From the NCBI GenBank assembly GCA_005778355.1, contig SXON01000059.1, positions 1 to 64,000 of the forward strand: 64,000 bases of DNA, in the 5' to 3' direction. The translations under genes and the position numbers were made by a program. This document shows, piece after piece, positions 1 through 64,000 of the stretch (positions within the stretch are counted from its first letter, which is position 1; every line of letters starts with the position of its first letter). Source of the stretch: Pseudomonadota bacterium. GTDB taxonomy: Bacteria > Myxococcota_A > UBA796 > SXON01. The notes below the pieces were generated by a model. It was given only the letters and a program-made list of their open reading frames with translations, did no database searches and was not told where the DNA came from.

Positions 1-230
1 CCGACACCGACACCGACCCCGACACCGACACCGCCACCGACACCGATTCCGATTCCGATTCCGAGTCCGATTCCGATTCCGATTCCGATTCGGACACGGA
101 CACCTCCGTGTACCCAGGCCCCCACAAGGAAAACCCCTCCTCGTCGAGCGGTTGCTGGGGTAGCTTCGCTTCCATGCCCCTATTCATCGTCATGGCCGCT
201 GCCGCGCGCCGCCGCAGGGAGAAGAAGTGA
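1..230 (+). CDS. Partial: C-terminal end of an exported Asp-Thr/Ser-rich protein with MYXO-CTERM-like tail
   Basis: Only the last 75 or so codons are present; the reading frame enters at base 3 and ends at TGA 228-230. The visible part is a long Asp-Thr, Asp-Ser repeat (roughly the first 36 residues), then GCWGS, a short hydrophobic stretch and a terminal RRRREKK. That order (acidic linker, Cys/Gly motif, membrane helix, basic end) is the MYXO-CTERM sorting layout known from myxobacteria, so the protein is probably exported and surface-anchored or released. The functional domain lies outside the window. The next gene starts at a GTG overlapping this stop (GTGA), so the two are translationally coupled. 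Confidence 0.8.
   Translation, partial: DTDTDPDTDTATDTDSDSDSESDSDSDSDSDTDTSVYPGPHKENPSSSSGCWGSFASMPLFIVMAAAARRRREKK
3..110 (+). repeat. GAC-ACC / GAT-TCC codon repeat (Asp-Thr, Asp-Ser linker)
   Basis: In-frame six-base repeats, first GACACC units then GATTCC units, encoding a flexible acidic linker before a C-terminal sorting signal. Such tracts can change length by slippage. Confidence 0.85.
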
Positions 231-865
231 TCCTCGTCCTCGCCCAACTCGCCCTGGCCAACGCCGACGGCAAAACCGGCTCAACCGACAACGGCTGCAC
301 CTGCCACGGCGACCCGTCGAACGACACCGTCGTGACCATGACGGCCGACGCTTCGACCGTCGATCCCGGCGCCGTGGTCAACATCACGCTGCTCGTTCAG
401 AACGGCGCCCTGTCCGAGGCCGGGATGAACGCCGCCGCCGACGAGGGGACGCTCGGCGCCGGCGCCGCTTCGCAGGAGTCCCGAGGGGAGATCACGCACG
501 ACGGGCCGGCCGTGCTCGCGACCGGCGAGGCGAGCTTCCAGTTCACCTGGACCGCGCCGGATGCCGGTGGCACCTACGCGATCCACGGCGCGGGCAACGC
601 CACCAATGCCAACGGCGAAAAGACCGGCGACGCGTGGGCTTTTGCCGACGACCTCGAGATCGTGGTGAACACCCTCGACGGCGACGCCGACACCGACGCC
701 GACGCCGGCACCGCCACCGACACCGACACCGACACCGCCTCCGATACCGCCGACGACTCCGGCCAGGCCGACGACGCCGGCGGTTGTGGCTGCAACGGAG
801 CCTCGCCCGCCGCCACGTTTCTTCCCGCGCTCGGTGCCCTGCTCGCCGCTCGACGGCGCCGCTAG
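227..865 (+). CDS. Exported protein, choice-of-anchor-V/reelin-like domain, MYXO-CTERM tail
   Basis: This 212-residue protein begins with a short hydrophobic signal (MILVLAQLALANA), followed by GSTDNGCTCHG. That Cys-x-Cys-His-Gly start is typical of choice-of-anchor V or reelin-like beta-sandwich domains of secreted proteins (family knowledge, assigned by eye). Residues of about 30-145 look like a beta-sandwich. An Asp-Thr/Asp-Ala linker follows, then GGCGCNG, a hydrophobic helix and ARRRR, a MYXO-CTERM-like tail. The GTG start overlaps the upstream stop, suggesting a two-gene operon of related exported proteins. The stop codon shares CTAG with the stop of the convergent gene. The ligand is unknown. 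Confidence 0.75.
   Translation: MILVLAQLALANADGKTGSTDNGCTCHGDPSNDTVVTMTADASTVDPGAVVNITLLVQNGALSEAGMNAAADEGTLGAGAASQESRGEITHDGPAVLATGEASFQFTWTAPDAGGTYAIHGAGNATNANGEKTGDAWAFADDLEIVVNTLDGDADTDADAGTATDTDTDTASDTADDSGQADDAGGCGCNGASPAATFLPALGALLAARRRR
682..751 (+). repeat. Asp-Thr/Asp-Ala codon repeat
   Basis: GACACC/GACGCC repeats encode the acidic linker before the GGCGC sorting motif of the exported protein at 227-865. Confidence 0.7.
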
Positions 866-1608
866 CGCGCGGCGATCGCGCCCAAGAAGTCTTCCGACTT
901 CCCCAGCATGAGCTCGGCGCCGACGTCGCGCAGCACCGCTACTTTCCGGCGCGCACCCTCGCTCTCGACGAGCACCACGGTGGGGTACACCTTCACCCCA
1001 AACTCATCGGCCAGTCGCGACTCCGTGTCGCCCGCCTCGGGGTTCACCCGCACGCGCACGTGGTCGCGCAGCGCGGCCCGCACCGCAGGATCGGCGAGCA
1101 CATCGCGCTCGAAGGCCTTGGCGTATTTGCACCAGGGCACGCCAAAGTAGACGACCATCGGCGCGCCGGCGTCGCGATCGGGCGCGGTGGCGCGGGTCCA
1201 ACCAGCGGCATCGTTGAGCCAGTCGGCCGGCAAAGGATCGCCTGCCGCCTTCTCGGCGATGGTCTCCGGGGCCTTGATCCGCCGGGGACAACCAAGCTCT
1301 GCCGCTTCTTTCTCAAGCGCCTGCAGGTCGGCCGGCGTCGTATCCGCCACGGCGGAAGGCGTGGCCTCCTCGGGGCGAAGCAGCAGGTACGCGCCCGCCG
1401 CCAGCGCCACGACGAGCACCATGCCGCCGAGCGCCAGCGCACCGACACTCGAGGGTGCGCCTGGGCGCCTGGGAGCCAGTTCCAGCGGAGGCTGCACCGG
1501 AGCGCGCGGGCGGTGGGCGTGGTCGGGGTTCCACTTCGCGATCACCAGCCCGCAGCGCCCGCATTCCTGCGCGTCGGGCTGGTGGTGATGGCAACGGGGG
1601 CAGAGCAC
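862..1608 (-). CDS. Zinc-ribbon, membrane-anchored thioredoxin-like protein with a single active-site Cys
   Basis: 248 residues. Residues 3-20 hold two CxxC pairs (CPRC, CGRC), a zinc ribbon that should be cytoplasmic. Residues 54-77 form one transmembrane helix. The C-terminal half is a thioredoxin fold with VYFGVPWCKYAK (C160), where the usual second Cys of CxxC is Ala, and a cis-Pro region VYPTVVLVE. Family knowledge suggests a thiol-disulfide or thiol-binding role outside the membrane; with one Cys it cannot perform a classical dithiol cycle, so a monothiol or chaperone role is inferred. GTG start with TAGAAT six bases upstream; divergent from the 6-phosphogluconolactonase-like gene across 40 bp. 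Confidence 0.75.
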   Translation of the reverse strand: MLCPRCHHHQPDAQECGRCGLVIAKWNPDHAHRPRAPVQPPLELAPRRPGAPSSVGALALGGMVLVVALAAGAYLLLRPEEATPSAVADTTPADLQALEKEAAELGCPRRIKAPETIAEKAAGDPLPADWLNDAAGWTRATAPDRDAGAPMVVYFGVPWCKYAKAFERDVLADPAVRAALRDHVRVRVNPEAGDTESRLADEFGVKVYPTVVLVESEGARRKVAVLRDVGAELMLGKSEDFLGAIAAR

Positions 1609-1614
1609 CGGCAG

Positions 1615-1620
1615 ATTCTA
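1615..1620 (-). promoter_or_regulatory. -10 element TAGAAT, leaderless start of thioredoxin-like gene
   Basis: TAGAAT lies 6 nt before the GTG at 1608, so the transcript probably begins at or beside the start codon. No clear -35 box. Confidence 0.5.
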
Positions 1621-1635
1621 GCACCGCCCTGTGGC

Positions 1636-1641
1636 TACAAT
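1636..1641 (+). promoter_or_regulatory. -10 element TACAAT, leaderless start of the 6PGL-like gene
   Basis: TACAAT, preceded by GC, is 7 nt before the GTG at 1649. The divergent -10 for the minus-strand gene is only 15 nt away. Confidence 0.5.
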
Positions 1642-1648
1642 ACGCGCC

Positions 1649-2299
1649 GTGCTGCCGCGCCGCGTTGCCGACCCCGATCCCGCCGCGCGCGCGGCCGAGC
1701 ACGTGGCCCGCGCGATCCTTGGCGCCGCCGCCGAGATCCACGTGGCTTTCCCGGGCGGCCCCGCCACCTCACGCCTGATCGCGCGGCTGTCGCGCTACAA
1801 GCTGCCCTGGGAGAAGCTCGTGGCCTGGCAGGTCGACGAGCGCGTGGCGCCGGACTTCGACGAGGCGCGCCACTACACCCGCCTCTACGCGGGCCTCGCG
1901 GTACCCGCGCGTTTCGTGCCTATCCCGGTTGATCCTGCCCGCGATCCAGGCGGGGAGCACGCGGCGCGACGCTACGCCGAGCTGCTCGCGCTCCCCCCCA
2001 CCCGCGGCGTGCTCGACCTCGTGATCCTCGAGGTGGGCCCCGTGGGCGAGAGCGGCGCGCTCTTTCCCGGCGACCCGGCCCTGCGGAACCCCAAGGGCGA
2101 CACGCTCGCCTCGGGCCCCTGGGCCGGACACCGCCACGTGGGGCTCAACCTGCCCGCGCTCGCCCGGGCGCGCGAGCTGGTTTTCATCGCGGAGGGCGAG
2201 GCGGGACACGCGGTCGCGGCGCGCGTGACGAGCGGCGACGTGAGCATCCCCGCCGGGCGCCTACGACATCCCCGCGCCACCGTCTTCGCCCCGGCCTAG
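1649..2299 (+). CDS. 6-phosphogluconolactonase-family protein with altered catalytic motif
   Basis: 216 residues from the GTG at 1649, chosen because a TACAAT -10 sits 7 nt upstream; an in-frame GTG at 1631 would precede that box. Family features: FPGGPATSRLI near the N-terminus (phosphate-binding loop), WQVDERVAP, and LDLVILEVGPVGESGALFPG. In active 6-phosphogluconolactonases the last motif reads GxGPDGHTASLFPG, whose His is the catalytic base. Here Asp-Gly-His is Val-Gly-Glu, so lactonase activity is doubtful and a changed or regulatory role is possible. No other pentose-phosphate gene is nearby. The 3' end overlaps the convergent acyltransferase gene by 39 bp. Confidence 0.75.
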   Translation: MLPRRVADPDPAARAAEHVARAILGAAAEIHVAFPGGPATSRLIARLSRYKLPWEKLVAWQVDERVAPDFDEARHYTRLYAGLAVPARFVPIPVDPARDPGGEHAARRYAELLALPPTRGVLDLVILEVGPVGESGALFPGDPALRNPKGDTLASGPWAGHRHVGLNLPALARARELVFIAEGEAGHAVAARVTSGDVSIPAGRLRHPRATVFAPA

Positions 2300-3400
2300 G
2301 GCGAAGGGACCGTGGGCCGTGTACTCGGCGACGGCCTCGTGCACCTGCTCGGCCTCCTCGGCGCAGAATCGTGCCACCGCGTCGTGCAGGCCCGGGTGCG
2401 CGAGCCGGTGCGCCGAGTAGGTGAGCCTGGGCAAGAAACCACGCTGCAACTTGTGCTCGCCCTGGGCACCAGCCTCCACGAGCGACACTCCGTTCCCGAG
2501 CGCCCATTCCACCAGCGCGTGGTAGCAAACTTCGAAGTGCAGGCCCTTGAAGTCCTGCGTGCAACCCCAGTAGCGCCCGTAGAGCGCGCCGCCGCGCACG
2601 AAGTTGAGCGCGCCCGCCACCCGCTCGCCGTGGCGGTAGGCAATCGCCACCAGGAGTCGGTCGCCCAGCGTGGGCAAGACCTCGCGCCACCACCGCTCCG
2701 CCAGATACGAGTGTTGCCCATGTTTGGCGATTGTATCACGATAATAGCCATATAAGGCAGATATATCGTCAGGTGATACATCGTCACCGCGTCGGATTTG
2801 TATCAGAATCCCCGCCTCGCGAACCTGCCTCCGCTCGCGGAGCAGCTCCTTGCGCCGCTTGTGGTTGAACCGTCCCAGGAACCCGTCGAAGTCACCAAAA
2901 CCGTCGTCTCGCCACTGGAACTGGAAGCCGAGCCGGGTGGCATAGCCGTGGGCGGCGAGCGACTGGGCCTCGGCCTCCGTGCAGAAGAGCACGTGATGTC
3001 CCGAGGCGCCCAGTTGCCGCCGCAGCGCCTCGGTCGCGGCCGGGAGCTGACCCGGATCGCCCAGGACCCGCCCCGTGGACGAGGGCGTGAAGGGCACGGC
3101 GGTGGTGAGCTTCGGGTAGTAGCGGAGCCCGGCACGCGCGGCGGCGCTGGCCCAGCCCCAGTCAAACACGTACTCCCCGTAGCTGTCGGCACGGGCGTAG
3201 AGCGGGAGCGCCCCGACCAGCCGCCCGTCCGCCTCGACGGCAAGGTGGCAAGGTTGCCAGGCGGTCCCCTTCCCCACGGAGTTGCTCGTCTCCAGGCCAT
3301 GCAGGAATCGGTGTTCGAGGAAGGGGTTGTCGGCGGGCACGAGCGCGTCCCACGCTGCCGGGTCGACCTGCCCGAGGCCGGCGAGCACCCGGACCTCCAC
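2261..3400 (-). CDS. FemAB-like GNAT acyltransferase (PF04339-type)
   Basis: 379 residues from the GTG at 3400, which overlaps the upstream stop by one base (TAGTG). The N-terminal half shows motifs of the FemAB-like/peptidogalycan family: NPFLEHRFLHGLE, GEYVFDWGWA and RYYPKLTTAVPFTP. The C-terminal half is a GNAT fold. The family transfers amino-acyl or acyl groups to envelope or small-molecule amines; substrate unknown. Third gene of a coupled operon with a sulfatase-like enzyme and an RmlC-like cupin, suggesting modification of a surface glycan (inference). Around 2726-2810 the codons become unusually A/T-rich and contain three TGATACA/TGTATCA words. Confidence 0.8.
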   Translation of the reverse strand: MEVRVLAGLGQVDPAAWDALVPADNPFLEHRFLHGLETSNSVGKGTAWQPCHLAVEADGRLVGALPLYARADSYGEYVFDWGWASAAARAGLRYYPKLTTAVPFTPSSTGRVLGDPGQLPAATEALRRQLGASGHHVLFCTEAEAQSLAAHGYATRLGFQFQWRDDGFGDFDGFLGRFNHKRRKELLRERRQVREAGILIQIRRGDDVSPDDISALYGYYRDTIAKHGQHSYLAERWWREVLPTLGDRLLVAIAYRHGERVAGALNFVRGGALYGRYWGCTQDFKGLHFEVCYHALVEWALGNGVSLVEAGAQGEHKLQRGFLPRLTYSAHRLAHPGLHDAVARFCAEEAEQVHEAVAEYTAHGPFALGRGEDGGAGMS

Positions 3401-3861
3401 TACCGGTCCCGCCGGGTCCAGTCGTAGGCGAAGACGCCGTTGTCGTGGGCGGGGAGGCGCTCCTCGTCGGGGCTCGCCGGGTTGTAGGGCGCGGTGACGA
3501 GGTTGAGGATCATCGCCTCCCGAGTGCCAAGCGCGGTCCAGCCGTGCCACAAGCCCCGGGGGACGACGACCCGCCGCAGGCAATGCTCACCGAAGACGAC
3601 CTCCTGGGTATGGCCGCGCGTGGGTGAGCCGGGCCGATTGTCGTGAATCACCAGCTTGATCATCCCCACCAGGCAACAGAACACGTCGTCCTGCGCGTGG
3701 TGCCGGTGCCAGGCCTTCACCACCCCGGGGTAAGTGGTCGTGACATAGGCCTGTCCAAAGTGCAGGAAGTCCACGTCGTCTTCACGCAGGATCTCGAAGA
3801 GCCGCCCTCGGTCGTCGGGGTGGACAGCAAGTTCGCGAACCACGACGTCGTGAACTTTCAT
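3400..3861 (-). CDS. RmlC-like cupin, dTDP-4-dehydrorhamnose 3,5-epimerase family
   Basis: 153 residues, a little short for the family (about 180). Visible motifs are DRGRLFEILREDD, the GVVKAWHRHHAQDD cupin strand with its His cluster, and PRGLWHGWTALG. RmlC-type enzymes epimerise dTDP-keto-sugars; related short cupins act as 3,4-isomerases. The active-site His (HRHH) is present, so sugar-nucleotide isomerase or epimerase activity is plausible, but the exact reaction is not assignable. The ATG overlaps the sulfatase stop (ATGA), and the stop overlaps the acyltransferase start, so it is the middle gene of a coupled operon. Confidence 0.8.
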   Translation of the reverse strand: MKVHDVVVRELAVHPDDRGRLFEILREDDVDFLHFGQAYVTTTYPGVVKAWHRHHAQDDVFCCLVGMIKLVIHDNRPGSPTRGHTQEVVFGEHCLRRVVVPRGLWHGWTALGTREAMILNLVTAPYNPASPDEERLPAHDNGVFAYDWTRRDR

Positions 3862-5678
3862 TCGATGTACCCCAGGGCGCGAAGGCGCTCGGTGTCCTCG
3901 TCGTCGAGCGACTGTTGTTTACGCTCGGCCGCCACCGGCTTGCCCTTGAGCCAAGCCTTGAACCCCTTGAGCATCGCCTTGATCTTCTTGCGCGTGTCGC
4001 CCGTCGCCTCCTCCTGCTCCCGCGGGTCGGCGGCCACGTCGAAGGCCGAGATGAGCGAACCGTTGCGATCGACGATCGCCTTGAGGCCACCCTCGCCCAC
4101 CACCGCGTAGCTCAGGCGCTCGGCGCGCCCGACGGTCGACACCACGAAGGGCACCGGGTCGAGCCCCTTGCCCTCCATCGCAGTACGGAGACTACGTCCC
4201 GCGAAGCCAGGGAGTTGCCCGACGCCGGCGTAGTCGAGCACCGTGGGCAACACATCCACATGCTGAGTGTTCACATTCACCCGCGTGCCCGGGGCCACGC
4301 CCTTGCCCCAGGTGACCATCGGCACGTGAATGTCGTGCTCGTAGAGCGATCCGTGGCAGAAGTAGCGGTCGTGGTCGGTCATCGACTCGCCGTGGTCGGC
4401 GGTGACAATCAAGAGCGTGTCGTCTCGCGACGTGAGTCGCAAGTGATCCGCCAGGCGCCCGAGCTCGAAGTCGAGCCAGGCGATGTCGGCATCGTAGGCG
4501 GCCACGTAGTGGCGGCGATCCGTCTTGCCGCCGTCCCAGATGTACTTGGGCACCATCGGCAATCCCTCCGCGTGGTCGCCCTTCTGCACCTGCATGCCGT
4601 CGCCGCCCCAGAGCTGGTCGCCGCTGAACAGGTCGCGAAACCGCGCGGGGGGCCGGTAGGGACCGTGGGGATCGAAGTAGTGCACCCAGGTGAAGACGTT
4701 GTCGCTCGAGTGTTGCGACAGCCAGGGGATCAACTCGTCGTTGAGCACGTTGGCGGCGGTGTCGTTGGGGTGGTTGCGGTAGTAGTGGAATCCGCGGTTG
4801 AGCCCGTAGCGGTTGGACAACACGTACTGCACGTTGAACGCGGCCGTCACGTAGCCGGCCTGCGCCATCAGCTCGGCGATCGTGGGCGCGCTGGCGCCGA
4901 TGGTGGGGATGTTGTCGACAAAGCCCAGCGTGGTGGGGAACTGGCCGGTCACCAGCGAAGCGAGTGAAGGGTGAGTGTACGGCGCCTGCGCATAGTGGTT
5001 GTCGAAGCTCGCGCCCTCGGCGATGAGCGCGTCGAGGTTGGGCGTGGTGGCCCGGGGGTAGCCGTAGGCGTGCACGTGGTCGCGACGGAAAGTCTCGATG
5101 GTGACGAGCACCACGCGCTTGTAGGGCAAGCTGGCGGTGCTGGAGGAGGCCACGATCTGCTCGAAGCGGAGGGGCTCGACCTGGAATCCCGCGGCGGCCT
5201 CCTCGTGCACCATCTGCACCTCGAAACAGGCGAAGGCGGTGGTGGCGCCTGCGGGTACCGTGGCGAGGATCTCGACGTCCTGCCAGGGGAAATCACCGGT
5301 GTCGAAGCGGCGCTTGGCGGTGTGGAGGGTCCCGGTGCTGCCGCCGATGTGCAGGTGGAGCGCCGTCACGTCGTCCAGCGCCGGCTCGCCGCGCACCCGT
5401 GTGCTGAGCCGCAGCGTGGTGCCCGGTGTCACCGCCACGGCGGCGGAGCACAAGCTCGCCTTGGTGCCCCGCGTCCACACCAGCCGCGCGATTGCGTTGG
5501 CGTCGCGGTCGCGCGATGTCTCCACCTTGAGGCTGCCCTTGGCCTCCTGCTCGATCCAGCCATCGGGCACGCCGTCGGCCGGGGCACTATCCGCGAGCAA
5601 GCTGGCGTTGGGCAAGTCGAGCGGGACTCGCTCCACGCGGAGGGGCGACTGGGCGAGGGCGAGCGATATCCAGAGCAC
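3858..5678 (-). CDS. Exported sulfatase-fold hydrolase/transferase with Thr at the nucleophile position
   Basis: 606 residues with a short signal sequence (MLWISLALAQ). Residues of about 30-175 are a beta-rich region; the sulfatase/alkaline-phosphatase core starts at VVLVTIETFRRDH and includes a downstream TADHGES metal site. Formylglycine sulfatases have C/S-x-P-x-R; here the segment is APYTHPSLASLVTG with Thr235 at that position and Leu for Arg. A Thr nucleophile is known in phosphoethanolamine and glycerophosphate transferases of the superfamily, so phospho-transfer or phosphodiester cleavage is as likely as sulfate ester hydrolysis. First gene of the operon; GTG start 6 nt after TAGAGT. 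Confidence 0.8.
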   Translation of the reverse strand: MLWISLALAQSPLRVERVPLDLPNASLLADSAPADGVPDGWIEQEAKGSLKVETSRDRDANAIARLVWTRGTKASLCSAAVAVTPGTTLRLSTRVRGEPALDDVTALHLHIGGSTGTLHTAKRRFDTGDFPWQDVEILATVPAGATTAFACFEVQMVHEEAAAGFQVEPLRFEQIVASSSTASLPYKRVVLVTIETFRRDHVHAYGYPRATTPNLDALIAEGASFDNHYAQAPYTHPSLASLVTGQFPTTLGFVDNIPTIGASAPTIAELMAQAGYVTAAFNVQYVLSNRYGLNRGFHYYRNHPNDTAANVLNDELIPWLSQHSSDNVFTWVHYFDPHGPYRPPARFRDLFSGDQLWGGDGMQVQKGDHAEGLPMVPKYIWDGGKTDRRHYVAAYDADIAWLDFELGRLADHLRLTSRDDTLLIVTADHGESMTDHDRYFCHGSLYEHDIHVPMVTWGKGVAPGTRVNVNTQHVDVLPTVLDYAGVGQLPGFAGRSLRTAMEGKGLDPVPFVVSTVGRAERLSYAVVGEGGLKAIVDRNGSLISAFDVAADPREQEEATGDTRKKIKAMLKGFKAWLKGKPVAAERKQQSLDDEDTERLRALGYIE

Positions 5679-5684
5679 GGGCTG

Positions 5685-5690
5685 ACTCTA
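5685..5690 (-). promoter_or_regulatory. -10 element TAGAGT, leaderless start of sulfatase operon
   Basis: TAGAGT lies 6 nt before the GTG at 5678 in a 40 bp divergent intergenic region. Confidence 0.5.
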
Positions 5691-5705
5691 GCCCGGTGGG
5701 GCGGG

Positions 5706-5711
5706 GATAGT
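5706..5711 (+). promoter_or_regulatory. -10 element GATAGT, leaderless start of pentaheme gene
   Basis: GATAGT is 7 nt before the GTG at 5719 and mirrors the divergent -10 at 5685-5690. Confidence 0.45.
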
Positions 5712-5718
5712 CCCCCGC

Positions 5719-6840
5719 GTGCGAAAGCGCACCCCCGCCCTTCTCCTGGCCGTCGTCGCCGCGCTCGCCGCCCCGGGCTGCCTGCGCGCCTACGTGTTCT
5801 CGCGACTGCCCCAGCCGGTGATGCCGCCGCTCGAGGCCCCCGCGGGGGTGGGCTCGCTCTCTGCCGAGGCCTGCGGCGCCTGTCATGTGGAAACCTACGC
5901 CGAGTGGAAATCCTCGCAGATGGCGCGCAGTTGGACCGACCCGGTGTTCCAGCTCGACTTCACCCACCAGGGCTCGGTCTACGCCTGCCGGTACTGCCAC
6001 GCGCCCATCCCCCAGCAGCAGCCGGAAGTCGTCACCGGGCTCAGTTCCTTGCGCCCGGTGCGCGGCGAGGGGGAGCCAAACCCCGCTTACGATGAACGCC
6101 TCCGCGACGAGGGCGTCACCTGCGCCGCCTGCCACGTGCGCGAGGGCGCCGTGCAGGGTCGTTTCGAGGGTCACCAGGCGCCCCACCCGGTGACGGTCCG
6201 CGCCGACTTCGGCAGCGCCGAGGACTGCGGGACTTGTCACCAGTCCCCGGCCCCGCCCTTCACCCCCCTCGAACGCCCCCTGCTCGACGCGGTGGCCGAG
6301 TGGGAAAGTTGGAAGGCCGTCACTGGGCGAACCGACGACTGCGTGGACTGCCACATGGCGGTCGTCGAGCGCGCGCTCACCGCTTGGACGCCCGCCCGCG
6401 AGGCCCACCGCCACGATTTCCCCGGCGCCTGGAACGACGACCTCGCTCGCCAGGCGATCCGGGTCGGCCCCGTCGAGCGTACCGCCAACGGTGTTTCAGT
6501 GACCGTCACCAACCTCGCTGGCCATCGTTTCCCTTCCTCCGACCCAGCGCGGGCGCTCCGGCTCCGCGTGCGACTGGCGACGAGTGATGGTCACGACGCC
6601 AAGCAGGAAGTGGTGCTGGATCGAAGGGTGGAGTTCCCCAGCTACACCGAGCGCTGGGATACGACCTTGGCCCCCGGGGAAAGCCGCGTCGTCGACTTCC
6701 CCTTCCCCGCCGCGAGCCTGTCCCTGGCCACTGGCGCGACCGTCGACATCGAGTGGTCGCGACTTACCAACGCGATCCCATCGGTCCGCGCGCTCGAAAG
6801 CGCGCCGGCCCTGCTGCACAGCACCACGACGGCGTGGTAG
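5719..6840 (+). CDS. Pentaheme c-type cytochrome lipoprotein
   Basis: 373 residues. The signal peptide ends in AAPGC (C21), a lipobox, so the mature protein should be an outer- or inner-membrane lipoprotein in the periplasm. Five CxxCH haem sites: CGACH 52-56, CRYCH 90-94, CAACH 135-139, CGTCH 170-174, CVDCH 208-212. The layout resembles cytochrome c554/c'-like multihaem proteins. Residues after about 245 form a beta-rich domain without haem motifs. It probably carries electrons in the periplasm; partner unknown. GTG start with a -10 seven bases upstream. The following radical SAM gene has its own Shine-Dalgarno. Confidence 0.85.
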   Translation: MRKRTPALLLAVVAALAAPGCLRAYVFSRLPQPVMPPLEAPAGVGSLSAEACGACHVETYAEWKSSQMARSWTDPVFQLDFTHQGSVYACRYCHAPIPQQQPEVVTGLSSLRPVRGEGEPNPAYDERLRDEGVTCAACHVREGAVQGRFEGHQAPHPVTVRADFGSAEDCGTCHQSPAPPFTPLERPLLDAVAEWESWKAVTGRTDDCVDCHMAVVERALTAWTPAREAHRHDFPGAWNDDLARQAIRVGPVERTANGVSVTVTNLAGHRFPSSDPARALRLRVRLATSDGHDAKQEVVLDRRVEFPSYTERWDTTLAPGESRVVDFPFPAASLSLATGATVDIEWSRLTNAIPSVRALESAPALLHSTTTAW

Positions 6841-6873
6841 TACCCCCCGCCTTTTGACCGACCGGAGCAACCG

Positions 6874-8361
6874 ATGCGCATTCTCCTCGTGCAGCCCGCG
6901 CCCTTCGAAGAGCGCCGCCTCGGCCTCGAGAACACCGTGTGGCGCTCCGAGCCAGTGTCGCTCACGTCGATCGCCGCGATGGTGCCCGAGCACGAGGTGC
7001 GCATCCTCGACATGCGCTGCGAGAAGCCGGCCGTGCTCCCCGAGGTGCTCAGCAGCTGGAAGCCCGACGTCGTCGGCACCACCGCGATGACGACGGACGC
7101 CTACCAGGCGCAGGCCGTCTTGCGGCTGGCCAAGCAGATCGTCCCCGAGGCGCTCACCCTCATCGGCGGCCACCACTGCACGCTCAACACCGCGAGCTAC
7201 TACGTCGATTGGGTCGACGTCGTCGTGCTCGGCGAGGGGGAGCTGGTGTTCAAGGAGCTGGTGGAACGCTGGGGCGCCGAGCGTTCCACCCGCGTTTTCG
7301 AGGGACTTCAAGGCACCGACGTGCGCGCCCCCGACGGCAGCCGCATGAAGCACGGCAAGGCCAAGAACGCGCCCAACCTCGATCACTTGCCCGCGCCTGC
7401 CAGGCACCTGGTGGCGCAGTACCACGGCCAGTACTTCTTCCTCGCCGCCAAGCCGATGGCGAGCATCTTCACCAGCCGCGGCTGCTCCTTCGACTGCAAC
7501 TTCTGCGCGATCTGGGAGTTCTACGATCGACGCACGCGCTTCCTCAGCGCCGAGGTGATCGCCGACCGCATGGCCGCCTGCGAGGAGCCGTTCATCTTCC
7601 TGCTCGACGACAACTTCATGACCCGGGCGGATCGCCTGGAGAAGCTGGCCAGCGAGCTCGAACGCCGCAAGATCAAGAAGTTCTTCATGACACAGGGGCG
7701 GAGCGACTTCATCGCCGAGCATCCCGAGCTCATCGCGCGCCTCGCCAAGGTGGGCCTGATGGGCGTGCTCAGCGGCTACGAGACCAACGACGAGAAGGCG
7801 CTCGAGGGCCTCCGCAAGCGCAACACGCTCGACAACAACATCAAGGCCGCGAAGATCCTCAAGGACAACGGGATCATCTCCACCGGCATCTTCATGGTCC
7901 GTCCCGAGTTCGACCGGGCCGACTTCGCCGGGCTCTTCGAGTACATCGAGTCGCTCGGCGTGGCCATCCCTCTGGTCACCATCCTGACACCGCTGCCCGG
8001 CACGGAGATGTGGAAGAAGTACCGAGAAGACTTGCTCACGGAAGACTTCCGTCTCTTCGACCTGCTCCACGCGGTGACGCCCACGAAGCTGCCCCGCGAG
8101 GAGTTCTACAAGGAGTACGTGGGCTGGAAGCGCGTGGGTCGCACCAGCATGAAGGCCTGGTTCAACCGGAAGACCATGCTGAAGCGCTGGGATTTCTACC
8201 TCCGCGCTGCGCCCAACTTCCCCGAGATGGTGTGGCAGCGCGTCCGCTACCAGCGCATCCAGTTCGACCCGCAGAGCTACCTGCGCGACGAGGTGGGCAT
8301 CATCCGCTCCAACCACTCCCCGCGCCGCCCGGTCGACGAGGTGTCTCTTGCAAGCAAGTGA
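6874..8361 (+). CDS. Cobalamin-type radical SAM enzyme (B12-binding N-domain)
   Basis: 495 residues. N-terminal 130 residues form a Rossmann-like B12-binding domain (RILLVQPAP start, LIGGHHCT loop) but lack the usual DxHxxG base-off motif. The radical SAM core carries SRGCSFDCNFC with C204, C208 and C211 as the [4Fe-4S] ligands. The C-terminus is long and basic. Size and layout match class B methylases and relatives such as the hopanoid C-3 methylase HpnR, a possibility rather than an assignment. GGAG is spaced for the ATG. It overlaps the downstream di-iron oxidase-like gene by 14 bp, so the two products probably act in sequence on one substrate (inference). Confidence 0.85.
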   Translation: MRILLVQPAPFEERRLGLENTVWRSEPVSLTSIAAMVPEHEVRILDMRCEKPAVLPEVLSSWKPDVVGTTAMTTDAYQAQAVLRLAKQIVPEALTLIGGHHCTLNTASYYVDWVDVVVLGEGELVFKELVERWGAERSTRVFEGLQGTDVRAPDGSRMKHGKAKNAPNLDHLPAPARHLVAQYHGQYFFLAAKPMASIFTSRGCSFDCNFCAIWEFYDRRTRFLSAEVIADRMAACEEPFIFLLDDNFMTRADRLEKLASELERRKIKKFFMTQGRSDFIAEHPELIARLAKVGLMGVLSGYETNDEKALEGLRKRNTLDNNIKAAKILKDNGIISTGIFMVRPEFDRADFAGLFEYIESLGVAIPLVTILTPLPGTEMWKKYREDLLTEDFRLFDLLHAVTPTKLPREEFYKEYVGWKRVGRTSMKAWFNRKTMLKRWDFYLRAAPNFPEMVWQRVRYQRIQFDPQSYLRDEVGIIRSNHSPRRPVDEVSLASK

Positions 8362-9181
8362 GTTCCTGAAAGACCTGCGCCGGGAGATCGAGCATCACCC
8401 GGCGGTGAATCACGTCTTCTTGATGCGCGTGGGCACCACGCCCTTCACGCGCGAAGACTACCGGGTTTTCGGGCTCAACCACTACCCACTGGTGGGCACC
8501 TTCTGCCGCTACATGGAGCACTTGTTGCTCAACGCGCCCGATTCTGACAGCAAGTCCTGGATCGCGAAGGTGCTGGTCGACGAGTACGGCGAGGGTAGCG
8601 ACGGCGAAGACCACGCGCAGCTCTACCGGAAGTTCCTCACCGCCTGCGGCGTGGGCCCCGGGGAAGAAGACAAGGAGCCGCTCGACCCGCGCGTGGTGGA
8701 GTTCATCCGCGAGCACCTCCGCCTCGTCACCGAGGAGCCCTTCCTCGTGGGCCTCGGGGCCTTGGGCCCCGGGCACGAGTGGGCCATCCCCAGGATGTTC
8801 GTGCCGATCATCGACGGCTTGCGTCGCGCGGGCTTCGAGGAGCGCGAGATCATGTACTTCACGCTTCATACCTTGCAAGATCAGGACCACGGTCGCTGGC
8901 TGGAGGAGGCCTTGTCGATCATGGTTCGCACCCCGGAAGACGCGGCCCAGGTGCGCCGCGGCGCGCTCCTCTCGATGCAAGCCCGGCAACGTTTCTGGGA
9001 CGGCGTCCAGGCCCGGGTGGTGCGCTGGCGCCAGCCGGTTCACATGTGGGACATCCCCGAGCGAGCGCGGCTCTGGGCGGCGCGACACCAGCCCACGCTC
9101 GCGCAGGTGGCGCCCTCTCTCGGCGTGAAGCTTGCGGTCTACCGGCCGCAGGTGCGAAAGTACGCGGGACTCGAGGCCTGA
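8348..9181 (+). CDS. Haem-oxygenase-fold di-iron oxidase (HDO/CADD/TenA-like)
   Basis: 277 residues from a TTG inside the end of the radical SAM gene. All-helical protein. The six metal ligands of the HDO family can be traced: Glu and His seven apart in GEGSDGEDH, Glu in GPGHEW, and His-x3-Asp-x2-His in LHTLQDQDH. The same spacing is known from CADD (E81/H88/E142/H174/D178/H181). These enzymes use a labile di-iron site and O2 for N-oxygenation, C-C cleavage or aromatic formation. The 14 bp overlap with a B12-type radical SAM gene suggests a two-step pathway. A start at the Met near residue 26 is possible, but the TTG keeps the coupling. Confidence 0.8.
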   Translation: MQASEFLKDLRREIEHHPAVNHVFLMRVGTTPFTREDYRVFGLNHYPLVGTFCRYMEHLLLNAPDSDSKSWIAKVLVDEYGEGSDGEDHAQLYRKFLTACGVGPGEEDKEPLDPRVVEFIREHLRLVTEEPFLVGLGALGPGHEWAIPRMFVPIIDGLRRAGFEEREIMYFTLHTLQDQDHGRWLEEALSIMVRTPEDAAQVRRGALLSMQARQRFWDGVQARVVRWRQPVHMWDIPERARLWAARHQPTLAQVAPSLGVKLAVYRPQVRKYAGLEA

Positions 9182-10102
9182 GTGTTCCTGCTCGTGGCGG
9201 CCGCGCTCGCGGCGCCGACCCTGCTCACCGAGGCGCTCGGCGCCGATCTCGGTGATTCCCCTTCCCTCGTGCACGCCCAGGGCCAGTGGTGGCTCTACGC
9301 CTGCGAGGGGGGCTCCGTCACCCTGCACACCTCGGCCGACGCGCGCACCTGGACCGACGCGGGGGTGGCGTACGCACCGAGCACAGTGAACGACAGCGAG
9401 GGTGCCTGTCCCGCGAGCGTGCTCGCCGACGCCGGCATCGATGGCCACGACTGGGGCATGTGGTACGCCGCGACGGCCGACGACGGCACGCAGACGATCA
9501 TGCTCGCCACCAGTGACGATGGTCGCGCCTGGTCGCCCTGGGGCGTGGCCTGGGCCTGTGGCAAGAACCCATGCGGCGCCCCCGTCGCGATGCGCGTGGG
9601 CAAGTACCACCTCTGGGTACACACCGAGGCCGACGACAACGGCGGCACGCGCCTACGCGTGCACAAGAGCGAGGACGGAACGACCTGGTCGAGCGGACTT
9701 CCGTTTGTCCTCCCGGGCGGCGAGACCGAGATCGACATCGCCTACATGGGCGGCGGTTACCGCGTGCTCGCCAGCAACGGCGCCGGGGCCGTTCTCTACG
9801 AGGGCGTGGAGATCGAGGGCGAGATGACCGAGGTGGCCCGCCTCGACAACTGCCAGCCAGGGGGCGTAGCCCTGGCCCGCGATCCCGACGGCATCGTCGA
9901 CAACACGGCCGACTTCCTTGGGCTTGTCACCGGTCCCTCGCCCGTCCTCTTGACCGGTGTGTCAGAAACCGAGAGCCTTCCCTGCGCGGTCGACACCTGG
10001 GACTCGGGCATCGGTGGCGGCGAGGAGGGGTGTGGAGGCTGTGGTGGGTCGGCGCTGCTCTGGCCGCTGGTGCTCATCGGTCGCCGAGAGCGGGCACGAT
10101 GA
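9182..10102 (+). CDS. Exported beta-propeller (GH43-like) protein with MYXO-CTERM-like tail
   Basis: 306 residues from the GTG directly after the preceding stop. It has a short signal (MFLLVAAALAAPTLL) and repeated Trp-rich blades such as WWLYACEGG, HTSADARTW, GMWYAATADDG and ATSDDGRAW, the pattern of five-bladed propellers of glycosidase families 43/32/68. Catalytic acids cannot be assigned by eye, so enzyme or binding role stays open. The C-terminus has EEGCGGCGG, a short hydrophobic stretch and RRERAR, a MYXO-CTERM-like tail. The last 29 bp overlap the convergent L,D-transpeptidase gene. Its relation to the radical SAM/oxidase pair upstream is unclear. Confidence 0.75.
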   Translation: MFLLVAAALAAPTLLTEALGADLGDSPSLVHAQGQWWLYACEGGSVTLHTSADARTWTDAGVAYAPSTVNDSEGACPASVLADAGIDGHDWGMWYAATADDGTQTIMLATSDDGRAWSPWGVAWACGKNPCGAPVAMRVGKYHLWVHTEADDNGGTRLRVHKSEDGTTWSSGLPFVLPGGETEIDIAYMGGGYRVLASNGAGAVLYEGVEIEGEMTEVARLDNCQPGGVALARDPDGIVDNTADFLGLVTGPSPVLLTGVSETESLPCAVDTWDSGIGGGEEGCGGCGGSALLWPLVLIGRRERAR

Positions 10103-10646
10103 TCACGCTCGTTCCCGGATCCCCGAGGCGGTAGAGCACGTCCATCTCGTCGTTCATCACCGCCACGCAGCCGAGCGTCCAGTCGAACGGCGAGCCCCAG
10201 GGGTTGCCGTGGATGAAGATGTCGCCGCCCATGGCGGTGCCCTGGCTCGGTCGCTGTCCCTTCGCGATGGCCGCCCGCACCGACGATGCCGTCGTGTCGG
10301 AGATGACCCCCGCGGCGAGCGAGCGGGTCACGTCGTCGGCGTTGGGGTAGTTCACCCCCAGCGACCGGTAGTACGAGCTGTTCGGGTTGCGATGGGTGAG
10401 CCGGTACCAGCCCTCCGGAGTCTTGAGGTCGCCCTGTTTGACCTTCGGACCCTCGTCGCCCGCGGGGCCGAGCTGCGCGCTGAAGCAGGTTCCCGGAAGG
10501 AGCTGGTCGGCCTCGTACACGCCGATGGCCCGGTCGGCCTTGGCCACGAAGAAGGTGCGCCCCGACGAGCGCGCGTCGCTCGCGTAGGGCTCGGGCAAGA
10601 TGGCGGGGCAATCAGCGGCCGCCGCGAGCAGGGTGGACAGGATCAT
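10074..10646 (-). CDS. L,D-transpeptidase family (YkuD-like) exported protein
   Basis: 190 residues from the ATG at 10646, the start that places a short signal (MILSTLLAAAA) at the N-terminus. The catalytic block is IHGNPWGSPFDWTLGCVAV: His, then LGC with the nucleophilic Cys as in YkuD/ErfK enzymes (HxG...S/TxGC). KTPEGWYRLTHRNP is the usual substrate-side motif. Such enzymes make 3-3 peptidoglycan cross-links or attach proteins to peptidoglycan; some short secreted members are unassigned. The 3' end overlaps the convergent propeller gene by 29 bp. Confidence 0.8.
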   Translation of the reverse strand: MILSTLLAAAADCPAILPEPYASDARSSGRTFFVAKADRAIGVYEADQLLPGTCFSAQLGPAGDEGPKVKQGDLKTPEGWYRLTHRNPNSSYYRSLGVNYPNADDVTRSLAAGVISDTTASSVRAAIAKGQRPSQGTAMGGDIFIHGNPWGSPFDWTLGCVAVMNDEMDVLYRLGDPGTSVIIVPALGDR

Positions 10647-10745
10647 CGAGGGGTAGAGCGCCGGTAGCGCGAGATCGGACACCCGGCCCCCGGGGAAGTT
10701 CCCGGCCGACCGGGTTAGCTCCGGTCCGCCCGGAGATTTGCACCG

Positions 10746-11855
10746 ATGCTGCACCGCTTCGCCCTCGTCTATGGCGTGCTCGCCAAGACCTTCCACGTGC
10801 GGGTGGTGCCGCTTCTGGTCGTGTGGTTCTACCTCGCGCTTCGCGTGAAGGTGTGGTTCTGGATGCTCATGGACCGGGTGATCTTCCCGAGCCTCGGCCG
10901 CACCGAGGTACGCCGGCCGATCATCATCGTGGGCAACCCGCGCACCGGCACCACCTTCCTCCACCGCTGGCTGGTCGACCACGGCTTCGGCGTGGGCCTA
11001 CAGCTCTTCCGTTCCCTCTACCCCTCCATCATCATGCAGAAGGTGCTTCGTCCCTTCCTGCCTCTGTTGGAGAAGGTGAGTCCCGCACGCTTCCACAACT
11101 CGGCCGCCCACAAGACCAACCTCACCAGCATCGAGACCGACGACGTGACCGGCTTTTTCCGCTACTTCGACGGCTTCTTCCTCTATGGTTTCTTCCTGAC
11201 ATGGTCCGACGAGGATTGTGTACCCCTGATCGATCCCGACGTGCGTGACACCACCGCGCGCGACTTCGATTGGCTCGAAGCGGTGTGGAAACGAAGCCTC
11301 GTGGCCCAGGGCGGTGATCGCGTGGTGGCCAAGCTGTTCACCACCGGCCCGCGCGTGCCTGCCTTCCTCCAGCGTTTCCCCGACGCGCACATCCTCTACA
11401 TGGTGCGCGACCCGGTGGAGGTGATCCCGTCCACCTACTCGCTGGTCACCGGCGTGCTCGACAAGGCCTTCGGCTACTGGTCCTTGCCCGAGGCCACGCG
11501 CGCGCGATTCAACGAGCGTTTCTACAAGGCGCTGGTGATGCTCTTCGAGCGGTTCCACCGCGACTGGGCGAGTGGCAAGATTGACCGCAAGCGCGTGATG
11601 GTCGTGTCCTACGACCGCATGATGAACGACTTCGAGGGGCTCATGGCCGAGATGGTGCCCTTCTTCGACATGAACCCCACGCCCGAGCAGATGGACGCGA
11701 TCAAGCAGACGGCCGAGAAGCAGCGGGCCTACAGCTCGGGCCACAAGTACAACCTGGAGAAGTACGGGTTGTCAGCGGAGCGCATCCGCAAGGACTGCGC
11801 GTTCGTCTATGAAACGTGGCTCACCCCCGCCTCGGCTAGCCCCGGCTCCCACTGA
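10746..11855 (+). CDS. Membrane-associated PAPS sulfotransferase
   Basis: 369 residues with a hydrophobic N-terminal segment (about 18-48) that may anchor it in the membrane. The PAPS 5'-phosphosulfate loop is IIVGNPRTGTTFLHRWL (residues 61-77) and the 3'-phosphate motif is RDPVEVIPSTYSL. This is the Sulfotransfer_3-type family that sulfates lipids, glycans or small molecules. Shine-Dalgarno-like CGGAG lies about 11 nt before the ATG. The 3' end overlaps pstB, on the other strand, by 20 bp. A role in surface lipid or glycan sulfation is inferred. Confidence 0.8.
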   Translation: MLHRFALVYGVLAKTFHVRVVPLLVVWFYLALRVKVWFWMLMDRVIFPSLGRTEVRRPIIIVGNPRTGTTFLHRWLVDHGFGVGLQLFRSLYPSIIMQKVLRPFLPLLEKVSPARFHNSAAHKTNLTSIETDDVTGFFRYFDGFFLYGFFLTWSDEDCVPLIDPDVRDTTARDFDWLEAVWKRSLVAQGGDRVVAKLFTTGPRVPAFLQRFPDAHILYMVRDPVEVIPSTYSLVTGVLDKAFGYWSLPEATRARFNERFYKALVMLFERFHRDWASGKIDRKRVMVVSYDRMMNDFEGLMAEMVPFFDMNPTPEQMDAIKQTAEKQRAYSSGHKYNLEKYGLSAERIRKDCAFVYETWLTPASASPGSH

Positions 11856-12594
11856 CATAGGCTGCCGCCACCTCGGTGCGCGGCGAGCCAAACACCTGGG
11901 CCGTCCTCCCGTGCTCGGCGAGGTAGCCCACCCCCTCGCGCACCCAGAAGACAGCGGTGTGATCGGCGATGCGCCGCGCCTGGGCGAGGTTGTGGGTCAC
12001 GACGATGACCGTGTACTTGCCGCGCAGCGACGCCACGTGGTCCTCCACGACGCCGCTGGCGATGGGATCGAGGGCGGAGCAGGGCTCGTCGAGCAGGATG
12101 ACGCTCGGTTCGAGGGAGAGGGCGCGCGCGATGCACAGGCGCTGTTGTTGCCCCCCCGAGAGAGCGAGCGCGGGACGGTCGAGCCGGTCCCGTACCTCCG
12201 TCCACAGGCCCACGGCCCGGAGCGCCGTCTCGACGCGTGCCTCCACGTCGCCGAAGCCGTGGGCCCGCAGCGGGAAGGCCAAGTTCTCCCTCGTCGACAG
12301 GGGAAAAGGGTTGGGCTTCTGGAAGATCATCCCCACCCGTCGGCGGTGGGCGGTGAGGTCGAGCCCTGGATCGAAAACATCGACGCCACCGACGCGGGCG
12401 CGCCCGGTTGCCCGCGCACCGGGGACCAGATCAACGAGGCGATTGAGGCACGACAAGAAGCTCGACTTGCCACATCCGGACGGCCCGACCAGCGCGAGGA
12501 CCGTCCCGGACGGCACCGTGACGTTCACGTCGGCGAAGGCGGGGACGGACCGATAGGACAGGCCCAGCTGCTCAACTTCGACGCCGAGGGTCAT
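11836..12594 (-). CDS. pstB: Phosphate ABC transporter ATP-binding protein PstB
   Basis: 252 residues, normal for PstB. Walker A GPSGCGKSS (37-45), Q-loop GMIFQKPNPFP, signature LSGGQQQRLC and Walker B VILLDEPCSALDP. The NRLVDLVPGARATG stretch is characteristic of PstB rather than other ABC ATPases. It drives phosphate uptake through PstC/PstA at the cytoplasmic membrane. ATG overlaps the pstA stop (ATGA). No phoU follows; the gene ends against the convergent sulfotransferase. Confidence 0.95.
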   Translation of the reverse strand: MTLGVEVEQLGLSYRSVPAFADVNVTVPSGTVLALVGPSGCGKSSFLSCLNRLVDLVPGARATGRARVGGVDVFDPGLDLTAHRRRVGMIFQKPNPFPLSTRENLAFPLRAHGFGDVEARVETALRAVGLWTEVRDRLDRPALALSGGQQQRLCIARALSLEPSVILLDEPCSALDPIASGVVEDHVASLRGKYTVIVVTHNLAQARRIADHTAVFWVREGVGYLAEHGRTAQVFGSPRTEVAAAYVSGSRG

Positions 12595-13397
12595 GGCCGG
12601 GCCCACCGGCCGAAGAGCGACACCACCGCGTTGATCGCCAGCACCGCCACGATCAGCACACTCGCGCTGGCGTGGGCGCTGGGCTCGCCGCCGGGCACGT
12701 TGCTGGCGAGGTCGTACACGTGGATCGAGAGAGCCCGTCCCGAGTCCATGAGGCTCTCGGGCCACCGATCGACGTAGCCACTGGTGAAGATGAGGGCCGC
12801 GGTCTCGGCCAGGGCGCGTCCGACCCCCAGCACGAGTCCCACGCCGATCGACGGGGCCGCCACCCGGAAGGCCACGCGGCCAAGGTAGTCCGCCTGCCCA
12901 ACACCCAGCGCGGCCGCGCCGAGGCGGTAACTCTCGGGCACCGCGCGCAGGCCCTCCTCGGTGCTCTTCACGAGGATGGGCACCACCATGCAGGCGAGTG
13001 TCAGGCCGCCCGACAGGATGGAGAAGCCGAGCCCCAGCGCCTTGCAGAAGAAGGCGTTGCCGAAGAGGCCAAACACGATGGACGGCACACCAGCGAGCAC
13101 CTCCAGCGACAGGCGGACGGGCCGCGCCCAGGCGCCGCGCTGCTCGGCGAGGAAGGCGCCGGTGCCCACCCCGAGGGGTACTGCCGCAGCGAGGCACACG
13201 CCGAGGATCGCCAGCGTCGAGACCACGACCGGCCCCACGCCGCCCTCTCGCCCCGCGTCGGACACGGGCTCGACGAGGAAGCACAGCGAAAGTCGCGACC
13301 AGCCGCCGAGGAGCGTGTCCCCGAGCACGCTGCCGAGGGCCAGCGCGCAGGCCACGACCGCCGTCCAGGCCAGGCCCGAGAGCACGCGGTCACGCAT
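12591..13397 (-). CDS. pstA: Phosphate ABC transporter permease PstA
   Basis: 268 residues from the ATG at 13397 (MRDRVLSG), which overlaps the pstC stop by 8 bp. Multiple membrane helices, and the EAA-like loop with GAAALGVGQADYLGRVAF and GRALAETAALIFTSG, which is characteristic of PstA. It pairs with PstC to form the phosphate channel. The upstream open frame extends further, but only this start gives a normal PstA N-terminus and fits the operon spacing. Confidence 0.95.
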   Translation of the reverse strand: MRDRVLSGLAWTAVVACALALGSVLGDTLLGGWSRLSLCFLVEPVSDAGREGGVGPVVVSTLAILGVCLAAAVPLGVGTGAFLAEQRGAWARPVRLSLEVLAGVPSIVFGLFGNAFFCKALGLGFSILSGGLTLACMVVPILVKSTEEGLRAVPESYRLGAAALGVGQADYLGRVAFRVAAPSIGVGLVLGVGRALAETAALIFTSGYVDRWPESLMDSGRALSIHVYDLASNVPGGEPSAHASASVLIVAVLAINAVVSLFGRWARP

Positions 13398-14253
13398 GGC
13401 GCGGCCCCAATCGCGAGGCCCCGAGCGACAACACGGCGACCATCGCGAGCAGCACCGCGCCACTGACGAAGAGGGCGCCGCGGTGCGTGCCCTCGGCGTA
13501 GGACATTTCGAGCGCGATGTTCGCGGCGAGAGTGCGCACCGGGGCGAAGAGGCTCCCCGGCACCTGCACCACGTTGCCCGCCACCATGAGCACCGCCATC
13601 GTCTCGCCGAGGGCCCGCGCCGTGGCGAGCACCACCGCGGCCCAGAGCCCGGCACTGGCCCCGGGGAGCACCACCGCGCGCAGGGTGTCGGCCCGGCCGA
13701 GACCCAGGGCCACCGCAGCCTGCACCTGCGACGCGGGCACCGCCGCCATCGCCGCCTCGGCGAGGAGCGCAATCGTGGGCAGGATCATCAGCGCCAGCAC
13801 CAGCCCCGCTGCGAGCAAGCTGGCACCGGGCGGGGCGTGCGCCGCGATGCGCGGCACCAGCACCGACAGCCCCCACAAGCCGTAGACGACACTCGGGATC
13901 CCGGCCAGCAGGCCCACGGCGGCACGGTAGGGCCCGCGCGCCCAGCTCGGCGCGTAGAAGAGGCTCCACGTCGCGACGAGCAGACCGAGCGGCGCCGCGA
14001 GGCACACCGCCAGCGCCGTGCTCAGCGCCGTCCCCGCGAGCATGGGCACGAGGTTGAAGCGCCCGCTGGTGGGGTGCCAGGACGGGTCGCCCACCCACGC
14101 CGTGACGCCCACGGTCGCGACCGCGGTCCACGCTTCCCTCGCCACGAAGGCGCCGATGGAGACCAGGATGAGCGCCGACAGCGCCCCCGCCGAACAGAGC
14201 AGCGCCGACAGGGCCCGGTCGCGCCTACTCGACCGGGACGAAGAACTGCCCAT
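13390..14253 (-). CDS. pstC: Phosphate ABC transporter permease PstC
   Basis: 287 residues from the ATG at 14253, which lies 29 bp inside pstS. The protein has about six membrane helices and the typical segments GIPSVVYGLWGLSVLVP and ARALGETMAVLMVAGN. It forms the PstA/PstC channel. The overlap with pstS is larger than the 4-8 bp overlaps seen elsewhere in this operon. No later ATG or GTG fits before the first membrane helix. Confidence 0.93.
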   Translation of the reverse strand: MGSSSSRSSRRDRALSALLCSAGALSALILVSIGAFVAREAWTAVATVGVTAWVGDPSWHPTSGRFNLVPMLAGTALSTALAVCLAAPLGLLVATWSLFYAPSWARGPYRAAVGLLAGIPSVVYGLWGLSVLVPRIAAHAPPGASLLAAGLVLALMILPTIALLAEAAMAAVPASQVQAAVALGLGRADTLRAVVLPGASAGLWAAVVLATARALGETMAVLMVAGNVVQVPGSLFAPVRTLAANIALEMSYAEGTHRGALFVSGAVLLAMVAVLSLGASRLGPRHA

Positions 14254-15016
14254 CCACCAGGTCGTGCTGGGCCTCGGCGCGCGCGAAGGCGATGAACTCG
14301 GCGGCGAGGCCCTCGGGCTCGCCCCGGGTGACGAGGTTGAGCGGCCGGGACAAGGCGAAGCTGCCGTTCTTGACATTCGCCACCGAGGCCTCCACGCCGT
14401 CGAGGGGCAGGAGCTTGATCGGCGCGCCCTGGTCGCGCTCGAACTCAGCCGCGCCCACGGAAACGTAGCCAATCGCGCCCGGGTTGGCGGCCACGGTCTT
14501 GATGCCCTGGGCGTTGTCGCCGATCACCACGCTCGCCTTGATCGCGGTGGTCTCGAGGGCGAAGAACTGGCAGAAGAGCTCCAGCGTGGAGCGTCCCTCG
14601 GCCTTGTTGATCACGCTGATCGGCAGGTCGGATCCGCCCAGGGACGACCAGTTGACGGTGCCGCCCGTGTAGACCGAGACCACCTGGTCGCGAGAGAGCG
14701 AAGCGACTGGGTTCTCGGCGTGCACGATCAGCGCGATGCCATCGAGCGCGATCGTGGTGAACACCAGGCCCTCGGGGTCGGCATCCTTGCGCGCGCGCGA
14801 GGCCATGCCGATGTCGGCCGTGCCGCTCGCCGCGTCGCTCACGCCGCGCGAAGACCCGCCGGTCTGCACGTCGATGCGGGCGCCCGGGCGACGGTCTTCG
14901 AATCGACGTGCCAGCTCGCTCGCCAGAGGGGCTACGGTGCTCGATCCAGTGAGCGTGAGTCGCGACGCCGCCGAGTCATCGTCGGCGCAGGCGAAGAAAA
15001 GGAGGGCGAGGCTCAT
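14225..15016 (-). CDS. pstS: Phosphate-binding lipoprotein PstS
   Basis: 263 residues. The N-terminus MSLALLFFACADDD is a short lipoprotein signal. The phosphate-binding loop is LTGSSTVAPLASEL, and QTGGSSRGVSDAASGTADIG is the second PstS hallmark. It captures phosphate outside the inner membrane and delivers it to PstC/PstA. First gene of pstSCAB. The upstream 70 bp hold a TTATGC/TAGTTA -10-like stretch about 12 nt before the ATG; a Pho box was not convincingly visible. Confidence 0.93.
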   Translation of the reverse strand: MSLALLFFACADDDSAASRLTLTGSSTVAPLASELARRFEDRRPGARIDVQTGGSSRGVSDAASGTADIGMASRARKDADPEGLVFTTIALDGIALIVHAENPVASLSRDQVVSVYTGGTVNWSSLGGSDLPISVINKAEGRSTLELFCQFFALETTAIKASVVIGDNAQGIKTVAANPGAIGYVSVGAAEFERDQGAPIKLLPLDGVEASVANVKNGSFALSRPLNLVTRGEPEGLAAEFIAFARAEAQHDLVDGQFFVPVE

Positions 15017-15085
15017 ATGCGTCCCCGTGCATAACTAGACGCCCCCCGAGTGTGCCAGTCCCCACATCCACCGGCCGACCGATTC

Positions 15086-15391
15086 TTATTCTACGGCCAC
15101 CCGGCAGCAACCCAGCTCCACGGTAGGCACGTCGCCGAGGTCGCGACGCACCTGCTCGGAGAGGCCGTAGATCACGCGTTTCCCGGCCCGCTGCCGGGTG
15201 AGCACGCCAAGCTCGTGCAAGGCCATGAGGTGCCTCGAGGCCTGGTACTGCTTCACGTCGAGCCGCGCCGTGACCTCATTGACCGACATCGGTCCCTCGC
15301 GCAGCGTGGAGATGATCTTCAGGCGGATCGGCTCGGCCAGGGCCCGGAGCACGGGCGCGCACTGGTCGACGGTGAGGACCGGGAGCTTCAC
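15086..15391 (-). CDS. ArsR-family winged-helix regulator
   Basis: 101 residues from a GTG. Winged-helix core: LRALAEPIRLKIISTLREG, then the recognition helix in QYQASRHLMALHELGVL and the wing RQRAGKRVIYGL. The C-terminal ELGCCRVAVE has a Cys pair that could sense metal or thiol, though no N-terminal CxC site is seen. It lies 70 bp before pstS on the same strand, so it may regulate pst or itself. Upstream is GGTGTATCACC (15399-15409), a small inverted repeat overlapping the likely -10 and a candidate operator. Confidence 0.85.
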   Translation of the reverse strand: MKLPVLTVDQCAPVLRALAEPIRLKIISTLREGPMSVNEVTARLDVKQYQASRHLMALHELGVLTRQRAGKRVIYGLSEQVRRDLGDVPTVELGCCRVAVE

Positions 15392-15398
15392 GGGGTCG

Positions 15399-15409
15399 GG
15401 TGTATCACC
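15399..15409 (-). promoter_or_regulatory. Possible ArsR operator / -10 region
   Basis: GGTGTATCACC has GGTG/CACC arms. Read on the minus strand it contains GATACA about 9 nt before the ArsR GTG. Autoregulation is inferred only from position. Confidence 0.3.
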
Positions 15410-15980
15410 GAGGGCGGTGGCGTAGCGCCAACGCGGCCCCGGCCGCGATCACCAGGGACAAGGGCGGCACCGCGCCGCCCGTGACGGCGCAACAGGGATA
15501 CGACGCAGCGTATGGCGCCATGATCATCGCGTCCCGGAACTCCACGGTGTGCACCTCGCGGTAGAGGCTGCCATCGTCACCGAGGTACTCGAACTGGAGC
15601 TCGTCAGCCGTCTCCGCGACGAGCGACTCGCGGTCGAGCACGTAGAAGCTGGCCTCAGGGTCGACCTGGTAGAGCGCGGTTCCGAGGCCGCTATACACGT
15701 CTGAGGGGCCCCGCGTGACCACGTGATCGGAGCCGCAGGTCTCGAGTTCGGAATCGTACTCGACCGTGAAGACGACGGTGGCGTCGGGATCATAGCGCCC
15801 TTCCACCACCTCCACGGTGCCGCTCTCGCGGTAGAACTGGTGGGGGTAGCAGCGGCAGGGGGTACCGACCATTGGCTCGGCGCAGGGGGTCTCGCCCGGG
15901 GCCTCGCAGGTGAACTCCGCCCGCACCCGCATGCCGATGACGGGGACACCGCAGGCGAGGAGGTGGGCGGCGAGGAACAC
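15405..15980 (-). CDS. Exported lipoprotein of unknown function with MYXO-CTERM-like tail
   Basis: 191 residues. The N-terminus MFLAAHLLACG is a short lipoprotein signal. The middle is beta-rich with several Cys (FTCEAPGETPCAEP, GTPCRCYPH). The C-terminus is YPCCAVTGG, a hydrophobic helix and RHRPR, resembling the MYXO-CTERM layout with CC in place of CGC. No known domain recognised. The GTG start is 5 nt after a perfect-looking -10, TATGAT. Neighbours (ArsR, MNT protein) give no functional clue. Confidence 0.7.
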   Translation of the reverse strand: MFLAAHLLACGVPVIGMRVRAEFTCEAPGETPCAEPMVGTPCRCYPHQFYRESGTVEVVEGRYDPDATVVFTVEYDSELETCGSDHVVTRGPSDVYSGLGTALYQVDPEASFYVLDRESLVAETADELQFEYLGDDGSLYREVHTVEFRDAMIMAPYAASYPCCAVTGGAVPPLSLVIAAGAALALRHRPR

Positions 15981-15985
15981 GCGGA

Positions 15986-15991
15986 ATCATA
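15986..15991 (-). promoter_or_regulatory. -10 element TATGAT, leaderless start
   Basis: TATGAT matches the sigma-70 -10 consensus at 5 of 6 bases and is 5 nt before the GTG at 15980, leaving no room for a ribosome binding site. Confidence 0.6.
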
Positions 15992-16049
15992 CCTCCCGAA
16001 CGACCGGAGGATATCCGCCAGGAGTGCATTGTCATCGCGACGAGACAAG

Positions 16050-16361
16050 TCAGGCCGCCCAGGCGAGCCGCGCGTTCCCAGCAACATCCTCGCGGATCGG
16101 CTCGCCCAGGAAGCCGCACGTGACCAGGTCGACGGGACGCCCCCGGAACAACCGCTCCAACTCGGCCTCGAGGGCGAAGAACCGCAAGCCCACGCGGGCC
16201 CCGGGCTCGAACTCCACGAGGACATCGACGTCGCTCTCGGGGCGGAAGTCGTCCCGCAGGACCGAGCCGAAGAAGCTCAGGCGCTGCACGCGGTAGCGTC
16301 GGCAAATCGCCGCGAGGGCCTCGGCGTCGTAGCCGAGTCGAGCAGCGGGATCGGGGTCCAT
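16050..16361 (-). CDS. MNT-domain nucleotidyltransferase (MntA antitoxin-like)
   Basis: 103 residues from the ATG at 16361, six bases after TACAAT. The minimal nucleotidyltransferase motif FFGSVLRDDFRPESDVDVLV has GS...R followed by DVD, the metal-binding aspartates. Proteins of this size usually act as AMPylating antitoxins paired with an adjacent HEPN toxin. No HEPN partner is visible on either side, so this is an orphan or acts with a distant partner. Confidence 0.85.
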   Translation of the reverse strand: MDPDPAARLGYDAEALAAICRRYRVQRLSFFGSVLRDDFRPESDVDVLVEFEPGARVGLRFFALEAELERLFRGRPVDLVTCGFLGEPIREDVAGNARLAWAA

Positions 16362-16367
16362 CGCGTG

Positions 16368-16373
16368 ATTGTA
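16368..16373 (-). promoter_or_regulatory. -10 element TACAAT, leaderless start of MNT gene
   Basis: TACAAT preceded by GC, 6 nt before the ATG at 16361. Confidence 0.55.
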
Positions 16374-16425
16374 GCCTGACCGACCGCCGCTGGTCGAGCC
16401 GCGGCCGCCGCGGCGCCTCCCCGAT

Positions 16426-18183
16426 TCAGCGACGTGATGCTCCACGACGCCGCACGCCGATCAACCCGGCCACGACGCCCAGCAACCCCGGCGCCACGTG
16501 CCCGCCGTTGCAGGCGCCGCACTCCTCGGGGAGCGTCCCCGGCTCGTCGACGTCCTGTCCCTCGTCGGTATCGGGGTCGGCCGGGGTGCCGGAGTCCACG
16601 AGGCCCGAATCGACTGGATCCTCGTCGCCCACCTCGCCCTCGTCGCCCCCGGACCCGTCGTCGCCATCGGCAAGCCAACTCTCCACCAGCCCGATGGTGT
16701 CTTCCGCCGCGTAGCGCTCGCCGAAGCTGATCATCCATGCGTCGTCGTCGTCGGCCGCGCCGGCCTCGATGAGCAGCTCGCCGGTGATGGGCGAGGCGTA
16801 GAGCAAGTCCAGGTGCGACAGGTTCGCGATGTGGCTCTCGATCACGACCGCGCCGCGCGAGGTGAGCATGTTCTCGTCGTTGGCGCTGTCGAGGAACACC
16901 AGGCCGTCGGACTGCCCCGAGATCTCCCCGATCACGAGGTCGCCCGAGAGCACGCCCTGGAGCTCCTCCTCGGTGAGCTCCTCGGACATGATCCCCTCGC
17001 CGACCGCACTGGCGATGACATCGGCCCAGGTTTCCCGTTCTGCCTTGCCGAACTCGGCCCAGCTCTCGCCAAACTGCGTGGCCGCCCAGTCCTCGTAGCC
17101 GTTCGGCATCAACGGGTTCTCCCCGGCGAGCAGGAACAGCTCCACGGCGGGATCGACCCCGTTTTGCTGCAACGCGGCAAGCACACCACCCCCGGCGTCG
17201 ACGACACCGTCGATACCGTCGGAGTAGGTGTAGTAGCCGTAGCCCCCCTCGTAGGTGCTGTACCAGTCCTGCTGGTAGGCGTAAGGTCCGAGCCAAGTCA
17301 GTGAGCCCGGGAGCGGGTGATCCTGGCGCGCGTAGATCTGCCGGTGACCGGGGAAGAGGTCGCCCTCCTCGGCGTAGAAGTCCTGGGCGCGCAGATCCTC
17401 GGAAACCCAGCTCGTGCCCGTGCCGTAGGGGTAGTACTCTTCCCACGCCGAGGGAGAGAAGGTGCTCTCGGCGTCGAGCGAGAGGAAGTTGCCTGTCGAC
17501 CAGCGAAAGGCCGTGTCGATGCCCTTCAGCGGGGTGGCAATCAAGACCAGCCGTCGGATGTCGCCCTGGTAGGGGGTGCCGACGCGCTCGTAGGCGGCGC
17601 CGGTGCTGCCCTCGCCCCAGCCCGCGACGCCACCGTTCGAGGCGTAGATCGCGGCGGAGATGCCGCCCTTGCTGTGCGCCACGACGTCGACCTGGGCGGC
17701 GCCGGTGCGTTCCTTGATGCGCGCGATGGCGTCGGCGACCTGCTCCGCCTGCTGGAAGGCGTCGCCGTGCGGGTGCGCGAAGGTCATCGCGTAGACCGGC
17801 TTGCCGAGTAGATCCTCGTGCCATGCCATGGTGATGAAGCCGCGCGAGCCATTGTCGGCCGCGCCCGGGACGAAGAGCACCGGCGTTCCGCTCGCGATCG
17901 CGGCGCTCGGCCCCACGTGGAGGAGGAACTTCGAGGTGTGGGGCGTCTCCGACTGGAAACAGTCAGCGATGTAGGGTGCCCAGCTCGCGTCGCGGGGCCA
18001 GGCGGTCACGTCGTTGAACTCGCCCTCGCCGAACAGCGTCCGGTCGGGGTCTTCGTGCAGCTCGATGGCGCTCCACAGCCGGACGCTGCCCTCGAGGTCT
18101 TCCACCTCGGTGCCGGTGTACACCTCCGCCGGGGATGCTGGATCGAAGCCGGTGGTAGCCATCGCGAGGGGGATGAGGATCAT
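16426..18183 (-). CDS. Exported lipase-like alpha/beta hydrolase with MYXO-CTERM-like tail
   Basis: 585 residues. A short signal (MILIPLAMATTG) precedes a lipase-type fold: LFVPGAADNGSRG oxyanion region and VDVVAHSKGG with nucleophile Ser171 (A-H-S-x-G, as in several triacylglycerol lipases). A large aromatic-rich insert follows (YQQDWYSTYEGGYGYYTY), then a His region near SHIANLSHLDLLY. The C-terminus has an acidic linker, EECGACNGG, a helix and RRRGASRR. It probably cleaves lipid esters outside the cell. Last gene of a chain of overlapping genes that begins with PHA synthesis; its ATG overlaps the previous stop (ATGA). Confidence 0.8.
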   Translation of the reverse strand: MILIPLAMATTGFDPASPAEVYTGTEVEDLEGSVRLWSAIELHEDPDRTLFGEGEFNDVTAWPRDASWAPYIADCFQSETPHTSKFLLHVGPSAAIASGTPVLFVPGAADNGSRGFITMAWHEDLLGKPVYAMTFAHPHGDAFQQAEQVADAIARIKERTGAAQVDVVAHSKGGISAAIYASNGGVAGWGEGSTGAAYERVGTPYQGDIRRLVLIATPLKGIDTAFRWSTGNFLSLDAESTFSPSAWEEYYPYGTGTSWVSEDLRAQDFYAEEGDLFPGHRQIYARQDHPLPGSLTWLGPYAYQQDWYSTYEGGYGYYTYSDGIDGVVDAGGGVLAALQQNGVDPAVELFLLAGENPLMPNGYEDWAATQFGESWAEFGKAERETWADVIASAVGEGIMSEELTEEELQGVLSGDLVIGEISGQSDGLVFLDSANDENMLTSRGAVVIESHIANLSHLDLLYASPITGELLIEAGAADDDDAWMISFGERYAAEDTIGLVESWLADGDDGSGGDEGEVGDEDPVDSGLVDSGTPADPDTDEGQDVDEPGTLPEECGACNGGHVAPGLLGVVAGLIGVRRRGASRR

Positions 18184-19103
18184 GGCAGGAACTCCTCGAG
18201 CGCCGCGTTGAAGGCGCGAGGTGCGTCGTGGTGAACGGTGTGGCCCGCGCCCTCGATGAGGAGGAGTCGCGAGTGGGGGACGAGCTGGTGGGCGCGCTCG
18301 GCGATGGCCCGGGTGCGGCCGCCAGTGAAGATGGGGTTGGGGATCATGCGGTCGTCGCTGCCATACACGATCAACGTGGGAACCGCGATGTCTCGTGCGC
18401 GGGCACCGACGGGGTGGTCGAGCATCCCGGCGATGGAGCGCGACACGGCCACGCTCGTGCCGCCGAAGCGTGGGTTGAGCCCGAGCCGCACGCGCTCCTG
18501 GATCAGCCGCTCCACGCCGTCGTCGACCTCGTTGAACACCATGGTGACGAAGTTGGCGCGCACCTGCTCCTCGCTCGACTCCATGGCCCGAGACTCGGTC
18601 CAGAAGGCCTTCATGAAACTCGCGGCGCCCAGGTCGAAGGACTCGAAGCCGGCCGGCGCGGAGAGCGCGAGGCGCTCCACGCGCTCCGGGTGACGCAGCG
18701 CCAGCTCCATCGCCACCTGCCCACCCATCGAGTGACCCACGACCGTGGCCCGCTCCACGCCCACCGCAAACATCCAGTCCGCCACGACATCGGCGTACCA
18801 GGGCGGCGTGCAGGGCGCGTCGGGCCGACCGCTGGCGCCGTAGCCAGGCAAATCGAGCGCGAGCACGCGGTGGTCCTTTGCGAAATGCTCGAGTTGGTAC
18901 TCCCAGAAGCCAGTGTAAGACGACAGGCCATGGATGAACACGACGGGATCACCCTCGCCGCCGCTATCGACAAAGGCGATGTCGATGTCGTTGACCACCG
19001 TGTGTTGAACCGGGAGGGGCGCCCAGAGGTCGCCCGGCTCGATGGGGCCGAGGCCGGCGTAACGGGGCGCGCAGCCGAAGAGCGCGAGCATCGCAGGGAT
19101 CAT
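18180..19103 (-). CDS. Alpha/beta-hydrolase lipoprotein
   Basis: 307 residues from the ATG at 19103, which overlaps the barrel-protein stop (ATGA) and gives a lipobox MLALFGC (C11). The classic fold shows FIHGLSSYTGFW (oxyanion), VVGHSMGGQVA with nucleophile Ser125, the acid in YGSDDRMIP and the His in EGAGHTVHH. Likely an esterase or lipase attached to a membrane by a lipid anchor. Substrate unknown; operon context points to lipid or polyester cleavage in the periplasm. Confidence 0.85.
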   Translation of the reverse strand: MIPAMLALFGCAPRYAGLGPIEPGDLWAPLPVQHTVVNDIDIAFVDSGGEGDPVVFIHGLSSYTGFWEYQLEHFAKDHRVLALDLPGYGASGRPDAPCTPPWYADVVADWMFAVGVERATVVGHSMGGQVAMELALRHPERVERLALSAPAGFESFDLGAASFMKAFWTESRAMESSEEQVRANFVTMVFNEVDDGVERLIQERVRLGLNPRFGGTSVAVSRSIAGMLDHPVGARARDIAVPTLIVYGSDDRMIPNPIFTGGRTRAIAERAHQLVPHSRLLLIEGAGHTVHHDAPRAFNAALEEFLP

Positions 19104-20602
19104 CCGAACACCAGCCAGTCCAGGGAGAGGAGCATCGTCCACGGCGTTTGGGACAGGTCGGTACCCGCGACGCCGGCGCCAATGGCCGACACGTTGAGGA
19201 GCGGCAGCGGGCGACCGGACACGCGCCCATTGAACTCGGTGCCGAGCACGTTGGCCGAGGCGTCGCGGGCGTGGGCCACGCCCAGGGTCAGGCCGAGCCG
19301 GTTGGGCACCGCGTCGAAGCCGACACTCGACGACACCGCGAGGAGCCCGGCGCCTTTGCCCGACACGTCGGGGACCACCGAGATCGCGCGGTTGATGGCA
19401 CCGGGATCGGGGAAGAGCAGGTAGCTGCCATGCGTGGCGTGGACCGCGCCGACGATGCCCCAGCTGTTGGCCGTGAGGACGCCGGTGTAGGTGTCGTCGC
19501 CGTCCTTGTCGCCCGTGGCGTAGAGCGCCTCGATACGGGCCACGGATCCGTCGCCCGGCGCGTAGCGCCAGCGTCCCTCGACGTCGGCGAGGACACCGGA
19601 CACGCTGATGTCGCCATGGTCCGCCACGTAGATCTTGCCCACGTTGCCCACAATCACCCCGTGCACGCCCACCGGCCCCGCGTCGAGCGCGGCGTTGTAG
19701 CCCATGTCCGCCGCGATCCAGCCGATGTCGACGTCGACCTCGGGCGACAGCTCGTCGGGCGCCGTGCGGAAGTCGAGTCGCGGCCCTCCCTGCATCTCCG
19801 AGAGCGCAGAGGAGGGCCCAGAACCGAGCAGACCCGCGCTGCCACCGGCGCGATCACGCAGGAACCAGCCGTGAAGCCCCAGGCGCGTGGCGTGGGCGGG
19901 CGCCAACTGCAGGTCGGCGACCGCGAGCGACACGTCGTCGCCATCGGCGAAGGCTTGCTCGTAGAGGGTGAAGCCACCCACCCGGTAACGCAGGGTTTCC
20001 GCCGAGGGCGATCCCACCTTGCCGTACATCGCCACGCCGGCCGCCTCGGTGCCCCAGAACATGAGCCGCCCGCCGCTGCGCAGCAAGTCATCGAGGCGCG
20101 AGCGGGACGGGTCGTTCACCCCATCGCCCACGAACTGCAGGCCGACCACTAGGGTTTGGCCCTTCAAAAGCTCGAAGCGCCCCGCCAGCCGCCGCGTCTG
20201 CAAGTTCACCGAGTCCGCGCCAATCGCGGCGCCCGTGTTGCCGCCGGTCCCGTAGCTGCTGTCGCCGAAGGCGAAGTCCACCTCGAAGGCGGCGTCGAGT
20301 GCAGCGCGGCCATCGAGCAGGCTGGGCGCGTAGGTGAAGAAGGCACCGACCCGCTCCTCGGTGTAGGCCCCCGTGTCCTCGCCGGTGGTGGTGGAGTTAG
20401 TGCCGCCCAGCTCGCCAATCACCTGGCCGTTGACCAGTGGGTTGGTGGTGATCACGTCGGTGGTGACCGCCCGAGCCGAGAACGTGCCGAGGAAGCTCAA
20501 TCCTCCCTTGGCCTCCGGGGACGGTCGCACCTCGTCGGCGCGCGCCTCTGCGGGAAGGGCGGCGTCTTGGGCGAGCGCCAGAGCGGCGATAGAAACCAAC
20601 AT
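19100..20602 (-). CDS. Outer-membrane beta-barrel protein
   Basis: 500 residues with a signal peptide (MLVSIAALALAQDA). The rest alternates polar and hydrophobic residues in short strands separated by Gly/Asp-rich turns, without any enzyme motif. It ends in LLSLDWLVFG, close to the aromatic C-terminal signature of outer-membrane barrels. A porin or exporter-type barrel is inferred; no specific family recognised. The ATG overlaps the stop of the preceding lipoprotein gene (TAATG), so it is co-translated within the PHA-linked operon. Confidence 0.75.
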   Translation of the reverse strand: MLVSIAALALAQDAALPAEARADEVRPSPEAKGGLSFLGTFSARAVTTDVITTNPLVNGQVIGELGGTNSTTTGEDTGAYTEERVGAFFTYAPSLLDGRAALDAAFEVDFAFGDSSYGTGGNTGAAIGADSVNLQTRRLAGRFELLKGQTLVVGLQFVGDGVNDPSRSRLDDLLRSGGRLMFWGTEAAGVAMYGKVGSPSAETLRYRVGGFTLYEQAFADGDDVSLAVADLQLAPAHATRLGLHGWFLRDRAGGSAGLLGSGPSSALSEMQGGPRLDFRTAPDELSPEVDVDIGWIAADMGYNAALDAGPVGVHGVIVGNVGKIYVADHGDISVSGVLADVEGRWRYAPGDGSVARIEALYATGDKDGDDTYTGVLTANSWGIVGAVHATHGSYLLFPDPGAINRAISVVPDVSGKGAGLLAVSSSVGFDAVPNRLGLTLGVAHARDASANVLGTEFNGRVSGRPLPLLNVSAIGAGVAGTDLSQTPWTMLLSLDWLVFG

Positions 20603-21168
20603 TACTGCCGCCGATAGGTCTGGACGTTGGCGCCGGGCTCAAGCTGCGGCCCGGAGCTCGAACCGAAGCCCTCTTCTGGTGTTGGCGCCACGTAGCCGTA
20701 GTCTGGTTCGGTGATCACCACCTCGTAGCTTAGTTTATCGCCTTCGACCTCATAGATCCCGTGTGAGACCGCGCTCGACGGGCTGGTTTGCACCAGCTCG
20801 ATGTTCGCGGGGCGGGTGGAGGTGTCGGTGGTGTAGCTGCCCTTGAAGGTGGTGGACTGGCCGTCTGTGTCGGTGGCCACCACGATGTAGGTGCCGCCCG
20901 ATGTGAAGCCCGCGGTGATCCGGTCGAAGTAGGGCGCGAAGAGCTCGCTCAGGTCGTCGCCCTCGCTGAGCCAATCGCCCACCAGGGTGTCAGCGTCGGT
21001 GTCGCTATCGGAGTCCGCGTCGGTGTCCGTGTCGCTGTCGGCATCCGCGTCGGTATCGGTATCGGTATCGGTATCCGTGTCAGCTTCGTCCTGCAGCGCC
21101 GCGTTGACGTAGGTGCCGGGCGACTCCACGTCGTCGGGCAGGCAAGCAAGCAGGGCGATGAGGCTCAC
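20602..21168 (-). CDS. Lipocalin-like lipoprotein with Asp-Thr linker
   Basis: 188 residues from a GTG overlapping the acyl-CoA ligase stop (GTGA). MSLIALLACLPDD is a lipoprotein signal with Cys9. A run of Asp-Thr/Asp-Ala/Asp-Ser pairs follows, then a compact beta domain beginning LVGDWLSEG with GGTYIVVATDTDGQ, FKGSYTTDT and HGIYEVEGDKLSYEV. This spacing resembles lipocalin-like proteins. A lipid-binding or shuttle role next to the barrel protein is possible but inferred. Confidence 0.7.
   Translation of the reverse strand: MSLIALLACLPDDVESPGTYVNAALQDEADTDTDTDTDTDADADSDTDTDADSDSDTDADTLVGDWLSEGDDLSELFAPYFDRITAGFTSGGTYIVVATDTDGQSTTFKGSYTTDTSTRPANIELVQTSPSSAVSHGIYEVEGDKLSYEVVITEPDYGYVAPTPEEGFGSSSGPQLEPGANVQTYRRQ
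20988..21087 (-). repeat. Asp-Thr/Asp-Ser/Asp-Ala codon repeat
   Basis: Six-base repeats (GATACC, GACACG, GACTCC variants on the minus strand) encode the acidic linker after the lipidated Cys of the lipocalin-like protein. Confidence 0.75.
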
Positions 21169-22646
21169 CCGCTCTCGTTATGCTGCGATGCAACATCCCG
21201 CAAGGCGATTTCTTTCAGCGCGACCTTGTCCACCTTGCCCGAGGCCGTGGTCGGCAGCGTGGAGAGCACGGTGATATACCTTGGAACCTTGTACTTCGCG
21301 AGTCGCTCCGAGAGGTGTGCCCGCAGACTCGCGACGCTGATGCTTGCCCCGGGCAGCGGGGCGACGAAGGCGGCCCCCACCTCGCCCCAGCGGGGGTCGG
21401 GCACCCCGATCACCGCGCAGGCACTGATACATCCCGAGCCATGTATCACCGACTCGACCTCAGGTGGATACACGTTTTCTCCGCCTGAAATGTACATCTC
21501 CTTGATACGTCCGCACACGTAGAAGTAGCCGTCGACGTCGCGCTCCAGCACATCGCCGGTGCGGAACCACCCGTCGCCCATCGCATTCTGCGTTGCAGCA
21601 TCGTCGTCGAGATAACCGCCGCACACCGCCGGGCCCGAGAGCCACAACTCGCCCGGCTCGCCGGGCGCACACTCGGCGCCATCCGGCCGTACCAGTCGGG
21701 CGGCCACGTGCGCTGCCGGCATGCCCACGCTGCCCCACTTCGCCTCCACCATGCTCGGCGGCAGGGAGAAACAATTGGGGCCCACCTCGGTGAGGCCAAA
21801 GCCCTGTCGCAGCGGAATGTCGCGCTCGCGGTAGCGCAGCAAGAGCGGCATCGGCAAAGCCGCACCACCGACCAGCGCGTCGCGCACCGAGCCGAGGTCG
21901 GTGCTCTCGAAGGCGGGATGATCGGCCATCATCTGGAAGATGGTTGGCACGCCCATCAGGAGGGTCACCCGTTCCTCGGCGATGAGCGCGAGCGATTCGG
22001 CGGGCTCGAAGCCCCGGGCGAGCACCACCCGGCCACCGCGCCAGAAAAGGGGTGTGCTCAGGCAGTTCAGCCCCCCGGTGTGGAAGAGCGGCGTGAAGGT
22101 GAGCGTGCTGTCGCTCGCGACGAGGTCGCAGGCCAGCTGCGTGTTGACTGCGTTCCAGTGGAGCTGCTGGTGCGTGAGCAGCGCACCCTTGGGCCGACCG
22201 GTGCTGCCCGAGGTGTACATCAGCACCCAGGGTGCATCGAGCGCCGATCCGGGACCGGTGACCGGGTCGGAATCGGGGTCGTCGACCAGACCGACACCGG
22301 GAAGCCGCCCGGCCATCGAGGGGTCCACGAGCAAGAGCCGGGGACGCGAGTGCTCTACCTGCCAGCGAAGCTCGGGATCGGCCAGCCGCCAGTTCATCGG
22401 GAACAAGGTGGCGCCCAGCTCGGCGCAGGCAAAGAGTAGGAGGAAGGTCTCGGCCCGGTTCGGTGCGAGCACGGCCACGCGGTCGCCAGGGCCCACGCCC
22501 TCCGCGCGGAGTCGTCCCGCCCAGCGCAGGGCGTCACGCTGCATCGCAGCATATGTCCAGCGACGGTCGCTTGCTACGTCGTACAGGGCCTCCGCCTCGG
22601 GACGGAAACGGGCATGCACCTCGAGCCAGTTGCTGGTTGCCCTCAT
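21165..22646 (-). CDS. Acyl-CoA synthetase (AMP-forming ligase)
   Basis: 493 residues from the ATG at 22646, which overlaps the second phaC stop (ATGA). ANL-superfamily motifs are complete: MYTSGSTGRPKGALLTH (phosphate loop), GFGLTEVGPN, GDGWFRTGDV, and the C-terminal catalytic Lys in PTTASGKVDK. Such enzymes activate fatty or hydroxy acids to CoA thioesters. Placed directly after two PHA synthases, it could supply or recycle monomers (inference). An A/T-rich codon patch with two TGATACA-type words lies at about 21421-21510, and three TGCTGCGATGCA-type sites fall inside the coding region. Confidence 0.88.
   Translation of the reverse strand: MRATSNWLEVHARFRPEAEALYDVASDRRWTYAAMQRDALRWAGRLRAEGVGPGDRVAVLAPNRAETFLLLFACAELGATLFPMNWRLADPELRWQVEHSRPRLLLVDPSMAGRLPGVGLVDDPDSDPVTGPGSALDAPWVLMYTSGSTGRPKGALLTHQQLHWNAVNTQLACDLVASDSTLTFTPLFHTGGLNCLSTPLFWRGGRVVLARGFEPAESLALIAEERVTLLMGVPTIFQMMADHPAFESTDLGSVRDALVGGAALPMPLLLRYRERDIPLRQGFGLTEVGPNCFSLPPSMVEAKWGSVGMPAAHVAARLVRPDGAECAPGEPGELWLSGPAVCGGYLDDDAATQNAMGDGWFRTGDVLERDVDGYFYVCGRIKEMYISGGENVYPPEVESVIHGSGCISACAVIGVPDPRWGEVGAAFVAPLPGASISVASLRAHLSERLAKYKVPRYITVLSTLPTTASGKVDKVALKEIALRDVASQHNESG
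21181..21192. promoter_or_regulatory. PHA-locus motif TGCTGCGATGCA (in coding sequence)
   Basis: Exact copy of the motif found upstream of phasin, phaE and phaR, here in the last codons of the acyl-CoA ligase, 13 bp before the next gene start. Confidence 0.4.
21589..21600. promoter_or_regulatory. PHA-locus motif TGCGTTGCAGCA (in coding sequence)
   Basis: One mismatch to TGCATCGCAGCA after allowing the CG/TT variation at the centre; inside the acyl-CoA ligase gene. Confidence 0.3.
22540..22551. promoter_or_regulatory. PHA-locus motif TGCATCGCAGCA (in coding sequence)
   Basis: Exact copy, about 100 bp inside the acyl-CoA ligase gene. Confidence 0.4.
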
Positions 22647-23707
22647 GCCTCGACACCGCTCCAGAACTGGTCGAGCAGGGGGTAGAACTGCCGCGGCCCC
22701 TCCGTGCCCACGACCACGCCGATGTGACCCACGTCGAGGGTCGCGGCCCGCGCGCCGGGGATGGCCTCGGCCAGGGGCAGGGCCGCCGCCGGGGGCGTGA
22801 TGAAGTCCTTCTTGCAGGCGACCACCAGCGCGGGTGCCCGGATGTCTTGCACCACCGCCACGCGCCCGTGCACGATCCAGCGGCGGTGCAAGAGCGCGTC
22901 GCGCTGGTAGCCGTCGCGGATGAAGTCGCGCGCGAAGGCGCCTGGCAGCGGCACGTTCTCCTCGAGCCAGCGCTCGCGCACCAGCACCCGCGCGAGCTTC
23001 GCCGGCTCGTGGCTCGCTGCCTCGATGCCCAGGTATTTCGACACGTTTCCCACCGGGTCGAGCATCTGGAAGGCAGGCTTCATCGTCTCGACGGGCACAA
23101 GGCCCTCCGCGTCGAAGGCGGCGTCGACATCGAGCTGCCGGACGAAGTCCGCGAAGCGCCCCCCCGCCGAGAATCGCGCCGGCGCGTTGAGCGCCACCAG
23201 CGAGGCCACGCGCTCGGGGAAACGTGCCGCGAGCAAGGTCGCGATCGTGCCCCCCATGCAATAGCCCAGCAGGTGGGCACGCGGCGCGCGTGCATGCCGG
23301 GACGCCCGGTCGATACTGCGTCGCAGCATACCGACCACCTCGTCGAGCCCCTGGCCGCAGTCGGCGATCGTGGGGACACCCCAGTCCACCAGGTAGGTCG
23401 GGTAGCCCGCTGCCGACAGGGCCTCCACCAACGAACGACCTGGTTCGAGGTCGAGGATGAAGGCACGATTGATGAGCGAGGGCACCAGCACCACCGGCGC
23501 GTGTCGCACACGGCGCGGGGCGTAGTACCGGAGATCGACTCGCCCCTGGGAAAACACCACCTCCGACGCCGTGAGAGCCACCGGGGGGCGCGGCGCGGTG
23601 GCGAGGATCTGCATCCCCCGTCGGATCTTCGCCGCCGGACCGAGCCCGAGGGCGGCCAGGGCGGGGTCGAGCGGCCAGGCGGGGAGCGGGCTCGAGGCGC
23701 CGGTCAC
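22643..23707 (-). CDS. phaC: Class III-type PHA synthase PhaC (second copy)
   Basis: 354 residues from the GTG at 23707 that overlaps the first phaC stop (GTGA); this is the usual class III PhaC length. Lipase-like box GYCMGG with nucleophile Cys150, acid in CKKDFITPP, and His in DVGHIGVVVG, so the triad is complete. PHA synthase polymerises hydroxyacyl-CoA into storage polyester at granules, normally as PhaC-PhaE. Having two PhaC proteins side by side is unusual; they may form a mixed complex or differ in monomer choice. The upstream open frame is long, but only this start fits the operon. Confidence 0.88.
   Translation of the reverse strand: MTGASSPLPAWPLDPALAALGLGPAAKIRRGMQILATAPRPPVALTASEVVFSQGRVDLRYYAPRRVRHAPVVLVPSLINRAFILDLEPGRSLVEALSAAGYPTYLVDWGVPTIADCGQGLDEVVGMLRRSIDRASRHARAPRAHLLGYCMGGTIATLLAARFPERVASLVALNAPARFSAGGRFADFVRQLDVDAAFDAEGLVPVETMKPAFQMLDPVGNVSKYLGIEAASHEPAKLARVLVRERWLEENVPLPGAFARDFIRDGYQRDALLHRRWIVHGRVAVVQDIRAPALVVACKKDFITPPAAALPLAEAIPGARAATLDVGHIGVVVGTEGPRQFYPLLDQFWSGVEA
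23316..23327. promoter_or_regulatory. PHA-locus motif TGCGTCGCAGCA (in coding sequence)
   Basis: One mismatch to TGCATCGCAGCA, inside the second phaC gene. Confidence 0.3.
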
Positions 23708-24741
23708 CGGGCGGCCGCCGAGTCGCGCGCCGCCACCACCGGCAGCGCGTGCCACTCCATGATGCGTCGCGGCAAGGCCGCTCCGGCGCACACACCCACG
23801 TGGCCCCCCTTCAGCGTGCCCGTGGTCACCGCGCCGCCCCAGCGGCGGGACAGGGCGTGCGCCGCCTCGGGGGGCACGATGTGGTCGTCGCCCGCCGCCA
23901 CGGCGGTGGCGGGAACGGTGGCGCACGCGAGATCCACCGCCCGCCCGTCCATCAGCCATCCGCCCTCGATCAGCGCGTTATCGAAGTAACAACGCCGCAC
24001 GTATTCGCGGTAGGCCTCGCCGGGGAAGTCGACGCCGTCGTTGTTCCAGGCCTCGAGCGCCGTCCAGAGCTCCCGGAAGCCCTCGTCAGGGAAGCGGTCG
24101 ACGAGGCCCTTGTACTTGGCCGCGAGGCCCATCGGGCGCAGCCAGCGGAAGCTGTCCTGCATCAGCTCGCGGGGGAAGTTGCCGAAGCCATCGACGATCG
24201 CGTCGAGGGGGAAAGACTCCGGACGCGCCCAGCGTGACAGCCGCCCAGAGGCGTGGAAGTCGATCGGCGTGGCGAGGAAGAAGGCGGAGCGGGCTTGCGC
24301 ACGGTCGGTGCGGGCGAGGTGCGCCGCGAGGAACGTGCCGCCCACGCAGTAGCCGAGCACATTCATGGCGGGCACGCCAGCGTGCCGACAGGCGCGATCG
24401 AGGCAGCGCCCGATCACCCGGTCGACGTAGTGACACAGCGGCGTGTCGCGATCCTCGGGGCCGGCGCGTCCCCAGTCGAGGATGTACACCGGCACGCCCT
24501 GGGCGTTGAGCGTCTCGACAACGCTGCGCCCCGGGGCGAGGTCGAAGACGGTCCAGGTGTTGATGAGCGGCATGACACAGAAGAGCGGCGCCTGTGCCGA
24601 TGTGCCCTCGCGGGGCCGGAAGTAGCGCACTTTCGCCTTGCCGTCGCGATGGATCACCTCGTTCGGGCTCTGCCCGGTGCGCGCGCGAGACACCGGGTCC
24701 GTGCCGAGCCACAGCGCGGCCTGGGCGAGGTTGGCCACCAT
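23704..24741 (-). CDS. phaC: Class III-type PHA synthase PhaC (first copy)
   Basis: 345 residues, ATG directly after the phaE-like stop. Nucleophile Cys132 in LGYCVGGTF, acid in AGDDHIVPP, and His in LKGGHVGVCAG; also the conserved PLINTWTVFDLAPGRS and YILDWGRAGPED segments of PhaC. It should polymerise 3-hydroxyacyl-CoA with a PhaE-type partner on granules. It is clearly diverged from the adjacent second copy, so the duplication is old or the pair is heteromeric. Confidence 0.9.
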   Translation of the reverse strand: MVANLAQAALWLGTDPVSRARTGQSPNEVIHRDGKAKVRYFRPREGTSAQAPLFCVMPLINTWTVFDLAPGRSVVETLNAQGVPVYILDWGRAGPEDRDTPLCHYVDRVIGRCLDRACRHAGVPAMNVLGYCVGGTFLAAHLARTDRAQARSAFFLATPIDFHASGRLSRWARPESFPLDAIVDGFGNFPRELMQDSFRWLRPMGLAAKYKGLVDRFPDEGFRELWTALEAWNNDGVDFPGEAYREYVRRCYFDNALIEGGWLMDGRAVDLACATVPATAVAAGDDHIVPPEAAHALSRRWGGAVTTGTLKGGHVGVCAGAALPRRIMEWHALPVVAARDSAAAR

Positions 24742-25275
24742 CTACTTGCCCTTCCTGCGGGCGGCTGGTACGTTTGAAAACGCGCTCTCGACCTGGGCGC
24801 TCGAGGCAACCTCCGTGGCGCTGGGCGACGCCGGGACTGCCGAAGGCGAACCGCTGGTCGCCCGTGCCGCCGCCAAATCCCCACGGATCGCGGCGAGGGT
24901 GTCGCGGAGCTCCAGCCGGGCCTCGGCGGCCTCGATCCGCGCTTCCACGACCTCTTTCTCCATGCGGCCGAGGCGGTCTTTGAGCTCGAGCACGTGGTCC
25001 TCTTGCTGCAGGAGCCGCTCTTCAAGCAGGGCCGCCACGCGAGCAACGCGGACGAGATCGCCCCGCGTGGGCAGGTGCATCTTCTCCAGCGACTGGTCGA
25101 CCGACTTCTCGTACTGGCCGCGGGCGCGGGCAGCACCCTCGAGGTTCTTGCCCATCGCGCCGAGGAACGCGGGCGAGTCGAGCGTGGCATCCCACCACTG
25201 GGTCATCGCCTTCTCCCAGTGCTTGTACATCTCGTCGCCGAGCTTGGAGAAATCGGGTGCGGGTGCGCTGGCCAT
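24742..25275 (-). CDS. PhaE-like PHA synthase subunit, short form
   Basis: 177 residues from the ATG at 25275. The N-terminus is Trp-rich (HWEKAMTQWWDATLD). A PhaE-like MHLPTRGDLVRVARVAALLE stretch is followed by a long coiled coil (about residues 75-135) and a Pro/Ser/Ala-rich tail ending in RRKGK. PhaE activates class III PhaC; typical forms are near 350 residues, so this is a compact version, or a PhaM-like granule protein. It sits immediately before the first phaC. A TGCTGCGATGCA motif lies 32 bp upstream of the start. Confidence 0.75.
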   Translation of the reverse strand: MASAPAPDFSKLGDEMYKHWEKAMTQWWDATLDSPAFLGAMGKNLEGAARARGQYEKSVDQSLEKMHLPTRGDLVRVARVAALLEERLLQQEDHVLELKDRLGRMEKEVVEARIEAAEARLELRDTLAAIRGDLAAARATSGSPSAVPASPSATEVASSAQVESAFSNVPAARRKGK

Positions 25276-25306
25276 GGTCGTCCTCTGCTGCGGGGTGGAA
25301 CTATCT

Positions 25307-25318
25307 TGCTGCGATGCA
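25307..25318. promoter_or_regulatory. Candidate PhaR operator TGCTGCGATGCA upstream of phaE-like gene
   Basis: Intergenic copy of the PHA-locus motif, between phasin and the phaE-like gene. PhaR proteins are known to bind TGC/GCA-rich sites near phasin genes; this assignment is by context. Confidence 0.5.
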
Positions 25319-25400
25319 ATGTGGCGGTGGTCCCAGGCTGGGGACGTGCAGCGGGCGGCGCCTCCTGCCGGTCGGGCAGGGACGCCGCTCGCCGGGCGGC

Positions 25401-25652
25401 CTACTTGGCCTCGGCTTCGACCGGCTTCCAGGCCTCGACCATCGACTTGCCCACGCCCTGCGCGTAGCTCACCGAGGTGTCGTAGCTCGACTGGTAGAAA
25501 CCCATCGCCGCCTCGAACTGGGTGCGCGCGAGCTTGGCCTGCGCCTTCTGGAAGTCGAGCCACTGGGTCTGCGACTCGACCGCCTGCTGGCCGAGGGTGT
25601 GCACGTTCTTGCGGTAGCTGTTGACGAAGCTGTTGTTGAAGAGGCTGTCCAT
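25401..25652 (-). CDS. phaP: Phasin, PHA granule-associated protein
   Basis: 83 residues, small even for a phasin. It is amphipathic and helical, with phasin-like QTQWLDFQKAQAKLARTQFE and MGFYQSSYDTSVSYAQGVG. Phasins coat PHA granules and control their size. A good Shine-Dalgarno (AGGGAGA, about 5 nt spacing) precedes the ATG, in contrast to the leaderless genes nearby. Divergent from phaR across about 130 bp that hold an inverted pair of TGCTGCGATGCA-type motifs, as expected for PhaR control. Confidence 0.85.
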   Translation of the reverse strand: MDSLFNNSFVNSYRKNVHTLGQQAVESQTQWLDFQKAQAKLARTQFEAAMGFYQSSYDTSVSYAQGVGKSMVEAWKPVEAEAK

Positions 25653-25719
25653 CTTGGTCTCCCTGGTGGTTGTTGCCGGCGAAGGGGCTCGTCCCGGGCA
25701 CGGCATCATGTATGAACCA

Positions 25720-25757
25720 TGCTGCGGTGCGTCAAGCGCAAATTGTGCATCGCAGCA
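25720..25757. promoter_or_regulatory. Inverted pair of PhaR-type sites between phasin and phaR
   Basis: TGCTGCGGTGC (25720-25730) and GCATCGCAGCA (25747-25757) are inverted repeats matching at 10 of 11 positions, separated by 16 bp. They lie between the two divergent starts, overlapping the likely promoters. Repression of both phasin and phaR by PhaR is inferred. Confidence 0.6.
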
Positions 25758-25768
25758 TGAGCCGGGCG

Positions 25769-25774
25769 GATAGC
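25769..25774 (+). promoter_or_regulatory. -10-like GATAGC before phaR
   Basis: GATAGC is 7 nt before the phaR ATG; weak match but the same geometry as other leaderless genes here. Confidence 0.35.
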
Positions 25775-25781
25775 GGGGCGC

Positions 25782-26312
25782 ATGCCGCACATCCGAAAGT
25801 ACGAGAACCGCCGCCTCTACGACACCGGCGCCTCGAAGTACGTCAACCTCGAGGAGATCGCCGAGATGGTGCGGCGCGGCGAGGAGGTGACCGTCGAGGA
25901 CAGCAAGACGGGTCGCGATCTTACCCAGGAGGTGCTCCTGCAGGTGGTCCTCACCTCGCCCACGGGGGCTGCGCTCGTGCCGGTCGGCTTGCTGCGTCGC
26001 CTCATCCGCGCCGCGGCGAACCCCGTGCTGTCACGCGGCATCGACCCGGCGCTCGCGCAGGGCCTCGACCTTTTCCATCGCCAACTCGAGGCGCTGGAAC
26101 GCGGGTTGCCGACCTTCCCGGGGTGGCCCCCCAACGCCGCGGGCCGCACCGGCTACCGCCACCCCGAGCCGGGTGCCGACCTGCAAGAGCCCCCTCCCTC
26201 ACCGCCCCCGCCGTACGACCCGGGACCGGGCCCCGACGACGCGGCCGACCCCGAGCTCGACGCGCTTCGCGCTCGCCTCGACGCGCTCGAGAAGCGCTTG
26301 CGGCGCGGTTGA
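25782..26312 (+). CDS. phaR: PHA synthesis regulator PhaR
   Basis: 176 residues. The N-terminus HIRKYENRRLYDTGASKYVN is the hallmark of the PHB/PHA accumulation regulator DNA-binding domain, followed by a PHB_acc-like region (EEVTVEDSKTGRDLTQEVLLQ). The C-terminal third is Pro-rich and ends in a short coiled coil (DALRARLDALEKRLRR). PhaR binds PHA granules and represses phasin genes until polymer accumulates. It is divergent from phasin across paired operator-like sites. The next gene starts at a TTG overlapping its stop. Confidence 0.92.
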   Translation: MPHIRKYENRRLYDTGASKYVNLEEIAEMVRRGEEVTVEDSKTGRDLTQEVLLQVVLTSPTGAALVPVGLLRRLIRAAANPVLSRGIDPALAQGLDLFHRQLEALERGLPTFPGWPPNAAGRTGYRHPEPGADLQEPPPSPPPPYDPGPGPDDAADPELDALRARLDALEKRLRRG

Positions 26313-26995
26313 TCCTCGGGCTCGCCACCGCCGCTGCCGCCGGTTGTTTCGAGCAGCACCTGCTCGAGGCCATGGCGCTCAACAGCGAACGGCGGGCCTT
26401 GTACGCTGAGTTTTCAGGTGGCCGTTCGGAAGCGGTGTCCGACCGGCTGGTGGAGACGGAACGCTTGACCCTCCCGGTGGCTCGCGCCTTCGATCGCCGC
26501 GCCGAGACCTTCCAACGTGCGGGTATCGCGGTGATGTGCGCGGAGTTCGAACCGATGTCGCGGGCGCCCGGGGCGCCCACCCAGACCGCTCCGATGCAAA
26601 CCCCGCCGGGGCTGGTCGAATGGGTGCAGGAGGCCCGACTGGCGGTGCGCTTCGAGGCTGCCTACACCGAGGGCGGCTTCGCTGCGGCCGAGCGTCTCGC
26701 CGGCGAGGTGCTCTCACGGCTGGCGGAGGCTGAGCCTCGCGGCAAGAACGGCGGCCTGTGCATGACGCGGCATCTCGTGGAGTCCATCCGTCGCGTCGCC
26801 CGGCTCGCTCCCCACCACGCCGGCGAGGCCGATCTGCTCGGTTTCCGCTGGCGGAGCCCGGAGCGACTCTCACGGGCGTTCTACTGGCTCCAGGTGGCGG
26901 CGCTGCCCGCCGGGCTCGACCTTGATGTGCTCGCCGAACCCGCGCACCTCGCTGGCGCGCCGATCATCTGTAGCGATGTGCCGCCCATCCCTTGA
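26309..26995 (+). CDS. Lipoprotein of unknown function
   Basis: 228 residues from the TTG at 26309, which overlaps the phaR stop (TTGA) and gives a clean lipobox (ATAAAAGC, C13). The mature part is mostly helical with charged residues (LVEWVQEARLAVRFEAAYTE, AERLAGEVLSRLAEAE) and no family motif recognised. Coupling to phaR suggests co-expression, but a role in PHA metabolism is not evident from sequence. Alternative starts downstream would lose the signal. Confidence 0.65.
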   Translation: MILGLATAAAAGCFEQHLLEAMALNSERRALYAEFSGGRSEAVSDRLVETERLTLPVARAFDRRAETFQRAGIAVMCAEFEPMSRAPGAPTQTAPMQTPPGLVEWVQEARLAVRFEAAYTEGGFAAAERLAGEVLSRLAEAEPRGKNGGLCMTRHLVESIRRVARLAPHHAGEADLLGFRWRSPERLSRAFYWLQVAALPAGLDLDVLAEPAHLAGAPIICSDVPPIP

Positions 26996-27008
26996 GTGTC
27001 CTGCGGCA

Positions 27009-27014
27009 TAGCAG
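27009..27014 (+). promoter_or_regulatory. -10-like TAGCAG before the exported protein at 27020
   Basis: TAGCAG is 5 nt before the ATG at 27020. Weak match to the hexamer, but consistent geometry. Confidence 0.3.
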
Positions 27015-27019
27015 TCGCC

Positions 27020-27760
27020 ATGCTGCTCGCCCTCGTCGCGCTTGCGACTGCCGAGGACCTCGATCTCTCCATCGCGTACCGCGGGCGGTCGCTCGACGCG
27101 ACGCTCCACGACGTGGCCGCCGGTCCCCTCCCCTCGCTCGTGCTCGACGATGGCGACCACGAGCTCCGCCTCGACCTGCGCTTGACCCGCTTCTCCGCTA
27201 CCGAGATCGGGCTCGACTTCGTGGCCACCCGCGTGCCGGATGGCGGAGGCAAGGGCGAGGTGCTTTGGCAGGGCAGCGTCTCGGGCGTCGGCACGAACTT
27301 GCCGTCGTTCGCGGCCGGGACGCTCACCGAGACCGGGCCCGAGTTTGCACTCCTGGCGGCGGGGCGTCACCCGGCCGCGATGGTCAGCTCCGGCGCTCTC
27401 GCGGGCTGCCAGTACACCCGCATGGCGGGAATGACCGACGTGGCCTGCGACAGCGCGTCGATCCGCCACCACCGCGTGGAGCGGCACGCCATCGATGAGA
27501 TCGAGGCCGGCGTGGCCCGCGCGCGAGCGAATCCCGCGCTGGCCGTCGACGCGGGGCCGACGAAGGTGACACTCAGCGGGAAGAGCTTCGATGGCTACCG
27601 GGTGACGGTCGCCATGCCGGGCTCGCCCCCCTCGTACAACCTCGTGGCCTGGACCGGCGCCGACGGGCTCGACGAGGTGCGCTGCCAGGGGGGAAGCGAG
27701 GCGGCCTGCACCGCGCTGATGACCGCGTTCATCGGCGGATTACCGACCGAGTTGCAGTAG
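27020..27760 (+). CDS. Exported protein of unknown function
   Basis: 246 residues from the ATG at 27020, preferred over the GTG at 26996 because it begins directly with a signal peptide (MLLALVALATAED). The mature part is beta-rich with several Cys (AGCQYTRMAG, TDVACDSAS, VRCQGGSEAACTA). No known domain recognised. Located between a phaR-coupled lipoprotein and a PH-domain membrane protein. Confidence 0.65.
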   Translation: MLLALVALATAEDLDLSIAYRGRSLDATLHDVAAGPLPSLVLDDGDHELRLDLRLTRFSATEIGLDFVATRVPDGGGKGEVLWQGSVSGVGTNLPSFAAGTLTETGPEFALLAAGRHPAAMVSSGALAGCQYTRMAGMTDVACDSASIRHHRVERHAIDEIEAGVARARANPALAVDAGPTKVTLSGKSFDGYRVTVAMPGSPPSYNLVAWTGADGLDEVRCQGGSEAACTALMTAFIGGLPTELQ

Positions 27761-27778
27761 CGCATCGCGGGAGAACGT

Positions 27779-27784
27779 TACCCT
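27779..27784 (+). promoter_or_regulatory. -10-like TACCCT before PH-domain gene
   Basis: TACCCT is 6 nt before the ATG at 27791. Confidence 0.35.
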
Positions 27785-27790
27785 CCCCCC

Positions 27791-28318
27791 ATGGAAACCC
27801 CCGTCTCCGCTAACTTCGACCCGAAGCTCAAGATCTACCTGGTGCTCCAGGTCGCAGCGGTCCTCTGCGTCACCATGGTGGGCCTGTTCGTGCTCCCCGC
27901 GTGGGTGGTGCTCGGCCCGATCTGGGCGCACTTCTACTTCCCCACGATCACCGCCACGCTCACCGACCGCGCCCTGCTCTACAGCCACGGCGTGCTCTTC
28001 CGGCAGGAGATGAGCATCCCGCTCGACAAGATCCAGGACGTGTCGCTCATGCACGGGCCGTTGCTCGACGCCTTCGGCCTGTGCACGCTGAGGGTGGAGA
28101 CCGCCGGTGGTGGACAGGCCGGCTCCGCCGCCGTGCTCGTGGGCGTGCGCGACGCGGCGAACTTCCGCACCGCCGTCATCGCCCGTCGCGACGCCGCCGC
28201 CAGCCAGGGGCGCTCCACCGCCGAGACCGAGATCGGCTTGCTCCGAGAGATCCGCGACACGCTGCTGCGCATCGAGGCACGGATGGCGACACGCGTGGAT
28301 GACGGCCCCTCGTCGTAA
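27791..28318 (+). CDS. Membrane protein with bacterial PH (bPH2/DUF304-type) domain
   Basis: 175 residues. Two close hydrophobic segments (about 14-53) precede a bPH2-like domain: TITATLTDRALLYSHGVLFR, then SIPLDKIQDVSLMHGPLLDAFGLCTLRVET. That order is typical of DUF304 proteins, which sit in the cytoplasmic membrane with the PH fold inside. The C-terminus is a helix (ETEIGLLREIRDTLLRIEAR) that may oligomerise. Function in this family is generally unknown. Confidence 0.8.
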   Translation: METPVSANFDPKLKIYLVLQVAAVLCVTMVGLFVLPAWVVLGPIWAHFYFPTITATLTDRALLYSHGVLFRQEMSIPLDKIQDVSLMHGPLLDAFGLCTLRVETAGGGQAGSAAVLVGVRDAANFRTAVIARRDAAASQGRSTAETEIGLLREIRDTLLRIEARMATRVDDGPSS

Positions 28319-28651
28319 GCGATTGTCGCGCGAAACGGATCCGTCGTGAGCACAAGCTGCATGAACGGGCACGCGCTCCCCCGCCCGTGCGGGGTTCCCA
28401 ACCCGGCGGCGTCACCACCGACCAGCCAACCTACATTTTCGACCGGCGCCTCCATCCCGCCTCGGCGTCGCTAGCGTTCGCGTCCCGTTCGAGTAGCCTG
28501 TGCTCGCGACGTTTCCGGTCCAGCTATCATCCGCTCACGACGGCCCTCCCCGAGGGGGGCATTCCCGACGGGCGCCCAGCAGCGGGCAGGCCAGGCGTCG
28601 GCCCTTCGAACCCGACAGACGCGCCGAACACGGCCGTCGCGGCTGGCCCCC
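28319..28651. other. 333 bp convergent intergenic region without a gene
   Basis: No convincing coding frame or RNA gene. It lies between two convergent genes. A weak hairpin is possible around GCACG/CGTGC (about 28370-28395) and a GC hairpin near 28545-28560, neither with a T-tract. A GGTTCGAA-like word near 28607 on the minus strand is not part of a tRNA fold. Confidence 0.6.
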
Positions 28652-29239
28652 TCAGGCGCGCTCCGCCCCGAGAGCCTCCACCTGCGCCAACCACTTCGCC
28701 CGGCGTTCCGGCGTGGAGAGGCGCACGATGCCGAGGGCGGTCCCCCGAATCGGGCGGACCCCGCAGTACCCGAGCGTGATCCACTTCAGCGCGTTGTGGG
28801 CGGGACGTCCCGAGAGCCACCAGAGGTACCAGGGAGTGTCGAGGGTGTAGATGATCCGCGCCGAGCGACCGGTGAGCAGGCGGTCCCAGGTGGTGGCCTT
28901 GCCGGGGTGTTTGCGGAAGAAGAAGCCCGGCAGGAACACGCGATCCAGGAAGCCCTTGAACAGCCCGGGTACCGACCCCCACCACACCGGGTGGATCACC
29001 ACCAGGTGCTCGGCCCACCGGATCGCCTCCTGCGCCGCGAGAAGGTCGGGCTCCAACTCCGTGCGTTGACGGTAGCCGTACTGGAGGTTGGGATTGAAGG
29101 AAAGATCGCGTACCACCACCTCGCGCACCTCGGCGCCAGTGGCCTCGGCGCCACGCTTGTAGGCGGCGTGCAGCGCGAAGCAGAAGCTCTGGGCGTCGGG
29201 GTGACCGTTCAAGATCAGGATGCGAGCAGGCTTTGCCAT
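28652..29239 (-). CDS. NAD(P)H:quinone oxidoreductase-like flavodoxin-fold protein
   Basis: 195 residues from the ATG at 29239. Flavodoxin-like FMN/FAD site ILILNGHPDAQSFCFALH at the N-terminus, and HPVWWGSVPGLFKGFLDRVF, the signature of the NQO/KefF/MdaB family. These enzymes reduce quinones or other electrophiles with NAD(P)H. Cytosolic, single domain, normal length. No operon partner; divergent from the M23 peptidase gene. Confidence 0.85.
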   Translation of the reverse strand: MAKPARILILNGHPDAQSFCFALHAAYKRGAEATGAEVREVVVRDLSFNPNLQYGYRQRTELEPDLLAAQEAIRWAEHLVVIHPVWWGSVPGLFKGFLDRVFLPGFFFRKHPGKATTWDRLLTGRSARIIYTLDTPWYLWWLSGRPAHNALKWITLGYCGVRPIRGTALGIVRLSTPERRAKWLAQVEALGAERA

Positions 29240-29326
29240 GGAGCCCGCCCCTATCCGGGATCCTACCCCGCGCCGGCGGGTGCCCCGTGACACAGCCGTG
29301 AAAGCCCCGCGATAGCCGCCGCCGCC

Positions 29327-30454
29327 ATGGACTTCGTCCCACTGCGCTTCCCGACCGTCGACGAACAACGCGACTTGTTTTACCCCACCGCCTACGTCGA
29401 CCATGCGGGCGACGATTGGAACTGCGGCAGCATCACCTACGATGGGCACCAGGGCAGCGACTTCGGCGTGGGCAGCTGGAGCGGCATGGAGGAGGGTCGC
29501 GAGGTGGTGGCGGCCGCGAATGGCATCGTGGTCGACGTGCACGACGGCGAGTACGACCGCTGCACCGGCGAGTCCGCCGACTGCTCCGGCTACGGCAACT
29601 ACGTCTTCTTGCGGCACGCCGACGGGCGGTACAGCTTCTACGGGCACATGTCCACCGACAGCGTCTCGGTGTCACTGGGCGACTTCGTGGCTTGCGGGGA
29701 GCCGCTCGGCATGGCCGGTTCCTCCGGACACTCCACCGGACCGCACCTGCACTTCGAGGTGCGCGAACCGGACTGGTCAGTGGTCGAGCCCTTCGCCGGT
29801 CGGTGCGGCGCAGACCAGACCAGTTGGAACGAGCAGGGCGAGTACGACAGCACGCCCGCCACCACATGCCCGAGCTACCCCGGCTGCGAGGCCGTCACGA
29901 CGCTCAGCTGCGGCGACACGTGGACCGGACGCAGCGACGACCCCGGCTCCACCGACAACATCGCCTGGTACGGCTGCACCGAGGGCACCGAGGAAGGCAA
30001 TGAGATGAGCTTTGCCTTCGCGACGGATCGCGACGAGCCGGTGCGCGTGAGTGTCACCGGTCTCGGCGACGACCTCGACCTCTTCCTCATGCCCGGGACC
30101 GCCTGCGACGGGCAGGCCTGCCTGGCGTCGAGCGTGGAGTCGAACGCCGCGCCCGAGCACATGGAGTTCGACGCCACCGCCGGGGAGATCTACACCCTGA
30201 TGGTGGATGGCTACGGCGGCGGCGCGAGCGCGTTCACGCTGGCCGTCGAGTGCGAGGGAGCGCTGCCACAAGCCGACGACACCGGCGAGAGCGACAGCAG
30301 CAAGCCACGGCCCTCGCCGCGGGCGCAGGCCGAGGCGACGACCCCGGGAGCCGATTGCGGCTGTGCCTCGACGCCGCGACGGGCCTGGACGAGCTGTCTC
30401 GTGCTCGCCATCCTCCGCCGTGCCCGCCCTTGCCGGATATCTACTATACGTTAG
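29327..30454 (+). CDS. M23 metallopeptidase with pre-peptidase-type domain and MYXO-CTERM-like tail
   Basis: 375 residues. LytM/M23 zinc ligands are complete: His41 and Asp45 in GHQGSDFGVG, and His140/His142 in GPHLHFEV. Residues of about 185-320 form a beta-sandwich like bacterial pre-peptidase C-terminal domains (SVTGLGDDLDLFLMPG, YTLMVDGYGGG). The end has GADCGCAS, a weak helix and basic residues, a MYXO-CTERM-like tail. It likely cuts peptidoglycan or other Gly-rich peptides. Odd point: no signal peptide is visible at the ATG and no upstream start adds one, so export is unclear. Confidence 0.8.
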   Translation: MDFVPLRFPTVDEQRDLFYPTAYVDHAGDDWNCGSITYDGHQGSDFGVGSWSGMEEGREVVAAANGIVVDVHDGEYDRCTGESADCSGYGNYVFLRHADGRYSFYGHMSTDSVSVSLGDFVACGEPLGMAGSSGHSTGPHLHFEVREPDWSVVEPFAGRCGADQTSWNEQGEYDSTPATTCPSYPGCEAVTTLSCGDTWTGRSDDPGSTDNIAWYGCTEGTEEGNEMSFAFATDRDEPVRVSVTGLGDDLDLFLMPGTACDGQACLASSVESNAAPEHMEFDATAGEIYTLMVDGYGGGASAFTLAVECEGALPQADDTGESDSSKPRPSPRAQAEATTPGADCGCASTPRRAWTSCLVLAILRRARPCRISTIR

Positions 30455-30459
30455 ATAAC
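30430..30459 (+). promoter_or_regulatory. A/T-rich promoter of the dihaem lipoprotein gene
   Basis: TTGCCG (30430-30435) and GATAAC (30454-30459) are spaced 18 bp, a plausible -35/-10 pair, in an unusually A/T-rich stretch. A short leader with AGG precedes the ATG at 30474. Confidence 0.4.
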
Positions 30460-30473
30460 CGACGAGGCCCAGC

Positions 30474-32063
30474 ATGCTCGTCGCTCACTTTGCCACCCTC
30501 GTTGCCTGCGGCGCCGCGGGCGACACCGAGCCGACCGCGTCGAAAGACGCCGCCGCCGACACCTCCCCGGCCACCGACACCGGCGAAGGCGACACCGCCG
30601 CCGCGGGCGGCGCCGGCCACGACGACACCGGCCCCGTCGAGCCCGACAGCGGCGACGAGGACAGTGCCCCCGTGGAGGAGATCCCCGACCCCTTCGCCCC
30701 GCAGCCCGATGACGACGAGGGTCTCACCAACGTGGCGGAAGACCTCAAGGACGTGCTGGAGCACGGCGACATGGAGGGGGCCTGCGAGGCCTACGAGGCC
30801 GACCCGGCCGACCGTCGCAAGAAGTTGCTGTGTGGAAAGTCGATGTACTTCGACGAGGGCTTCGGCACCATCGGCATCCCCGCGCCGCTCTTCGACTTCG
30901 TCAACGAGAGCTTCCCCGACCACACCGGGACCGCCTTCTCCGAGTACGGGCTCTTCCCGAACCCCTACAGCGACGAGGGCCGCCCCATCGGCTTCGCGCC
31001 CGGCGCCGAACTCCCCGACGCCCCCGGGGTGGAGACTGTCGCGCTCACCTGCGCCGCCTGCCACTTCGGCCGCCTTCCCGACGGCCGCTACGCCGTGGGC
31101 GCCGCCAACCACGACTACGAGTACGGCACCCACATGCTCTCGCTGGTGCTGGTACCACAGGTGGCCAACCCCTTCTTCGACGAGAGCGCCCACAGCGCCG
31201 AGGCGATGGCCAGGGTGCAGCCGATCATCGACGACCTGAAGGCCGACTGGATGCTGCAGCTCACGCTGTTGTGGGACCTGCTCCCTCTCCTTTCCGCGAT
31301 GGACTCGATGGCGGCGCTCGACGCCACTGCCGAGGGCTACTACGCGAGCTGGGCCCCGGGGACGATGGACTTCACCATCGCGCCGCTGCCCGTCGACGAC
31401 GGCGTGCACACCGTCAGCAAGATCATTCCCCTGTGGGGCATCCCCACCGCCTCCGAGGAGGCCGCCGCCGGGATGCCGCACGCGATGCTCGCCTGGTCCG
31501 GCGGCGCCACCAGCCTCGAGCAGTTCCTCACCGGTTTCGTCGTCATCGGCGGCGGCCCGCTCGACGAGTGGCCCGAGGAGCGCCTCGAGCCGCTCGCCGA
31601 GTACATCCGCTCGCTGCGCGCGCCGGAAAACGCCTCGCTACCCGGCACGGCCGAGAGCCGGGCCCTCGGCGAGTCCGTCTTCTACGACGAGGGCTGCATC
31701 GAGTGCCACGGCGCGCCTCGCGGCGGCGGTGACCGCGTGTACACCTACGCCGAGATCGGCACCGACGACGCGATGATGTACTGGGGCGACCCCGACCTCG
31801 ACGGTGAACTCTGCTGCGGACTCGGCTTCGACGAGGCGAGCGAGGCCACCCACGGCATCAAGTCGCCGCGCATCGCCGGCGCGTGGACGATGGGGCGCTT
31901 CCTCCACAACGGCAGCGTGGAAACCCTCGACGCGCTCTTCTGCCTCGAGGGCAGCCGCCCAACCGGACTCGACGCGCCCTTTGGCGACGACGGGCACCTC
32001 TACGGCTGCGAGCTACCCGAGAACGAGCGACAGGCGCTGGTCGACTGGCTCCAGGGCATCTAG
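30474..32063 (+). CDS. Dihaem c-type cytochrome lipoprotein
   Basis: 529 residues. The lipobox is LVACG (C12), followed by an Asp/Thr/Ala-rich linker to about residue 80. Two haem motifs are CAACH (193-197) and CIECH (408-412); the second is followed by HGIKSPRIAGAWTMGRFLHNGS, the final part typical of dihaem peroxidase/oxidoreductase (MauG/CCP-like) C-terminal domains. It likely transfers or accepts electrons in the periplasm or at the cell surface; substrate unknown. First gene of a plus-strand run, with its own promoter. Confidence 0.82.
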   Translation: MLVAHFATLVACGAAGDTEPTASKDAAADTSPATDTGEGDTAAAGGAGHDDTGPVEPDSGDEDSAPVEEIPDPFAPQPDDDEGLTNVAEDLKDVLEHGDMEGACEAYEADPADRRKKLLCGKSMYFDEGFGTIGIPAPLFDFVNESFPDHTGTAFSEYGLFPNPYSDEGRPIGFAPGAELPDAPGVETVALTCAACHFGRLPDGRYAVGAANHDYEYGTHMLSLVLVPQVANPFFDESAHSAEAMARVQPIIDDLKADWMLQLTLLWDLLPLLSAMDSMAALDATAEGYYASWAPGTMDFTIAPLPVDDGVHTVSKIIPLWGIPTASEEAAAGMPHAMLAWSGGATSLEQFLTGFVVIGGGPLDEWPEERLEPLAEYIRSLRAPENASLPGTAESRALGESVFYDEGCIECHGAPRGGGDRVYTYAEIGTDDAMMYWGDPDLDGELCCGLGFDEASEATHGIKSPRIAGAWTMGRFLHNGSVETLDALFCLEGSRPTGLDAPFGDDGHLYGCELPENERQALVDWLQGI

Positions 32064-32070
32064 GCGGCGC

Positions 32071-32076
32071 GATAAT
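32071..32076 (+). promoter_or_regulatory. -10 element GATAAT, leaderless start
   Basis: GATAAT matches the -10 consensus at 5 of 6 positions and is 7 nt before the ATG at 32084. Confidence 0.55.
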
Positions 32077-32083
32077 CGCGGGC

Positions 32084-33811
32084 ATGCTCCCCACTGTTGC
32101 CCTCGCGCTCGCCGCCGCCCCCACCGGCTGGCTCGACGTGGCCGACGGCACCCACGTGGCGGGCTGGGCCAGCGACCCCGACTACGCGGGGCCGATCGCC
32201 GTCCACGTGTATGTCGACGGCACCATCGTCCGAGGGCTCAGCGCCGACCAGTACCGCGCCGACGTGGGGAGCCACGCGTTCGACTGGTACCACGAGCCCT
32301 TCGGCGCGGGCGAGCACGAGGTGGTCGTCTACGCGATCGGCGTCGACAGCACCGGCGCGCCCGATGGCAACAACCCCTCGCTCTCGGGCACGCCCGCCAG
32401 CTTCGACGTGGGCTGTGCGGGGCTTGCCGGCGACCCCCTCGCCTGGTGCGACGGGAACCCCGCCTACTGGCAAGACCGCCAGTCCGACACGGAATACCTC
32501 GGTGAAACCTACGTCCGCGCCGGCGTCAACAACAGCTACGGCGGTGTCATCTTCCAGCTTTACGACGAGGACTGGACCGAGAACCTCGTGATGGAGCACG
32601 GCGGCGCTGCGGTCCAGCTCTCCATCTGGGGCTACGACCCCGTGGGCGGCGTGGCCTACTTCAGCCTCGACAGCTGCGACGCCACCCCCTACGCCTCCGA
32701 GGCGGACTGCCTCGCCGCCGGGCACTCGAGCTGCGTGGCGCGCGCCTACCCCGAGGGCGATCACGTGGCAGACTGTCGCACCGTGCAGCCCTGCGTGGGA
32801 TGGGACGCGGGGGCCCCCTGGAACCCCATCCAGGCGCAGGGCACCGACTGCGCCTGGAACAGCGGCAGCAACGACGTGGCCTCGGGCGCCTGGGTCGGCG
32901 CCAGCTACGTCACCGCGCACGACACGCCCCGGCACTTCACGAAGTCGGGCGAGGGGGTGTCGGGGATGAGCTTCGACCAGATGGTCACCCCCGGGGAGAG
33001 TTGGCTCGAGGTCGAATACCGCGTCACCTACAGCGGCACGCAGACGTGGTCGGACCACGACCAGGAGGTGCCCGCCCTCTTCACCGCGCACGGGGTCGAC
33101 GCGAAATTCTATTGGTACGAGGGTGATAGTCCCTTCGCGTCGAGCAGCAGCAGCGTAGCGGCTACGAGCTCCCCGGTCAACGGCGTGCTCGCCTTCCCCG
33201 GCACCGACCCGGTCACGAGCCTTCCCACGGTGGGCACCACCGCCGAGCGCTGGTGGACCGCGTGTGACAGCGACGACGACCGCTGCGTGACCGTCGCCAG
33301 CTTCGACCGCACGCTCACCCACGCCTCGTTGTCGGCCGACCCGGGCGAGGGCGCCTACCTCACCGCCATGGGGAACTTCAATATCTACCCCGGCTTCGAC
33401 CAGACATGGTCGTACGTCATCTTCCCCTACAGGCACGACGCGGTGGTGAACGGTCGCCTCGTGCGCGAGGTGATCTACGAGTTCGCCGCCGCGGCCGGCT
33501 GCACGGCCGAGGTGGCCTGCAACGGCGTCGACGAAGACTGCACCGGGGCAGACCGCTGCGACGAGAGCCCCGTCGATACCGGGGAACCCGCGCCGGACAG
33601 CGGCGAGCCGCCCTCGGACACGGCACGCGACTCCGGGCCATCGGACACCCACGACTCGAGCACCGAGGGCGGTGACGACGAGGCGACGGAGTCCGCGCCC
33701 GGCGAGGCCCACGCCTTCGGCGACGAGCCCTGCGGCTGTCACTCGGCCGCGCCCCACTCCCTCCTGGCCGGTCTCGCCGCGTTGTTGTATACGCGACGGC
33801 GCCCCTCATGA
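32084..33811 (+). CDS. Large exported protein of unknown function with MYXO-CTERM-like tail
   Basis: 575 residues from the ATG at 32084; an upstream open frame exists, but the GATAAT box and signal peptide (MLPTVALALAAAP) fix this start. Residues of about 12-100 are a beta domain seen in surface proteins (GWASDPDYAGPIAVHVYVDG). The middle (about 110-470) is Trp/Tyr/Cys-rich and beta-like. A short CNGVDEDCTG motif of MopE-type follows, then an acidic linker, EPCGCHS, a helix and RRRPS. Function unknown; possibly carbohydrate binding. The stop overlaps the next ATG (ATGA). Confidence 0.7.
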   Translation: MLPTVALALAAAPTGWLDVADGTHVAGWASDPDYAGPIAVHVYVDGTIVRGLSADQYRADVGSHAFDWYHEPFGAGEHEVVVYAIGVDSTGAPDGNNPSLSGTPASFDVGCAGLAGDPLAWCDGNPAYWQDRQSDTEYLGETYVRAGVNNSYGGVIFQLYDEDWTENLVMEHGGAAVQLSIWGYDPVGGVAYFSLDSCDATPYASEADCLAAGHSSCVARAYPEGDHVADCRTVQPCVGWDAGAPWNPIQAQGTDCAWNSGSNDVASGAWVGASYVTAHDTPRHFTKSGEGVSGMSFDQMVTPGESWLEVEYRVTYSGTQTWSDHDQEVPALFTAHGVDAKFYWYEGDSPFASSSSSVAATSSPVNGVLAFPGTDPVTSLPTVGTTAERWWTACDSDDDRCVTVASFDRTLTHASLSADPGEGAYLTAMGNFNIYPGFDQTWSYVIFPYRHDAVVNGRLVREVIYEFAAAAGCTAEVACNGVDEDCTGADRCDESPVDTGEPAPDSGEPPSDTARDSGPSDTHDSSTEGGDDEATESAPGEAHAFGDEPCGCHSAAPHSLLAGLAALLYTRRRPS

Positions 33812-35499
33812 TCCTCCTCGTCGCCACCGTCCTCGCCACCACGCTCACCGAGACGTCATCGTCCACGGTGGAGGCCGGTGTCACCCTCACGCAATACCGG
33901 GCCTCGTCGCCATCGACCGACGTGTGGGTGCTGAGCGTCGATCTCTGTGCCGACGACGTCTACGTCGATGCCACCCGCGAGACCGCGAGCTACCAGTCCA
34001 CTGGGGGCTGGGCGAGCGACCACGACCTCTCCGCCGCCAGCAACGGCGATTTCTACAAGACCGACCCGGTGCGGGTGTACGGCGACGCCTACGGCGGGGG
34101 TGTCCGGTGGCCCTCGGGCAACACCGGCTGGGACAGCGACTACAGCGACGAGTGGTACTGGGAGCACTACGGCTGGATCGCCTTCGGTCACGACGAGGTG
34201 TGGTTCAGCCACACCGGCTGGGTGAAGGGCAACGTGTCCGGTCTCGCGTTTGGCATCGACAACACCGACCCCACGCCATCTCCCCCGGACGGTGTACTGG
34301 CGATGGTGAGCGGCTTCCCGGAGCTGGTGGTCGAGGGCCTTCCGATGGTGTGTGCCGACCCGACCGACAGCGACTGTTTCCCCGATCGGAGCGACATGCG
34401 AGAGCGGCACCCTCGCACGGCAATGGGGATCTCCGAGGACATGAGTACCTTCCTGATCGTCGTCGCCGACGGCCGGACGGATGACAACGACGGGCTCTAC
34501 GGCAGCGAGCTCGCCGACATCATGGGACAGCTTGGCGCCTGGGAGGCCTTCAACCTCGACGGCGGCGGCAGTTCACAGTTGTGGACCGACGGAGAGAGCT
34601 ACATCAACGACTACGATGGCAACAACTACGGCGACGGCGCCCGCACCGTGGCCAACCACTGGGGCATCTTCGCCGGGGGACGGAGCTACCTCGCGGCGCG
34701 CCCCGGGCACTGCGCCACCGCGCCACCCTGCGAGGCACTGCCACCCGGCGGCGGCGTGCTCGACGACACCGGCGCCTGCTTCCGCGGCTTCGGCGACCAG
34801 GCCTACTGGCGCGACGAGTCCTCGGGCCACGGGGGCAGCCTGCGCTGGACCAACGCCTTCGAGGCGGACCGGGCCGACAACTGGGCCTGGTGGCGCATGG
34901 AGCTCGAAGAGGCCGGCGACTACGAGGTTTTCGTCTACGCCAGCGCCGAGTTCTCCGTGTTCGACGACGTGGAGTACGAGGTGCGCGCGGACGGCACGAG
35001 CACGACGCTTCGCATCGACCCGTCCGGCCACGAGGGCTGGGTGTCGATCGGCACCTACAGCTTCGCCGCGGGCGGCGACCAGTGGGTGGCGCTTTTCGAC
35101 CATCAGGGCGACGATCCCGGCAGCAACCAGCACATCGTGGCCGACGCGGTGCAGCTGCTGCGCGTGGGGGAGTACTGCGGCGACGGCGCCTGCGCCGAGA
35201 GCGAGCGTTGCACCTGTGACGACTGCCCCGCGACCGACGAGGTCGAGAGCAACGGGCTCGACGACGACTGCGACGGCGAGGTGGACGAGGCGCTGCCCGA
35301 CACCGGTGCCGAGCCGGACTCGGGGGACGAGCCCACGGACACCAGCGATCCGGACGCGCGCGCCGACTCCGAACCGCCCCCGAGCGGCGCGGCCTCGTCG
35401 ATGTCGCCGCGCGAGGGATGCGCCTGCGAGAGCGGCGGCACCGCGCTCCTCTGGACGCCCCTTGCGCTGGCACCACTCCGCCGCGCGAGGAGGCGCTGA
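33808..35499 (+). CDS. Exported NAGPA-domain (phosphodiester glycosidase-like) protein with MYXO-CTERM-like tail
   Basis: 563 residues. Signal peptide MILLVATVLATT. Residues of about 30-300 match the NAGPA/DUF2233 fold: TAMGISEDMSTFLIVVADGR and AFNLDGGGSSQLW, the conserved GGGSS loop of phosphodiester glycosidases. The next domain (about 310-450) is a beta-sandwich (RWTNAFEADRADNWAWWRME) like carbohydrate-binding or xanthan-lyase C-terminal modules. A Cys-rich stretch with NGLDDDCDGEVDE (MopE-like), an acidic linker, EGCACES, a helix and RRARRR complete it. It may trim sugar phosphodiesters on surface polymers. Confidence 0.8.
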   Translation: MILLVATVLATTLTETSSSTVEAGVTLTQYRASSPSTDVWVLSVDLCADDVYVDATRETASYQSTGGWASDHDLSAASNGDFYKTDPVRVYGDAYGGGVRWPSGNTGWDSDYSDEWYWEHYGWIAFGHDEVWFSHTGWVKGNVSGLAFGIDNTDPTPSPPDGVLAMVSGFPELVVEGLPMVCADPTDSDCFPDRSDMRERHPRTAMGISEDMSTFLIVVADGRTDDNDGLYGSELADIMGQLGAWEAFNLDGGGSSQLWTDGESYINDYDGNNYGDGARTVANHWGIFAGGRSYLAARPGHCATAPPCEALPPGGGVLDDTGACFRGFGDQAYWRDESSGHGGSLRWTNAFEADRADNWAWWRMELEEAGDYEVFVYASAEFSVFDDVEYEVRADGTSTTLRIDPSGHEGWVSIGTYSFAAGGDQWVALFDHQGDDPGSNQHIVADAVQLLRVGEYCGDGACAESERCTCDDCPATDEVESNGLDDDCDGEVDEALPDTGAEPDSGDEPTDTSDPDARADSEPPPSGAASSMSPREGCACESGGTALLWTPLALAPLRRARRR

Positions 35500-36510
35500 G
35501 TGCCGCCCGCAAAGCCGCCCCCCCACTTCACTGCCTTCCGGCTCGAACGCCCCGGGGGCTGCGCGGTCCGCGTGCCCCGCGCGGGCCTGCTCCTCGGCCG
35601 GAGCCCCGAGTCGGACGTCATCCTCACAGACCCGGCAGCGTCGCAAAGGCAGGCCATCCTCCTCGGCTCCAGCGCCGGCCTCCAGCTCTTCCCACTGGGA
35701 CGCAACCCCACGCTCCACAACGGACGTGCCGCCGTGGCGGGGGCGATGCTGGCCGATGGCGACAACATCGAGGTGCCCGGCGGTCGCTACGTCCTCCGGG
35801 CGGGCGCCGGCACCTCGACCGAGCTGGTGTCGCCGCGCTGGCTCGCCTTCTCAACCGGCGAGCGGTACGGCGTGCCCACGCCGCGCTGCTCATTGGGCGG
35901 CGGGGACGACGACGACATCGCCGTCCCCGGCTGGCCCCCAGGCGCGCTGCGTTTTCTCGTGGCCCAGCACGCCCTGTCCGTCGTGCTCGGCATCGCGTGC
36001 ATCGTCAACGGCGAGCCCCACGAGCCCGGGGAGGTCCTCGCGGCGGCGCCCAGCGACAGCTTCGCGCTCGGTGGCCGACAGTTCAGGTTGCTCGCCGCCG
36101 ACGACGACCAAGGCGGGGCCACGCTCCTCGGCCGAGTTCCAGAGAGCTCCGCCGTCGCGGCCCGTTTCGAGTTCCTCCCGAGCGGCGGACGCCTGGAACT
36201 GGAGTTCGGCGACGCCGCCGCGGCCCGGGCGGTCGAGCTCCCCGAGCTGCGCGCGCGCCTCTTCGCCGTGCTGCTCGCGCCAGGGGGCGGTTTCGAGCCC
36301 GGCGACGAGGTGCCCGACGAGCTGGTGATCGCGGGCGTCTGGCCGCGCGCCGGCGGTCGCGACCGCGGCGACCTCAACCAGCTCGTTCACCGCGCGCGCC
36401 GGGATCTCCTCGCGGCGGGCGTCGACCCGGAGCGCGTCCTGCACCGGCCGCGGCGCGGGGGCTCGGTGCGCCTGTTGCTCGCCGCCGGCGCCGCCGTGCG
36501 CATCGCGTAG
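35500..36510 (+). CDS. Tandem FHA-fold winged-helix regulator
   Basis: 336 residues, GTG directly after the previous stop. Residues of about 12-105 form an FHA domain (LLLGRSPESDVILTDPAASQ, with NGRAAVAGAMLADGDNIEV). A second, degenerate FHA-like unit covers about 115-215 (CSLGGGDDDDIAVPG, NGEPHEPGEVL). Residues of about 245-336 resemble an OmpR-type winged helix (GDLNQLVHRARRDLLAAGVD, RPRRGGSVRLLL). FHA domains bind phosphothreonine, so the protein may read phosphorylation by the kinase encoded next and control transcription. Cytosolic; no membrane helix. Confidence 0.75.
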   Translation: MPPAKPPPHFTAFRLERPGGCAVRVPRAGLLLGRSPESDVILTDPAASQRQAILLGSSAGLQLFPLGRNPTLHNGRAAVAGAMLADGDNIEVPGGRYVLRAGAGTSTELVSPRWLAFSTGERYGVPTPRCSLGGGDDDDIAVPGWPPGALRFLVAQHALSVVLGIACIVNGEPHEPGEVLAAAPSDSFALGGRQFRLLAADDDQGGATLLGRVPESSAVAARFEFLPSGGRLELEFGDAAAARAVELPELRARLFAVLLAPGGGFEPGDEVPDELVIAGVWPRAGGRDRGDLNQLVHRARRDLLAAGVDPERVLHRPRRGGSVRLLLAAGAAVRIA

Positions 36511-36521
36511 CGGACTTGCGG

Positions 36522-36527
36522 TAGCAT
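36522..36527 (+). promoter_or_regulatory. -10 element TAGCAT, leaderless start of kinase gene
   Basis: TAGCAT is 7 nt before the ATG at 36535. An in-frame ATG at 36526 lies inside the box, which favours the downstream start. Confidence 0.5.
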
Positions 36528-36534
36528 GGGCCAG

Positions 36535-38172
36535 ATGTCCGAGGTCGACCTCCGGGCCGCCACACGCCCCTTCACCCCGCCCGTGCCCACGACGGCGACA
36601 CCTCCGCCCCGGCGAGGTCCCGAGTTCCTCGTCGGGGAGGAGGCCGCGCGGGCACGCAGCTTCGGGCTCATCATCGCGCAACTCTGCCTGCTCGTTCTCG
36701 GCTGCGTGCCCTGCCTCGGCCAGACCTGGCCGCTCGACCTCGCCGTCGCCGTCGCGCTCCTCGGGCTGGGGGGCATGTCGATCGCCTGCGCGATCTACGC
36801 CTGGCGCCTCGGCCGCTACCCACTCTCGCTCTTTCGCCTCCACGGCCTCGTCGCCGTGCTCGCAGCGGCAGTCATCCAGTACTATCTGGGCGTATTCTCG
36901 CCCACCGCCGTGGCAGTGGCGCTGGGGCTCGCCTTCTTCGGGCAGGGCAACGACGGACCCACCGCCTGGGGCATCGGGATCGGCGCCGCCGGCAGCTACT
37001 CGCTACTCGCGGTCTTGCTCACCGCGGGCGTGCTCGATGACCGCGGTGTCTTCGCGGCGGTCGGCGCGCCACTCGCGGGGAAAGTGTTCATGGCGGCGGT
37101 CGTGCCGGTGGTCATGCTGCTCACCGTGGCCCAGGCCCGCGCCAACCGCCGCGCCACACGGGCGCTGGTGGCCCAGGTGGCGGAGGCCACCCGTCAGGCC
37201 GAGGGCGAGGCCGCTCGGCACCGCGAGGTGGCCAAGGAGCTCGACGCCGTGCGGCTCGCGGGCGCCCGCCAACCGGGGCGCTGGACCGGCCTGAGCCTCG
37301 GCGCCGTCACCCTCGGCGGCGTGATCGGCCGCGGCGCGACCGGCGAGGTGTATGCGGGCTTCGACGAGCACGGCAACGCGAACGTGGCGGTGAAGGTGCT
37401 GCGTCCCGGCCTCGCCAGCGACCAGGTCACCCTGGCGCGCTTCGAGCGCGAGGGAAAGATTGCAGAAGGTCTCACCTCGCCCCACGTCGTGCGGGTGCAC
37501 GCCTGGGGGCGCGCCGACGATGGTACGCCCTACATCGTCATGGAGCGCGCGATGGGCGATGACCTCGCCGCCGTGCTCCGCGACTCGCCACGCCTCCCCG
37601 AGGGCGAGGTGCTCCGGATGCTCTCCGAGTCCGCCCACGCGCTCGCGGAGGCCCACCAGTGGGGCGTGGTGCACCGCGACATCAAGCCCTCGAACCTGAT
37701 GCTCGCCCAGGAGGGGGGACGCACCCGCTGGAAACTGCTCGACTTCGGGGTGGCCACCATCACCGGGGCCGACAGCACCGTCACCTCCGCCGGCGACGTG
37801 GTGGGCACGCCCAACTACATGTCCCCCGAGCAGGCCCGGGGCGACGACATCGACGAGCGCTCCGACCTTTACTCCCTCGGCGCCGTGGCCTACCGCGCGC
37901 TGACCGGGCGCGTTCCCCACGACGCCCCCACCCCGGTCGCGACGCTCCTTCGCATCGCCGAGGGGCGGCCGCGCTCGCCGCGCAGCCTCGCGCCGGGTCT
38001 TTCCCCGGCGATGGGCGACCTGCTCGCCCTGATGCTCGCCCCGGAGCGAGAGCTGCGGGTACAATCGGCGGGGGAGCTACGCGCGCTGATCGACGAGATC
38101 CGCGCGGGCCAGACGATGGACGTGCGACGCAGGGCGGCCCGGGCGCTGGCCCAGTCGGCGTGGGCCGCCTGA
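36535..38172 (+). CDS. Membrane Ser/Thr protein kinase with C-terminal kinase domain
   Basis: 545 residues from the ATG at 36535. A hydrophobic N-terminal half (about 45-205) has six or seven membrane helices; a coiled coil (ATRQAEGEAARHREVAKELD) links to a Hanks-type kinase from about residue 258. Kinase motifs are intact: GRGATGEVYAGF, Lys287 in VAVKVL, HRDIKPSN (D382), DFGVA (D403) and GTPNYMSPEQARG. Most bacterial kinases have the kinase domain at the N-terminus and one helix after it, so this order is reversed. The neighbouring FHA regulator is the likely substrate or reader (inference). Confidence 0.88.
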   Translation: MSEVDLRAATRPFTPPVPTTATPPPRRGPEFLVGEEAARARSFGLIIAQLCLLVLGCVPCLGQTWPLDLAVAVALLGLGGMSIACAIYAWRLGRYPLSLFRLHGLVAVLAAAVIQYYLGVFSPTAVAVALGLAFFGQGNDGPTAWGIGIGAAGSYSLLAVLLTAGVLDDRGVFAAVGAPLAGKVFMAAVVPVVMLLTVAQARANRRATRALVAQVAEATRQAEGEAARHREVAKELDAVRLAGARQPGRWTGLSLGAVTLGGVIGRGATGEVYAGFDEHGNANVAVKVLRPGLASDQVTLARFEREGKIAEGLTSPHVVRVHAWGRADDGTPYIVMERAMGDDLAAVLRDSPRLPEGEVLRMLSESAHALAEAHQWGVVHRDIKPSNLMLAQEGGRTRWKLLDFGVATITGADSTVTSAGDVVGTPNYMSPEQARGDDIDERSDLYSLGAVAYRALTGRVPHDAPTPVATLLRIAEGRPRSPRSLAPGLSPAMGDLLALMLAPERELRVQSAGELRALIDEIRAGQTMDVRRRAARALAQSAWAA

Positions 38173-38181
38173 GGGCGGCGT

Positions 38182-39228
38182 TCACTTCGGGTGGACGATC
38201 CACCACATCGTCGCGCTGTCGTGCTTCACGGGGCCGTCGGCCACGTAGGTGGCCCCGCGAGCCCCGACCTCGGTGACCACCGAGATGTCGCCCACGCCCT
38301 TCCCCCACTTCGCGCCGTAGTGCGCCGCCGCGTTCCACTCCTGCGACGCCGTTCCCTCCTGGCCGAAAGGCACGACCACGATCGACCCGCGCAGCTCTGG
38401 GCGGGCCGCGAGGAAGTCGCCGAGACGGGTTTTGCCGTCGGACTCGAGGATAGTAAAACCAAGCTCGGCCGCGGCTCGGCGCCCGTGGGCCGTTTCCTGG
38501 AGCCAGTGGGCGAAGCTCACCGCCCACATCGCGTGGTCGGTGGGGATGCGGTCGGCCAGCGCCTTCCAGCGGCCCCCGGCACGGTTCATGTAGGCGCTCG
38601 AATCGTAGCCTGCGACCGCTCGATAACACTTGCCTCGTGGCGAGCCATACCAGGGGCGACTCGCGGCGTCGGCTAGCCGATCCAGATCGGCGGCGCCCCG
38701 CTCCGAGACGTGGCCGGCCGCGGGCGGCTCGCCGCCACCGCCGGATGGTGTGGGGGGCGGCCGCGCCGGGGTCTTCTCGGCCTGCTCGGCCATCGGGCGC
38801 AGGTCTTCGATCGTCATGCCCGCCGCCGCGAGCCTCGCCGCCACCGCGTCGGCCTGGATTCCGGGCCACACGCGCAGCTTCCCGCTCGCATCGGCGATGA
38901 CGCGTACCCCTGCGGGCAGCTCGAAGGCGCTCGGCGCGGCCTGTCCCTCCCCGGCGCGCTCCCGGATCTGCCCGATGACGCCTGCCCACTGGCCACCGCC
39001 GTTGGCGGGAATGGGCGCGCTCTGCAAGAGCTCCGCCACCCAGTCCTCCTCGGCGCCCGCGGTCGTCGGCGCCGACTCCCGGAGCTCCGCCGACCCGGCG
39101 AGGAGGTTCTCCTGCATGAAGGCGTTTCCTCGCGCGGACGCTGCCCCGCGGCTGGGCGCCTGCGCCTGCGCCTGCTGCTGGGTTTGCGGGGTCGTCGCGG
39201 TGGGAGGAAGCCGGGACTGGGCGAGCAT
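38182..39228 (-). CDS. Protein of unknown function with Q/A-rich leader and a possible C-terminal cysteine hydrolase domain
   Basis: 348 residues. A Gln/Ala/Pro-rich N-terminus with no signal peptide contains GNAFMQENLLAG. The middle (about 60-190) has acidic helices and a Pro-rich linker. The C-terminal 150 residues have GKCYRAVAGYDSSAYMN, WAVSFAHWLQET and HYGAKWGKGVGDISVVTEVG. Cys followed later by His and Gly-Asp-Ile is reminiscent of papain-fold peptidoglycan hydrolases, but this is a weak visual match. Such leader-linker-enzyme layouts also occur in proteins delivered by contractile injection systems (inference). Start is 6 nt after TACGAT. Confidence 0.6.
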   Translation of the reverse strand: MLAQSRLPPTATTPQTQQQAQAQAPSRGAASARGNAFMQENLLAGSAELRESAPTTAGAEEDWVAELLQSAPIPANGGGQWAGVIGQIRERAGEGQAAPSAFELPAGVRVIADASGKLRVWPGIQADAVAARLAAAGMTIEDLRPMAEQAEKTPARPPPTPSGGGGEPPAAGHVSERGAADLDRLADAASRPWYGSPRGKCYRAVAGYDSSAYMNRAGGRWKALADRIPTDHAMWAVSFAHWLQETAHGRRAAAELGFTILESDGKTRLGDFLAARPELRGSIVVVPFGQEGTASQEWNAAAHYGAKWGKGVGDISVVTEVGARGATYVADGPVKHDSATMWWIVHPK

Positions 39229-39234
39229 GGGGTG

Positions 39235-39240
39235 ATCGTA
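39235..39240 (-). promoter_or_regulatory. -10 element TACGAT, leaderless start
   Basis: TACGAT is 6 nt before the ATG at 39228. Confidence 0.5.
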
Positions 39241-39260
39241 GTCGGCGTCCCTGCGCGGAG

Positions 39261-39818
39261 TCAGCCAGCTGTCATCGGCGCGTCATCGACCTGCACGGGG
39301 TTCAGCTCCTGTTCGACCGCCGTCCAGTGGCGCTCGAGGTCGACCCCGGCGGGATCGAGCACCCGCCGCGCGAGCACGCCGAGCACCATGGTGATCACCA
39401 CCTCGGCGTCGATCCCGAGGAGCGCGCCCAGGGCGTCGCGGTAGGCACGGAGCACCGTCGCCGCCGCTCCGGCGCCTTCCACTCGCTGGTGGTCGAGGGC
39501 GAGCAGCAGCGTGGCGGCGAGACGATCCTGCCGATCCTCGAGGAAGCGCAGGAAGGCCGCTCGTCGCTTCGCTCCGGTCCGCGCGCCGGCGAGGGCCGCC
39601 CCCAGCGCCTCCACGTCGCTGGCCAGCTCGCGCTCGAGGAGGGCCACGGCGATGCTTCGTTTGTCGGGGAAGTAGTGGTAGAGCTTTCCCGTGCTCACCC
39701 CGGCCGCCTGCGCCACGTCTCGCATGCGCACCAGCCCGTAGCCCTCGCGCGCGAAGGGCAAGAGGCAGCGCTCGAGGATCGCGTCGCGCTCGGCGTCGGC
39801 ATCGACGATCCTAGGCAC
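39261..39818 (-). CDS. TetR-family regulator linked to alkB
   Basis: 185 residues from a GTG that overlaps the alkB stop by 8 bp. The N-terminal helix-turn-helix reads MRDVAQAAGVSTGKLYHYFPDKRSI, typical of TetR. The C-terminal ligand domain is helical and diverse. The coupled arrangement suggests it controls the alkB operon, probably sensing a hydrocarbon or fatty acid (inference). A GAAC/GTTC inverted repeat lies in the alkB promoter. Confidence 0.88.
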   Translation of the reverse strand: MPRIVDADAERDAILERCLLPFAREGYGLVRMRDVAQAAGVSTGKLYHYFPDKRSIAVALLERELASDVEALGAALAGARTGAKRRAAFLRFLEDRQDRLAATLLLALDHQRVEGAGAAATVLRAYRDALGALLGIDAEVVITMVLGVLARRVLDPAGVDLERHWTAVEQELNPVQVDDAPMTAG

Positions 39819-40848
39819 GGGCGGCCTCCCACTGGGCCAGCTGCGGGTGCATCACGGCGAAGAAGGCCGGAGGCACGAGCGCGAGGAGGACCATTCCCGG
39901 GTAGCCCGTGGGGAACTGGGGCGCCTCGGGGAAGGTGCGCAAGAGCTGGTAGGGGCGGCCCGGGTTCGCGTGGTGGTCGCTGTGTCGCGAGAGGTCGAGG
40001 AGCAGGATCCGGCCCAGCGGGTGGTCGCTGTTCCAACTGTGAATCGGCTGGACGCGCTCGTACTTGCCGTTGTCGAGCTTTCGTCGCGACAGGCCGTAGT
40101 GCTCGACGTAGTTCACCGTCTCGAGGAGCAAGAGGCCGAGCACCGCCGCGGCCATCCAGGCGAGCGCAGCGCCCGCTCCACCGAGGAAGAACAGGGCGAC
40201 CACCACAAGCGCCTGGATCGCCTGCAGGCGAAGGTGCTCGTTCTGCCAGCTCCACGGGGAGAGCCCCTTCTTCTCGAGCCGGACGGCCTCGAGGCGCCAG
40301 GCCTCCTGCCAGGTGCCGGGGACGGCGCGGAGCCAGTGGCCATACACCGTGCAGCCTCGCGGCGAGAAGACCGGGTCTTCCGGGGTGGACACCTTGGCGT
40401 GGTGGCCACGGTTGTGCTCGATGAAGAAGTGGACGTAGAGGCTGCTCACCAGCGCCGCCTTGGCGAGGAGCTGGTCGAAGCGGCCGGTGCGGTGCCCGAG
40501 CTCGTGGCCCACGTTGATCCCGAAGGTGCCACAGGCGATGCCGAGCGTGGCGATCGCGCCGACGCGATCGGCGAGCCCCGCGTAGGCATCCCAGCGAAGC
40601 AAGAAGAGAAAGACGAGGCACCACTGGGCGACCGCCAGCACGCGAGGGATCTGGTCGTACACCGTCTCGGCGCGGGCCTCTGCCTCGTCGGCCCGGTTGT
40701 CGGTCGTGGGCTTGAGCCACAGCTCCGCGAGGGGGACGAGGCCGAAGGCGACGGCAGGCTGGAGCCAGGCGGCGGGGCCGCCGAGCACGAGCCCCAGGGC
40801 GGCGATGAACGGGAAGATGAGCGCGGCGGCGTAGGCGGCGGGTGGCAT
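39811..40848 (-). CDS. alkB: Alkane 1-monooxygenase AlkB
   Basis: 345 residues, several membrane helices. The di-iron His motifs are all present: HELGHR (115-120), EHNRGHH (144-150), NYVEHYGL, and SRHSDHHANPGRPYQ near the C-terminus. AlkB hydroxylates terminal carbons of medium-chain alkanes in the cytoplasmic membrane using rubredoxin and O2. No rubredoxin gene lies nearby. It is followed by an overlapping TetR gene. The upstream region has GATATA as the likely -10, with a weak GGAG 12 nt before the ATG. Confidence 0.93.
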   Translation of the reverse strand: MPPAAYAAALIFPFIAALGLVLGGPAAWLQPAVAFGLVPLAELWLKPTTDNRADEAEARAETVYDQIPRVLAVAQWCLVFLFLLRWDAYAGLADRVGAIATLGIACGTFGINVGHELGHRTGRFDQLLAKAALVSSLYVHFFIEHNRGHHAKVSTPEDPVFSPRGCTVYGHWLRAVPGTWQEAWRLEAVRLEKKGLSPWSWQNEHLRLQAIQALVVVALFFLGGAGAALAWMAAAVLGLLLLETVNYVEHYGLSRRKLDNGKYERVQPIHSWNSDHPLGRILLLDLSRHSDHHANPGRPYQLLRTFPEAPQFPTGYPGMVLLALVPPAFFAVMHPQLAQWEAARA

Positions 40849-40870
40849 CGGGGAGACGGCTCCGTTGTTT

Positions 40871-40888
40871 TATATCGAACACTCGTTC
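40871..40888 (-). promoter_or_regulatory. alkB promoter with TetR-type operator
   Basis: GATATA (40871-40876 on the minus strand) is a likely -10 for alkB. Next to it, GAAC-ACTC-GTTC (40877-40888) is an inverted repeat of a type common in TetR operators, placed to block RNA polymerase. Confidence 0.45.
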
Positions 40889-40929
40889 TATAACGCATCG
40901 GTCGTGCGACCGTCCACCGCTTCGTCTCG

Positions 40930-42990
40930 CTACTCGCCGCGAAACTCGACGCCGGCCGGGGGGAAGGTGTTCCCCATGTGCACCCAGCGCAGGTTCACCG
41001 GCGCGGTCTTGCCCGGGGCCACAGGGATCGAGCCGAGCAGGACCCCCGTTCCCCGGCTATTGACGCGCACCTCGATGCGCTTGCCGTTCATCTCCACCGG
41101 CATGGTGATGACGCCCCCCGCCGGGGTGAGGATGTCCTTGTCGCCCTGCTTCGGCGCGGTAAGGACAACCTTCACGTTCACCTTGTCGGCCGACGAGTTC
41201 TTGAGCGTGTAGGCGAGCTGGTACTCCATGCCGTAGTTGCCGTCGTCCTGCGTGGCCGCGCTGCCGTGACCCTTCGGGTTCGGCAACGCCTTGTCGATCT
41301 TGGCGATCTCGCCCTTGTTTCCACCGCTGTTCCGCGTGTCGGTGGCCATCACGAGGTCGCCACCGCGCGAGCCCTTGCTCACCTCCACCACGCGGCCGCC
41401 GGTGACGATGCTGCCGCCGGTGATCACGCCGTTGGGCCGGCCCATCTTGGAGCCATCCGCGCTGGCGAAGTCCTTGTCGCCCTTGGTATCGCCCGCCGCC
41501 GGGTAGGTACCGTTGGCCACCGAGTTGATCCCCTTCTCGTCGAGGGTCTTGTCGGAGGAGACATGTCCGAGGGTGAAGGTGCCCTTGGCGTCGCTGGCGT
41601 TGATCTCGAGCAGCGTGAACACCTCGGAGCCCATCTCATGATACTGGTTGTTGACGATCTCGGTGTCACCAGCCTTGATCGTCACCTTTTTCTCGAAGTA
41701 GCCGTTCTTGCCGGGCTCGGCGTCGAGGAAGCTCGTGGCGGCGATCGCCTGCGGTCCCTGGAAGCCACCGTTCTTCTGGTAGCCCTGCTTGATCCGCCCA
41801 TCGGTGGGCGTCACGCCCTTGTTGACGAAGACCGTGCCCTTGATGGTGAAGGTGAGGTCCTTTTGGAAGGTGTTCTTGATGAGCACCTGGTTGCGCTGGG
41901 CCTTCCCCGTGCCGTTCTGCGCGAGCGCGAAGAAGCGGGCCTGTCCCACGAAGGTGTGGCTGGTGTCGCCGCGGCCGGGGACGGGCCCCATCGTCGAGCC
42001 GAGCACGCCCGGCTTGCGGAAGGTCTCGGGGTTGTCGTTGATGAACAGGTCGGGTCCCTTGAGCTTGGCATCGAGCGGCTTGAGCTGGTCTTCCTTCAAG
42101 ATGTTCGACGTCTCGGGACCGCCTCGTCCCGTGGGGCCCCCGGCGGGTCCGCTCGCACGCACGGGCATGTCCTGTGTCCGGTTGCGGTTACCGTTGTTCT
42201 TGTCCCAGAAACTTCCCCAGTAGTCGTAGTAGTTCTGCCCGGTGTTGCTCGTCCGGTAGCGCGTCCGGTACTGGTCCTCCGAGTACTTCCCAGCCTTGTC
42301 CTTGATGGCGTCCCAGCCCTGCCCGGTGCGGGCAGCAGCGCCGATGGCGCCCGGCGACTGGGCCTCCGTCGACCGCCGGAAATCGTTGGAGCGCGCCTCG
42401 CCCTTGCCTCCGGTGGCCTGCAAGCCCACGACGGTGCCCGATGCCTCGGACTCGATCTCGTCGGCCATCATCTGGTTGACGTAGTCCTCGCGGCTGAGCT
42501 TGCGCGGATCGGGCTTCTTACCGGCGAGGTAGTTCTTGAGGTGCACGAGCTCGTGCGCCAGAGTGACAAGCGCTTCCATGTCGCGAGCGCGGATATCGAT
42601 GAACACCGAACCGGCGGACATGTAGGTGCCCCGGGCCGACCACTTCATCGGGAAGTCCAGCCCGCCGGCCAGCTCCCGGATGGTGGCGAGCGTGCGGGCC
42701 GACTCGGGCAGGCCCTGGAGGCGACTCATGAGCGACTGGCGCGTGCCCGCGTCGATGTCCTCGCCGGGGCGTCGCCCCTGCGTGGCGCCCGCGCCGCCGC
42801 CGTCCGGCCCTGGGCGCGCGTGTTCGTGATCGTGCGCGTCCTCGTGGTGCCCGTCGGCGAGGTCGTGGTCGAGCTGCTCGCGGGCGAAGCCCATGCCTCT
42901 ACCCTCGCGCCGGGAGCGCTCGGGGCTCTCCTGCTCGGGCGCCGGCGACGCGCCCAGCGGCGAGCGTGCCAGGGGTTCGTGCGCCTTCAC
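40930..42990 (-). CDS. Large protein with HExxH metallopeptidase-like domain
   Basis: 686 residues from the GTG at 42990 that overlaps the upstream stop (GTGA). No signal peptide. Residues 40-70 are His/Asp-rich (DGHHEDAHDHEHARPG). The segment LVTLAHELVHLKNYLAGKK has H146-E-L-V-H150, a zinc HExxH motif, followed by MMADEIESEA, a likely third-ligand helix; this resembles putative metallopeptidases of the DUF6782 type (by memory). After about residue 250 the protein is long, beta-rich and repetitive in style (KNGYFEKKVTIKAGDTEIVN), ending with a C-terminal beta domain. Could be a delivered effector or surface structure protein. Confidence 0.65.
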   Translation of the reverse strand: MKAHEPLARSPLGASPAPEQESPERSRREGRGMGFAREQLDHDLADGHHEDAHDHEHARPGPDGGGAGATQGRRPGEDIDAGTRQSLMSRLQGLPESARTLATIRELAGGLDFPMKWSARGTYMSAGSVFIDIRARDMEALVTLAHELVHLKNYLAGKKPDPRKLSREDYVNQMMADEIESEASGTVVGLQATGGKGEARSNDFRRSTEAQSPGAIGAAARTGQGWDAIKDKAGKYSEDQYRTRYRTSNTGQNYYDYWGSFWDKNNGNRNRTQDMPVRASGPAGGPTGRGGPETSNILKEDQLKPLDAKLKGPDLFINDNPETFRKPGVLGSTMGPVPGRGDTSHTFVGQARFFALAQNGTGKAQRNQVLIKNTFQKDLTFTIKGTVFVNKGVTPTDGRIKQGYQKNGGFQGPQAIAATSFLDAEPGKNGYFEKKVTIKAGDTEIVNNQYHEMGSEVFTLLEINASDAKGTFTLGHVSSDKTLDEKGINSVANGTYPAAGDTKGDKDFASADGSKMGRPNGVITGGSIVTGGRVVEVSKGSRGGDLVMATDTRNSGGNKGEIAKIDKALPNPKGHGSAATQDDGNYGMEYQLAYTLKNSSADKVNVKVVLTAPKQGDKDILTPAGGVITMPVEMNGKRIEVRVNSRGTGVLLGSIPVAPGKTAPVNLRWVHMGNTFPPAGVEFRGE

Positions 42991-43478
42991 GCCGACCCCC
43001 AGGCATCCACGCGCGCGCGGCCCGGTTCCAGGAGGACGGTCCAGGTCTCGAGACCGTTCCACGCGTCGTCGATGTCGAAGAGCACGTGCCAGCCAGCGAC
43101 GTCTCGCCAGGCCTGCCCGGTGCCGGGCACCTGCGCCATCGCGCGTCCGCGGGGCCGCCAGAGCTCGAAGACGAGCTGGGCGAGCGACTCGTCGTCCATC
43201 ACCGGCGTCGACGCGGCCACACGCGCCACGGCCTCCGCGTTGCCCGACGTGACCAGTACCTCGTCGCCCGAGACGGCCAGGAGCACGCTGACCGGCCGCG
43301 AGGCGCCCGACGGCAAGAGCTCGAAGAAGCACCAGCCGCCGACTCCGGCGATGCTCGCCGGGAGGAGCACGTAGTCCTCGGGGTCGTTGGTCCACTCGTC
43401 GAGCTCGGCGTCACCGGTCGCGAGCACTGCGCTACGCAGCTCCTCGTGCCGGGGCTCATGGTCGGAAGGCGGCGTCAT
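42987..43478 (-). CDS. Small acidic protein of unknown function, coupled to the HExxH protein
   Basis: 163 residues from the ATG at 43478, with no signal peptide. Acidic, with many aromatic residues (GWCFFELLPSG, GWHVLFDIDDAWNGLETW). No known family recognised. The stop overlaps the next gene start (GTGA), so it may be a chaperone, adaptor or immunity protein for the large HExxH protein; this is inferred from gene order only. TAGACT lies 20 nt before the start, so this gene may have a short leader. Confidence 0.6.
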   Translation of the reverse strand: MTPPSDHEPRHEELRSAVLATGDAELDEWTNDPEDYVLLPASIAGVGGWCFFELLPSGASRPVSVLLAVSGDEVLVTSGNAEAVARVAASTPVMDDESLAQLVFELWRPRGRAMAQVPGTGQAWRDVAGWHVLFDIDDAWNGLETWTVLLEPGRARVDAWGSA

Positions 43479-43559
43479 GGGGCGATCTGTGTGGCTGGAG
43501 TCTACCCCTCGACGCTGCATCCGGGGCCCCGCGAGGCTCCCGGCGTCATCGCGGCGTCA

Positions 43560-44891
43560 TCAAGGGCCGCGGCTCTCGTGGGCCCGGCAGCGCGTCGCGT
43601 AGTCCTCGGGGCAGGCCTCGGTCCGCAGCCAGTCCTGCACTGCGGAATCGATGGCCGCGCGATCAGCCGCCTCGGACCTCGCCTCGATGAGGTCGATCAT
43701 GTCTTGCATGCGCGCGGCGGTGCCCACGCGCTCGGCGTAGAACTCCGCGAGGACCGCGTCGAGCTGCTCGGCGCCGATGACGTCGGCCACCTCCTCGTAG
43801 AAGCACGCCCCCTTCATGTAGGTGGCGAGCGACCAGAGGTCGTGCTGCAGGAAGTCGATCTCGTTGCAGCTCTGGTCGGGGAGCACGATGGTATTGACGT
43901 CGCGACCGGTACAGCTCGGTGTGAGGAAGTCATCCACGTAATAATCCCACTGCGACGGCCCGCCCACCTGCTCCAGCGCCCGGGCGGTGATGTAGGTCGT
44001 GGTGCCCTCCGCGAGCACGAAGTCTTCCCAGCAGGCGATGCGCACGCCGTCGCCGTACCAGGCGTGGGCCATCTCGTGGTTCTGGGCTTCCTCGTCGCCG
44101 AAGTCCCACTGGCCCACGTGCACGTAGGGGTGATGCTCCATGCCGCCCCAGGACCCGATCCCCCAGTCCACCTGCACGGTGCCGGCCTCGGGTCCGAAGC
44201 TGTACGGACCATAGGTACGCTCGTAGTAGCCGAAGACATCCACCATGTGGGCCGTCCCGGCGCTGGTCGCCGTCTCCTGCCCGGGGAAGTGCCAGGCGTA
44301 CAGCTGCGTGCCGCCGGTGCTCGTCCCGAGGTCGACGCGGCGGTAGTCGCCCACGGCGAGGGCGAGCATGTAGTCGGGGGCGTCGGCGGGAATCGCGCGG
44401 GGGTACACCGCCGAGGTGCCCTCGGGAAGACCGGTGACGTCGAGCTCGAAACGCACGCCATCGTCGAGGGCCGGGTCGCACGGGAAGAGGTTGCCGCAAA
44501 AGTGCGGCCAGACGAAGCTCACGCCGAGCTCGGGCATCCACCCGTCGAAGGCGGTCTTGTCGCGCGCCGGGAAGCTGTAGCCCACGGCGAAGTCCGCGCG
44601 CTCGCCCTCGACCGCGGCAACGTGGAGCCATCCGCCTTCCTGGCGACTCTCGACCACCTCGCCGTCACGACGGACCTCGCCGATGTCGAGCCCGGACACG
44701 TCGAGCTTCACCTCGCGCTCACCGGGGGCGGGGCAGGCCGAGATCCGCGCGTTCCCCTGGAGCGACGCGAGGTCGAGCGACACGCGCGTGTCGATGACGT
44801 CCTGGACCTCGCCCGGCTCGCAGGCCGGGGTGCTCGGCGGTGTGGCCGGGGCGGCGCAAGCGGCGAGGACGACGAGGGCGAGGCGGCGCAT
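43560..44891 (-). CDS. M1-family zinc aminopeptidase-like lipoprotein
   Basis: 443 residues from the ATG at 44891, chosen because it starts a lipoprotein signal (MRRLALVVLAACAAP) 7 nt after TAGCAC; the open frame continues 26 codons upstream. M1 hallmarks are GSWGGMEHHP (the GxMEN exopeptidase motif, here GGMEH) and HEMAH (272-276) with Glu295 exactly 19 residues after the second His. The altered GxMEN suggests changed N-terminus recognition. It likely degrades peptides at the cell surface. Divergent from the GH5 gene. Confidence 0.85.
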   Translation of the reverse strand: MRRLALVVLAACAAPATPPSTPACEPGEVQDVIDTRVSLDLASLQGNARISACPAPGEREVKLDVSGLDIGEVRRDGEVVESRQEGGWLHVAAVEGERADFAVGYSFPARDKTAFDGWMPELGVSFVWPHFCGNLFPCDPALDDGVRFELDVTGLPEGTSAVYPRAIPADAPDYMLALAVGDYRRVDLGTSTGGTQLYAWHFPGQETATSAGTAHMVDVFGYYERTYGPYSFGPEAGTVQVDWGIGSWGGMEHHPYVHVGQWDFGDEEAQNHEMAHAWYGDGVRIACWEDFVLAEGTTTYITARALEQVGGPSQWDYYVDDFLTPSCTGRDVNTIVLPDQSCNEIDFLQHDLWSLATYMKGACFYEEVADVIGAEQLDAVLAEFYAERVGTAARMQDMIDLIEARSEAADRAAIDSAVQDWLRTEACPEDYATRCRAHESRGP

Positions 44892-44898
44892 CGGCCGG

Positions 44899-44904
44899 GT
44901 GCTA
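44899..44904 (-). promoter_or_regulatory. -10 element TAGCAC, leaderless start of M1 peptidase
   Basis: TAGCAC is 7 nt before the ATG at 44891. Confidence 0.45.
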
Positions 44905-44935
44905 CCTCCCGCTCCCGCCGACTGCCAGCCCGCGC

Positions 44936-44941
44936 TAGCGT
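44936..44941 (+). promoter_or_regulatory. -10 element TAGCGT, leaderless start of GH5 gene
   Basis: TAGCGT preceded by GC, 5 nt before the GTG at 44947; divergent from 44899-44904. Confidence 0.5.
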
Positions 44942-44946
44942 TGGGC

Positions 44947-46305
44947 GTGCTCTTCTTCCTCGCCTGCACCGAGCCCCCCGCCGCCGAGGCGGCTGCCCAC
45001 GTCCAGCCCTACGCCCAGGGCACCACGCTCCATGACGCGACAGGTCGCGAACTCCGGCTGCACGGCATCAACGCCCGCGTCGAGGGCCTCTTCGACGTGA
45101 GCTTCGACGACGGCCGCGCGCCACTCGAGACCATCCCGCCCTTCGGCGAGGCCGACTGCGCCTTCATCGCCGAGGCGCTCGGCATGAACCTCTTGCGGCT
45201 CCCGCTGAACTGGTCGGCGATGGAGCCGGTCGACGACGCCTTCGACGATGCCTACTTCGAGCGCGTCGCGACGGTGGTCGACGCCTGCTGGGCGCAGGGG
45301 CTGTACACCCAGCTCGACATCCACCAGGACGCTTACTCCAAGGAGATCGGCGAGGACGGCGCGCCGCTGTGGGCGATCGTGCCCGAGCCCGAGGCGTTGC
45401 TCGAGGGCCCGCTCGACGACCTCGACTCGCGCCGCACGAGCGCCCAGGTGCTGGCCGCCTTCCGCTCCCTCTACGCTGGCGACTCGGGACTGCACGCCGC
45501 GTACGGCGACATGGCCGGGGAACTCGCCAGCCGCTTTGCCGACCGCCCGGGCGTGGTGGGCCTGGAGCTTCACAACGAGCCCGTGCCGCTCGGCGACCAG
45601 GCCGCGCTCGACACCTTCCACGAGGCGGTGGCCACGGCGGTGCGCGAGCGAGCGCCCTCGATGGCGATCCACTTCGAGCCCGACTCCTTCCGTAACCTCA
45701 CCGACAGCGCCCCGGTGACGACGCCCTTCCCGCTCGGCAACGTGGTGTACGCGCCCCACGTATACACCGATGTCTTCGAGGACGGCTGGGCGAGCATGGA
45801 CACCGCCGCCATCGAGGCGAGCGTGGCCGCCGCCCGCGAGGAGGCCACCGCGCACGACGCGCCCCTGCTCGTGGGCGAGTTTGGCCACGACCCCGAGAGC
45901 GAGACCGGACGCGCCTACATCGCGGCCGCGCTCGATGCCTTCGACGAGCACGGCGCCAGCTGGGCCTTCTGGGTGTACGAGGAGTGGAGCCAGGGACGAT
46001 GGGGGCTCTACGGGGGCGAAGCCGAGGCCCGCGGCCCCTTGCGGGACGAAGTGGCCGACCTGCTCGCGCGGCCGTTCCCCGCCGCGATCGACGGCACCGT
46101 CGTGGCCGCGACCTGGGACGGGACCACCCTGACGATCGAGATCGACGGTGCGGGCGACGGCGAGCACCTGGTGTCGGCGCCCGATCGGGCCTGGCCCGGG
46201 GAGGTGACGGCCCGTTGCGACGGCGCCGAGGTGGCCAGCGCACGGGAGGGGGGACGGCTGTCGCTCCGATGCGAAGGCCGCCAGCTGGAGCTCAGCGGCG
46301 AGTAG
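44947..46305 (+). CDS. GH5 glycoside hydrolase lipoprotein, endoglycoceramidase-like
   Basis: 452 residues from the GTG at 44947, giving lipobox MLFFLACTEPP. The TIM-barrel catalytic residues are visible: acid/base Glu211 in LHNEPVP and nucleophile Glu311 in LVGEFGHDP. QLDIHQDAYSKEIGEDGAPL closely resembles the HQD motif of endoglycoceramidase-type GH5 enzymes, which cut glycolipids. The C-terminal 90 residues form a small beta domain common in that subfamily. Likely hydrolyses glycolipid or beta-glycan outside the cell. The 3' end overlaps the convergent amidase gene by 14 bp. Confidence 0.82.
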   Translation: MLFFLACTEPPAAEAAAHVQPYAQGTTLHDATGRELRLHGINARVEGLFDVSFDDGRAPLETIPPFGEADCAFIAEALGMNLLRLPLNWSAMEPVDDAFDDAYFERVATVVDACWAQGLYTQLDIHQDAYSKEIGEDGAPLWAIVPEPEALLEGPLDDLDSRRTSAQVLAAFRSLYAGDSGLHAAYGDMAGELASRFADRPGVVGLELHNEPVPLGDQAALDTFHEAVATAVRERAPSMAIHFEPDSFRNLTDSAPVTTPFPLGNVVYAPHVYTDVFEDGWASMDTAAIEASVAAAREEATAHDAPLLVGEFGHDPESETGRAYIAAALDAFDEHGASWAFWVYEEWSQGRWGLYGGEAEARGPLRDEVADLLARPFPAAIDGTVVAATWDGTTLTIEIDGAGDGEHLVSAPDRAWPGEVTARCDGAEVASAREGGRLSLRCEGRQLELSGE

Positions 46306-47794
46306 GACGGCGCCGGGCCACGGCGAGTCCCAACAGCGCGGCGGCAGGTGCCGACATGCCGCTCGCGCCCGAGCAGCCGCAGCCGCTGTCGATGCTGTCG
46401 AGCGCGACTGTCTCGCCCGGGGCGCCGACGACGCGGCCGCTGTCTCCCTCCGGCCGTTGTGCGCCGGTACCGCCGGTGCCGCTGTCGCCGCCGTTCACCA
46501 CGGGGTCGCCGACCGTCACCCGGACCTCAGACTCGCCATCGGGCGGCCCGCCGTCGTCGGCGAACCAGGTGACCCACTCCTCCACGAGGCCCACGTCGAG
46601 CTCGTACTCGCCGGCCGCCGACGCGTACACGTCGAAGACGAAGTAGCCGGTGCCCCCGGGCGCCGTGCTCTCAGAGACGGTGGCCATCCGCGTGGCGTCG
46701 AGCCAGGTCGTGGCGGCCAGGGGCGAGGCCGTGTCGCGCGGGATGGGGGCGAGCTTGGTGTTCCCCGGCGTCCACGTGGCCGTGCCGACATTGGTGAATC
46801 CCATCACGCAGCTGGAGGTCTCGCCGGTGGTGAGCGAGACGTTCTCACCGTCACCCGGCGTGCAGGAGATCGACGAGATCACGGCCGCGTAGGCCGGCGC
46901 CAGCGGTTGCCGCAGGTCGTCGAGCCGGTCGTAGAGCCAGTCGCCGGGGCAGGCGGTAGCGTTGTCGGGCCAGTCGCGATGGCCGCGGATGCTGTCGTCG
47001 TCGCTCGGGATCGAGTGGAGGCTGGCGAGCGTCTGGACCAGGAGCTGCCCCCCGTCGATCATCGCCTCGGTCACGCTGTGCGAGGTGGAGCAGCCGGAGG
47101 GGTGGTAGCAGCCGAGGAAACACACGGCGATGTTGCCGTCGTTGTTCCCACCGCCGGTGGCGCCGCTGTAGTAGTCGTAGGGGCGACCCTCCCAGAGCGA
47201 GCCGTCGTAGCCGACGAGGAACTGGTAGGGGATGTCGCAGTACTCGCCGGTGGAGAACGAGTAGGCCTGGAGGGCCTGCACCGCGCCCTGCACCGTCCCG
47301 CCGTAGGTCTGGCTGCCGGCGGTGTGGTGGATCGCCATCCGGTACCAGTCGTCCTCGGTCGAAGAGCAGGTGGTCGAATCGGCGCCCCAGTCGGCGCGGG
47401 AAACGACGCCGATGGCGACGAGCTCGGCGGGCAAGACCCCCGGGGCGGGCGGTGGCGCGCTTGCCTCGCGACGAGGCTCGCCGCCACTGGGCAAGAAACA
47501 GTCCCACTCGAGGCGGCTCACCTTGCCGCCCAGAGACCGGAAGGCGAGCGACGCGCGGGGCGCGGTCAAGTCGAGCGCGTGCACCGACACCCCGGGCCCC
47601 GTCCACGTGGTGGGGGCCGTCCGCCACGTGTCGCCGTCGAGCACGTCGACCTGCGCGGGCGCCGTCGACTCCACGATCATCGTCACCCGCGTGCACGCCC
47701 GCGGCACGGCGACGGGACGGCCCCAGGTGGAGAGCACGTTGGGCGGCGGCACGGAGGGGGCGGCCCCGGCGAGGGCGAGCGCGAGCAAACTCAT
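46292..47794 (-). CDS. PGRP-type N-acetylmuramoyl-L-alanine amidase with NBR1-like domain and MYXO-CTERM tail
   Basis: 500 residues. Signal peptide MSLLALALAGAAPS. Residues of about 20-110 form a beta domain; the PGRP/amidase_2 core has VVSRADWGAD, MAIHHTAGS (zinc His) and IRGHRDWPDNATACPGD with a further ligand. The next domain (about 305-420) is an NBR1-like Ig fold (GFTNVGTATWTPGNTKLAP). The end has SGCGCSGASG, a helix and RRRPTRR. It cleaves the stem peptide from peptidoglycan, so it could serve predation or cell-wall turnover. TAGAGT is 9 nt before the ATG. Confidence 0.88.
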   Translation of the reverse strand: MSLLALALAGAAPSVPPPNVLSTWGRPVAVPRACTRVTMIVESTAPAQVDVLDGDTWRTAPTTWTGPGVSVHALDLTAPRASLAFRSLGGKVSRLEWDCFLPSGGEPRREASAPPPAPGVLPAELVAIGVVSRADWGADSTTCSSTEDDWYRMAIHHTAGSQTYGGTVQGAVQALQAYSFSTGEYCDIPYQFLVGYDGSLWEGRPYDYYSGATGGGNNDGNIAVCFLGCYHPSGCSTSHSVTEAMIDGGQLLVQTLASLHSIPSDDDSIRGHRDWPDNATACPGDWLYDRLDDLRQPLAPAYAAVISSISCTPGDGENVSLTTGETSSCVMGFTNVGTATWTPGNTKLAPIPRDTASPLAATTWLDATRMATVSESTAPGGTGYFVFDVYASAAGEYELDVGLVEEWVTWFADDGGPPDGESEVRVTVGDPVVNGGDSGTGGTGAQRPEGDSGRVVGAPGETVALDSIDSGCGCSGASGMSAPAAALLGLAVARRRPTRR

Positions 47795-47803
47795 CAGGCC
47801 TTC

Positions 47804-47809
47804 ACTCTA
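47804..47809 (-). promoter_or_regulatory. -10 element TAGAGT, near-leaderless start of amidase
   Basis: TAGAGT is 9 nt before the ATG at 47794 and overlaps the stop codon of the upstream hydrolase gene. Confidence 0.4.
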
Positions 47810-48697
47810 TTCGAAGTCGACGCGCCCGTCGTCGCGATCGGCCTCGGCCTGGGCTCCGCCCACCCAGGCCTCGGCGCCACCGAGGAGCTGGTGGACGAGC
47901 CAGGCCGTGGCGTACTCCCCGACCACGGCCTGTCGCGCGGCGTCTTCCGCGCCGCACACCATGGTGCACAGGGAATCGGTGGGGTTCTCGAAGTCGCAGT
48001 GCGAGGCGCCCGGCACCTCCACCAGCCAGTCGGTGCCCCCCATAGTCCAGCCGCGACCGTTGCCCGAGGCGTTGCAGGTGCTGGGCTCGCCGACGAGCCG
48101 CAGCGTGGGCGCGGAAACCTCGCGCGCGGCGTCGCGACCGAGGTCGTCGTAGTCCACGGCGTCGAGCCCCACCACCGCCCCGGCGCCCACCTCGGCGGCG
48201 GCCAGCACCGAGGCCAGGCCCCCGGCGCTGTGGCCCACGAAGGCCCACTGCCCGCCTGCCTCCGCGCGATGGAGCGCAGCCGCGAGCATGTCGTCTGCGA
48301 GGAACTGGCCGTTCTCCTCGTGCCCGCCGAAGGGGCTGGGGAGGTCGACGGTGACCACGAGCAGGCCCCAGGAGGCCGAGTGCCGAGCAGCCTCTGCGTG
48401 GTAGCTCCGCGAGCGAGCGAAACCGTGCGACCAGATCACGACGGGCAGCTCCGACTGGCCCCGGGGAACGAACCACGTCACCGCCTGCCCGCTCACCTCG
48501 CCCTCTTCGCTGTCGACGGCGAAGGGGCCGTCGCCCTCGTCGTAGGCGATCCCCGTCCCGCCACTGTCCTCTGTCCCGCCACTGTCCTCTGTCCCGCCGC
48601 TATCGTCGGTCCCACCGCTGTCGCGGGCGGTCGCTGCGGTGTCGAGCCGCGAGGTACAGGCGAAGAGGAAGGCCAAGAGGAACATCAGGTCTCTCAC
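47807..48697 (-). CDS. Alpha/beta-hydrolase lipoprotein (chlorophyllase/cutinase-like)
   Basis: 296 residues from a GTG. Signal with lipobox LLAFLFACT, then a DSGGTE repeat linker. The hydrolase core has VVIWSHGFARSRSYH (oxyanion), WAFVGHSAGGLAS (Ser nucleophile), an acid near VGLDAVDYDDL or VGEPSTC, and His in VPGASHCDFE. The pattern fits the chlorophyllase/polyester-hydrolase group, which cleaves ester bonds in lipids and polyesters. Divergent from a TetR gene, with an inverted repeat covering its promoter, so TetR control is likely. Confidence 0.82.
   Translation of the reverse strand: MRDLMFLLAFLFACTSRLDTAATARDSGGTDDSGGTEDSGGTEDSGGTGIAYDEGDGPFAVDSEEGEVSGQAVTWFVPRGQSELPVVIWSHGFARSRSYHAEAARHSASWGLLVVTVDLPSPFGGHEENGQFLADDMLAAALHRAEAGGQWAFVGHSAGGLASVLAAAEVGAGAVVGLDAVDYDDLGRDAAREVSAPTLRLVGEPSTCNASGNGRGWTMGGTDWLVEVPGASHCDFENPTDSLCTMVCGAEDAARQAVVGEYATAWLVHQLLGGAEAWVGGAQAEADRDDGRVDFE
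48557..48628 (-). repeat. Four 18-bp direct repeats encoding Asp-Ser-Gly-Gly-Thr-Glu
   Basis: Two perfect and two variant copies of an 18 bp unit in the lipoprotein linker; a likely length-variable tract. Confidence 0.75.
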
Positions 48698-48706
48698 TTG
48701 CCGCCA

Positions 48707-48712
48707 AACCTA
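48707..48712 (-). promoter_or_regulatory. -10 element TAGGTT, near-leaderless start of hydrolase
   Basis: TAGGTT is 9 nt before the GTG at 48697 and overlaps the TetR-type inverted repeat. Confidence 0.4.
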
Positions 48713-48723
48713 CCTCATGGTAG
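48710..48723. promoter_or_regulatory. Candidate TetR operator CTACC-TCAT-GGTAG
   Basis: Perfect 5 bp inverted repeat in the 47 bp between the divergent TetR and hydrolase genes, overlapping the hydrolase -10. Confidence 0.45.
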
Positions 48724-48744
48724 ATACTTCGGCAAGAGAGCCCC

Positions 48745-49377
48745 GTGGACGACTTCCCCCGCCGCCCTGGTCGACCGAGCAGCCCGCTGAGCCGCCGCGC
48801 GCTGGTGGCCGCCGCGCGCGAGGTGTTTGCCACCGAGGGCTTCGCCGGGGCCACCCTCGACGCGATCGCCCGTCGCCTCGACATCCGCAAGCCCTCCTTG
48901 CTCCACCACTTCCCCTCCAAGGATGCCCTCTACGCCGAGGCTGTGGCCACGCTGATCGAGGAGCTGTCGGTCGTCTTCGCCACGGCACTTGGCCCTGCGC
49001 CCTTCCCCGAGCGGCTCGACGCGCTGAGCGAGGCCCTGACGCGCTACCTGGCCGAGCGCCCCGAGGCCGCCGCGCTCCTCCTGCGCGAGCTGGGCGGCCC
49101 GCGCGTGGGACCGCCCGGGGCGCAGGCTGCCGTCAACCTGCTGCGCGCGGCCGTGGCCTTCCTGGAAACCGCCATGGACGCGGGCGAGATCCCGGCCCAG
49201 GATCCCAACCAGCTGGCGCTGTCGGTCGTGGGCCTGCACCTGGTATGGTTCGCGGTGCCCGCCGTCACCGGCGAGCTCAATGGCACCAGTCCCTTCGCGC
49301 CAGAGAGCTTGGATCGGCGCGTCGCGACGGTGTGCGCGCAGGTCCGCGCTCTCTGCGGTCTCCCCTCCCACTCGTAG
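48745..49377 (+). CDS. TetR-family transcriptional regulator
   Basis: 210 residues from a GTG. Helix-turn-helix region AREVFATEGFAGATLDAIARRLDIRK, recognition part LLHHFPSKDALYAEAV. The C-terminal domain is helical (AALLLRELGGPRVG) with no ligand hint. It is divergent from a secreted ester hydrolase across an inverted repeat, so it probably represses that gene and itself. TAGATA about 18 nt upstream may be its -10. Confidence 0.88.
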   Translation: MDDFPRRPGRPSSPLSRRALVAAAREVFATEGFAGATLDAIARRLDIRKPSLLHHFPSKDALYAEAVATLIEELSVVFATALGPAPFPERLDALSEALTRYLAERPEAAALLLRELGGPRVGPPGAQAAVNLLRAAVAFLETAMDAGEIPAQDPNQLALSVVGLHLVWFAVPAVTGELNGTSPFAPESLDRRVATVCAQVRALCGLPSHS

Positions 49378-49392
49378 CGTTCGGAGTCTCGG

Positions 49393-50337
49393 ATGTGGTT
49401 TGTCCTCCTCGTCGCCTGTGAAGCACCCACCGAGGGCTCGGATGTCAAGGCCGGCCCCGGGACACACGACACCGCCCCCGCCGACGACACCGCGGCCCAG
49501 ACCGACACGGCGGGCAGCGACGACGGCGCGACCGGCCACGACAGCGGCGGCGGCGGCGACTCGGGCAGCGCTGAGGAGATCTCGCCGAACGTGGACATCC
49601 GTTCGCCCACCGACGGCGCGCTCCTCGAGAACCCCATCACCTTCGAGGTCCTCCTCAACGACGTGGAGTACGCGGTGCTCGACGCCGACGGCTACGAACT
49701 GGCCCGCGTCGAGGACATGGGCTTGAGCGAGGTGGAGTACGCCTTCTCCGGCACCGGCTACGCCCGTGCGATCACGCTCACCGGCTACAACACGCTCGGC
49801 CACGCGGTGGCGTCCGACAGCATCACCATCGAGATCGACCCCGGCGAGGTAAACCTCGACGTCCCCTACTTCTACCAGTACGACAACGCCAACGAGCCCG
49901 GTTCTACCTGTGGGGTCACCTCGGCGGCCATGCTGGTGGACCACTGGAACCCCGGCAGTGTCACGCCCGACTCGCTCTACCGCAGCTACGGCAAGGCGCA
50001 GGGCCAGTCGCCCGACGCGCTCGCCGCGCTCTACCGGTCAGAGGGGCTACACGCCGACTACACCTACGATGGCACCCGCGCCGAGGTCCGCGCCCACCTC
50101 GATGCCGGCCGCCCGGTGGTGGTGCACGGCTACTGGACCAGCGCCGGCCACGTGGCGGTGATCGTCGGCTACAGCGACACGGACTGGATCGTGAACGACC
50201 CGGCTGGCGACTGGTATACCTGCTATGGCTGCGGAGAGGCCGATCATGTGCGCTACCCGATCGGCGGCGCCTGGGACGATGAGATGAGCTGGGACGGCGA
50301 CGTGTGGTACTCCACAGCGGACAGCGCCGCGTTCTGA
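49393..50337 (+). CDS. C39-like cysteine peptidase lipoprotein
   Basis: 314 residues. Lipobox VLLVACEAP, then an Asp/Thr/Ser/Gly linker to about residue 65. Residues 65-155 are a beta domain (VDIRSPTDGALLENP). The C39-type domain follows: STCGVTSAAMLVDHW with Cys173, SAGHVAVIVGY with His253, and VNDPAGDW supplying the third residue. Such domains cut leader peptides or surface peptides; as a free lipoprotein it is probably an external peptidase. No transporter gene is linked. Confidence 0.8.
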   Translation: MWFVLLVACEAPTEGSDVKAGPGTHDTAPADDTAAQTDTAGSDDGATGHDSGGGGDSGSAEEISPNVDIRSPTDGALLENPITFEVLLNDVEYAVLDADGYELARVEDMGLSEVEYAFSGTGYARAITLTGYNTLGHAVASDSITIEIDPGEVNLDVPYFYQYDNANEPGSTCGVTSAAMLVDHWNPGSVTPDSLYRSYGKAQGQSPDALAALYRSEGLHADYTYDGTRAEVRAHLDAGRPVVVHGYWTSAGHVAVIVGYSDTDWIVNDPAGDWYTCYGCGEADHVRYPIGGAWDDEMSWDGDVWYSTADSAAF

Positions 50338-50351
50338 CCCGTCGCACCGGC

Positions 50352-50357
50352 TAGACT
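50352..50357 (+). promoter_or_regulatory. -10 element TAGACT, near-leaderless start of phosphoesterase
   Basis: TAGACT preceded by GC, 9 nt before the ATG at 50367. Confidence 0.45.
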
Positions 50358-50366
50358 CGCCGCGAG

Positions 50367-51266
50367 ATGTTGCTCCTCCTCGCCTGCACCCCGTCGCCTG
50401 GCCACACTGGCGACAGCGCCGTCGATGCTGGCCCCGTCGAGCCGCTCTTCAGCTTCGTCGTCTTCGCCGACCCGCACGTGACGGCGGACGACGAGCACGC
50501 CGAGCGCCTCCGGACCGCCGTGAAGTGGGTGAATGACAACGCCGAGGCCGAGGGCATCGAGCTCTTGTTCATCGTGGGCGACATCGGCTGGGGCGACGTG
50601 GGGGTCGACCTCGCCAACGAGCTTCTTGGCGCCCTCAGCGTCCCGTGGGTGCCGGTGCTGGGCGACAACGAGGTGCAGTACGGCTCAGAGGAGCGCTTCG
50701 ACGCCGTCTTCTCCCTGCAGTATGCCGCGCTCGCCGAGCAGTTCGAGGGCTTCGACCGTGCCGCTACCCCCGTCGACAACCCCGACTACGGCCTGCAGAG
50801 CTGGTTCCAGGACTTCAGCTTCGACCACCGGGGACTCCACCTGGTGGGCGTGGACTGGAACTCGCGACACATCGGCGGGCTCGAGGGGGAGATGGCCGAC
50901 CTCCACGACTTCGAGGGCGGCAGCTGGGAATGGCTCGCCTCCGACCTCGAGCAGCACGGCGAGGGCGCCAACGACTCGATCGTCTTCTTCTCGCACCACC
51001 CGATGCACCTGAGCCCCGGGGCCTTCGACCTCGAGGAGATCGACCTCCTCGACGGCCTGCTGGCCGCCTACGACGACGCGCTCTACGCCAACTTCGCCGG
51101 GCACTACCACGTCAACGGCGACGAGGCCGACCCGGCGCGCCCCATCGAGGTGCACGTCACCGACGCGATCTGGGACGACACGCTCACGCTCCGGCAGGTC
51201 GACGTGACGGGCAACGCCGCCGTCGCCGAATACACTCACACCCTGGTGGAGTTGCCCTTCGACTAG
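50367..51266 (+). CDS. Calcineurin-like metallophosphoesterase lipoprotein
   Basis: 299 residues. Lipobox MLLLLACTPS. Metal motifs in order: FADPHV (D-x-H), VGDIGW (G-D), LGDNEVQY (G-D-N-E replacing GNHD), FFSHHPMH (H) and FAGHYHVNG (GHxH), which fits a two-metal phosphodiesterase. Likely cleaves phosphate esters or phosphodiesters outside the cell, such as nucleotides or phospholipid headgroups. The stop shares CTAG with the stop of the pseudogene on the other strand. Confidence 0.85.
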   Translation: MLLLLACTPSPGHTGDSAVDAGPVEPLFSFVVFADPHVTADDEHAERLRTAVKWVNDNAEAEGIELLFIVGDIGWGDVGVDLANELLGALSVPWVPVLGDNEVQYGSEERFDAVFSLQYAALAEQFEGFDRAATPVDNPDYGLQSWFQDFSFDHRGLHLVGVDWNSRHIGGLEGEMADLHDFEGGSWEWLASDLEQHGEGANDSIVFFSHHPMHLSPGAFDLEEIDLLDGLLAAYDDALYANFAGHYHVNGDEADPARPIEVHVTDAIWDDTLTLRQVDVTGNAAVAEYTHTLVELPFD

Positions 51267-51639
51267 GGTTTGTCGAGGCGACATGCCCGGGCGGTGAACT
51301 CGCCGAGGGAGGTGCCGCCCCGCGTCGCGACGGCAATCGACGACACGGCCGAGCGCGAGAGCGGGTCGAACTCGACGGCCACGTAGGACTGGCCACGAAC
51401 GCGGCCGTCGGGCGCGACGAGCAGCGTCTCTTTCGACCCGTCGGCCTAGCCAGCGGTCACGTTCAGCACGCGATGCACCACCTCGCCGCCGCCGAGCGGT
51501 CGAAGTCGTAGTCCAGGGGCTCGGCCGGCGGGATCACCGCGCCGTCGACCTCCGCCCATCCCGCGGCGAGCGCCTCGGGGCAGAGCTGTGGCTCGCTTGG
51601 GAATGCAGGCTCAGCGGCGAGGGCGATCGTCGCGAGCAA
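51263..51639 (-). pseudogene. Broken exported-protein gene: frameshift plus in-frame stop
   Basis: From a TTG at 51639 the frame codes for a signal-like MLATIALAAEPAFPSEP and about 60 residues, then stops. Shifting frame at the Gly/Ala-rich stretch near 51490 continues as EVVHRVLNVTAG, a TAG stop near 51447, then KETLLVAPDGRVRGQSYV to a TAG at 51263. The continuity of codon style across both breaks shows one former gene of about 125 codons. TAGCTT lies 9 nt before the start. Sequencing error could also explain the breaks. Confidence 0.65.
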
Positions 51640-51648
51640 CTTCCGTCG

Positions 51649-51654
51649 AAGCTA
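51649..51654 (-). promoter_or_regulatory. -10 element TAGCTT of the broken gene
   Basis: TAGCTT preceded by GC, 9 nt before the TTG at 51639, matching the pattern of intact genes. Confidence 0.35.
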
Positions 51655-51739
51655 GCGCAGGGGGCGCCGGCGGGCCACCGAGACGATTCCTGGCGGATCC
51701 CTGCCTTGCCGAATCCAAAGGATCGATTAGCCACGGTCC

Positions 51740-52879
51740 ATGGGTATCCTCGTCCCCCTAACCATCCTCGTAATCCTTGGTTGTACCGGCATCATCCCCG
51801 ATGAGCCCTCCGAGAAGGACACCTCCGAGAACAATGGCGGCAGCGGCAGCGGGAACGATCGCGACGGCGACGGCACCCCCGATGCGTCGGACTGCGACCC
51901 CGACGACCCCAACACCAACCCCGACGCCAAGGAAGTCTGCAACGGCTTCGACGACAACTGCGATGGCGAAACCGACGAGGGTTACGACTCCACCTGGTAC
52001 GCCGACAACGACAACGACGGATACGGCGCGGGCGAGGCCAAGACCGCCTGCGAGCAGCCTGAGGGCTACGTCGAGCAGAATGGCGATTGCGACGACGGGG
52101 ACAAGAAATACAACCCCGGGGCCGACGAGGAGTGCACCGACGAGCGAGACTACAATTGCGACGGGAGCGTGGCCTACGACGACAACGACAACGACGGCTA
52201 CGCGGCCTGCGAGGACTGCAACGACGACGACAAGGCGGTGCACACCTCCACCTCGGAGACCTGCAACAACAAGGACGACGACTGCGACGGCAAGGTCGAC
52301 GACAACGCCAGCGACTGCGTGGACATGTACGAAGACAAAGACGGCGACGGCTACGGTGGCGACCGCGAGGTGTGCGGCTGCGAGGGCACCGACGGCTACT
52401 CGACCCGCACCGGCGACTGCGACGACGACGACGCCGCGGTGAGCCCAGGCGTGCGTGAAACCTGCGCCACCAGCTACGACGACGACTGCGACGGCAAGAG
52501 CAACGACTACACCGGCGGCAGCGCGCCGGTGGCGAACGCCGGTCGCGACACCAGCGTCGGGGGCGACACGGTCGATTGCGTGGAGAGCGGCTACGGATAC
52601 GAGTGCGACAGCTGCGGCCGGGAGACCGACTCGCTCAGCGGCAGCGCGACCGACGCGGACGGCGACACGATGACCTACAAGTGGACGGTGTCCCCGAGCG
52701 GGCCCAGCATCGACTCTTCCACCTCGGCTACCACCGACGTCACCTTCCCCGAGTTCGCGGCCGAGGAGCCCGGGGCGTGCGCGGAGGAGGACTACACCTT
52801 CACGCTCACCGTCACCGACTGCGCAGGCGAGAGCGACACCGACACGGTCGTCTACACGCTGAGCTGCTGCGGCCGCTGA
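51740..52879 (+). CDS. MopE-type metal-binding repeat lipoprotein with PKD-like domain
   Basis: 379 residues. Lipobox LVILGCTGI (C15). The mature protein carries repeated acidic Cys units such as DASDCDPDDP, VCNGFDDNCDGETDEG, NGDCDDGDKKYNPGA and CNNKDDDCDGKVDD; this is the MopE-like putative metal-binding motif of myxobacterial surface proteins. The C-terminal 110 residues resemble a PKD/Ig-like domain (SLSGSATDADGDTMTYKWTV). Probable Ca or Cu binding and surface adhesion. The N-terminal acidic repeats are distinct from the Asp-Thr linkers elsewhere in the window. Confidence 0.85.
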   Translation: MGILVPLTILVILGCTGIIPDEPSEKDTSENNGGSGSGNDRDGDGTPDASDCDPDDPNTNPDAKEVCNGFDDNCDGETDEGYDSTWYADNDNDGYGAGEAKTACEQPEGYVEQNGDCDDGDKKYNPGADEECTDERDYNCDGSVAYDDNDNDGYAACEDCNDDDKAVHTSTSETCNNKDDDCDGKVDDNASDCVDMYEDKDGDGYGGDREVCGCEGTDGYSTRTGDCDDDDAAVSPGVRETCATSYDDDCDGKSNDYTGGSAPVANAGRDTSVGGDTVDCVESGYGYECDSCGRETDSLSGSATDADGDTMTYKWTVSPSGPSIDSSTSATTDVTFPEFAAEEPGACAEEDYTFTLTVTDCAGESDTDTVVYTLSCCGR

Positions 52880-52897
52880 GCCCGAGGTCGCCTCGTC

Positions 52898-53842
52898 TTG
52901 TGGCGCCACGGCATCGGCTTCGCGGAGTGTTTCGGGCTCTCCCCCCTCGGTGAACGCCTCCGCGAGGCGGCGGTCACCTTCCGGGGCGACCCGAGCACGC
53001 CCCGCTCTCGTTTCGACCACACGAGCCTCGCGCTCCTGCGACCCTCCCTGTCCCTGCCGCTCTGGCTCGGGCGCCAGCCCGGGGGTCGGCTCTCGCCCGT
53101 CTACAACTTCTTCTGCCACGACCAGCCCGATCTCGCGCTCGGCTGGAGCGTGCAAGTGCGGCGCGCTGTGGACTGGCGCGGCGGCCGCCTCACGTACGAC
53201 AGTCACAACGGGACCGATTTCGCGGTGCCCCCGGGGGCGGCGGTGGTCGCAGCGGCGCCCGGAGTGGTGCTGCGCGTCTCGAACGAGTTCAACCGCGGTG
53301 GACTCAAGGTCTTCATCGACCACGGTGACGGCCTCTTCACCAGCTACAACCACCTCGCCCGGGCGCAGGTGCAGGTGGGCGAGCGGGTGGAACGGGGGCA
53401 GCGCCTCGCCCTGAGCGGCGCCAGCGGGATCGACGGCTTCCTGCTCTTCCCCTGGAGCACACCTCACCTCCACCTCAACTGCTGGCTGGACGGCACCTAC
53501 GTGGATCCCTTCGCGCGACCGGGCGAAATCCCCCTCTGGGCCACGGGCGAAAACCAACCGCGACCCTGCCGAGCCCGGCAACACAACGAGGCCTGGGAGC
53601 CGACGGACTGGGACGAACGGGCGATCGAGGCGGCGCTCAGGGCCTGCGTGCACCCCGGGTCGCGTCGTGACATCGAATCGGCGGAGTTTCCCGGGGCGCG
53701 TGGGATGAACACCCACTTCCACATGTCGTACTTCCCAACCCGTTTCACCGCCCGGCCTCGGCTGGTGCGCGGCGCGCACCCGCGCAGCCCGCGGCTGGAC
53801 CTCCCGCTTGCAGCGGAGGAGTACGACGGCGCGCTATTCTGA
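52898..53842 (+). CDS. M23 metallopeptidase-family protein without visible signal peptide
   Basis: 314 residues from the TTG at 52898. M23/LytM ligands are present: SHNGTDFAVP (His...Asp) and TPHLHLNCW (His-x-His); the strand GLFTSYNHLARAQVQVGERV matches the family. No export signal is visible, and the HxH region has an insertion (SGASGIDGFLLFPWSTPH). Residues after about 215 form a separate acidic/aromatic tail (HFHMSYFPTRF). It could be a cytosolic or non-classically exported peptidoglycan peptidase. The start is uncertain. Confidence 0.72.
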   Translation: MWRHGIGFAECFGLSPLGERLREAAVTFRGDPSTPRSRFDHTSLALLRPSLSLPLWLGRQPGGRLSPVYNFFCHDQPDLALGWSVQVRRAVDWRGGRLTYDSHNGTDFAVPPGAAVVAAAPGVVLRVSNEFNRGGLKVFIDHGDGLFTSYNHLARAQVQVGERVERGQRLALSGASGIDGFLLFPWSTPHLHLNCWLDGTYVDPFARPGEIPLWATGENQPRPCRARQHNEAWEPTDWDERAIEAALRACVHPGSRRDIESAEFPGARGMNTHFHMSYFPTRFTARPRLVRGAHPRSPRLDLPLAAEEYDGALF

Positions 53843-53873
53843 GGGCGGCTCGGGACTTGCAGGGGTTCCCTTC

Positions 53874-55097
53874 ATGTTCGTCGCGCTCATGTGCCACGCC
53901 CCCATCGTCGTCCCGGCGGTCGGCGGCGCGCGGTCTGCCCTGTGCGGGGCCACCACCCGGGCGATGCACGAGGTGGCCTTGCGTGCCGTCGCCCACGTGC
54001 CCGACCGCGTTGTCTTGCTCAGCCCCCACTCGCCGCGCCAGAGGCGCCAGTTCTCGGCCTGGTCGGGGCGTCACGTGGGCGACCTCAGCGAGTTCCAGGC
54101 GCCGCACGTGCGCGTCGACCTGCCCGACGCCCCGGAGGTGGCCGAGTCGCTCGGGCTCGGACCGGTCGAGGGTCGCCGACTCGACCACGGGGCGATGGTG
54201 CCGCTCTCTTTCCTCTGGGACGCGGGTTGGCGAGGCCCTACCTCGATCCTCGCCCTGCCCTGGGACGAGATCGACAGCGAATCCGTGGGTCGGGGACTCG
54301 CGGCGCTCCCGGGGCACACGGTCGTCATCGCCTCCGGCGACATGAGCCACCGGCTGCAACCGGGCGCCCCCGCGGGTTTCCATCCCAACGCCCATCGTTT
54401 CGACGATGCCTTCGTGGAAGCCCTCCGTCGTGACGACTGGACCGCCGCCGTGGGGGCCGAGGCCCGGGCCCTGGCGGCGGAAGACGTGGTGCAGTCCACG
54501 AGAGTGGCGATGGTCGCCGCGGAGAAGCCGCTCTGGTCGGAGGTCCTCAACTACGAGGCCCCCTTTGGAGTGGGCTACACCGAGGCCATCCTGCGCGACC
54601 CCTCGCCGCCCTTGTATGCCGTCGCCCGGTACGTCGCGACGCGCTACCTCCACGGGTTCCCGCTGGCAGAGCGGCTAGGGGGCCCGCCGTCGCAGGGGGT
54701 GTTTGTCACGCTGCACCGGCGCGGCGAGCTACGAGGCTGCATCGGGCACGTGGAGGCGCGGCACGGCAGCCTCTGGGACGAGGTGGCAGCCGTCACCCTC
54801 GCCGCCATCCGCGACCCTCGTTTTCCCCCGGTGAGCGCGCCCGAGCTGCCGGAGATCGAGTGGGAGGTGTCGCTCCTCGACCCGCCCGAACGGATCGTCG
54901 GCACGCGCGACCTCGACCCGCGCCGGTACGGGGTGATCGTGAGCCTCGGCAGCCGTCGCGGCCTCCTGCTCCCCGGCCTCGAGGGCATTGATGATCCCCA
55001 CCAGCAAGTGGCGCTGGCGCGTCGAAAGGCCGGCATCGCGCCAAGAGGCGCGGTGAACCTGGAGCGCTTCACCGTGACCAAGGTGGCGCAGCCGTGA
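53874..55097 (+). CDS. AmmeMemoRadiSam proteins B and A fused (MEMO/LigB-like plus AMMECR1)
   Basis: 407 residues from the ATG at 53874 (GGGG ribosome site about 8 nt before). Residues 1-200 match the MEMO/class III extradiol dioxygenase fold: MCHAPIVVPAVGG, LLSPHSPRQRR and IASGDMSHRL supply candidate metal ligands. The C-terminal half is AMMECR1-like: FVTLHRRGELRGCIGHVEA and PPVSAPELPEIEWEVSLL. In many genomes the two domains are separate genes next to the radical SAM protein. Here they are one chain coupled to it (GTGA). The reaction is unknown in all organisms; a redox or modification role is suspected. Confidence 0.88.
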   Translation: MFVALMCHAPIVVPAVGGARSALCGATTRAMHEVALRAVAHVPDRVVLLSPHSPRQRRQFSAWSGRHVGDLSEFQAPHVRVDLPDAPEVAESLGLGPVEGRRLDHGAMVPLSFLWDAGWRGPTSILALPWDEIDSESVGRGLAALPGHTVVIASGDMSHRLQPGAPAGFHPNAHRFDDAFVEALRRDDWTAAVGAEARALAAEDVVQSTRVAMVAAEKPLWSEVLNYEAPFGVGYTEAILRDPSPPLYAVARYVATRYLHGFPLAERLGGPPSQGVFVTLHRRGELRGCIGHVEARHGSLWDEVAAVTLAAIRDPRFPPVSAPELPEIEWEVSLLDPPERIVGTRDLDPRRYGVIVSLGSRRGLLLPGLEGIDDPHQQVALARRKAGIAPRGAVNLERFTVTKVAQP

Positions 55098-56140
55098 ACC
55101 CCGGTCGCTGGTGGCATCGCGACGACGACCACTTCGCCTGCGACCTCTGCCCCCGCGCCTGCGTGCTCGCCCCCGGCCAGCGGGGATTCTGCTTCGTCCG
55201 GCAGGCCACCGACCACGGCATCGAGCTCACCACCTACGGTCGCTCGAGCGGCTTCTGTCTCGATCCCATCGAGAAGAAGCCGCTATTCCACTTTCTACCA
55301 GGTACGGCCACGCTGTCGTTTGGCACGGCGGGCTGCAACCTCGGCTGCAAGTTCTGCCAGAACTGGGAAATCTCCAGGGCCCGCGAGGCCGACCGGCTGG
55401 TGGAGCACGCCAGCCCCGAGGCGATCGCGCGCGCCGCGGTGCGCTCCGGCGCACGCTCGGTGGCGTTTACCTACAACGACCCGGTGATCTTCGCGGAGTA
55501 CGCGATCGACGTGGCCGAGGCCTGCCACGCGGTGGGCGTGGCCGCCGTCGCGGTGACCGCCGGCTACATCAGCCCCGGGGCGCGCGAGGCCTTCTTCAAG
55601 CCGATCGACGCGGTGAACGTGGATCTCAAGGCCTTCACCGAGGATTTCTACCGTCGCATGTGCTACGGGCACCTGGAGCCGGTGAAGGACACCCTGCGCT
55701 GGCTGGTTCACCACGCCAAGGTGTGGACCGAGATCACGACGTTGCTCATTCCCGGCGAGAACGACAGCGACCCGGAGATCGACGCGCTGTGCCAGTGGGT
55801 AGCCCGGGAGCTCGGCCCCGATGTGCCCCTCCACTTCACGGCCTTTCACCCAGACTTCAAGCTCGACCGCCCGGCCACCCCGCCGACCACCATCCGTCGC
55901 GCCCGGATGCACGCCCTGGCCGCTGGCCTCAGGCACGTGTACACCGGCAACCTGCACGACCCCGAGGGACAGGCCACGCGATGCGCAGCCTGCGGCGAGG
56001 TGCTCATCGCTCGCGATGGCTACGAGCTCACCCGCTGGCGACTACGCGACGGTCGTTGCCCCTGCGGGACGAGGCTGCCTGGGCACTTCGAGGCCATGCC
56101 CGGGTCCTGGGGCTCGCGGCGAATGCCCGTCAGAATCTAG
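55094..56140 (+). CDS. amrS: AmmeMemoRadiSam system radical SAM enzyme AmrS
   Basis: 348 residues from a GTG overlapping the fused partner stop. The radical SAM site GCNLGCKFCQNW has C81, C85 and C88. An N-terminal CDLCPRACVLAPGQRGFC cluster and a C-terminal CAACGEVLIA...CPCG suggest extra metal sites, as in this family (related to pyruvate-formate lyase activases). It should generate a 5'-deoxyadenosyl radical for modification of a partner or product. The stop shares CTAG with the convergent propeller-cytochrome gene. Confidence 0.92.
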   Translation: MNPGRWWHRDDDHFACDLCPRACVLAPGQRGFCFVRQATDHGIELTTYGRSSGFCLDPIEKKPLFHFLPGTATLSFGTAGCNLGCKFCQNWEISRAREADRLVEHASPEAIARAAVRSGARSVAFTYNDPVIFAEYAIDVAEACHAVGVAAVAVTAGYISPGAREAFFKPIDAVNVDLKAFTEDFYRRMCYGHLEPVKDTLRWLVHHAKVWTEITTLLIPGENDSDPEIDALCQWVARELGPDVPLHFTAFHPDFKLDRPATPPTTIRRARMHALAAGLRHVYTGNLHDPEGQATRCAACGEVLIARDGYELTRWRLRDGRCPCGTRLPGHFEAMPGSWGSRRMPVRI

Positions 56141-58170
56141 GGTTCTCCCTCGATCTGGAGCAAGAAGTTCACGAGCTCTGTGCTACTGTCGAAGCCGTGG
56201 GCAACCACGGCCTCTCCGACCGAGGCGGCGCGGCCGTCGTGCAAGTAGGGCGCGGTGGCGAAGAGCCCCCGCAACGACGGCGTGCGCAGCCCGGTGAGCT
56301 CTCCGCCCGCGCGCTGGCCGGAGGTCTCGATGATGGTGCCCACGTCGTGGAGCACGGGCGTGCCGTCGGGGTTCCAACCGGCGTCGGTGCTCTCGGGGCC
56401 CGCGTGGCAGCTGTCGCAGCCCTCTTCGAAGAAGATGTCGCGGCCGGTCTGCGCCTCCGCCGTGTAGCTGCCGTCGACCTCGCGGAAAGGCGAGCGGGGG
56501 GCCGTGGCCGAGAGGCCGCGAACGTAGAGCGCGAGCGCGTCGAGCTCGGCGGAGTAGCCCTCCTTGGTGGTGCCGAGCGGATCCTCGGCGGTGGCAAAGT
56601 CGCCCTCGTCCATGAAGCCAGTGCCCGACTGGTGAGCCCGGATCGCGTTCTCGAAGTCCTGGAGCTCGTCGAAGTTGGCGCTCCAGTGAAAGGGACCGGC
56701 GCTCGGCATGGCGTAGAGCGCCTGAGTGTCGCGGAAACCCTCGCCGCGGTCGGTGAAGTCCCAGGTGCGCGCATCGGTGCCGCCCTCGAAGTGACAGCTC
56801 GCGCAGGAGAGGTAGCCGTCCTTGCTCATGCGCGGGTCGCCCGCGAAGGCGAAGGTCATGGCGCCGAGGCGCGCCTCGGCCCCGAGCGGATCCTCGTCCC
56901 AGAGCGGGTAGCGGGCGATCTCGGCTTCCTGGCCGGGCATGCGGATGTCGTAGGCGATGATCTCGCCCGACACCGAGGCCAGCACCCAGAGCGTGTCGTC
57001 CGTCGCGACGAGGCCATCGAGGCCGACGCCGACAGCCTGGAGGCCGCCAAGCCGCGTGAGTCGCCAGGGGTCGAGAATGTCCACCACGCCGGTGCCGTAG
57101 TGGGACACGAAAAGCCGGTCCCCCAGCGGCGAGTAGGCCACCGCGCCCACGAGGTCGCGGTTGTCGAAGTCGGCGTCGGCGAGCTCCTCGCCCGTAGCCG
57201 CGTCGAGGCGTCGCAAGACAGCACGGCTCGCGGTCTCGAAGGTGTAGGGCTGTCCATCGCGCTGCAAACCCCGCTCGATATTGGCCTTGGCACCGCCCAC
57301 CACGAGATCGCGCCCGTCGGGGCTCCCCGCGAGGGCCCCAAGCAAGCTCGGCAGGCCACGGGCATCGGTATCCGAGTCTGGCCCGGGGTCGAGGGTGAGC
57401 GGCCAGCGCACGCTGTCACCCACGGCGTACAGCTCGCCGCTGGTGCTCGGCGAGCGAAAACGAGTGGCGATCCCTCGAGATCCCTCGGCGAGCAAGACCG
57501 CACGCGCGTCGGGGAAATTCGCGAGCAGAGTCATCCCGCCGAGTGGGCCGACCCGCCACAGCCCACCGGCGCCGCCCGCCGTCATCAAGACGTCGCCGGT
57601 GTCGCCGTCCTGCACCACCCCCTCGGGACGGGTGCCCCAGCCAAGCGACACCCGGTTGGTGATGGTCACCGTCTCCGTGTCGACCCAGACCAGCTGGTCG
57701 TCCCGGCAGGCCACGACGGCCGTGCTCCCACGGGCCGACACCGATACCGGCTCCGCGCAGATATCAAGTCGCGACAATGTATCATCATGTATCACGGTGA
57801 GTTCACCCGACTCCGGCGACACTACGACCAGATGATCACCCTGCGCCAACCGCGACGATGCCGTGGGCAGCACCGCGAGCGGTTCGTACACGGCGGTGAC
57901 GGAAGCCGAGGCCGTATCCGTGCGACCGTCGCTTGAAACAGCGGTGAGTATCACCGTGTATCGCCCGGGCTCGGTGTAGCTGTGGGTCACCGCCGCGCCC
58001 TCGTCGCTGGTGCCGTCACCAAAATCCCAGGCGAGTCGGTCGCCCTGGCTGCTGCCCGCGTCGAAGGGCGAACCCTGTCCCACGTAGACCACGCCGAGGT
58101 CGTCCAGAAACGCAACGGGCGTGGTCGGCTCGACCGCGATCTCGTGGCAGGCGAGGAGCAGGACTACCAC
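56137..58170 (-). CDS. Lipoprotein with PKD domain, beta-propeller and two c-type haems
   Basis: 677 residues, GTG overlapping the upstream stop. Lipobox MVVLLLACH (C8). Residues of about 20-90 are a PKD domain (DFGDGTSDEGAAVTHSY). The next 350 residues are repeated YVTN-like blades (YSPLGDRLFVSHYGTGVVDI). The end contains CASCH (456-460) and CDSCH (585-589) with TPSLRGLFATAPYLHDG, the dihaem MauG/CCP-type signature. Likely a periplasmic or surface oxidoreductase whose propeller docks a partner. It partners the LVIVD protein in the same operon. An A/T-rich patch near 57770-57800 carries two TGTATCA words. Confidence 0.85.
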   Translation of the reverse strand: MVVLLLACHEIAVEPTTPVAFLDDLGVVYVGQGSPFDAGSSQGDRLAWDFGDGTSDEGAAVTHSYTEPGRYTVILTAVSSDGRTDTASASVTAVYEPLAVLPTASSRLAQGDHLVVVSPESGELTVIHDDTLSRLDICAEPVSVSARGSTAVVACRDDQLVWVDTETVTITNRVSLGWGTRPEGVVQDGDTGDVLMTAGGAGGLWRVGPLGGMTLLANFPDARAVLLAEGSRGIATRFRSPSTSGELYAVGDSVRWPLTLDPGPDSDTDARGLPSLLGALAGSPDGRDLVVGGAKANIERGLQRDGQPYTFETASRAVLRRLDAATGEELADADFDNRDLVGAVAYSPLGDRLFVSHYGTGVVDILDPWRLTRLGGLQAVGVGLDGLVATDDTLWVLASVSGEIIAYDIRMPGQEAEIARYPLWDEDPLGAEARLGAMTFAFAGDPRMSKDGYLSCASCHFEGGTDARTWDFTDRGEGFRDTQALYAMPSAGPFHWSANFDELQDFENAIRAHQSGTGFMDEGDFATAEDPLGTTKEGYSAELDALALYVRGLSATAPRSPFREVDGSYTAEAQTGRDIFFEEGCDSCHAGPESTDAGWNPDGTPVLHDVGTIIETSGQRAGGELTGLRTPSLRGLFATAPYLHDGRAASVGEAVVAHGFDSSTELVNFLLQIEGEP

Positions 58171-59633
58171 GGTCGTTCCGAGAGGTCTGCGCCGGTGGAG
58201 AACGAGAAGTTCGTGGCGACGGCAACGGCGTTGCCTGACACGTCGGCGATACCCCCGGCCGGGACCTCCACGAAGTAGGTGGTGTCGGGGTCGAGGGGGT
58301 CATCGGGGACGAAGTTGACGATCGTCTCCTGCCCATAGAATCGACCGGAGACCGCCGCGCCGTCTTGTCGCCAGACACGGAAGGCGCCCGCGTGCGCGGA
58401 GACAGGCTCGATCTGCTCGTCGAAGGACAGCCCGATCCGCCCGGTGACGGGTACCCAGGTGGCGCCATCGGGCGGGTTGAACAGCTCCAAGCTGGGCGCC
58501 CGGCTGTCGGGCTCGGCCTCGTACGGGAACACGAGGGTGGCCATGCCAGGCTCGCCGCCCTCGTCGACGCTGGCCACCGCCACGTTGCCGATGGGCACCA
58601 GCGTGTCGAAGTCGCCGCTCATGTCGATGCGGGCGATCTCCGCGGGGGCGCTCGGGTCGCTAAAATCGTAGCGACTGCCGAAGTTGGATTCGCCCTCGAA
58701 CAAGAGCGCGTTCTGCCGGACGACGTAGCCGCCGTCGCCGTCGGCCACGAAGCCCGCCCCCACCCGCACGGGCGACGTTGGGTCGGCGATGTCGTAGACA
58801 ACGGGGCCGCCGCCCTCGTCTTTGCGGGCGAAGAAGGCGTAGTGGCCGCCCACGTTGGCGAAGTAGTAGGGATGGGCCTCGCCGAGGTCGTCGACCACGT
58901 CGAAGTCGGCGAGCAACTGCCAGTCCTCGGGATCGCCGATGTCCCACAGCATGGTCCGCGACATGCCGGCCGTCGAGGCCAGGGCGAGGTTACCGACCAC
59001 GTGGAAGCTGCCCGACATGAAGGCCACTTCCGTCCAGTTGTCGAGGATCTCGGGCGCGGTGGCGTCGCTCACGTCGATGACGAATACGCCCAAGAGGCCG
59101 GAGCTCAAGAACAAGAGATCGCCCTGCCAGAAGGCCGAGAGCGAGACCCGAAAGTAGGCGTCGGGGTAGGCGAAGCCGGGAATCTCGAGGCTGGACAACC
59201 AGGCGGGCGCGTCGGGATCGCTGATGTCCCAGAAGCCCACGCCACCGTGGTCGGCGTCTACCAGCGTGTCGACCGCGAGCAGCGTGCGCCCGGCGGCCCG
59301 GCCGATGGCCAGGGTGTGGGTCTCGCGCATCAGGGGCTCGTAGGCCTCGCCCCGTTTGACCGGATTGCAGGGGTCGCTGAACTCGTACAAGGTGATGCCG
59401 CCGCCACCACTCTCGGGGGCCCACGGCAAGAGGAGAAAGCCGTCGTGCATGCCCACGAGGTTGTGGTGTTCGATGTCCTCGGCGCCCCCGGTGAGCGCGG
59501 CACAGGGGGCGTCGAGCAAGGCGGCGTCGAGCGACACCGACGGCCCACCCGGCCCAGTGAGCGCATAGTCGCCTGGGTCGGGAAAGGTGTCGGGGACAAT
59601 TGGCGGCTCGGCGCAGGCGAGGAGGAGGATCAC
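58164..59633 (-). CDS. LVIVD-repeat lipoprotein with C-terminal Ig-like domain
   Basis: 489 residues from a GTG 6 nt after TAAGCT. Lipobox MILLLACAE. Residues of about 60-380 have LVIVD-type repeats (GVGFWDISDPDAPAWLSSLE, GVFVIDVSDATAPEILDNW), forming a propeller. The C-terminal 110 residues resemble an Ig-like domain (PPDGATWVPVTGRIGLSFDE). The family is exposed on the outside and poorly understood. Operon with the propeller-cytochrome gene that overlaps its stop. Confidence 0.82.
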   Translation of the reverse strand: MILLLACAEPPIVPDTFPDPGDYALTGPGGPSVSLDAALLDAPCAALTGGAEDIEHHNLVGMHDGFLLLPWAPESGGGGITLYEFSDPCNPVKRGEAYEPLMRETHTLAIGRAAGRTLLAVDTLVDADHGGVGFWDISDPDAPAWLSSLEIPGFAYPDAYFRVSLSAFWQGDLLFLSSGLLGVFVIDVSDATAPEILDNWTEVAFMSGSFHVVGNLALASTAGMSRTMLWDIGDPEDWQLLADFDVVDDLGEAHPYYFANVGGHYAFFARKDEGGGPVVYDIADPTSPVRVGAGFVADGDGGYVVRQNALLFEGESNFGSRYDFSDPSAPAEIARIDMSGDFDTLVPIGNVAVASVDEGGEPGMATLVFPYEAEPDSRAPSLELFNPPDGATWVPVTGRIGLSFDEQIEPVSAHAGAFRVWRQDGAAVSGRFYGQETIVNFVPDDPLDPDTTYFVEVPAGGIADVSGNAVAVATNFSFSTGADLSERPW

Positions 59634-59639
59634 CCGAGG

Positions 59640-59645
59640 AGCTTA
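59640..59645 (-). promoter_or_regulatory. -10 element TAAGCT, leaderless start of LVIVD operon
   Basis: TAAGCT preceded by GC, 6 nt before the GTG at 59633; it overlaps the end of the oxoprolinase gene. Confidence 0.5.
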
Positions 59646-62600
59646 GCGCGGCCCCCAGCCGCCGCCGCCCGGCGTGAGCACGCGGACGCGGTCCCCCGCC
59701 CGGAGTGACAGTGTCTCGCCCGTCCATCGGGTCCAGGTGCCGTCGCGGCGGGTCCACGCCTCGCCAGGAAGCCCCGGAGCACCACCGTCGAGACCCGGGG
59801 CTCCTCCAGGGCGCCAGGCCGCGAGCAGAGAGGCAGCGGCGGGGGCCAAGAGCTCGATCTCCCGCTCCAGCCCGTCGCCGCCCCGGTGGAGGCCCTCGCC
59901 CCCGCCCCCCCGTCGTAAGCGGAAGGCGCGCAGGCGCAGCGGGAGGCGGGCCTCCAACACCTCGGGGTCGGTGGCCCGGGTGTTGGTCATGTGCACCTGT
60001 CCCCCGCTGGCACCGGGCCCCCTGGGCGAGGCGCCGAGGCCCCCACCGAGGGTCTCGTAGTAGGCCCAGCCCTCGCCGCCGAGGCTCAGGTTGTTCATCG
60101 TCCCCTGCGAGGCGGCGCGCTGTCCGGTGGCGCGCAGGAGCAGATCGACCAGCCGTTGCGAGGTCTCCACGTTGCCGCCCACCACCGCCGCGCCCGGTGG
60201 CGGGTCGAGGATGGAGCCCGGCGGCACCACGATCTCCACCGCGCGGAGCAAACCCTCGTTCAGCGGCAAGTCGCGACCGAGCATGCATCGAAGCACGTAG
60301 ATCACCGCCGCGCGCACCACGCAGGCAGGGGCGTTGAGGTTCCCCGCGTGCGGACCGCCCGTGCCCGAGAAGTCGAAGCGCGCGCCGCTCACCCGGACCC
60401 GGAGCGGGATCCCGTCGATCTCGTCGGCGGCCTCGCCGTCGAGACCAGGCGCCACCTCCCGGGCGGCCCGGGTCACCGCGGCGAGCAGGCCTCCCATCCA
60501 GCGGCTCAGGAGGGCGGCGTCGTGCTCCGCGAGTCGGCGCGCCATGTGGGCGTTGCAGGCCACCTGCGCGCGCAGGTCGGCCTCCACCGTCAACGGGTCG
60601 CGACAGCCTATGAGCTTCGGGAGCCGAAAGTGGCCCGCGTCGACCAGAGGCAGTCGACGGAACACGAGGCCCTCGTCGGCCAGCGTCCGCGAGCGCGGAG
60701 GCATGGACCCGGGCGTGAGACCGCCCACGTCGACATGATGGGCGCGCGAGGCCACGAACCAGGGCCCCGCGCGGCTGACGACCGTGAGATCGGGCAGGTG
60801 GGAGCCCCCGGCCGCCGGGTCGTTGGTGAGCCACGCGCCGCCATGCGGGAGCTCGATCCCCGCCGCGAGCAGGTCACGCACGGTGGCACCCATCGCACCA
60901 AGATGCACCGGCACGTGGGGAGCGTTGGCGACCAGGGTCCCCGCCGCGTCGAAGATCGCGCAGGAGAAGTCGAGTCGCTCGCGGATGTTGACCGAGCGCG
61001 CGAGCCCACGAAGCACCTCGCCCGCCTCGGCGGCGATGCCCGAGAATCGGCTCGACCAGAGCGCGAGGGACAGGGCCTCGTCGTCGCCCTCCCTCCGCAC
61101 ACCCGGCCCCAGGTGATCGAGGACGAGCACCGGCCCTTCCCGGCGACCGCGCCAGCCCGCCGGCACCAGCAGCGAGGTACCCGGGAGCGCCAGCAGGCAT
61201 GGGCCCTCGACTTCCTCGGGGACACTCGCCGGCCAGTCCACGCAGTAGTCACTGGCCGTGGTCGATTCTCGGCCCCGCACGCCGATCTGCACCACCTCGA
61301 TGGGAAGTTCGGGGCGACTGAACCCAAAACGAAGCTGGTGCTCAGTTTCAAACGCCTGGGCCGCCTCGGTCTCCGTGCTCCCGGCGACTCTGAGCGCCGA
61401 GTCCGTTCCCGCGTAGCGTAGCTCCAGCCACCGTTGCTGTTCATGAAAATGATGGAGCTGCGCTGATAGTTCGTCCCACGACGCCATCACGAGGGGCCAC
61501 GCCGTGCGCAGCTCCCGCCACACGGGTCGCGACCGTTCCTCCTCGGCACGGGCAAAACGTTGTCCGAAGGCGCTCATCACCGAGGCCAGGGCGTGCACCG
61601 CCACCCGTCGCAGCCCGAGCTTCTCAGCCACGGCACAGGCGTGCTGGCCAGCCGCGCCGCCGTAGGCCACCAGCACCGCGCCGTCGAGGTCGGCCCCGCG
61701 CGCGAGGGCGAGACGACGCACCGCCGCCGCCATGCTCTCCCTCGCGATCTCCACGAAGGCCCCGGCCGGACCGGGGAGAGAAATCCTTGATACATCGAGC
61801 GGTGGCTCAAGTGTGTCAGTCAGCAAAAGACCAAGCTTTATAGCCGCATCTGTCAGCGTGGGTGGACCGCCCTTGCCGAAGGCCTGGGGGCCCGGGTGGG
61901 CGCCCGCCGAGGCGGGACCGACGGTGTAGCGCACCCCGTCGTGACCGAGGATGGAGCCACCACCCGCCGCGATGGTCTCGACGTCAAGCGCCGGTCGACG
62001 CACTCTACGCCCGGCCACCACCGACTCCCCGGCCCGGTACCGGAGTGGCCCAGGCTCCACGAGGCACACGTCGGTCGATGTGCCACCCATGTCGAGGCCG
62101 ACGGCGAGCCGGGCACCCACGCGCTCCGCCACGTGCCGCACCGCGAGCACACCACCCGCGGGCCCGCTGAGCACCGCGTCGGGGGCGCGCAGTTCATCCG
62201 CAACGCAGAGGCTCGCGTCGGAACGGATCGCTTGCGCGTCGCGCGGGATCTGGTCGTGCACGAGGGCGGCTTCGAGCACCGGGCCGAGCGCCGCGTCGAG
62301 CAGGGTCGTCTCCATGCGCCCGACGAGGCCCAGCTCGGGCACCCGCTCATGGCTCAGGACGGCACGCAGTCCCGCGGGCAAGGCCGCGCCGAGGGCACGC
62401 TCGTGCGCCGGGTTGAGCGGCGAGTTGTGCAAGACCACGGCCACCGCGTCGACGTCGTCGAGAAACAGTTCTGGAAGATCGAGCGGTTCGATCTCCCTTC
62501 CCTGGTTGTCGATCCGTCCCCTCACCTCCACGACCCTGAGCCCGGGCCAACTGGGCCTCCGCGCGTCGGCGTCGAAGAGCTCGGGACGTGTCATGTCGCC

Positions 62601-62870
62601 AATCTCGGGCAGATCGCCGAGGCCCTCTGTCACGAGCAAACAGACCCGTGCCGACTGCCCCTCCAGGAGCGCGTTCGTCACCACCGTGGTGCCGAAACAC
62701 AGGGCGCCCGCCGCGAGACGCCCCACCACCGCGATGTCGGAGCGCACCTTTCTCGCCTCGAGCATCCCCTCGGCCGACTCTGTCACCACGTCGGTGAAGG
62801 TGCCGCCCCGGTCTACCAGGGTTCGCCCGCGTGCTACTTGGACATCGCCCGCTGGCCCCGCTGGGCTCAC
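59643..62870 (-). CDS. Fused hydantoinase/5-oxoprolinase (HyuA-HyuB type)
   Basis: 1075 residues from the GTG at 62870; a longer open frame exists upstream, but TLVDRGGTFTDVV, the family start motif, sits about 15 residues in. The first half is HyuA-like with an ATP-binding actin-fold (GLDMGGTSTDVCLVEPG, SGPAGGVLAV, AYGGAAGQHA). The second half is HyuB-like (SVNIRERLDFSCAIFDAAG, HVPVHLGAMG, LTNDPAAGGSHLPDL, TMNNLSLGGEGW). 5-Oxoprolinases open pyroglutamate with ATP; hydantoinases act on related rings. Substrate not assignable. An A/T-rich patch lies near 61785-61855. Confidence 0.85.
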   Translation of the reverse strand: MSPAGPAGDVQVARGRTLVDRGGTFTDVVTESAEGMLEARKVRSDIAVVGRLAAGALCFGTTVVTNALLEGQSARVCLLVTEGLGDLPEIGDMTRPELFDADARRPSWPGLRVVEVRGRIDNQGREIEPLDLPELFLDDVDAVAVVLHNSPLNPAHERALGAALPAGLRAVLSHERVPELGLVGRMETTLLDAALGPVLEAALVHDQIPRDAQAIRSDASLCVADELRAPDAVLSGPAGGVLAVRHVAERVGARLAVGLDMGGTSTDVCLVEPGPLRYRAGESVVAGRRVRRPALDVETIAAGGGSILGHDGVRYTVGPASAGAHPGPQAFGKGGPPTLTDAAIKLGLLLTDTLEPPLDVSRISLPGPAGAFVEIARESMAAAVRRLALARGADLDGAVLVAYGGAAGQHACAVAEKLGLRRVAVHALASVMSAFGQRFARAEEERSRPVWRELRTAWPLVMASWDELSAQLHHFHEQQRWLELRYAGTDSALRVAGSTETEAAQAFETEHQLRFGFSRPELPIEVVQIGVRGRESTTASDYCVDWPASVPEEVEGPCLLALPGTSLLVPAGWRGRREGPVLVLDHLGPGVRREGDDEALSLALWSSRFSGIAAEAGEVLRGLARSVNIRERLDFSCAIFDAAGTLVANAPHVPVHLGAMGATVRDLLAAGIELPHGGAWLTNDPAAGGSHLPDLTVVSRAGPWFVASRAHHVDVGGLTPGSMPPRSRTLADEGLVFRRLPLVDAGHFRLPKLIGCRDPLTVEADLRAQVACNAHMARRLAEHDAALLSRWMGGLLAAVTRAAREVAPGLDGEAADEIDGIPLRVRVSGARFDFSGTGGPHAGNLNAPACVVRAAVIYVLRCMLGRDLPLNEGLLRAVEIVVPPGSILDPPPGAAVVGGNVETSQRLVDLLLRATGQRAASQGTMNNLSLGGEGWAYYETLGGGLGASPRGPGASGGQVHMTNTRATDPEVLEARLPLRLRAFRLRRGGGGEGLHRGGDGLEREIELLAPAAASLLAAWRPGGAPGLDGGAPGLPGEAWTRRDGTWTRWTGETLSLRAGDRVRVLTPGGGGWGPR

Positions 62871-62951
62871 GCGCCCCCCCTTCGAGGCGTCGAAGCTTCC
62901 CGGTGCGCGCGGCGTACCTCTCGTGCCCCCGCTGTTTCCCCGGAGCCCCCG

Positions 62952-63950
62952 ATGTCTGCGGTCCTCAGTTTCCTCCTCGTCCAGCTCGCCGAGGCCAGCG
63001 ACCGGCCCACCATCACCTTCGTGATGAACGTGCACGACCACACCCACGTGGACGAGAGCGCGGACACGGTGATCCGCGCGGCGGGCATCTTCCGGAAGTA
63101 CGGTGTCAAGGGCGACTTCTACCTCACCGGCCCGATCACGCAGGCCTACGTCAACGAGCGTAGCGACGCGGTGAGCGCGCTGCGCGACATGGGCATCAGC
63201 TACCACGTCCGCGCGCCACACCCCCTGTCCGACGGCTTCACCGGGCCGCTCACGGTGCTGCGCACCAAGGAGCAGAAGGTCGCGGTGATCAAACAATACG
63301 AGACCTACGCCCAGGACATGGCCACCGGCGAGCTCAAGTCGGGCACCCTCGGCGGCTACACGCTGGTGAAGAACACCTTCGGCCGGGCCCCCTCCTGCGT
63401 GGGCCTCGGCATCGGCAACCAGGCGCTCAAGGAAGCGGCGATGGAGGTGTACGGCTCCCTGGGTGCGAAGTGCGTGATCACCACGCACGCGTCGAGCTCG
63501 CCGAAGGCCGACCCCTTCACCTGGTACGGCTCGCTGCTGGAGCGACCCGGCGACATCAACATCACCCGGATGGGCGAGCGCAACGACTTCTGGTGGAACC
63601 ACATCGAGAGCGATCCCACCAACTACGATCCGCTCCCCAAGATGCGCGACGCCATGAAGTCCTGGACGCTCGGGCGCATCCCCTACATCACCTCGCTCAT
63701 CCACGAGAACAACTTCGAGCGCTCCGGGCCCGAGGGCTGGACGCTGAGCTACTACACCGACCGCAGCAAGAAGACGATCCGCCAGCCGGCGTACCCGCTC
63801 ACCGGGGTTGACGTTTCCAAGAGCCGGAATCGCAAGGACAAGGATGCCATCTGGGCGGCGTATGAACGCTGGGTGCAGTGGGCGTCGGCCAACATGCGGG
63901 TGGCGACGAGCGAGGAAATCTACGGGACGGCGCTGGCGGCGAAGAACTAG
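62952..63950 (+). CDS. Exported polysaccharide-deacetylase-fold (NodB-like) protein
   Basis: 332 residues from the ATG at 62952 with GGAG about 7 nt upstream. Signal peptide MSAVLSFLLVQLAEA. The fold begins TITFVMNVHDHTHVDESAD with FRKYGVKGDFYLTGP; the Asp/His cluster resembles the metal site of NodB-type deacetylases, but the canonical TFDDG motif is not kept, so activity is unsure. The C-terminal part is rich in Lys and Trp (WIHIE-like NHIESDPTNYDPLPKMRD). It could act on a surface polysaccharide. Divergent from the oxoprolinase gene. Confidence 0.72.
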   Translation: MSAVLSFLLVQLAEASDRPTITFVMNVHDHTHVDESADTVIRAAGIFRKYGVKGDFYLTGPITQAYVNERSDAVSALRDMGISYHVRAPHPLSDGFTGPLTVLRTKEQKVAVIKQYETYAQDMATGELKSGTLGGYTLVKNTFGRAPSCVGLGIGNQALKEAAMEVYGSLGAKCVITTHASSSPKADPFTWYGSLLERPGDINITRMGERNDFWWNHIESDPTNYDPLPKMRDAMKSWTLGRIPYITSLIHENNFERSGPEGWTLSYYTDRSKKTIRQPAYPLTGVDVSKSRNRKDKDAIWAAYERWVQWASANMRVATSEEIYGTALAAKN

Positions 63951-63959
63951 TGCACGCCT

Positions 63960-63972
63960 GTCCCTCTGGGAC
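63960..63972 (+). terminator. Possible hairpin after the last gene
   Basis: GTCCC-TCT-GGGAC forms a 5 bp stem 9 nt after the stop codon. No T-tract follows, so it is only a weak candidate. Confidence 0.25.
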
Positions 63973-64000
63973 GGCCACGCCGGGCCCTGAATCGCGACAC

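Follow-up and report, generated by a model that had tools for sequence, protein, structure and literature searches.

PhaR-type palindromes inside PHA synthase and phaR genes appear to be held in place by synonymous codon choice

The palindromic repeats of a PHA gene cluster in the window (the whole stretch of DNA that we analysed, 64,000 nucleotides) appear to be true PhaR operators, and would most likely serve as lac-like auxiliary operators or as roadblocks along the operon. The repeats had been pointed out in an earlier note made from the sequence alone; that observation is upheld, and it is stronger than first described. What is new is codon-level conservation inside the synthase and phaR genes: at one position in phaC2 and one in phaR, the sites appear to be held in the coding sequence via synonymous codon choice. 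A PhaR site within a phasin ORF and the auxiliary-operator model have already been published, and a literature search, mainly among papers outside subscription, returned none that treats conservation of in-gene PhaR sites at the level of codons.

The presumed repressor gene, phaR (25782..26312, + strand), encodes an N-terminal PHB_acc_N domain, a Pro-rich linker and, judged by eye, a short C-terminal coil. The protein matches PF07879 (E 2.7e-24; 85.5 bits against a cut-off of 25) and scores 80.8 bits against the TIGR01848 equivalog, under the cut-off of 109.45; we read it as a divergent PhaR, placed by its PF07879 domain and its neighbourhood. A coil-like C-terminal stretch is seen by eye in the PhaR of most relatives too, which is at most suggestive as regards bridging. 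Divergently from phaR, which they adjoin, run a phasin-like gene (25401..25652, an ORF named by its place), a gene for a phaE-like synthase subunit (24742..25275; TIGR01834, E 9.5e-4, below cut-off), and phaC1 (23704..24741) and phaC2 (22643..23707), which encode class III-like PHA synthases (TIGR01836, E 3e-65 and 2.6e-56, both below cut-off). The phasin-like protein gave no family match, and a relative of it (32% identical) was found in G007 only. These genes are followed on the same - strand by an acyl-CoA ligase gene (21165..22646; PF00501, E 1.8e-80) and, at 16426..21168, by genes for a lipoprotein-like protein, a 500-aa protein, an alpha/beta hydrolase and a lipase-like protein. The last four are kept with the cluster in relatives, being present in 25, 26, 26 and 26 genomes respectively, own genome included (one of the 26 alpha/beta hydrolases being a 27% hit in G038). 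Judged by their spacing, the cluster genes probably form one operon. Many of 20 relatives' loci have a similar phaR neighbourhood; it is absent in L084, L086, L087 and L091, and in L079 owing to a contig end.

The PhaR-type site is a 17-bp palindrome, roughly WTGYTGCRNYGCARCAW, that fits published PhaR sites. The 12-mer by which the repeat was first described is ruled out as the unit, being an off-centre cut of the 17-bp dyad centred on TGC-RNY-GCA. In the accessible text of the R. eutropha account, the PhaR consensus YTKNTGCRNYGCANMAR has the core TGC-RNY-GCA, identical to the core here (PMC12849132), and the motif here is compatible with the S. meliloti consensus WNWD2NYGCRNYGCRNH2WNW, as given in the accessible text of PMC12542648. 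We built a weight matrix from sequence upstream of phaR in 24 relatives, which supplied 44 core matches; there were 46 in all, weak ones retained, and the 2 of this genome were excluded. Ranks 1-9 of the matrix in the window are nine pha-cluster sites. All nine contain TGC-RNY-GCR, with 6 ending in GCA and 3 in GCG; sites 22536 and 25306 have one poor arm each, and the arms of the other cluster sites are conserved.

All seven copies of the 12-mer listed in the earlier note were found. Four are exact, at 21181 (+), 22540 (-), 25307 (+) and 25746 (-); one, at 23317 (-), corrected from 23316, has one mismatch, and those at 21589 and 25720 have two. As stated there, four of them (21181, 21589, 22540 and 23317) lie inside genes. 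Loose 12-mer matches taken alone are weak evidence, because the window holds 13 that differ from the 12-mer at two places at most, where 100 shuffles gave 6.2 +/- 2.4 and one of them reached 13. One more match with a single mismatch, at 60284, is a poor palindrome with a matrix score of 5.2. The draft genome (6,604,529 bases, 85% complete) contains four exact 12-mer matches, all within a 4.6-kb span of the pha cluster. With up to one mismatch there are 26 matches, of which 7 score at least 16.9 by the 17-bp matrix and the other 19 at most 16.2. Five of the 7 are in the cluster, and two form an operator pair at C207:18435-18474, between a gene for an MFS transporter and a divergent one for an M20 dipeptidase. 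An isolated match at C215:1084 (score 19.9), within what by eye is a cinA-like gene beside a recA-like gene, is taken as chance. Enrichment only at PHA genes, which the earlier note would have counted as support, is nearly what we see genome-wide, the C207 pair and the C215 match being exceptions. These genome-wide counts come from pattern searches, which do not recover every matrix hit (one pattern passes over 22536 and 25306), and their reversed-pattern control is imperfect, CpG/GpC content being altered by reversal. Genome-wide counts and matrix together rule out chance as the origin of the repeats.

The motif, which fits published PhaR sites, flanks the phasin, phaE and phaR genes, as first described, and across the genome it is concentrated at pha genes. 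The predicted main operator (25719..25735, - strand; score 19.7) reads ATGCTGCGGTGCGTCAA on the + strand and TTGACGCACCGCAGCAT on the - strand, where it includes the -35 box predicted for the phasin promoter. This putative sigma70-type promoter, read from sequence at 25707..25735 (-), consists of TTGACG and TACATG separated by 17 bp, and the operator at 25719-25735 overlaps it as a PhaR operator would. The second operator of the pair (25742..25758, + strand; score 18.6) is upstream of phaR, 23 bp from the first, and many relatives have pairs with similar spacing. The form TTG(A/C)CGC-RNY-GCA(G/A)C occurs upstream of phaR in 23/32 genomes, own included; among those 23, a TA stands in 19 where the -10 box would be, at a distance of 17 bp, and TAnnnT in 14. 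Between the phasin and phaE genes is a further PhaR-type site (25306..25322, + strand; score 16.9), with an exact 12-mer and a poor right arm.

Six in-gene sites score at least 15 in this genome. One lies in phaC1, close to its 3' end (23759..23775; score 19.4) and ~50 bp before phaC2, and no match of at least 13 was found at the equivalent position in other phaC1 genes. In phaC2, the site at 23313..23329 (18.9) covers codons for MLRRSI, a position conserved across the order. Three sites fall in the ligase gene. The one near its 5' end (22536..22552; 18.6, left arm imperfect) has counterparts scoring 16.4 in G006, 21.9 in G036 and 13.7 in G012, while in G007 and G009 there is a shift of 5 nt; the position is not significant when each genus is represented by one genome (P 0.057). 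The next (21585..21601; 21.0) occupies a position unique to this genome among 27, as does the window's best site, at the 3' end of the gene (21180..21196; 22.4), which is about a dozen bases before the start of the lipoprotein-like gene. The sixth, in the cluster's last gene (17164..17180; 21.2), is at a position unique among 26. Four of the six (23759, 21585, 21180 and 17164) are not position-conserved. A weak site inside phaR (25989..26005; 14.9), over codons for LLRRLI, stands at the conserved in-phaR position of the relatives. The earlier note saw no copies elsewhere in the window, and in this it missed 23759, 17164 and the weak site at 25989. The in-gene sites other than the phaC2 and phaR positions are mostly lineage-specific.

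We found that the in-gene sites, taken together, are more numerous than one would expect from protein and codon usage, in keeping with the suggestion that they are extra PhaR sites. In nine cluster genes of the relatives, 64 in-gene sites score at least 15, where synonymous shuffles give 8.3 +/- 2.5; the corresponding figures for this genome alone are 6 and 0.43. These shuffle counts leave out the 5' margin, as many as 15 codons long, that precedes gene starts; the ligase and hydrolase hits of G038 (26-27% identical) were excluded before counting, as were phaC2 of G037 and phaR of G040, both of which do not have the tested columns. Genes flanking the clusters are also above the synonymous null, but their sites are sparse: 205 kb contain 7, against 1.6. 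The phaC2 position carries a site of at least 15 in 18/30 genomes, own included, where synonymous codons would give 1.27 (P ~7e-22; one genome per genus, P <=3.4e-12), and the in-phaR position in 22/31 against 3.86 (one genome per genus, P <=1.8e-8). Both were picked as the top of a position scan in which z had an sd of 1.44, not 1; the phaC2 position has the top z among the 9056 positions scanned. The third-ranked position, at the start of the hydrolase gene, has a mean score far below zero and was set aside as a start-of-gene artefact, and a ligase position at residue 200 (z 6.1) was rejected as a partial match whose peptide cannot allow 15.

Structural-gene sites occur in the cluster of 24/31 genomes with phaC2, own included. 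The three members of genus g2 (G011, G016 and G020) have no phaC2 site, and all three have a site in phaC1. Among 25 genomes whose phaE, phaC2 and ligase genes are all available, 6 (G004, G024, G025, G034, G037 and G039) have no structural-gene site of at least 15, and therefore an in-gene site is not essential. G002 is the sole genome without a detected PhaR among the 31 with phaC2; its contig ends ~0.9 kb past an operator. Outgroup phaC loci (L147-L172, minus L154, which is the contig of G037) gave few hits of at least 16, with only that of L170 within the matched phaC stretch; PhaR specificity may differ in these loci. A comparison by hand of how far the in-phaR site lies from the promoter pair gave no clear pattern of helical phasing.

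We judge it somewhat probable that these are PhaR operators whose in-gene members serve the promoter pair as auxiliary operators, much as lac O2, an auxiliary repressor operator inside lacZ, does for its own promoter region. The primary switch would be the operator pair between the phasin and phaR genes, which lies over and beside the -35 box of the phasin promoter. Free PhaR would block the promoter, and growing PHA granules would draw it off, as is reported for PhaR elsewhere. PhaR bound at the in-gene sites could raise the local repressor concentration or bridge to the promoter pair, and might also block elongating polymerase there; with no PHA present, the long operon and phaR would be kept shut. 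Binding by PhaR, bridging and a regulatory effect are what we infer from the sites themselves. As with lac O2, secondary repressor sites are found inside structural genes of the putative operon, six of them here; the differences are that several sites are present, that the spacings are larger, and that bridging by PhaR is a supposition.

Could the in-gene sites simply be a by-product of protein sequence and codon usage, in which the preferred codons for L-[RHQ]-R-[SIV]-I yield a motif-like sequence? Similar peptides do underlie both conserved sites (e.g. LLRRII in PhaR and LLHRSI in PhaC2), preferred codons approach the motif, and at the remaining L[RHQ]R places of the cluster genes YTG..CGC is likewise elevated (49/96). 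The synonymous null rejects this reading, by gene shuffles and by the exact position null, and we find it hardly credible. YTG..CGC is used at 19/21 of the L[RHQ]R codons of the phaC2 site and 29/33 of those of the phaR site, against 31/106 in flanking genes (0.26 by independence), and both sites differ even from the stricter control within the cluster genes (Fisher P 6e-4 for phaC2 and 1e-4 for phaR). At the phaC2 site, middle codons ending in A/T are in excess (15/30 vs 4.5 expected), unlike at the in-phaR position, where there is no excess of these rare codons, and serines after L[RHQ]R are AGY in 17/17, against 5/9 in flanking genes. Permuted matrices reached the real excess in 0/200 cases, a test of low power (mean 0.76 hits in coding DNA). 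That the sites are transcriptionally inert, like most intragenic PhoB sites of E. coli, has that precedent (accessible text of PMC10294691) and the four of six sites specific to this genome in its favour. It is nevertheless very unlikely: the PhoB sites are described there as not conserved, whereas conservation of the phaC2 and phaR positions goes beyond what synonymous codons would give, and this genome alone exceeds its expected number of sites.

The earlier note proposed internal promoters as one explanation of the copies in phaC2 and the ligase gene, and extra intergenic operator pairs downstream of phaC2 in G048 and G058 would agree with PhaR-controlled promoters there. This was not borne out: a sigma70-like signature (score at least 9) accompanies 46/70 intergenic sites but 1/73 in-gene sites, no commoner than in random in-gene windows (19/753), and internal promoters, of the sigma70 type that this comparison covers, seem highly unlikely. 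The note also held that promoter control could not explain the in-gene copies, which goes too far, as an in-ORF site can serve a promoter as an auxiliary operator, in the way proposed for R. eutropha phaP1/phaP3 (accessible text of PMC12849132). Roadblocks, at which in-gene PhaR stops elongating RNA polymerase and gives a graded downstream shut-off with no promoter contact, are a tentative possibility; they would suit the frequency of structural-gene sites and the rarity of promoter signatures at in-gene sites. The conserved in-phaR site, on the other hand, is on the opposite side of the promoter pair, and sequence cannot tell roadblocks from auxiliary operators. It is rather doubtful that the in-gene sites act as a reservoir or tether, holding PhaR, and PHA granules via PhaR, to set a release threshold or anchor granules. 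The sites are position-tolerant within the cluster, and the strict motif occurs at 13-28 places in each of four relatives (G049 13, G025 20, G034 24, G013 28), most examined ones inside other genes; these dispersed copies, however, are motif matches at which PhaR binding is putative, the sites of this genome are almost confined to the pha locus, and for a reservoir there would be no need to conserve the position of a codon. We give little credence to the more specific idea that in-coding palindromes are chromosome anchors for PHA granules, gathered in the pha operon in most species and, in some, scattered chromosome-wide within unrelated genes. If true, PhaR, which binds DNA as well as PHA, would link the birth or segregation of granules to the chromosome, with codon choice shaped accordingly.

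The auxiliary-operator reading has its closest published counterpart in R. eutropha, where a PhaR site within the phaP3 ORF was reported earlier, one in phaP1 is predicted, and a lac-like auxiliary-operator model, with the comparison to lac, has been proposed (accessible text of PMC12849132). That system shares with ours the TGC-RNY-GCA core palindrome, sites beside the phasin -35 box and an in-ORF site. There the ORF site is in a phasin gene near its promoter, whereas here the genes that carry sites are those for synthases, ligase and PhaR, at distances of as much as kilobases; and two positions here show codon-level conservation across an order, a matter on which the accessible text of PMC12849132 is silent for its in-ORF sites. 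S. meliloti PhaR (AniA) is alike in its YGCRNYGCR core, its AT-rich ends and the two copies flanking the phasin -35; its motif search, as described in the accessible text, covered upstream regions and hence not in-gene sites (PMC12542648). E. coli PhoB likewise has many sites within genes, which the accessible text of PMC10294691 reports as inert and unconserved, in contrast to the conserved phaC2 and phaR positions here.

Intragenic regulator sites are often dismissed as noise, and the PhaR motif searches of three published papers, in their accessible text, looked upstream of genes or near phasin starts (among them PMC12849132 and PMC12542648). Here a coding stretch of a PHA synthase appears to be held to a repressor motif across an order of uncultured bacteria, and the role of intragenic operators would therefore be testable by synonymous recoding alone. 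If in-gene operators matter, regulatory sites would be lost unnoticed whenever phaC or phaR is recoded for biotechnology.

The window's phaR gene (25782-26312, + strand) encodes a PF07879 domain (E 2.7e-24) but falls below the TIGR01848 cut-off, and we therefore regard its product as a divergent PhaR. The N-terminal domain is the sole Pfam match; it is followed by a Pro/Ala-rich linker and, at the C-terminus, a short coil-like stretch (DALRARLDALEKRL), which by eye is similar in most relatives. Divergent from phaR, on the - strand at 16426-25652, are genes for phasin-like and phaE-like proteins, phaC1, phaC2, an acyl-CoA ligase, a lipoprotein-like protein, a 500-aa protein, an alpha/beta hydrolase and a lipase-like protein, with almost no gaps except for the phasin-phaE interval. 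The lipoprotein-like and 500-aa proteins (19100-21168) are kept in the PHA cluster in 25 and 26 genomes, respectively; neither has a Pfam match, and the 500-aa protein has none in NCBIfam either. The product of the last gene (16426-18162), lipase-like, weakly resembles the PHA depolymerase PhaZ7 (NCBIfam E 2.9e-5, 23 bits against a cut-off of 450).

Published PhaR sites are YTKNTGCRNYGCANMAR for R. eutropha (PMC12849132), WNWD2NYGCRNYGCRNH2WNW for S. meliloti (PMC12542648) and NGCN(3)GC[GA] for Bradyrhizobium (PMC10888616). An earlier note had listed copies of a PhaR-like 12-mer here, and all were recovered: exact at 21181, 22540, 25307 and 25746, and near at 23317, 21589 and 25720. A count across the window's own draft genome (G000; 6.60 Mb, 252 contigs, 85% complete) found exact copies at those four places alone. 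Once flanking bases are included, the similarity extends beyond the 12-mer: the common sequence is roughly W-TGC-TGC-RNY-GCA-nCA-W, a palindrome of 17 bp with RNY at its center. Three in-gene copies (22540, 23317 and 21589) run on as GCAG(C/T/A)(G/A)T, and are thus better palindromes than the 12-mer count implies.

For a palindromic matrix we collected all TGC-RNY-GCR cores lying no more than 170 bp upstream of phaR. The 32 upstream regions yielded 46 core matches in 25 genomes; the two from G000 were excluded, leaving a training set of 44 matches from 24 relatives, with no further culling. The nine best matches in the window (21180, 17164, 21585, 25719, 23759, 23313, 25742, 22536 and 25306; scores 22.4 to 16.9) all fall in the pha cluster, followed by 37666 (15.4) and then 25989, inside phaR (14.9). 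Genome-wide, the pattern WTNNYGCRNYGCRNNAW occurs at 25 places, 7 of them in the cluster. Outside it, two places on other contigs of the same genome score 20.5 (C207:18435) and 19.9 (C215:1084), and the remaining 16 score at most 15.9.

At the promoter, 23 of 32 genomes (one region is incomplete) have a phasin-side operator of the form TTGACGC or TTGCCGC followed by RNY-GCA-GC or -AC. The bases 17 bp past its first six are TA in 19 of these 23, and TAnnnT in 14. This operator encloses the predicted -35 box and half of the spacer, an arrangement consistent with steric repression. On its phaR side, ~20-25 bp away, there is often a second operator.

A PhaR-type operator pair of the same form is found at C207:18435-18474 (fetched loci L021 and L267), in the interval between an MFS transporter gene and a divergently oriented M20 dipeptidase gene. 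A survey for the M20 gene matched 48 genomes, from which 30 loci were fetched and 22 scanned. Upstream matches of at least 12 were found in five of the 22 (G000, G010, G008, G006 and G009), all of the window's genus, and in none of five other scanned genomes of that genus. The G008 site looks decayed, and neither PhaR nor phaC2 was seen in the G008 or G010 drafts.

To assess the in-gene sites, counted at scores of 15 or more, we compiled orthologues of the nine cluster genes from 25 to 32 genomes per gene, G000 included (34 genomes overall). The relatives' cluster coding DNA (239 kb) holds 64 such sites, against 8.3 +/- 2.5 after within-gene synonymous codon shuffling; under the same null, G000 has 6 against 0.43, and flanking genes (205 kb) have 7 against 1.6. 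Some of the flanking-gene matches, in small groups near phaR, may be genuine sites. By gene, the excess lies in phaC2, phaR, the ligase gene, phaC1 and phaE; in this orthologue set no site was found in the lipoprotein-like or hydrolase genes, and very few in the 500-aa and lipase-like genes.

Two positions stood out in a codon-aligned scan of 9056 positions: phaC2 residue 127 (window 23313; z 8.95), followed by phaR residue 70 (window 25989; z 8.81). By exact enumeration of synonymous codings, the phaC2 position reaches 15 in 18 of 30 genomes, G000 included, against 1.27 expected, and the phaR position in 22 of 31 against 3.86. When each genus is represented by a single genome, P is at most 3.4e-12 for the phaC2 position and 1.8e-8 for the phaR position. 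The peptide allows a score of 15 in 22 phaC2 genes, 18 of which have the site. The variable residue is R, H or Q, which have the C-A/G-N codons that the motif requires, in 23 of 30 genes (site in 18 of 23); the other seven (P, D, S or L) all score below 15. Where L[RHQ]R is encoded, the motif-compatible YTG..CGC is used in 19/21 cases at the phaC2 site and 29/33 at the phaR site, compared with 31/106 in flanking genes (independence predicts 0.26) and 49/96 elsewhere in cluster genes. All three genomes of genus g2 lack the phaC2 site and have a phaC1 site. At least one structural gene of the cluster carries an in-gene site in 24 of the 31 genomes with phaC2, and 23 of 32 phaR genes contain one. 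From these codon-level patterns we infer that the in-gene sites, as a set, are under selection.

Other sites show little positional conservation. The ligase site (22536) scores at least 15 at the equal position only in G006 and G036 (P 0.057 with one genome per genus); G012 scores 13.7 there, and in G007 and G009 the site is displaced by 5 nt. Those at 23759, 21585, 21180 and 17164 are found at those positions in G000 alone, and G000's own in-phaR site is weak. A structural in-gene site is absent from 6 of the 25 genomes with phaE, phaC2 and the ligase gene in hand.

A strict PhaR-like palindrome is dispersed through four of 63 genomes (G013, 28 distinct places; G034, 24; G025, 20; G049, 13), a few being at the pha locus; the other 59 have at most 8 per strand. 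These are candidate PhaR sites. In the fetched loci (L194-L226, L234-L266), 57 of 73 sites scoring at least 19 fall in the best-scoring ORF of a rough gene model, and nine G034 loci have an aligned G025 counterpart with a site no more than 40 bp from the mapped position. By eye, the ORFs are of unrelated kinds, such as a kinase, alanine racemase, SbcC and EPSP synthase. Several contigs of the lineage (L123-L125, L142, L144) bear titles naming, for example, Klebsiella pneumoniae or Bifidobacterium breve, and are evidently mislabelled metagenome bins.

How might the in-gene sites act? The suggestion that they are internal promoters is disfavoured, at least for the sigma70-like type, since a sigma70-like signature (score 9 or more) accompanies 46 of 70 intergenic sites but only 1 of 73 in-gene sites; random in-gene windows carry it in 19 of 753 cases. 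We favour the reading that they would serve as auxiliary PhaR operators, because the two conserved positions flank the promoter pair (25719/25742) on opposite sides, at ~270 bp (phaR) and ~2.4 kb (phaC2), and the same model has been proposed for R. eutropha. There, sites for PhaR within the ORFs of phaP3 and phaP1 are likened to lac in an auxiliary-operator model (PMC12849132). Both systems have sites within ORFs, whereas those of the window lie deep in several genes. Two alternatives are left: a reservoir or tether for PhaR, and roadblocks to transcription, which sequence alone cannot tell apart from auxiliary operators.

Altogether, the observation is real, with an ordinary promoter part and an unusual gene-body part. 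PhaR operators were already known, one of them within an ORF; new against the literature searched are the presence of several sites deep within genes and the conservation, at codon level, of positions in phaR and a synthase gene.
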